From Cyanobacteria bacterium HKST-UBA02 (GTDB lineage: Bacteria; Cyanobacteriota; Vampirovibrionia; Obscuribacterales; Obscuribacteraceae), in assembly GCA_020431945.1 (NCBI GenBank), contig JAGQHH010000117.1, forward strand, positions 1-13,613: a stretch of DNA of 13,613 nt, read 5' to 3'. Shown here piece after piece: positions 1 to 13,613 of this stretch (position 1 is the stretch's first letter; the number at the start of each line of letters is the position of its first letter). Under the pieces are notes generated by a model. That model searched no databases. It saw only the letters and a program-made list of their open reading frames with translations, and had not been told where the DNA came from. The position numbers and the translations under genes were made by a program.

Positions 1-1481
1 TGGTTGGTGGGCTCATCGAGCAGGATAAGATCCGGGTCGAGAAAGATGAAGAGAGCCAGGCAGAGCTTTGTGCGCTCGCCCCGGCTGAGCTGACTCAAGT
101 AATTGTGCGCTATTTCGCCCCGCATGGAGAAGCGATCCAGATGAGCACGGAGCTCGCTTTCTGAGATGCATCTTTTCAGTTTGTCGATCTCGAGCTTCAT
201 GAACTCTAAAACTGTGTGATTCTTCTTTTCGAGATCGAAGTCGGTTGTCTGGGGCAGATAGCAGGTTCTCTCCGGTGAAGGGAGGCTCAGGCTGCCCCGG
301 GAGGGCTGAATCTCCCCGGCAAGAATGCGGATCAGGGTGGTTTTTCCTGCCCCCACCGGACCGGTTATTGCCAGGCGATCGCCGGTATGGATTTCGAGAT
401 CCAGTCCGGCGAATAATTGTCGCTCCGCAAGAGAGAAGGACAATCCCTCGCCTTTGACCAGCAGCTTTCTGGCTTTCTCGTCATAACCAAGATCGAATCG
501 CCTGGTTTTTTCGACGAAAGGCTTTTCCTCGCTTTCCGCCCTGGCGATCATTTTCTCCAGCCGGCCTTCCCGGGCTTTAGCCTTGGCTGCGACTTTTTTG
601 GATTTGCGTCTGAGATGATCGTTGGTGGTCTGGCGCTCCGTCTTGCGGGCCTGCTCTTTGGCCCGGGCGACATCTTCGCTGAGCTGGGTCACCTTGCGCC
701 GGTGTACCACCAGCTGCCGACGATTGTACTCGTCCTGTCGGGCCCTGGCTGCTTTATAAAAGCTGTAGTTCCCTTGATAAGATTCGACGTATTTTCGCCG
801 CTCATTTATGACCAGGGTCCTGTTGCAGAGCCTGTCGAGAAAGTCCCGGTGGTGCGAGGCAATTACCGCAGTCTCGACCTTCGAGACAATCAGATCCGCC
901 AGCCAGTCAATCGACTCTTCATCGAGATTGTTGGTGGGCTCATCCATGAGCAGAATGTCGAAATCCTCGCTCTCTATGGCGCTGAGAAAGAGCCTGGCCG
1001 ACTCGCCTCCGGAAAGATCGGCCAGGGGGCTGTCGATCTCCCTGCCGGCAAGACCGAGGCGCTCCAGAAGGATCTCGAGATCCGCTTCTATCTCGTAGCC
1101 TCCCTCTCTTTCGAAATTCTCCAGGCTCCTCTGGAATCTCGACAGAGCCGACCTATCGCAGGAGTCGCTTTCCAGGCAGGAGGCGGCCTCGAGCATGGTC
1201 TTGCGGGCTTGAAACCATGCCGGTCTCAGGCATTGAGCCAGGCTGGCGTCGGGCTCAATCTGCTCGGGGTCGAAAGAGGATAGATAGAGCCTGCGGCCGC
1301 CTGCTTCGAGATCTCCCTCCTCCATGGGCAGGTTGCCAGCCATGATCTGGAGCAGGGTCGTCTTGCCGCTGCCGTTAGCGCCGACAAGTCCGGCAATCTC
1401 GCCGCGATTGATGGTCAGAGAACAGTCTTTGAAGATCTCTTTATTGCGGAAATATTTGGTCATCGATTGAATTCGCAACAT
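1..1481 (-). CDS. ABC-F family ATPase, duplicated nucleotide-binding domains (3' end cut by window edge)
   Basis: A soluble ABC protein with two ATPase domains and no membrane segment, which is the ABC-F layout (EttA/Uup and antibiotic-resistance types). These act on the ribosome near the E site. I read 493 codons with no stop before the left edge. Domain 1 has Walker A GANGSGKTT (residues 34-42), signature LSGGES (156-161), Walker B ending DEPTNNLD with catalytic Glu181, and a switch His in IASHHRDF. A Lys/Arg-rich linker follows (about 243-330), where the tRNA-interaction motif sits in this family. Domain 2 has Walker A GPVGAGKTT (374-382), signature LSRGER (465-470) and DLILLDEPTN cut by the edge. 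The start is the ATG at 1479-1481, with GAGGTG four bases upstream and the first Walker A at the usual distance. The frame stays open upstream to another ATG 16 codons earlier, which I consider less likely. I cannot tell whether it is a housekeeping factor or a resistance protein. Confidence 0.93.
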   Translation of the reverse strand, partial: MLRIQSMTKYFRNKEIFKDCSLTINRGEIAGLVGANGSGKTTLLQIMAGNLPMEEGDLEAGGRRLYLSSFDPEQIEPDASLAQCLRPAWFQARKTMLEAASCLESDSCDRSALSRFQRSLENFEREGGYEIEADLEILLERLGLAGREIDSPLADLSGGESARLFLSAIESEDFDILLMDEPTNNLDEESIDWLADLIVSKVETAVIASHHRDFLDRLCNRTLVINERRKYVESYQGNYSFYKAARARQDEYNRRQLVVHRRKVTQLSEDVARAKEQARKTERQTTNDHLRRKSKKVAAKAKAREGRLEKMIARAESEEKPFVEKTRRFDLGYDEKARKLLVKGEGLSFSLAERQLFAGLDLEIHTGDRLAITGPVGAGKTTLIRILAGEIQPSRGSLSLPSPERTCYLPQTTDFDLEKKNHTVLEFMKLEIDKLKRCISESELRAHLDRFSMRGEIAHNYLSQLSRGERTKLCLALFIFLDPDLILLDEPTN

Positions 1482-1755
1482 GGTGCACCTCGCTTGAAGG
1501 CGGGCCAGCCCGCACCACATACAATGCATGTGATGTCGCAAGCTGTTATAGGACCGTGCAGAGCTGCCGGGCTTTATCGCTCAGGATGCTCGCCTTGCTC
1601 AGGGTTGATTGATTTGAAAATTGCTCGTTATATCGATGTCTGGTCGATCATTTCTAATGCTCCGACAAAAAATGGGTGATCACTATTGCCTGTCGATAAT
1701 GCCCATTGTTTCGAGACCTCTTATGTCTTGGGTCGGATAGACAATCTATAATACC
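1482..1755. other. Intergenic region between divergent ABC-F and TPR genes
   Basis: These 274 bases separate two divergent genes and must hold both promoters. For the minus-strand ABC-F gene, a TATAAC box can be read at 1627-1632 without a convincing -35. A GC-rich inverted repeat (GCGGG, CCAG loop, CCCGC) lies at 1500-1513, just upstream of the ABC-F ribosome binding site, so it would fold in the leader mRNA. For the plus-strand gene a perfect TATAAT lies at 1747-1752. I see no tRNA, no convincing small ORF and no repeat family member here. Confidence 0.5.
1747..1752 (+). promoter_or_regulatory. Candidate -10 box of the TPR gene, implying a very short or absent leader
   Basis: A perfect TATAAT ends three bases before the first ATG of the TPR gene. 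Transcription starting six to ten bases downstream would begin at or next to the ATG codons at 1756 and 1762, giving an essentially leaderless mRNA. This agrees with the lack of any Shine-Dalgarno sequence upstream of either ATG. No good -35 hexamer sits at 16-18 bp spacing, so the box may be a chance match. Confidence 0.35.
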
Positions 1756-3087
1756 ATGATAATGTTGCGACCGGCTTTCACTTTTATTCTTTTTCTATTG
1801 CTTTCTCTGGGGGCTCCACTCTCACTGGCTTCCGATCGGGCAGCGCTCGATCGGCGTATCAAGAGCGATCTCGCCCTCTTAAAGAAAAGTCCTTCTGATC
1901 CGGATCTGCATCTCGATCTCGCCGAGGCATATTTCGAAAAAGGCCAGTTCGCTCTTTCGATTAAAGAATACGATCGAGCCGTTTCTCTGGCCCCCGGTGC
2001 CATGCGCTATCATCTGGCTCGAGGCGATGCCCTGGAACAGCTCGACCGCTATGATGACGCTTATCGTGACTATCGAGCCGTCCTCGCTATCCGTCCGAAA
2101 ACAGGAAAAGATCTCTATATGCGTGCCCAGACCCTGGAGCAGCTTGGTCGCTACGAAGAGTCCCTGTCGGCGGCACAGGCGGCTCTGAAAAGCGGCTATC
2201 GGAATTTCAAAGTCCTTCGTCTGCGGGGCAAATGCTTCTACCGTCTCGATCGGTATGACGAAGCGATCAGCGCACTGGATCAGTCTCTGAAACTGAAGCA
2301 GAATTCGACCTCTTATCGCTATCTCGGGCTCTGCCAGAGAGCCATGGGGCGTCTTGACAGAGCTGTCTCGATTTTCTCGGAGGCGGCCAGGCGTTATCCG
2401 GAAGACGGTGTTCTTCAGCTCGAGACCGCGGTGGCACTGATGATGGCTGACCGGGTGAAGGAGGCGAAGTCTTCCTATCTCGCCTTCGAGAAGATCGACA
2501 GGACCGAGCGATTCTCTGATTGGCGCGAGTTCTCGCTTTTTTGCGAAGCCCAGAAAAAGCTCGACGACTACTCCAAGATCATCGCCCTCAAAGGGGCCAG
2601 CGATGCCGCTCCGGTCTACGAGAGAGCGGTACTGTATATGGAGCTCGGCCAGTACCAGCGAGCCGGCGACGAGATGAAGCGGTATCTCGACCAGAACGGA
2701 TACAAGGGTAGAGCTGGTATCACCGGCGCGATCATTGCCGAGCTCGGGTTGCGGCTTTCCGGCAGGCGATTCGACGCCGAGCAGGTCGCTCGTCAGGCCC
2801 GGGAGAAGCTCACTATCAGAAGCTGGCCTTACCCGATTCTCGAGTTCGTAGCCGGTACCCTGAGCCGGGAGAAGCTTCTGACCCTGGCCTCGGATAGCAC
2901 CAGGAAAGCTCAGGCCGGCTACTATATCGCCATGATCGACCTGCTCAACCGGCACGAGAGCCAGGCCATCGAAGGCTTGAGAAAGGTCCTGGCAAGCGGT
3001 GCCCGGGGTATCGACGAATTCTCCCTGGCCCGGGCCGAGCTGGAGCGTCTCGAGCGCCGGGCTCGCCTCAAGGAGCGGTCTTCTTGA
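1756..3087 (+). CDS. Secreted tetratricopeptide-repeat (TPR) protein
   Basis: A 443-residue exported scaffold protein. Residues 1-25 are a Sec signal peptide (hydrophobic run FILFLLLSLGAPLSLAS, cleavage near residue 25). The mature part is helical repeats: clear TPR units lie at about 46-80, 82-115, 117-147, 150-182 and 185-216, with the usual pattern of a small residue, a G/Y turn and a P at the repeat end (for example LAEAYFEKGQFALSIKEYD and GKCFYRLDRYDEAISALD). Degenerate repeats continue to the C-terminus. The tail motif GYYIAMIDLLNRHESQAIEG recalls the last repeats of NlpI-like proteins, but this is only a resemblance. TPR proteins bind other proteins, and no partner is evident. There is no lipobox Cys, so it is probably soluble in the envelope. 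It starts MIM with no Shine-Dalgarno, and Met3 (1762) is an equally possible start. Its last 20 bases overlap the end of the opposing gene. Confidence 0.87.
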   Translation: MIMLRPAFTFILFLLLSLGAPLSLASDRAALDRRIKSDLALLKKSPSDPDLHLDLAEAYFEKGQFALSIKEYDRAVSLAPGAMRYHLARGDALEQLDRYDDAYRDYRAVLAIRPKTGKDLYMRAQTLEQLGRYEESLSAAQAALKSGYRNFKVLRLRGKCFYRLDRYDEAISALDQSLKLKQNSTSYRYLGLCQRAMGRLDRAVSIFSEAARRYPEDGVLQLETAVALMMADRVKEAKSSYLAFEKIDRTERFSDWREFSLFCEAQKKLDDYSKIIALKGASDAAPVYERAVLYMELGQYQRAGDEMKRYLDQNGYKGRAGITGAIIAELGLRLSGRRFDAEQVARQAREKLTIRSWPYPILEFVAGTLSREKLLTLASDSTRKAQAGYYIAMIDLLNRHESQAIEGLRKVLASGARGIDEFSLARAELERLERRARLKERSS

Positions 3088-3892
3088 GACCCTCCGGGGC
3101 ACCCTGCATCTCTTTGAAGAAGTCGTTGAAGTGGCTCTGATTGACCACTATCTCGCTTTCTTGTGCCGGCTTGAAGGCCGAGCGCGGCAGATCGAGCATC
3201 GTTCTCGGCTCCTTCTCGGGAGTGACGCTCTTTGTCTTGAGTATGGTGTAACTGGATTCTTTGCGGTTGTAATTCAATCCGAACCCGTAGCTGTTTGGCT
3301 GGCCGAATCGCGTGAAGGATAACGGGACGCCTCTGTCCGGCGGAGTATCGAAAAGGGCCTGCAGAAATCTCGGGACATTCTCGTGGGTGGATAGCTTGTC
3401 GCAGACTATATATTCGCCGAACTTGCCGTACTTCAAGCTCATCGGCCTGCCGGTGCTCGATTTGCCCGGAAATGCATAGAGTTTGCAGGTCTTGCCGGCA
3501 TAGGGGAAGTTGTCGCGCAGTAGAACACGGGGCCATTTGTAGAGGGTCTCGTTATTGGCTATAGCAATGGCTGTCTTGATGCCTCTTTTGCTCCAGTCCG
3601 AAAACGGTCTCACCGATAAAAGCTTGCGTTTCTTCGAATAAAGAAGCAGGTCCCAGTCGGGTGCATTGGTGCTGAATTCGAAGTCGTTGCCTTTGCAGAT
3701 GACCCTGGCGCCGCCCGGAGCGATTATGCTTCTGACATTTCCATAGATGAGGTGCTCCTGCACCAGGGCATAGCCATTCTTTGGCTTAGCGGCTCCTTTC
3801 GCCTGTGCCGGGAGAGGCTGGAGCAAAACGAGAAGCAGAGCCAGCAGTATCAAGCCGGCATGTCTCTTCTTGAAGTGAGGGCAGGAAATCAC
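3068..3892 (-). CDS. Secreted protein of unknown function, last gene of the SGNH-MBOAT operon
   Basis: I do not recognise this 274-residue protein. It starts with GTG (3890-3892) preceded by a GGAGAG ribosome site about five bases upstream. It has a clear Sec signal peptide: FKKRH, then a hydrophobic run rich in Leu (residues 12-25), then cleavage after AQA at residue 31. The mature part looks globular and beta-rich, with three cysteines (66, 136, 164), aromatic patches such as YGFGLNYNRKESSYT and a basic N-terminal half. There is no lipobox and no second membrane segment. It follows the MBOAT gene by 47 bp on the same strand with no obvious terminator between, so it probably belongs to that operon and may act in the envelope on or with the acylated polymer. 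That role is inferred only from context. Its stop lies inside the 3' end of the opposing TPR gene. Confidence 0.8.
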   Translation of the reverse strand: MISCPHFKKRHAGLILLALLLVLLQPLPAQAKGAAKPKNGYALVQEHLIYGNVRSIIAPGGARVICKGNDFEFSTNAPDWDLLLYSKKRKLLSVRPFSDWSKRGIKTAIAIANNETLYKWPRVLLRDNFPYAGKTCKLYAFPGKSSTGRPMSLKYGKFGEYIVCDKLSTHENVPRFLQALFDTPPDRGVPLSFTRFGQPNSYGFGLNYNRKESSYTILKTKSVTPEKEPRTMLDLPRSAFKPAQESEIVVNQSHFNDFFKEMQGAPEGLKKTAP

Positions 3893-3939
3893 GGGAGCTC
3901 TCCGGACTACTCCCTCTATTTTAGCCCCGGGCTCCGGAC

Positions 3940-5412
3940 TTAGAACTGGAAGTAGATGAACTGAGGCGAGAAATCAGGCGACCAGATGAAGAGGACCACC
4001 AGAAGAAGCGCCATATAAGCTGGTTTGAAGACAGGCATGCCGAAGAGGCGCAGATTCAGAGCAGGCATAATGCCGGGGGTCTCTTTCGACTTCGAGACGA
4101 TTATCTGCATCGCATACATGCCGATAAGAATGAGAGGGAGGAACTGGAAAAGGATCGAATCGCTGGTGGAGACGATGCTGGCATGGAAAAAGGAGGTGTC
4201 CGGAATCCGATCCAGATAAAGGAGCTTGCGAATCACCATGAATGCTTTCTCCGGATTCTCCGCCCGCATGAAGACTGCGCTCATGCACCAGAAATGCCAG
4301 GTGACGAAGACTGCCAGGACATGATAGTACCTGGTCTTGATGATCTTAGTGAGAGTCTCGTTCTTGGTATAGAACTTGCTCCAGAGCCTGTGCACCACCA
4401 TGAGCACACCGAGACTGGCTCCCCAGGCACCATAGTTGAGACCGGCGCCGTGCCAGAATCCGCCGATGATCATGGTTAGCATTATATTGCGCAGGGTGGC
4501 CAGCTCACCGAACTTGCTGCCCCCCAGGGGAATGAAGAGATAGTCGCGCAACCAGGTGGACAGGGATATATGCCAGCGTCTCCAGATCTCGGTGATGGAG
4601 CCAGCCAGAAAAGGCAGGTCGAAGTTGATGGGGACACTGAACCCGAGAAGCTTGGCCGAGCCCCGGGCTATATCGGTATAGCCGGAGAAATCGAAATAGA
4701 CCTGCCAGGCGAAGCTGTAGGCCGCCAGCCAGAGATCGGCGCTGGTGAGTAGATCCGGGTGTGCATAACAACGATTGACGACAATCGCCAGGTGATCGGC
4801 AAGCACCACCTTTTTGAAAAGACCGAAAAGTATGAGCTCCACCCCTTCGTCGAAGTCCTGGCGAGTGATGCTGCGAGGCGCATGGAGCTGCGGGATGAAG
4901 TCGCCGAAGCGTTTGATGGGACCGGCTATCTGGGTGGGGAAAAAGGCCGGGAAAAGAGCGAACTCCATGAAGGAGCGCACCGGCTTGGCGCCGCGATAGA
5001 CCTCGAAAAGATAATGAATGAACTCGAAGCAGAAAAAGGAGATGCCCAGGGGCAGGATTATATCGAAGGGGATATTGGGGATTTCTTTGTGAACGAGAAA
5101 CTTGGAGGCATCGCTGGCGATATCGTGAACGAAATAAGCGTATTTGAAATATCCCAGGGTGATGCAGTTGGCGGCGATCCCCAGAGAGAAGACCAGTTTT
5201 TTCCGGTCTGTGGCTTTCTCTACGGCGAAGGCGTAGAAATAATTGAAGACCGTCAGACCCAGGATAAGGAGCCCGTAGATAGGCTGCCACCACATATAGA
5301 AAACATAGCTGGCCAGGAGCAGCACCGGTGTGCGCAGCCGGAAAGGCGACTTCCAGTAGATCAGGAAGACGATGGGAAGGAAGATCATGTAAGCCAGGCT
5401 GTTGAACAACAT
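3940..5412 (-). CDS. MBOAT family membrane-bound O-acyltransferase (AlgI/PatA/DltB-like)
   Basis: A 490-residue polytopic membrane enzyme of the type that carries acyl groups, usually acetyl, across the inner membrane for O-acylation of exported polysaccharide or peptidoglycan. It has about ten hydrophobic segments from residue 5 to the C-terminus. Family motifs in order are FFPTQIAGPIKRF (158-169), YFDFSGYTDIARG (239-251), WRRWHISLSTWLRDYLFIPLGG (within 277-298), and GGFWHGAGLNYGAWG (317-331), where His321 is the expected catalytic histidine. His281 lies in the second conserved motif. The length matches AlgI-type proteins. It starts three bases after the stop of the SGNH gene. Its GGAGGAA ribosome site (5424-5430) is inside the end of that gene, so translational coupling is likely. 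The acceptor is not given by the sequence. The SGNH partner argues for an AlgI/AlgJ- or PatA/PatB-like system. Confidence 0.95.
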   Translation of the reverse strand: MLFNSLAYMIFLPIVFLIYWKSPFRLRTPVLLLASYVFYMWWQPIYGLLILGLTVFNYFYAFAVEKATDRKKLVFSLGIAANCITLGYFKYAYFVHDIASDASKFLVHKEIPNIPFDIILPLGISFFCFEFIHYLFEVYRGAKPVRSFMEFALFPAFFPTQIAGPIKRFGDFIPQLHAPRSITRQDFDEGVELILFGLFKKVVLADHLAIVVNRCYAHPDLLTSADLWLAAYSFAWQVYFDFSGYTDIARGSAKLLGFSVPINFDLPFLAGSITEIWRRWHISLSTWLRDYLFIPLGGSKFGELATLRNIMLTMIIGGFWHGAGLNYGAWGASLGVLMVVHRLWSKFYTKNETLTKIIKTRYYHVLAVFVTWHFWCMSAVFMRAENPEKAFMVIRKLLYLDRIPDTSFFHASIVSTSDSILFQFLPLILIGMYAMQIIVSKSKETPGIMPALNLRLFGMPVFKPAYMALLLVVLFIWSPDFSPQFIYFQF

Positions 5413-5415
5413 GGT

Positions 5416-6648
5416 CTAGAGCGTTCCTCCTTCTTTGCCTGCTACTTTTCTGTTCGTCTGACTGTCAACAAGGGCTGTTTCGAGCTCCTGATTGGCGGCG
5501 ATGAAATCGCCCAGGGCCGAGAGCATCTTGGCACCACCGGAGGGGCTCATATGACCCCAGTCGGTGAAGTCCTGCTTCTCGTGGACCCAGACCGGATCGA
5601 GATTGAGATAGGGTATGCCTTCTTCTTTAGCGATTTTTTCGAGATAAGCGGCATGTCTTTCGTATATGCCTTCGTGCATGCACTGTCTGGCCACGGTGGA
5701 AGAGGGCACATGCAGGATCATTGGCTTGATTCCTTCTTTCCTGCAGGTGGCAAGGGCCAGGTCCAGCCATTTCTTCTGGTTCTCGAAGACGTCGTCATTC
5801 ATATGCTTGTAGCGATGCTTGCAATCGGCGCTCGAGTCCACGTACCAGTAAGGTGTGTCCGGGTGAGCCGTCCAGGCGCCCTGCTCGATCTCGTCACGCT
5901 TGAAGACATTGCGCCGGTCTTCCTCTGATTTCTGATCCAGGGGGCTGGGGGGAAGCATGGCCACCAGGGGTTTCATAGCCGTGCGCAGTCTCTGGGCGGA
6001 GAGGGCTTGAATGTCCTGGGCCTTGGTCTTGAAATAGATGGCGTTGGAGAAGAGATCGGTGAAGCGCCCGTTCAGATCGTTGAACTGCAGGCTGGCAATG
6101 TCGTCGTCCTCGGTGAATTTGCCGAGATAGCGAAAATGCTTGGAGAGCCCGGCATTGTTGAAACGGCAGTCCATTAAATCGCGCGGCGCTATGAAAAGCA
6201 CTGCCACATCAGGATGTTTGTCACCTTTGCACATGGACTTGAGGATCATGCACTGGTCCGAGACCATAGCGCCGGGCAGACCGAAATTGAAACACTTGAG
6301 ATTACTGAGACCGGTCTTCTCTTTGATCCGGTCCTCTAAATAATGGACTCTGTGATCGACTACGAGATCCACGTCTTGTTTGCGATAGACCGCTTCATTG
6401 AGCCAGGTCGGGTTCATCACGAATGAGGAGCCGAGAAGAAGGACATTGACCGGCTCTTTCTGCTGGCGATATTCCTTGCCTGCCCACCAGGCCCAGGTAC
6501 GCACCGACTGGGTGGCTTCCGGGTCGACCTTGCCCACCGGATTGACCAGGAGCAGGATCATATTGATGGCGGCGACCAGGAGAAAACCCTGGGCGACATA
6601 GCTGTCGCGCAGGAAATCCATGACCAGTTTGCTCTTGGGCTTGCTCAT
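5416..6648 (-). CDS. Membrane-anchored SGNH/GDSL-type protein (AlgJ/AlgX/DUF1574-like acylation partner)
   Basis: A 410-residue protein with one N-terminal membrane anchor (about residues 17-36) and a large extracytoplasmic domain. The fold is an SGNH hydrolase: the strand VNVLLLGSSFV carries the block I motif with probable nucleophile Ser75, NFGLPG supplies the block II glycine, and DFTDWGHMSPSGG carries the block V D-x-x-H pair (Asp363, His366). Proteins of this kind (AlgJ, AlgX, PatB, DUF1574) move the acetyl group delivered by an MBOAT protein to its sugar acceptor outside the membrane. The MBOAT gene follows after only three bases. The start ATG has an in-frame TAG directly before it and only a weak ribosome site. 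The block III Asn is not obvious, and FIAPRDLMD takes that place, so activity is inferred from family and context. Confidence 0.85.
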   Translation of the reverse strand: MSKPKSKLVMDFLRDSYVAQGFLLVAAINMILLLVNPVGKVDPEATQSVRTWAWWAGKEYRQQKEPVNVLLLGSSFVMNPTWLNEAVYRKQDVDLVVDHRVHYLEDRIKEKTGLSNLKCFNFGLPGAMVSDQCMILKSMCKGDKHPDVAVLFIAPRDLMDCRFNNAGLSKHFRYLGKFTEDDDIASLQFNDLNGRFTDLFSNAIYFKTKAQDIQALSAQRLRTAMKPLVAMLPPSPLDQKSEEDRRNVFKRDEIEQGAWTAHPDTPYWYVDSSADCKHRYKHMNDDVFENQKKWLDLALATCRKEGIKPMILHVPSSTVARQCMHEGIYERHAAYLEKIAKEEGIPYLNLDPVWVHEKQDFTDWGHMSPSGGAKMLSALGDFIAANQELETALVDSQTNRKVAGKEGGTL

Positions 6649-6739
6649 CTACTTAAGATCGCCGCTACTAACAAGAAGTCATGATGATAGCGAAGATTGC
6701 CCGGGCTTGCTTGAGAGTGGGCTCCGATTTGTCTCAAGG

Positions 6740-6767
6740 TTTCTAAGAAGATGTTCAAGATTGTCAA
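6740..6767 (-). promoter_or_regulatory. Candidate sigma-70 promoter for the SGNH-MBOAT operon
   Basis: On the minus strand a perfect TTGACA (complement of 6762-6767) is followed after 16 bp by TAGAAA (complement of 6740-6745, four of six consensus bases). It lies about 90 bp upstream of the SGNH start in the gap between divergent genes, where a promoter is required. The -10 is weak, so the call is tentative. Confidence 0.35.
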
Positions 6768-6828
6768 AAGCGCCGGCCTGTAAGGCCCCTGCCCTGGCTC
6801 GGTGATCGCGGGAGGGCATCGAAATCCA

Positions 6829-6852
6829 CTGTAATCTGAGATTTCTGTAATC
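6829..6852 (+). repeat. CTGTAATC direct repeat with embedded short palindrome, possible operator
   Basis: CTGTAATC occurs at 6829-6836 and again at 6845-6852, a 16-bp period. Between them is an 11-base dyad, AATCT-G-AGATT (6833-6843). The element ends 24 bases before the first ATG of the ABC exporter, next to a possible -10 (TATCAT, 6863-6868). It could be a binding site for a regulator of the exporter. No regulator gene is adjacent, so function is unproven. Confidence 0.3.
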
Positions 6853-6875
6853 AGCTATGACCTATCATTAGCCCT

Positions 6876-8702
6876 ATGTTTAGCGGCAGAGCTCCTGTAC
6901 ATCTAGGCTGGTCGAACATGTTCGACCCGAACAAGCCCCGGGTCGAAAAGCCCGTGGACTGGCGCCGCATCGGGGTGCTCTTCCGTCCATACTGGAAAGC
7001 CGAGCTCCAGGTCCTGGTCTGTGTCCTGATCATGTCTGTGCTCGGTCTCCTGCCGCCCTTGCTAGTCATGTGGCTGATTGACAAGGCGATTCCCGGAGCG
7101 GACATGAACCTGGTCCTGATCCTGGTGGGAGCCATGATCGGCTCGGCCTTGCTGGCGGCAACGGTGGGGGTCTATCAGGGCTATCTCAATGCCATGGTGG
7201 GGGAAGGCATCATGCGGGACCTCCGCTCCACCATGATGACCCACATGCACCGGATGTCCCTGGACTTTTTCACCAGTACCAAAACCGGCGAGATCATGAA
7301 TCGTGTCTCCAACGATGTGGACAGTATCAATGGTCTGGTTTCGGGCACACTGGTTTCGATTGTCACCAACCTTTTTACCATCGCCACCACTCTCTTTGCC
7401 GTCATTGTTCTGGACTGGCGGTTAGCCATAGTGTCGGTGCTGGTGATTCCTTTCATGGTCTTTCCGATGTGGCCCGTGGGCCGGCGGCTATTCGAGACCC
7501 GCAAGATCACCCGGGAGAAACGAGACGAGATCCATGCCATCGAGCAAGAGACTCTTTCGGTATCAGGGATAGTGCTGCTCAAATCTTTCGTGCGCGAGGA
7601 CTATGAGAAAGAGCGCTTTCATAATCTGAGCACCGATCTGATGAAGATGGAGATCCGTCTTGCCATGATCGGGCGCTGGTTCATGGCCTCCATCGCTGCC
7701 ATGGTCACCATCGGTCCGGCGCTGATATGGCTCACCGGCGGTTATCTCGCCATCAATCACGGCATGACCGTGGGAATGGTGGTCTCTTTCGTGGCCCTGC
7801 TCGGTCGGCTCTATGCGCCCTGTGCCGCTCTGGCCGGAGTCCAGACCCAGATCGTCAGCGCCCTTGCTGTGTTCGAGCGAATCTTCGACTATCTCGATAT
7901 GAAAGGCGAAGACTATTCGGAGGAGAATTCGTCAGACGCCGAGGCGCTGCCGGAAGTCTCCGGGCGAGTGGCTTTCGAGAACGTCTCTTTCTCCTACCCG
8001 GAAAGAGACGAAGCTCTCAAAGATATTTCTTTCGTTGTAGAGCCGGGCAAAATGGCGGCCTTCGTCGGTCCCTCCGGGGCCGGCAAAACAACCATCAGCT
8101 TGCTTGTCCCCCGCTTCTACGAGCCCCAGAAAGGCACCATCACCCTGGACGGCAGAGACACCCGCACCATAGGCTTGAAGCAATTGCGCAAGCATATCGG
8201 AGTGGTCACCCAGGAGACCTATCTATTTCATGACACGATCTCGAGCAACCTGCGCTACGCCAGACCCGACGCCACCGAAGCCGATATCATAGCGGCCACG
8301 AAAGCTGCCAATATCCATGCCATGATCGAGACTCTCCCTGACGGCTATGAGACCATCGTCGGGGAGCGCGGTCACAAGCTCTCCGGAGGCGAGCGCCAGC
8401 GTCTGGCCATCGCCCGGGTGCTTCTCAAAGACCCGCGCATTCTCATCCTCGATGAGGCGACGAGCTCGCTCGATTCGCAGAACGAAGCCTTGATTCAAGA
8501 AGCCCTTCTCGACCTGATGAAAGGACGCACCAGTCTGGTCATCGCTCATCGCCTCTCGACGGTGCTCTCCGCCGACATAATCTTTGTCGTGGAAGGCGGG
8601 CGTATCATCGACTCGGGCCAGCACGCCGACCTGCTCTCCCGGGGCGGGCTCTATGCGAAGCTCTACCGGCAGCAATTCCACGAAGTCGCCGAGAGTGTCT
8701 AA
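6876..8702 (+). CDS. Type I ABC exporter, fused transmembrane and ATPase domains (MsbA/BmrA-like)
   Basis: A 608-residue half-transporter that should dimerise in the inner membrane and export a lipid, drug or peptide. The N-terminal half has six hydrophobic segments, beginning near residue 47 (VLVCVLIMSVLGLLPPLLVMW), with the coupling-region motif FFTSTKTGEIMNRVSND. The ATPase half has an A-loop at FSYPERDEALKD, Walker A GPSGAGKTT (398-406, Lys404), Q-loop VVTQETYLF, signature LSGGERQ (502-508), Walker B ILILDEATSSLD with catalytic Glu527, and His558 in IAHRLST. All ATP-binding residues are intact. There is no peptidase domain, so it is not a PCAT-type bacteriocin exporter. Substrate cannot be told. 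The start is uncertain: neither ATG 6876 nor ATG 6918 (residue 15) has a good ribosome site, and the family-like sequence begins after Met15. ATG 6918 lies at the centre of an 18-bp palindrome. Confidence 0.95.
   Translation: MFSGRAPVHLGWSNMFDPNKPRVEKPVDWRRIGVLFRPYWKAELQVLVCVLIMSVLGLLPPLLVMWLIDKAIPGADMNLVLILVGAMIGSALLAATVGVYQGYLNAMVGEGIMRDLRSTMMTHMHRMSLDFFTSTKTGEIMNRVSNDVDSINGLVSGTLVSIVTNLFTIATTLFAVIVLDWRLAIVSVLVIPFMVFPMWPVGRRLFETRKITREKRDEIHAIEQETLSVSGIVLLKSFVREDYEKERFHNLSTDLMKMEIRLAMIGRWFMASIAAMVTIGPALIWLTGGYLAINHGMTVGMVVSFVALLGRLYAPCAALAGVQTQIVSALAVFERIFDYLDMKGEDYSEENSSDAEALPEVSGRVAFENVSFSYPERDEALKDISFVVEPGKMAAFVGPSGAGKTTISLLVPRFYEPQKGTITLDGRDTRTIGLKQLRKHIGVVTQETYLFHDTISSNLRYARPDATEADIIAATKAANIHAMIETLPDGYETIVGERGHKLSGGERQRLAIARVLLKDPRILILDEATSSLDSQNEALIQEALLDLMKGRTSLVIAHRLSTVLSADIIFVVEGGRIIDSGQHADLLSRGGLYAKLYRQQFHEVAESV
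6910..6927. repeat. 18-bp perfect palindrome over the alternative start codon of the ABC exporter
   Basis: GGTCGAACATGTTCGACC is its own reverse complement. As DNA it looks like an operator. As RNA it folds into a seven-base-pair stem with a CAUG loop, which puts the ATG at 6918-6920 in the loop. It is the longest perfect dyad I noticed in the window. Confidence 0.6.
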
Positions 8703-8712
8703 ATGCATTTTT

Positions 8713-8774
8713 TTTTCATGGTCGCTCTCGCGTGTCATAATCCTAATTAAGGTGGTGACCATGCATCGACCATG
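8713..8774 (+). promoter_or_regulatory. Candidate promoter and operator of the HigA-like gene
   Basis: TTTTCA (8713-8718) and CATAAT (8736-8741) are 17 bp apart and could be -35 and -10 boxes. An inverted repeat surrounds them: CATGGTCG at 8717-8724 and CGACCATG at 8767-8774. A second GACCATG half-site (8757-8763) lies 11 bp, about one helical turn, before the one at 8768-8774, and a GGTGACC dyad occurs at 8754-8760. HigA-type antitoxins repress their own promoters through such dyads, so this fits autoregulation. The boxes and half-sites are directly visible. The function is inferred. Confidence 0.4.
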
Positions 8775-8798
8775 ATGTAGCCTGAGAGGATTTTAGGG

Positions 8799-9140
8799 AT
8801 GTCGAAGTCACGGACTATCATTGAGTTAAAGGAAGGAGATAAGCTCCCGCCGATTCACCCGGGTGAAATCCTGCGAACCGAATTTCTGGAGCCTCTAAAT
8901 TTGAGTGCGACTAAGTTGGCTACTTTGATGAGTGTGCCAGCTACGCGCATAACGGCGATTATCAGTAACAAAGAAAAGAGAGCCATAACGGCTGATACTG
9001 CTATTCGACTCGCATGCGTTTTCAAGACGTCGGCGGAATTTTGGCTCGCGCTGCAGGCCAATTATGAGGTCGCGGAGTTCGACTTTACAGGCATGACGGA
9101 CAAGATCAGAAACGAGGTCAGAGAACTCTCGAAGGCTTGA
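8799..9140 (+). CDS. higA: HigA family antitoxin (HTH, XRE-type), apparently without a toxin partner
   Basis: A 113-residue DNA-binding antitoxin. It carries the family signature PPIHPGEILRTEFLEPL (residues 17-33), a helix-turn-helix with LSATKLATLMSVPATRITAI, and the closing motif TSAEFWLALQANYE, all typical of HigA/VapI proteins. Such proteins normally neutralise a RelE-like HigB mRNA interferase and repress the shared promoter. The ATG is preceded by GAGAGGA at eight bases, a good ribosome site. A higB gene would usually lie directly upstream, but the 96-bp gap after the ABC exporter holds none, and the next gene downstream faces it and does not look RelE-like. Hand counts over four 60-base lines give about 50% GC, lower than the neighbouring exporter (one line about 65%), which suggests it was acquired. 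It could now be a plain transcription regulator. Confidence 0.88.
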   Translation: MSKSRTIIELKEGDKLPPIHPGEILRTEFLEPLNLSATKLATLMSVPATRITAIISNKEKRAITADTAIRLACVFKTSAEFWLALQANYEVAEFDFTGMTDKIRNEVRELSKA

Positions 9141-9154
9141 CTTGTGTCACTCCC

Positions 9155-9949
9155 TTAGATCTCCATTCCATCGGAGATTCTGAAGCGGTGGCCGCACGAT
9201 GAACATTCTACCTGCGATCGAAAGCCCAGGATTATTGATGAAAGTGACTCATCGCCCAGAGTTGATGCAAGGGCTGCTGCAATCTGGACAACATATTCGG
9301 AAGACCACTGATCTTCAGGAGTCTCTTGAATCAGGCGGAGACCGTCCTCGAGGTCTTTCGCAAGGGCTCTGTCTGTATCGGGAGATGAGTCAAGTCTTTC
9401 CAGGTTGACGTAGTCACCCGATTCGCATTCTTGACACTCTACATCAACGTCAAAGTCTCCTCCAACAAATTTATCAAGGTAGCAGATAACCGGCGCGGCT
9501 CCGAATCTAAGGACAAGAAGCGCTTGAATCAAGTACGGAAGAGGGTATCTATCAAGCATGTCGTGATCGACTGCGTCGCGCACGATTCTCATCGAGATTC
9601 CCTTCATCTTGCTCATTGCAGTATCGAATGGCTCAATGAAATCGGCAGGCACAGGGCCGCCGTCCAGTTTTCCAAAGGCACAGACCGTCCCAATGAATAT
9701 GAGTATCTCGAGCTGGTTTCTAAGACTCCCTCTTTCGGCAACTGCTACCATGTGCGGTATTGCGGCATATGTAGCTGGATAGATGCTGTATTGATGGCAG
9801 AGAGAGCTCCAGATCCCTTGCCAGCAAGACTCGCCTTTCTCGGCGTCAGACTCGTCGGAATCTATTGCCCTGAGAAGACCTGGAATATCACCGGCTGGAC
9901 CGTAGGCATGGCGTATCTCTTTCCACCTGGGGCTATCTAGGGGGATCAA
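9155..9949 (-). CDS. HEAT-like helical protein with two CxxC pairs (possible immunity-type protein)
   Basis: A 264-residue soluble protein. The N-terminus (LDSPRWKEIRHAYGPAGDIP, then WQGIWSSLCHQYSIYPATYAAIPHMV at 43-68) recalls a widespread family of helical, HEAT-like proteins often found near polymorphic toxin loci, where immunity roles have been suggested. I make this match from memory only. Two CxxC pairs, ECQEC (171-175) and ECSSC (248-252), could form a zinc-binding site. The second is followed by GHRFRISD, much like the start of a zinc ribbon. The start codon is TTG (9947-9949): it is the first possible start after an in-frame TGA and has GGAG seven bases upstream. It faces higA with only 14 bp between stops and follows the SIMPL gene by 78 bp on the same strand. 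No toxin is recognisable in the window, so its function is open. Confidence 0.75.
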   Translation of the reverse strand: MIPLDSPRWKEIRHAYGPAGDIPGLLRAIDSDESDAEKGESCWQGIWSSLCHQYSIYPATYAAIPHMVAVAERGSLRNQLEILIFIGTVCAFGKLDGGPVPADFIEPFDTAMSKMKGISMRIVRDAVDHDMLDRYPLPYLIQALLVLRFGAAPVICYLDKFVGGDFDVDVECQECESGDYVNLERLDSSPDTDRALAKDLEDGLRLIQETPEDQWSSEYVVQIAAALASTLGDESLSSIILGFRSQVECSSCGHRFRISDGMEI

Positions 9950-10027
9950 TTCGGCTCTCCGGGTGCTTCAATGCGTCATCGACATTATCGGGCTTCGATA
10001 GTGAACTCAGTTATGACTCATTTAGAC

Positions 10028-10810
10028 TCATTTGTCTTCGAGCTCGAAGGTGGCGTTGACTCGGGCTTTCACCGGAATCTGACCGAGGGCGATGCCGTCT
10101 GAAGCTTCCATGTCGCCGGGTTGCTGGAAGGAGACATTGTTGCTGAGGTTTGGAAAGAAAGAATAGCCGCCGCTGCTTGTCGAGTCCTCGGAGACCCATA
10201 CGGCTTTGCCTACTTTCATGCCCAGCTCGTTAGCCAGGAGAGAGGCCTTTTCTTGGGCGGCTTTGAGAGCCATCTGTCTTGCTTTGTCGGCATGTTCTCT
10301 GAGATTCGACCGCTCGAAGGATACTTTGCTGATGGAGTTCACTCCCAGAGAGATGAGATCCTCGATGAGAGGACCGATTGCCTTGGGATCCTCCAGTTTC
10401 ATGGAGATTCGCTTGCTCACATGAAATGCTTCGATTACTTTGTCGCCCTTATGGAAAGAGTTGGAGCGGTCATATTCGGGATGAACCGATATATAGTCTG
10501 TTTGCACCGTACCGGCGGGCAGCTTGTATTTTTTCGCCAGCCCGAGAACGGCTTCCACCACTTTGCCATTTCTGGCGTAGGCGCTGGCCAGGTTCTTGTC
10601 GTAGGTTTCTACACCGGCGACCACGGTGAATCGATCGGGATTCACATAGACCGTTGCCTGGCCTTCGGTCGAGACGGTTCGTCGGTCGTCGCCTGTGCAG
10701 GCGCCTCTGGTATTGACCCGCACAGCCTGGGCCGGAGGCAGCGCTGCGAGTTGAGAAAGAACTAGAATAAGTGCTGCAAGAGCCAGGCGGACGGGTCTTT
10801 TCGATTTCAT
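10028..10810 (-). CDS. Periplasmic SIMPL domain (DUF541) protein
   Basis: A 260-residue exported protein of the SIMPL/DUF541 family (relatives include Brucella BP26 and E. coli YggE), envelope proteins of poorly known biochemistry linked to stress resistance and sometimes forming ring oligomers. The signal peptide is MKSKRPVRLALAALILVLSQ and onward, with cleavage after AQA near residue 29. The domain starts at VSTEGQATVYVNPDRFTVVA and runs to the end, including the long helix YARNGKVVEAVLGLAKKY, the strand TDYISVHPEYD and the C-terminal IPVKARVNATFEL. I chose the ATG at 10808-10810 because GGAG lies six bases upstream. The more upstream ATG at 10837 would put nine residues before the signal peptide and has no ribosome site. 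It diverges from the interrupted gene at 10883, and a TTAGCAC dyad lies between the two. Confidence 0.9.
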   Translation of the reverse strand: MKSKRPVRLALAALILVLSQLAALPPAQAVRVNTRGACTGDDRRTVSTEGQATVYVNPDRFTVVAGVETYDKNLASAYARNGKVVEAVLGLAKKYKLPAGTVQTDYISVHPEYDRSNSFHKGDKVIEAFHVSKRISMKLEDPKAIGPLIEDLISLGVNSISKVSFERSNLREHADKARQMALKAAQEKASLLANELGMKVGKAVWVSEDSTSSGGYSFFPNLSNNVSFQQPGDMEASDGIALGQIPVKARVNATFELEDK

Positions 10811-10843
10811 TTGCAACTCCTGAGCTAGGGTTAGCATCAGATC

Positions 10844-10859
10844 TTAGCACTGGTGCTAA
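10844..10859. promoter_or_regulatory. Inverted repeat TTAGCAC-TG-GTGCTAA between divergent genes, candidate operator
   Basis: Seven-base arms with a two-base centre lie between the SIMPL gene and the candidate selenoprotein gene, 24 bp before the latter's ATG. A further partial half-site, TTAGCA, lies at 10831-10836. The arms equal the outer bases of the CIRCE half-sites bound by HrcA (TTAGCACTC and GAGTGCTAA), but CIRCE needs nine bases between full half-sites, so this is not a normal CIRCE. It is placed to control both genes. Confidence 0.45.
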
Positions 10860-10882
10860 ATTGGTAATCAGGGGGAGTGTAA

Positions 10883-11266
10883 ATGAGCTACAAAATGGAC
10901 ATCGAGGCATTGAGAACGGAACATCCGGATCTGGCTGAATTTTTTAGCGGGGTGAATACCCTCGAGAAGGTTTTCGAATGGGTCCGGCACAATCCGGACA
11001 AAGCCGGAGAGATCGAGCTCATACCTCAGGACGAGTTCAGCCATGACATGATCGTCGAGCTCACGGACAGACCGGGCTGGCTGGTTGCAGGCGTCACCTG
11101 ACTCGGCCGGCTGACGGCGGTCGCCGTCTTTGCCGACAGGCCCGATGCAAGAGTGCTTCTCGACTGGCGCCTGGCTTCTGGATGGAAACCTACTCCCTCC
11201 GAGCTGGTGGATGGCGAGAAAATCCTCGGCTACGCTGCCTGTCTTGTATCGCAAGAATCTGAATAA
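10883..11266 (+). CDS. Candidate small selenoprotein, in-frame TGA at codon 73 (or gene with a nonsense mutation)
   Basis: The frame starts at an ATG with a strong GGGGGAG ribosome site five bases upstream. It reads 72 codons, meets TGA at 11099-11101, then continues in the same frame for 54 codons to TAA at 11264-11266, giving 127 residues if the TGA is read. The part after the TGA looks as protein-like as the part before it: LGRLTAVAVFADRPDARV, then WRLASGWKPTPSELVDG and GYAACLV. The gene is intact apart from the TGA, with no frameshift. A SECIS-like stem-loop begins right after the TGA, and the base following it is C, a weak termination context. Residue 73 would be selenocysteine in WLVAGVT-U-LGRL. 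The only Cys is 120, and there is no CxxU motif. I do not recognise the family. Other genes here end in TGA, so a changed genetic code is excluded. A recent CGA-to-TGA or similar mutation remains possible. Confidence 0.6.
11102..11137 (+). promoter_or_regulatory. SECIS-like stem-loop directly downstream of the in-frame TGA
   Basis: The apical hairpin is GACGGC (11113-11118), loop GGTC (11119-11122), GCCGTC (11123-11128): six perfect pairs. The loop begins 18 nt after the TGA. An outer stem TCGGC (11103-11107) pairs with GCCGA (11132-11136) across an internal loop containing unpaired T residues. E. coli fdhF, as I recall it, also presents GGUC in a small apical loop, 19 nt after its UGA, where the G and U are read by SelB, and has an outer stem and a bulged U. 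The match in loop sequence and distance is the main evidence. A folding program and SECIS search would test it. Confidence 0.6.
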
Positions 11267-11294
11267 CGCAAGAGTCTCAGTAGAGCAATAGAAT

Positions 11295-11327
11295 AAGAAG
11301 GGTGATGCTAAGTGCATCACCCTTCTT
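11295..11327. terminator. Bidirectional hairpin terminator between convergent genes
   Basis: A perfect 14-bp stem (AAGAAGGGTGATGC with GCATCACCCTTCTT) closes a five-base loop TAAGT. On the plus strand it ends in a T-rich CTTCTTTCT, 28 bases after the TAA of the candidate selenoprotein gene. On the minus strand it begins one base after the stop of the second ABC-2 permease and is followed by ATTCTATT. It probably ends both transcripts. Its position after the TAA at 11266, not the TGA at 11101, fits a transcription unit that includes the downstream part of the interrupted gene. Confidence 0.85.
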
Positions 11328-11328
11328 T

Positions 11329-12126
11329 CTAGCCTCTCATGGCTACCATATTGCCTGACTCGTAGCGTCTCAAGCCGTGGTGGAAAACCACGATGGAGAC
11401 GGCCAGAACCAGCAACGCTCCCAGGAGACTGTACCAGGCATCGACCAGGGACATTTTCCTGAGCGCTTCCACCGGATAGCCGCTGACGAATGCCGCCGGG
11501 ATCACGGTGAAGAGGAGGAGCCGCACTTTGCCGTCGAACAGGTCGAGGGGATAAGTGCTGAAGGCTATCAGCGCGTTGCGCCAGCTCTCGCTCAAGGTTT
11601 CGGAGTTGCCCAGGTAGAAGCTGAGGCTTCCGGAGAGCACGCTGAATCCCAGAAAGAGCACCGCCACGCTCATGGTCAGTACGGTGAACAGAAGCAGATG
11701 CGGCCAGTCGGGCCGCAAAAACAATATGTAAACCGCATAGCCGAAGAGCGCATCACCGAGAGAGCTGGCGCTCATTTTACCGAGCACCAGGTGCGGTAGC
11801 AGGGCTCTGGGGTAGAGCAGCCAGACATCAAGGCCTCCCACGGCGATGATCCGTGCCAGCTCCAGGGTATTGCCGAAGAGGCAGTGAGCGATGCCGAAAC
11901 CTGCGGCGGTCACCGCCCACAATGTCGCCACGTCTGCCGAGGTCCAGCCCGGCACTACCGGATAATGATCGAAGACCATCACGAAGTAGGCAAGCCAGAT
12001 GCAGTCGTTGACGAACATCGCCGTCACCTGGCAGATGAAAGCGCCCCGGTACTCGAGCTTGGCTTTGAGATTGAAGCCGAAATAGCTGTAAGCCAGATCG
12101 AGATAGTTTGCCAGTTTTTTCCACAT
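11329..12126 (-). CDS. ABC-2 type transporter permease (COG3694-like), second permease of the operon
   Basis: A 265-residue inner-membrane protein with about six hydrophobic segments, for example ICQVTAMFVNDCIWLAYFVMV near the N-terminus and SLLGALLVLAVSIVVFHHGL at the C-terminus. Motifs such as ARIIAVGGLDVWLLYPRALLP and the family-like FSTYPLDLFDG, followed by the FTVIPAAFVSGYPVEAL loop, are typical of the COG3694 permease that pairs with a COG4587 permease and a COG4586 ATPase. I start it at the ATG of 12124-12126, because GGAGGA (complement of 12134-12139) lies seven bases upstream. The alternative ATG at 12141 lies upstream of that site. The ribosome site is inside the end of the preceding permease gene, so the two are translationally coupled. 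Substrate is unknown. The terminator follows immediately. Confidence 0.9.
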   Translation of the reverse strand: MWKKLANYLDLAYSYFGFNLKAKLEYRGAFICQVTAMFVNDCIWLAYFVMVFDHYPVVPGWTSADVATLWAVTAAGFGIAHCLFGNTLELARIIAVGGLDVWLLYPRALLPHLVLGKMSASSLGDALFGYAVYILFLRPDWPHLLLFTVLTMSVAVLFLGFSVLSGSLSFYLGNSETLSESWRNALIAFSTYPLDLFDGKVRLLLFTVIPAAFVSGYPVEALRKMSLVDAWYSLLGALLVLAVSIVVFHHGLRRYESGNMVAMRG

Positions 12127-12130
12127 CACT

Positions 12131-12928
12131 CTATCCTCCATTTAGAGCTATGCGATTGAGAGCCAATCGATAGACCAGGGCAACCGCCGTACCCATCACC
12201 ACCACCCAGAAGAGCTGGTGCCAGAGAAGCGATACCAGAGAAACCCAGTCCGGGTGGACGAGAAGCCTGGCGGGACCGCAGACTATATAGCCGAACGGTA
12301 GCGCTTTCAGTATCGCTTGCACGGGCTCCGGAAAGAGCTCCAGGGGCATGAGCATGCCGCCTGCTATCATCGTCAGACGTGAATAGATGAGCATCAGCCC
12401 GGTGGTGTCCTCGAGCCAGAAGGCTCCAAGCCCGATGAGCATATAGCCGAGAAAGTCGAGGACGAAAGCCATGGGAAGGGCAAGTAGAACCATCATGGCT
12501 CCGGTCCCGAAATTCGATGGCGGTCCGCCCAGCACCCAGGCGATGGCCACAGCCACCAGGGCGGTGCTGGCGAATTTCACCGTTTGCTCGCCGAAATTGC
12601 TCGCCAGGCGGTAGAGCGGATAGGAGAGCGGTCTCACAAGCTGGACGGCAATCGCTCCGGTGCGGACGTCTTCATCGATGAGTGCCGTCACCCGCGGTGA
12701 GGACATCATGATGCACTCGGTCAATGCCAGATACCAGATGATCTCATCGAGGCTGTAACCGGCGAATCGATCTTGTCCGGCATTGGCGAAGGCGGCTTTC
12801 CACACGCACATGAAGATGAAGAGTATGATCGAGAGGAACATCAGCCTCCCTCCGACTTCGCCGGCGTAGGCGAAGTTGGAGCGGGCCGATATCCAGGCCA
12901 GCGCTGCGTATTTTCTCAAGAAGCTCAT
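12131..12928 (-). CDS. ABC-2 type transporter permease (COG4587-like), first permease of the operon
   Basis: A 265-residue inner-membrane protein with about six membrane segments (for example LMFLSIILFIFMCVWKAAF at 29-47 and ALPMAFVLDFLGYMLIGLGAF near 150-170). Conserved-looking features are YLALTECIMMSSPRV, the cytoplasmic stretch IDEDVRTGAIAVQLVRPLSYPLYRLA, which resembles the coupling region of this permease class, and the MLMPLELFPEPVQAILKALPF loop. It would form a heterodimeric channel with the next gene product, driven by the ATPase encoded 21 bp upstream. The ATG has GGAGGT nine bases upstream. Its 3' end carries the ribosome site of the following permease gene, which starts four bases after its stop. 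Confidence 0.9.
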   Translation of the reverse strand: MSFLRKYAALAWISARSNFAYAGEVGGRLMFLSIILFIFMCVWKAAFANAGQDRFAGYSLDEIIWYLALTECIMMSSPRVTALIDEDVRTGAIAVQLVRPLSYPLYRLASNFGEQTVKFASTALVAVAIAWVLGGPPSNFGTGAMMVLLALPMAFVLDFLGYMLIGLGAFWLEDTTGLMLIYSRLTMIAGGMLMPLELFPEPVQAILKALPFGYIVCGPARLLVHPDWVSLVSLLWHQLFWVVVMGTAVALVYRLALNRIALNGG

Positions 12929-12949
12929 GATCTTTTACCTCCTCTGGCT

Positions 12950-13613
12950 TCATAAGGCTACAGCCTGATTTAAGGCGAGCTCGGCATCGTCGTCTGATTG
13001 AAGACCGTATATGTGAGCCAGCGCATCTTCCAGGCTTCTACCGGCATAACGCTTTCTCAGCGAATCCACGGTCTCGTCGAGCACCAGACGTCCGTGGTTG
13101 ATGATCATCACTCGCTCGGCGACACTTTCGATGTCTCCGGTATCGTGGCTGGTGAGAAAGACCGTCAGCCCCTCTCTTCTATTCCAGTCTCTGATCAGCT
13201 CCCGGAGTTGCTGTCTGGCATGGATATCCAGTCCGATGGTGGGCTCATCGAGCAGGATGAGCCTGGGACCGTGGAGCAGGCTGGCTGCCACTTCGGCCCT
13301 CATTCTCTGACCGAGAGACAGACGTCTCACTGGTATGTCGAGAAAAGGTCCGAGATCGAATCTATCCACGAGCTCGGCACGCCTTCTTCGATAATCGAAT
13401 TTATCGAGATTGTAGATCTTGGCGAGAAGATCGAAGGTGTCGCCGGCAGGCAAGTGATACCAGAGCTGTGAGCGCTGACCGAAAACGGCTCCTATATGAA
13501 ATGCCATTTTCGATCTGTCCTTCCAGGGCGTGTAGCCCAGCACTCTGGCTTCGCCCGAGGTGGGCGTCAGGATGCCGGTGAGCATGCGGATGGTGGTGGA
13601 CTTGCCGGCGCCG
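12950..13613 (-). CDS. ABC-2 type transporter ATPase (COG4586-like), 5' end cut by window edge
   Basis: The ATPase subunit for the two permeases that follow. The visible frame runs to the right edge without a stop and begins inside the Walker A motif (GAGKSTTIRMLTG). It continues with a Q-loop in VFGQRSQLWYHLPAGDTF, a phrase characteristic of COG4586 ATPases, then signature LSLGQRMRAEVAASLL, Walker B LILLDEPTIGLD and the switch His in LTSHDTGDIE. A short accessory tail follows (ETVDSLRKRYAGRSLEDALAHIYG) and the protein ends soon after, shorter at the C-terminus than many relatives. The ATG at 13583-13585 is internal to the P-loop and cannot be the real start, so the missing N-terminus lies to the right of the window. 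The gene is followed after 21 bp by the first permease gene. The transported substrate cannot be inferred. Confidence 0.94.
   Translation of the reverse strand, partial: GAGKSTTIRMLTGILTPTSGEARVLGYTPWKDRSKMAFHIGAVFGQRSQLWYHLPAGDTFDLLAKIYNLDKFDYRRRRAELVDRFDLGPFLDIPVRRLSLGQRMRAEVAASLLHGPRLILLDEPTIGLDIHARQQLRELIRDWNRREGLTVFLTSHDTGDIESVAERVMIINHGRLVLDETVDSLRKRYAGRSLEDALAHIYGLQSDDDAELALNQAVAL

Follow-up and report, generated by a model that had tools for sequence, protein, structure and literature searches.

The SECIS of Escherichia coli fdhF, with a GGUC loop and a spacing comparable to that reported below, is a well-described point of reference for selenocysteine (Sec) insertion at UGA in bacteria. 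The bacterial SECIS (bSECIS) model, as given in the accessible part of a 2026 review (PMC13188914), provides for a loop of 3-9 nt, a stem of 4-16 bp, a G in the first two loop positions, a spacing of 16-37 nt and an MFE of at most -7.5, and a 17-nt upper stem-loop is, according to the accessible part of PMC11431864, enough in E. coli. Table 1 of the review also names uncharacterised Sec/Cys families found by comparison, such as the hypothetical proteins GOS_B, GOS_C, DG and DF (PMC13188914), and the family reported here resembles them in kind.

The stretch of DNA analysed (the window, 13,613 nt) carries on its forward strand a predicted selenoprotein gene at 10883..11266, delineated from the sequence and from homologs. 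It opens with ATG at 10883 behind a Shine-Dalgarno-like AGGGGGAG read off the sequence (10870..10877, forward strand), runs for 72 codons to an in-frame TGA (11099..11101, forward strand) and for 54 further codons to a TAA stop (11264..11266, forward strand, codon 128), thus giving 127 residues with Sec at position 73; the single in-frame TGA and the 54 codons beyond it had been claimed in the first-pass annotation and were confirmed on the sequence. Downstream of the TGA lies a small hairpin with a GGUC loop, as in the fdhF type, at a spacing that falls inside the review's range of 16-37 nt (PMC13188914). We consider it very probable that this UGA is a selenocysteine codon, a degree of confidence that concerns the decoding and not a redox role, and we take the gene to belong to a new selenoprotein family. 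On this view SelB, loaded with Sec-tRNA, would bind the GGUC-loop hairpin that starts 11 nt past the UGA, and the ribosome would then insert selenocysteine at 11099-11101; for the SelB step we draw on how bacteria are known to decode Sec, on the conservation of the hairpin and on the machinery that the sister genomes carry.

A contig scan returned three true relatives, each with its TGA at the corresponding codon and 44-47% identical across residues 15-127; a fourth match (L004) was rejected as a chance match. Across 53 genomes of the cyanobacteriotal order that holds the window's nearest genomes, the gene was present in 12, at 13 places, and all 13 kept TGA at that codon (14 of 14 genes with the window included), identity to the window falling to 34% at the lowest. 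The same 12 genomes were recovered in a class sample of 382, and only one of them (G001) in a phylum sample of 386. The ABC transporter of the window is 73% identical to that of G402 and 72% to that of G404, both of the same order, which places the window in this order or close by. Around residue 73 the genes share the motif [TSP]-U-[LV]-G, with T in 10 of 14 and VTULGRL in the window. It should be added that two gene copies were present in the G001 MAG (L001 and L002, on contigs C56 and C429), perhaps since two strains had been binned together.

A TGA within an otherwise open frame is no rarity: with at least 60 open codons before it and at least 50 after it, nine such TGAs were counted in the window and 77 in 28 control loci. 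Together with the relative in G420, whose copy meets a further stop in frame (TAA) ten codons past the TGA, this is what might favour an ordinary gene with a nonsense mutation or an error of sequencing. Against such an origin stand the identity of the TGA in 14 of 14 genes from separate genomes, the conservation of the hairpin and the purifying selection that appears to act past the TGA, and we regard it as having practically negligible probability. The median dN/dS was 0.25 on the 3' side (dS defined for 49 of 78 pairs) and 0.30 on the 5' side (20 of 78), values that exclude the G420 copy and, with many dS estimates saturated, are supportive only of constraint on the codons 3' of the TGA. The G420 copy itself (L032), with hairpin and TGA intact and the additional TAA, may be a decayed copy or an assembly error.

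The predicted SECIS hairpin occupies 11113..11128 on the forward strand, with a stem of 6 bp (11113-11118 / 11123-11128) and an apical GGTC loop at 11119-11122; it begins 11 nt after the TGA and its loop opens at the 18th base past the TGA, in agreement with the first-pass annotation. With the TGA numbered 1-3, positions 15-20 pair with 25-30 and 21-24 form the loop. In the comparison of 14 sequences (the window and the 13 copies of relatives), 94% of the stem cells were paired; 13 of 14 had the GGTC loop, and six pairs formed in 11, five in two and three in one (G402). Two-sided changes occurred at three of the six stem pairs, four cells in total: one in G436, where C-G replaces G-C, two in G434, with A-U at two pairs, and one in G402. 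Of 500 shuffles, one reached the covariation score, and none of the six versions with a slid stem did, even if the stem slid by +3 has a larger number of pair types (8, vs 6 in the real stem). Since the shuffles ignore relatedness, more weight is placed on the compensatory cases and on the codons. The Val codon that underlies the loop is always GTC (14 of 14) and the Ala codon before it always GCG (13 of 13), whereas nearby codons are free to vary, with identical pairs numbering 20/91 for Gly, 31/91 for Leu and 24/91 for Pro. Judged from these patterns, the SECIS-like hairpin is under selection of its own.

The exact hairpin (six pairs, GGTC, same spacing) follows one of 449 TGA triplets of the window, on both strands and in any frame, and none of 4202 in the 28 control loci (130,273 bases), a count that is descriptive, as the template came from the window finding itself. 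Its energy alone is ordinary and the conservation is the real evidence: the 48-nt window fold has -21.7 kcal/mol (z -1.57), equalled by 14 of 200 shuffles. Minimum-energy folds of 48 nt contain the hairpin whole or in part in 12 of 14 sequences and miss it in G402 and G436, the latter hairpin reaching -9.6 kcal/mol when folded alone. The window hairpin agrees with the bSECIS model of the accessible review text (GGTC, 6 bp, 17 nt from TGA to loop, -9.6 kcal/mol alone; PMC13188914), while G402 fails it and three others lie above its energy limit with the hairpin alone (G404, -5.7; G434, -6.1; G001b, -7.4). G402, the nearest to the window by ABC transporter, keeps the TGA without a good hairpin (loop TGTC, three of six pairs); this copy (L024), in which TGA and coding constraint are kept and the GGTC hairpin is absent, may use a different SECIS or be losing function. 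In contrast to the fdhF type, the family conserves the 6-bp upper hairpin only and not a lower stem: the outer five-bp stem of the first-pass annotation, with 44.6% of cells paired over the 14 sequences, did not hold up as a conserved element.

Nor is the C after the TGA, which had been put forward as a leaky context, general, since the base is C in 5 of 14 and G in 9 of 14. Those five C contexts would suit programmed read-through without selenium, in which the hairpin aids near-cognate insertion and a minor extended protein accompanies a functional one of 72 residues; a stop-proximal downstream hairpin can promote read-through in other systems. This explanation would leave unaccounted for the Cys relatives at exactly residue 73, the Sec machinery in the 12 gene-bearing genomes and the fit of the window hairpin to the bSECIS model (PMC13188914, accessible part). 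Moreover, the 72-residue product would lack strand four of the predicted sheet together with everything after it, and we judge read-through of this kind to be highly improbable.

Selenocysteine decoding of the UGA is in line with the gene content of the order, in which the machinery was scored against curated cut-offs: of the 53 genomes, tRNA-Sec exceeded the cut-off in 42, SelA in 38, SelB in 40 and SelD in 45. In the 12 gene-bearing relatives tRNA-Sec, SelA and SelD were each found in 12 and SelB in 11, the SelB-like match in G404 scoring 172 bits vs a cut-off of 242. ARAGORN identified tRNA-SeC with anticodon TCA in both of the relatives' loci tested. As tRNA-Sec is common also without the gene, its co-occurrence with the gene gives weak support. 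The presence of tRNA-Sec in 42 of 53 genomes, vs 12 with the gene, makes other selenoproteins likely in the order.

A protein search with the single window sequence yielded only two matches, 72-residue fragments ending at the TGA site, one identical to the window protein (P0002) and one 90% identical (P0003). Altogether 131 distinct proteins from protein searches were examined, the largest search having matched 614, of which the best 120 were taken. Position 73 was read through in 65 of them and occupied by Cys in 44 (one being a 62-residue piece), Trp in 13, Leu in three, Arg in three and Ser in two. The first-pass annotation had named as checks homologs aligned at residue 73 with Cys, or with TGA and a conserved hairpin, and both kinds were recovered, TGA being present at 13 of 13 places and the GGTC loop in 13 of 14 sequences with the window included. 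Trp and Arg relatives in the absence of Cys or Sec relatives, which it had held to be contrary to its proposal, were not the pattern encountered: the Trp, Arg, Leu and Ser forms coexist with 44 Cys forms. With the TGA at an unchanged codon throughout, Cys in most read-through relatives and a hairpin that is mostly kept, the selenoprotein interpretation is supported.

The 13 Trp forms deserve separate consideration, since they could show the true residue if UGA were read as Trp through a lineage-wide code change or a suppressor tRNA, and for 9 of the 13 the nearest relative is another Trp form. Such a reading is opposed by the continued use of UGA as a stop, three gene copies in three genomes (L025, L029 and L030) themselves terminating in TGA, by the tRNA-Sec with TCA anticodon, by the predominance of Cys and by a SECIS-like hairpin that appears selected in its own right. 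Furthermore, a C-terminal fragment is the nearest relative of 4 of the 13, and 10 of the 13 lie on contigs shorter than 2.5 kb, a weak point, as many Cys entries are on short contigs too. On such contigs gene callers can apply table 4. Trp, Leu, Arg and Ser each have a codon one base away from TGA. The Trp entries may represent mistranslated TGA (table 4) or real Trp, and we find UGA as Trp very unlikely to explain the window gene.

Selenocysteine at position 73 would also be consistent with the remaining entries: 57 of the 131 are C-terminal pieces whose first residue lies at 74-82, seven are N-terminal pieces whose last residue is exactly 72, and two were unplaceable, so that about half of the entries examined are fragments broken at the UGA position. 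The fragments and the Trp, Leu, Arg and Ser forms were compared as protein sequences. As these 64 fragments break at one place, Sec forms beyond Cyanobacteriota are suggested. The C-terminal pieces include P0090 (Polyangia), P0111 (Nannocystis bainbridge) and P0100 (Acidobacteriota), and the source names of two Cys forms, P0019 and P0050, are Acidobacteriota and Blastocatellia. In a tree of 75 rows and few columns, 12 UGA rows group with two Leu forms (99/90), and the Cys label requires six changes, three forced by supported branches. We consider it more likely than not that the family is widespread, that its small fold has gone unrecognised and that its single Sec occupies a [TSP]-U-[LV]-G turn, Sec being used in Cyanobacteriota and also, e.g., in Myxococcota (Nannocystis, Polyangia) and Acidobacteriota, and Cys elsewhere. 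If so, it would have been hidden so far because gene callers split the gene into short pieces, 59 of the 64 fragments being below 80 residues.

The first-pass annotation had recognised no known selenoprotein family in the gene, and the comparisons bear this out. The read-through window protein had no Pfam match, and 27 family members compared with Pfam-A and NCBIfam 20.0 gave no match below E 0.003; the best were RNA_pol_L_2 (E 0.0033, 1 of 27), pPIWI_RE_Y (0.0049, 3 of 27) and xylF (0.023, 1 of 27), with no selenoprotein model among them. A profile of the 27 members found no chain among PDB sequences at E up to 10. No counterpart to the family was seen among the 119 families in Table 1 of the review (PMC13188914), and it differs from the known prokaryotic families there in the lack of model matches and in its motif; the model comparison covers those families with Pfam or NCBIfam identifiers, not those with cd or PTHR ones only. 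The literature searched, including the accessible part of the deep-Sep paper (PMC12013277), holds no record of selenocysteine in this family.

The AlphaFold model of the window protein (mean pLDDT 94.4) had no clear match among PDB structures and predicts a small alpha/beta domain with a four-strand meander, to which the residues after the TGA belong. In it Sec73 falls in the turn joining strands 66-72 and 76-83; judged from strand order, this turn and a conserved QDE turn (49-52) lie at the same sheet end, which suggests an active site. A selenol/thiol-dependent redox enzyme is the predicted function and the weakest step of our reading, one we hold evenly balanced between right and wrong. As with thioredoxin-like selenoproteins, the protein has a single Sec and possible thiol chemistry, but unlike them it has neither UxxC nor, as the first-pass annotation had observed for the window, CxxU (VTULGRL); nor do the translations of the relatives place a Cys at a distance of three residues from the UGA in either direction. 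No Trx-fold chain is among the PDB matches listed for the model, which may still have a thioredoxin fold. Cys120 was considered as a partner of Sec73 and is unsupported in this role, since Trp forms also retain it.

In a wider sense, these data point to a family that extends to hundreds of database entries (614 matches) and to selenocysteine being used in an order of Cyanobacteriota that has received little study; they offer a natural Sec/Cys pair for probing what selenium contributes and a conserved hairpin open to testing in E. coli.

The gene has a SIMPL-domain gene on one side and ABC-2 permease genes on the other, all of them on the opposite strand, and hence looks monocistronic; neighbouring genes are not conserved among the relatives and give no hint of function. 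The strong terminator that had been placed after the TAA is a real stem-loop of 14 pairs (11295..11327, strand unassigned) between the gene and the convergent ABC-2 gene, and the scan scored it as terminator-like on the minus strand only. Elsewhere in the window, 8799-9140 (forward strand) encodes an antitoxin with Pfam HTH_3, presumably HigA-like, with no adjacent toxin gene recognised. At 3940-6648 (reverse strand) an MBOAT acyltransferase adjoins a protein whose DUF1574 match falls narrowly short of the cut-off, a pair that we take to be reminiscent of polysaccharide O-acetylation pairs.
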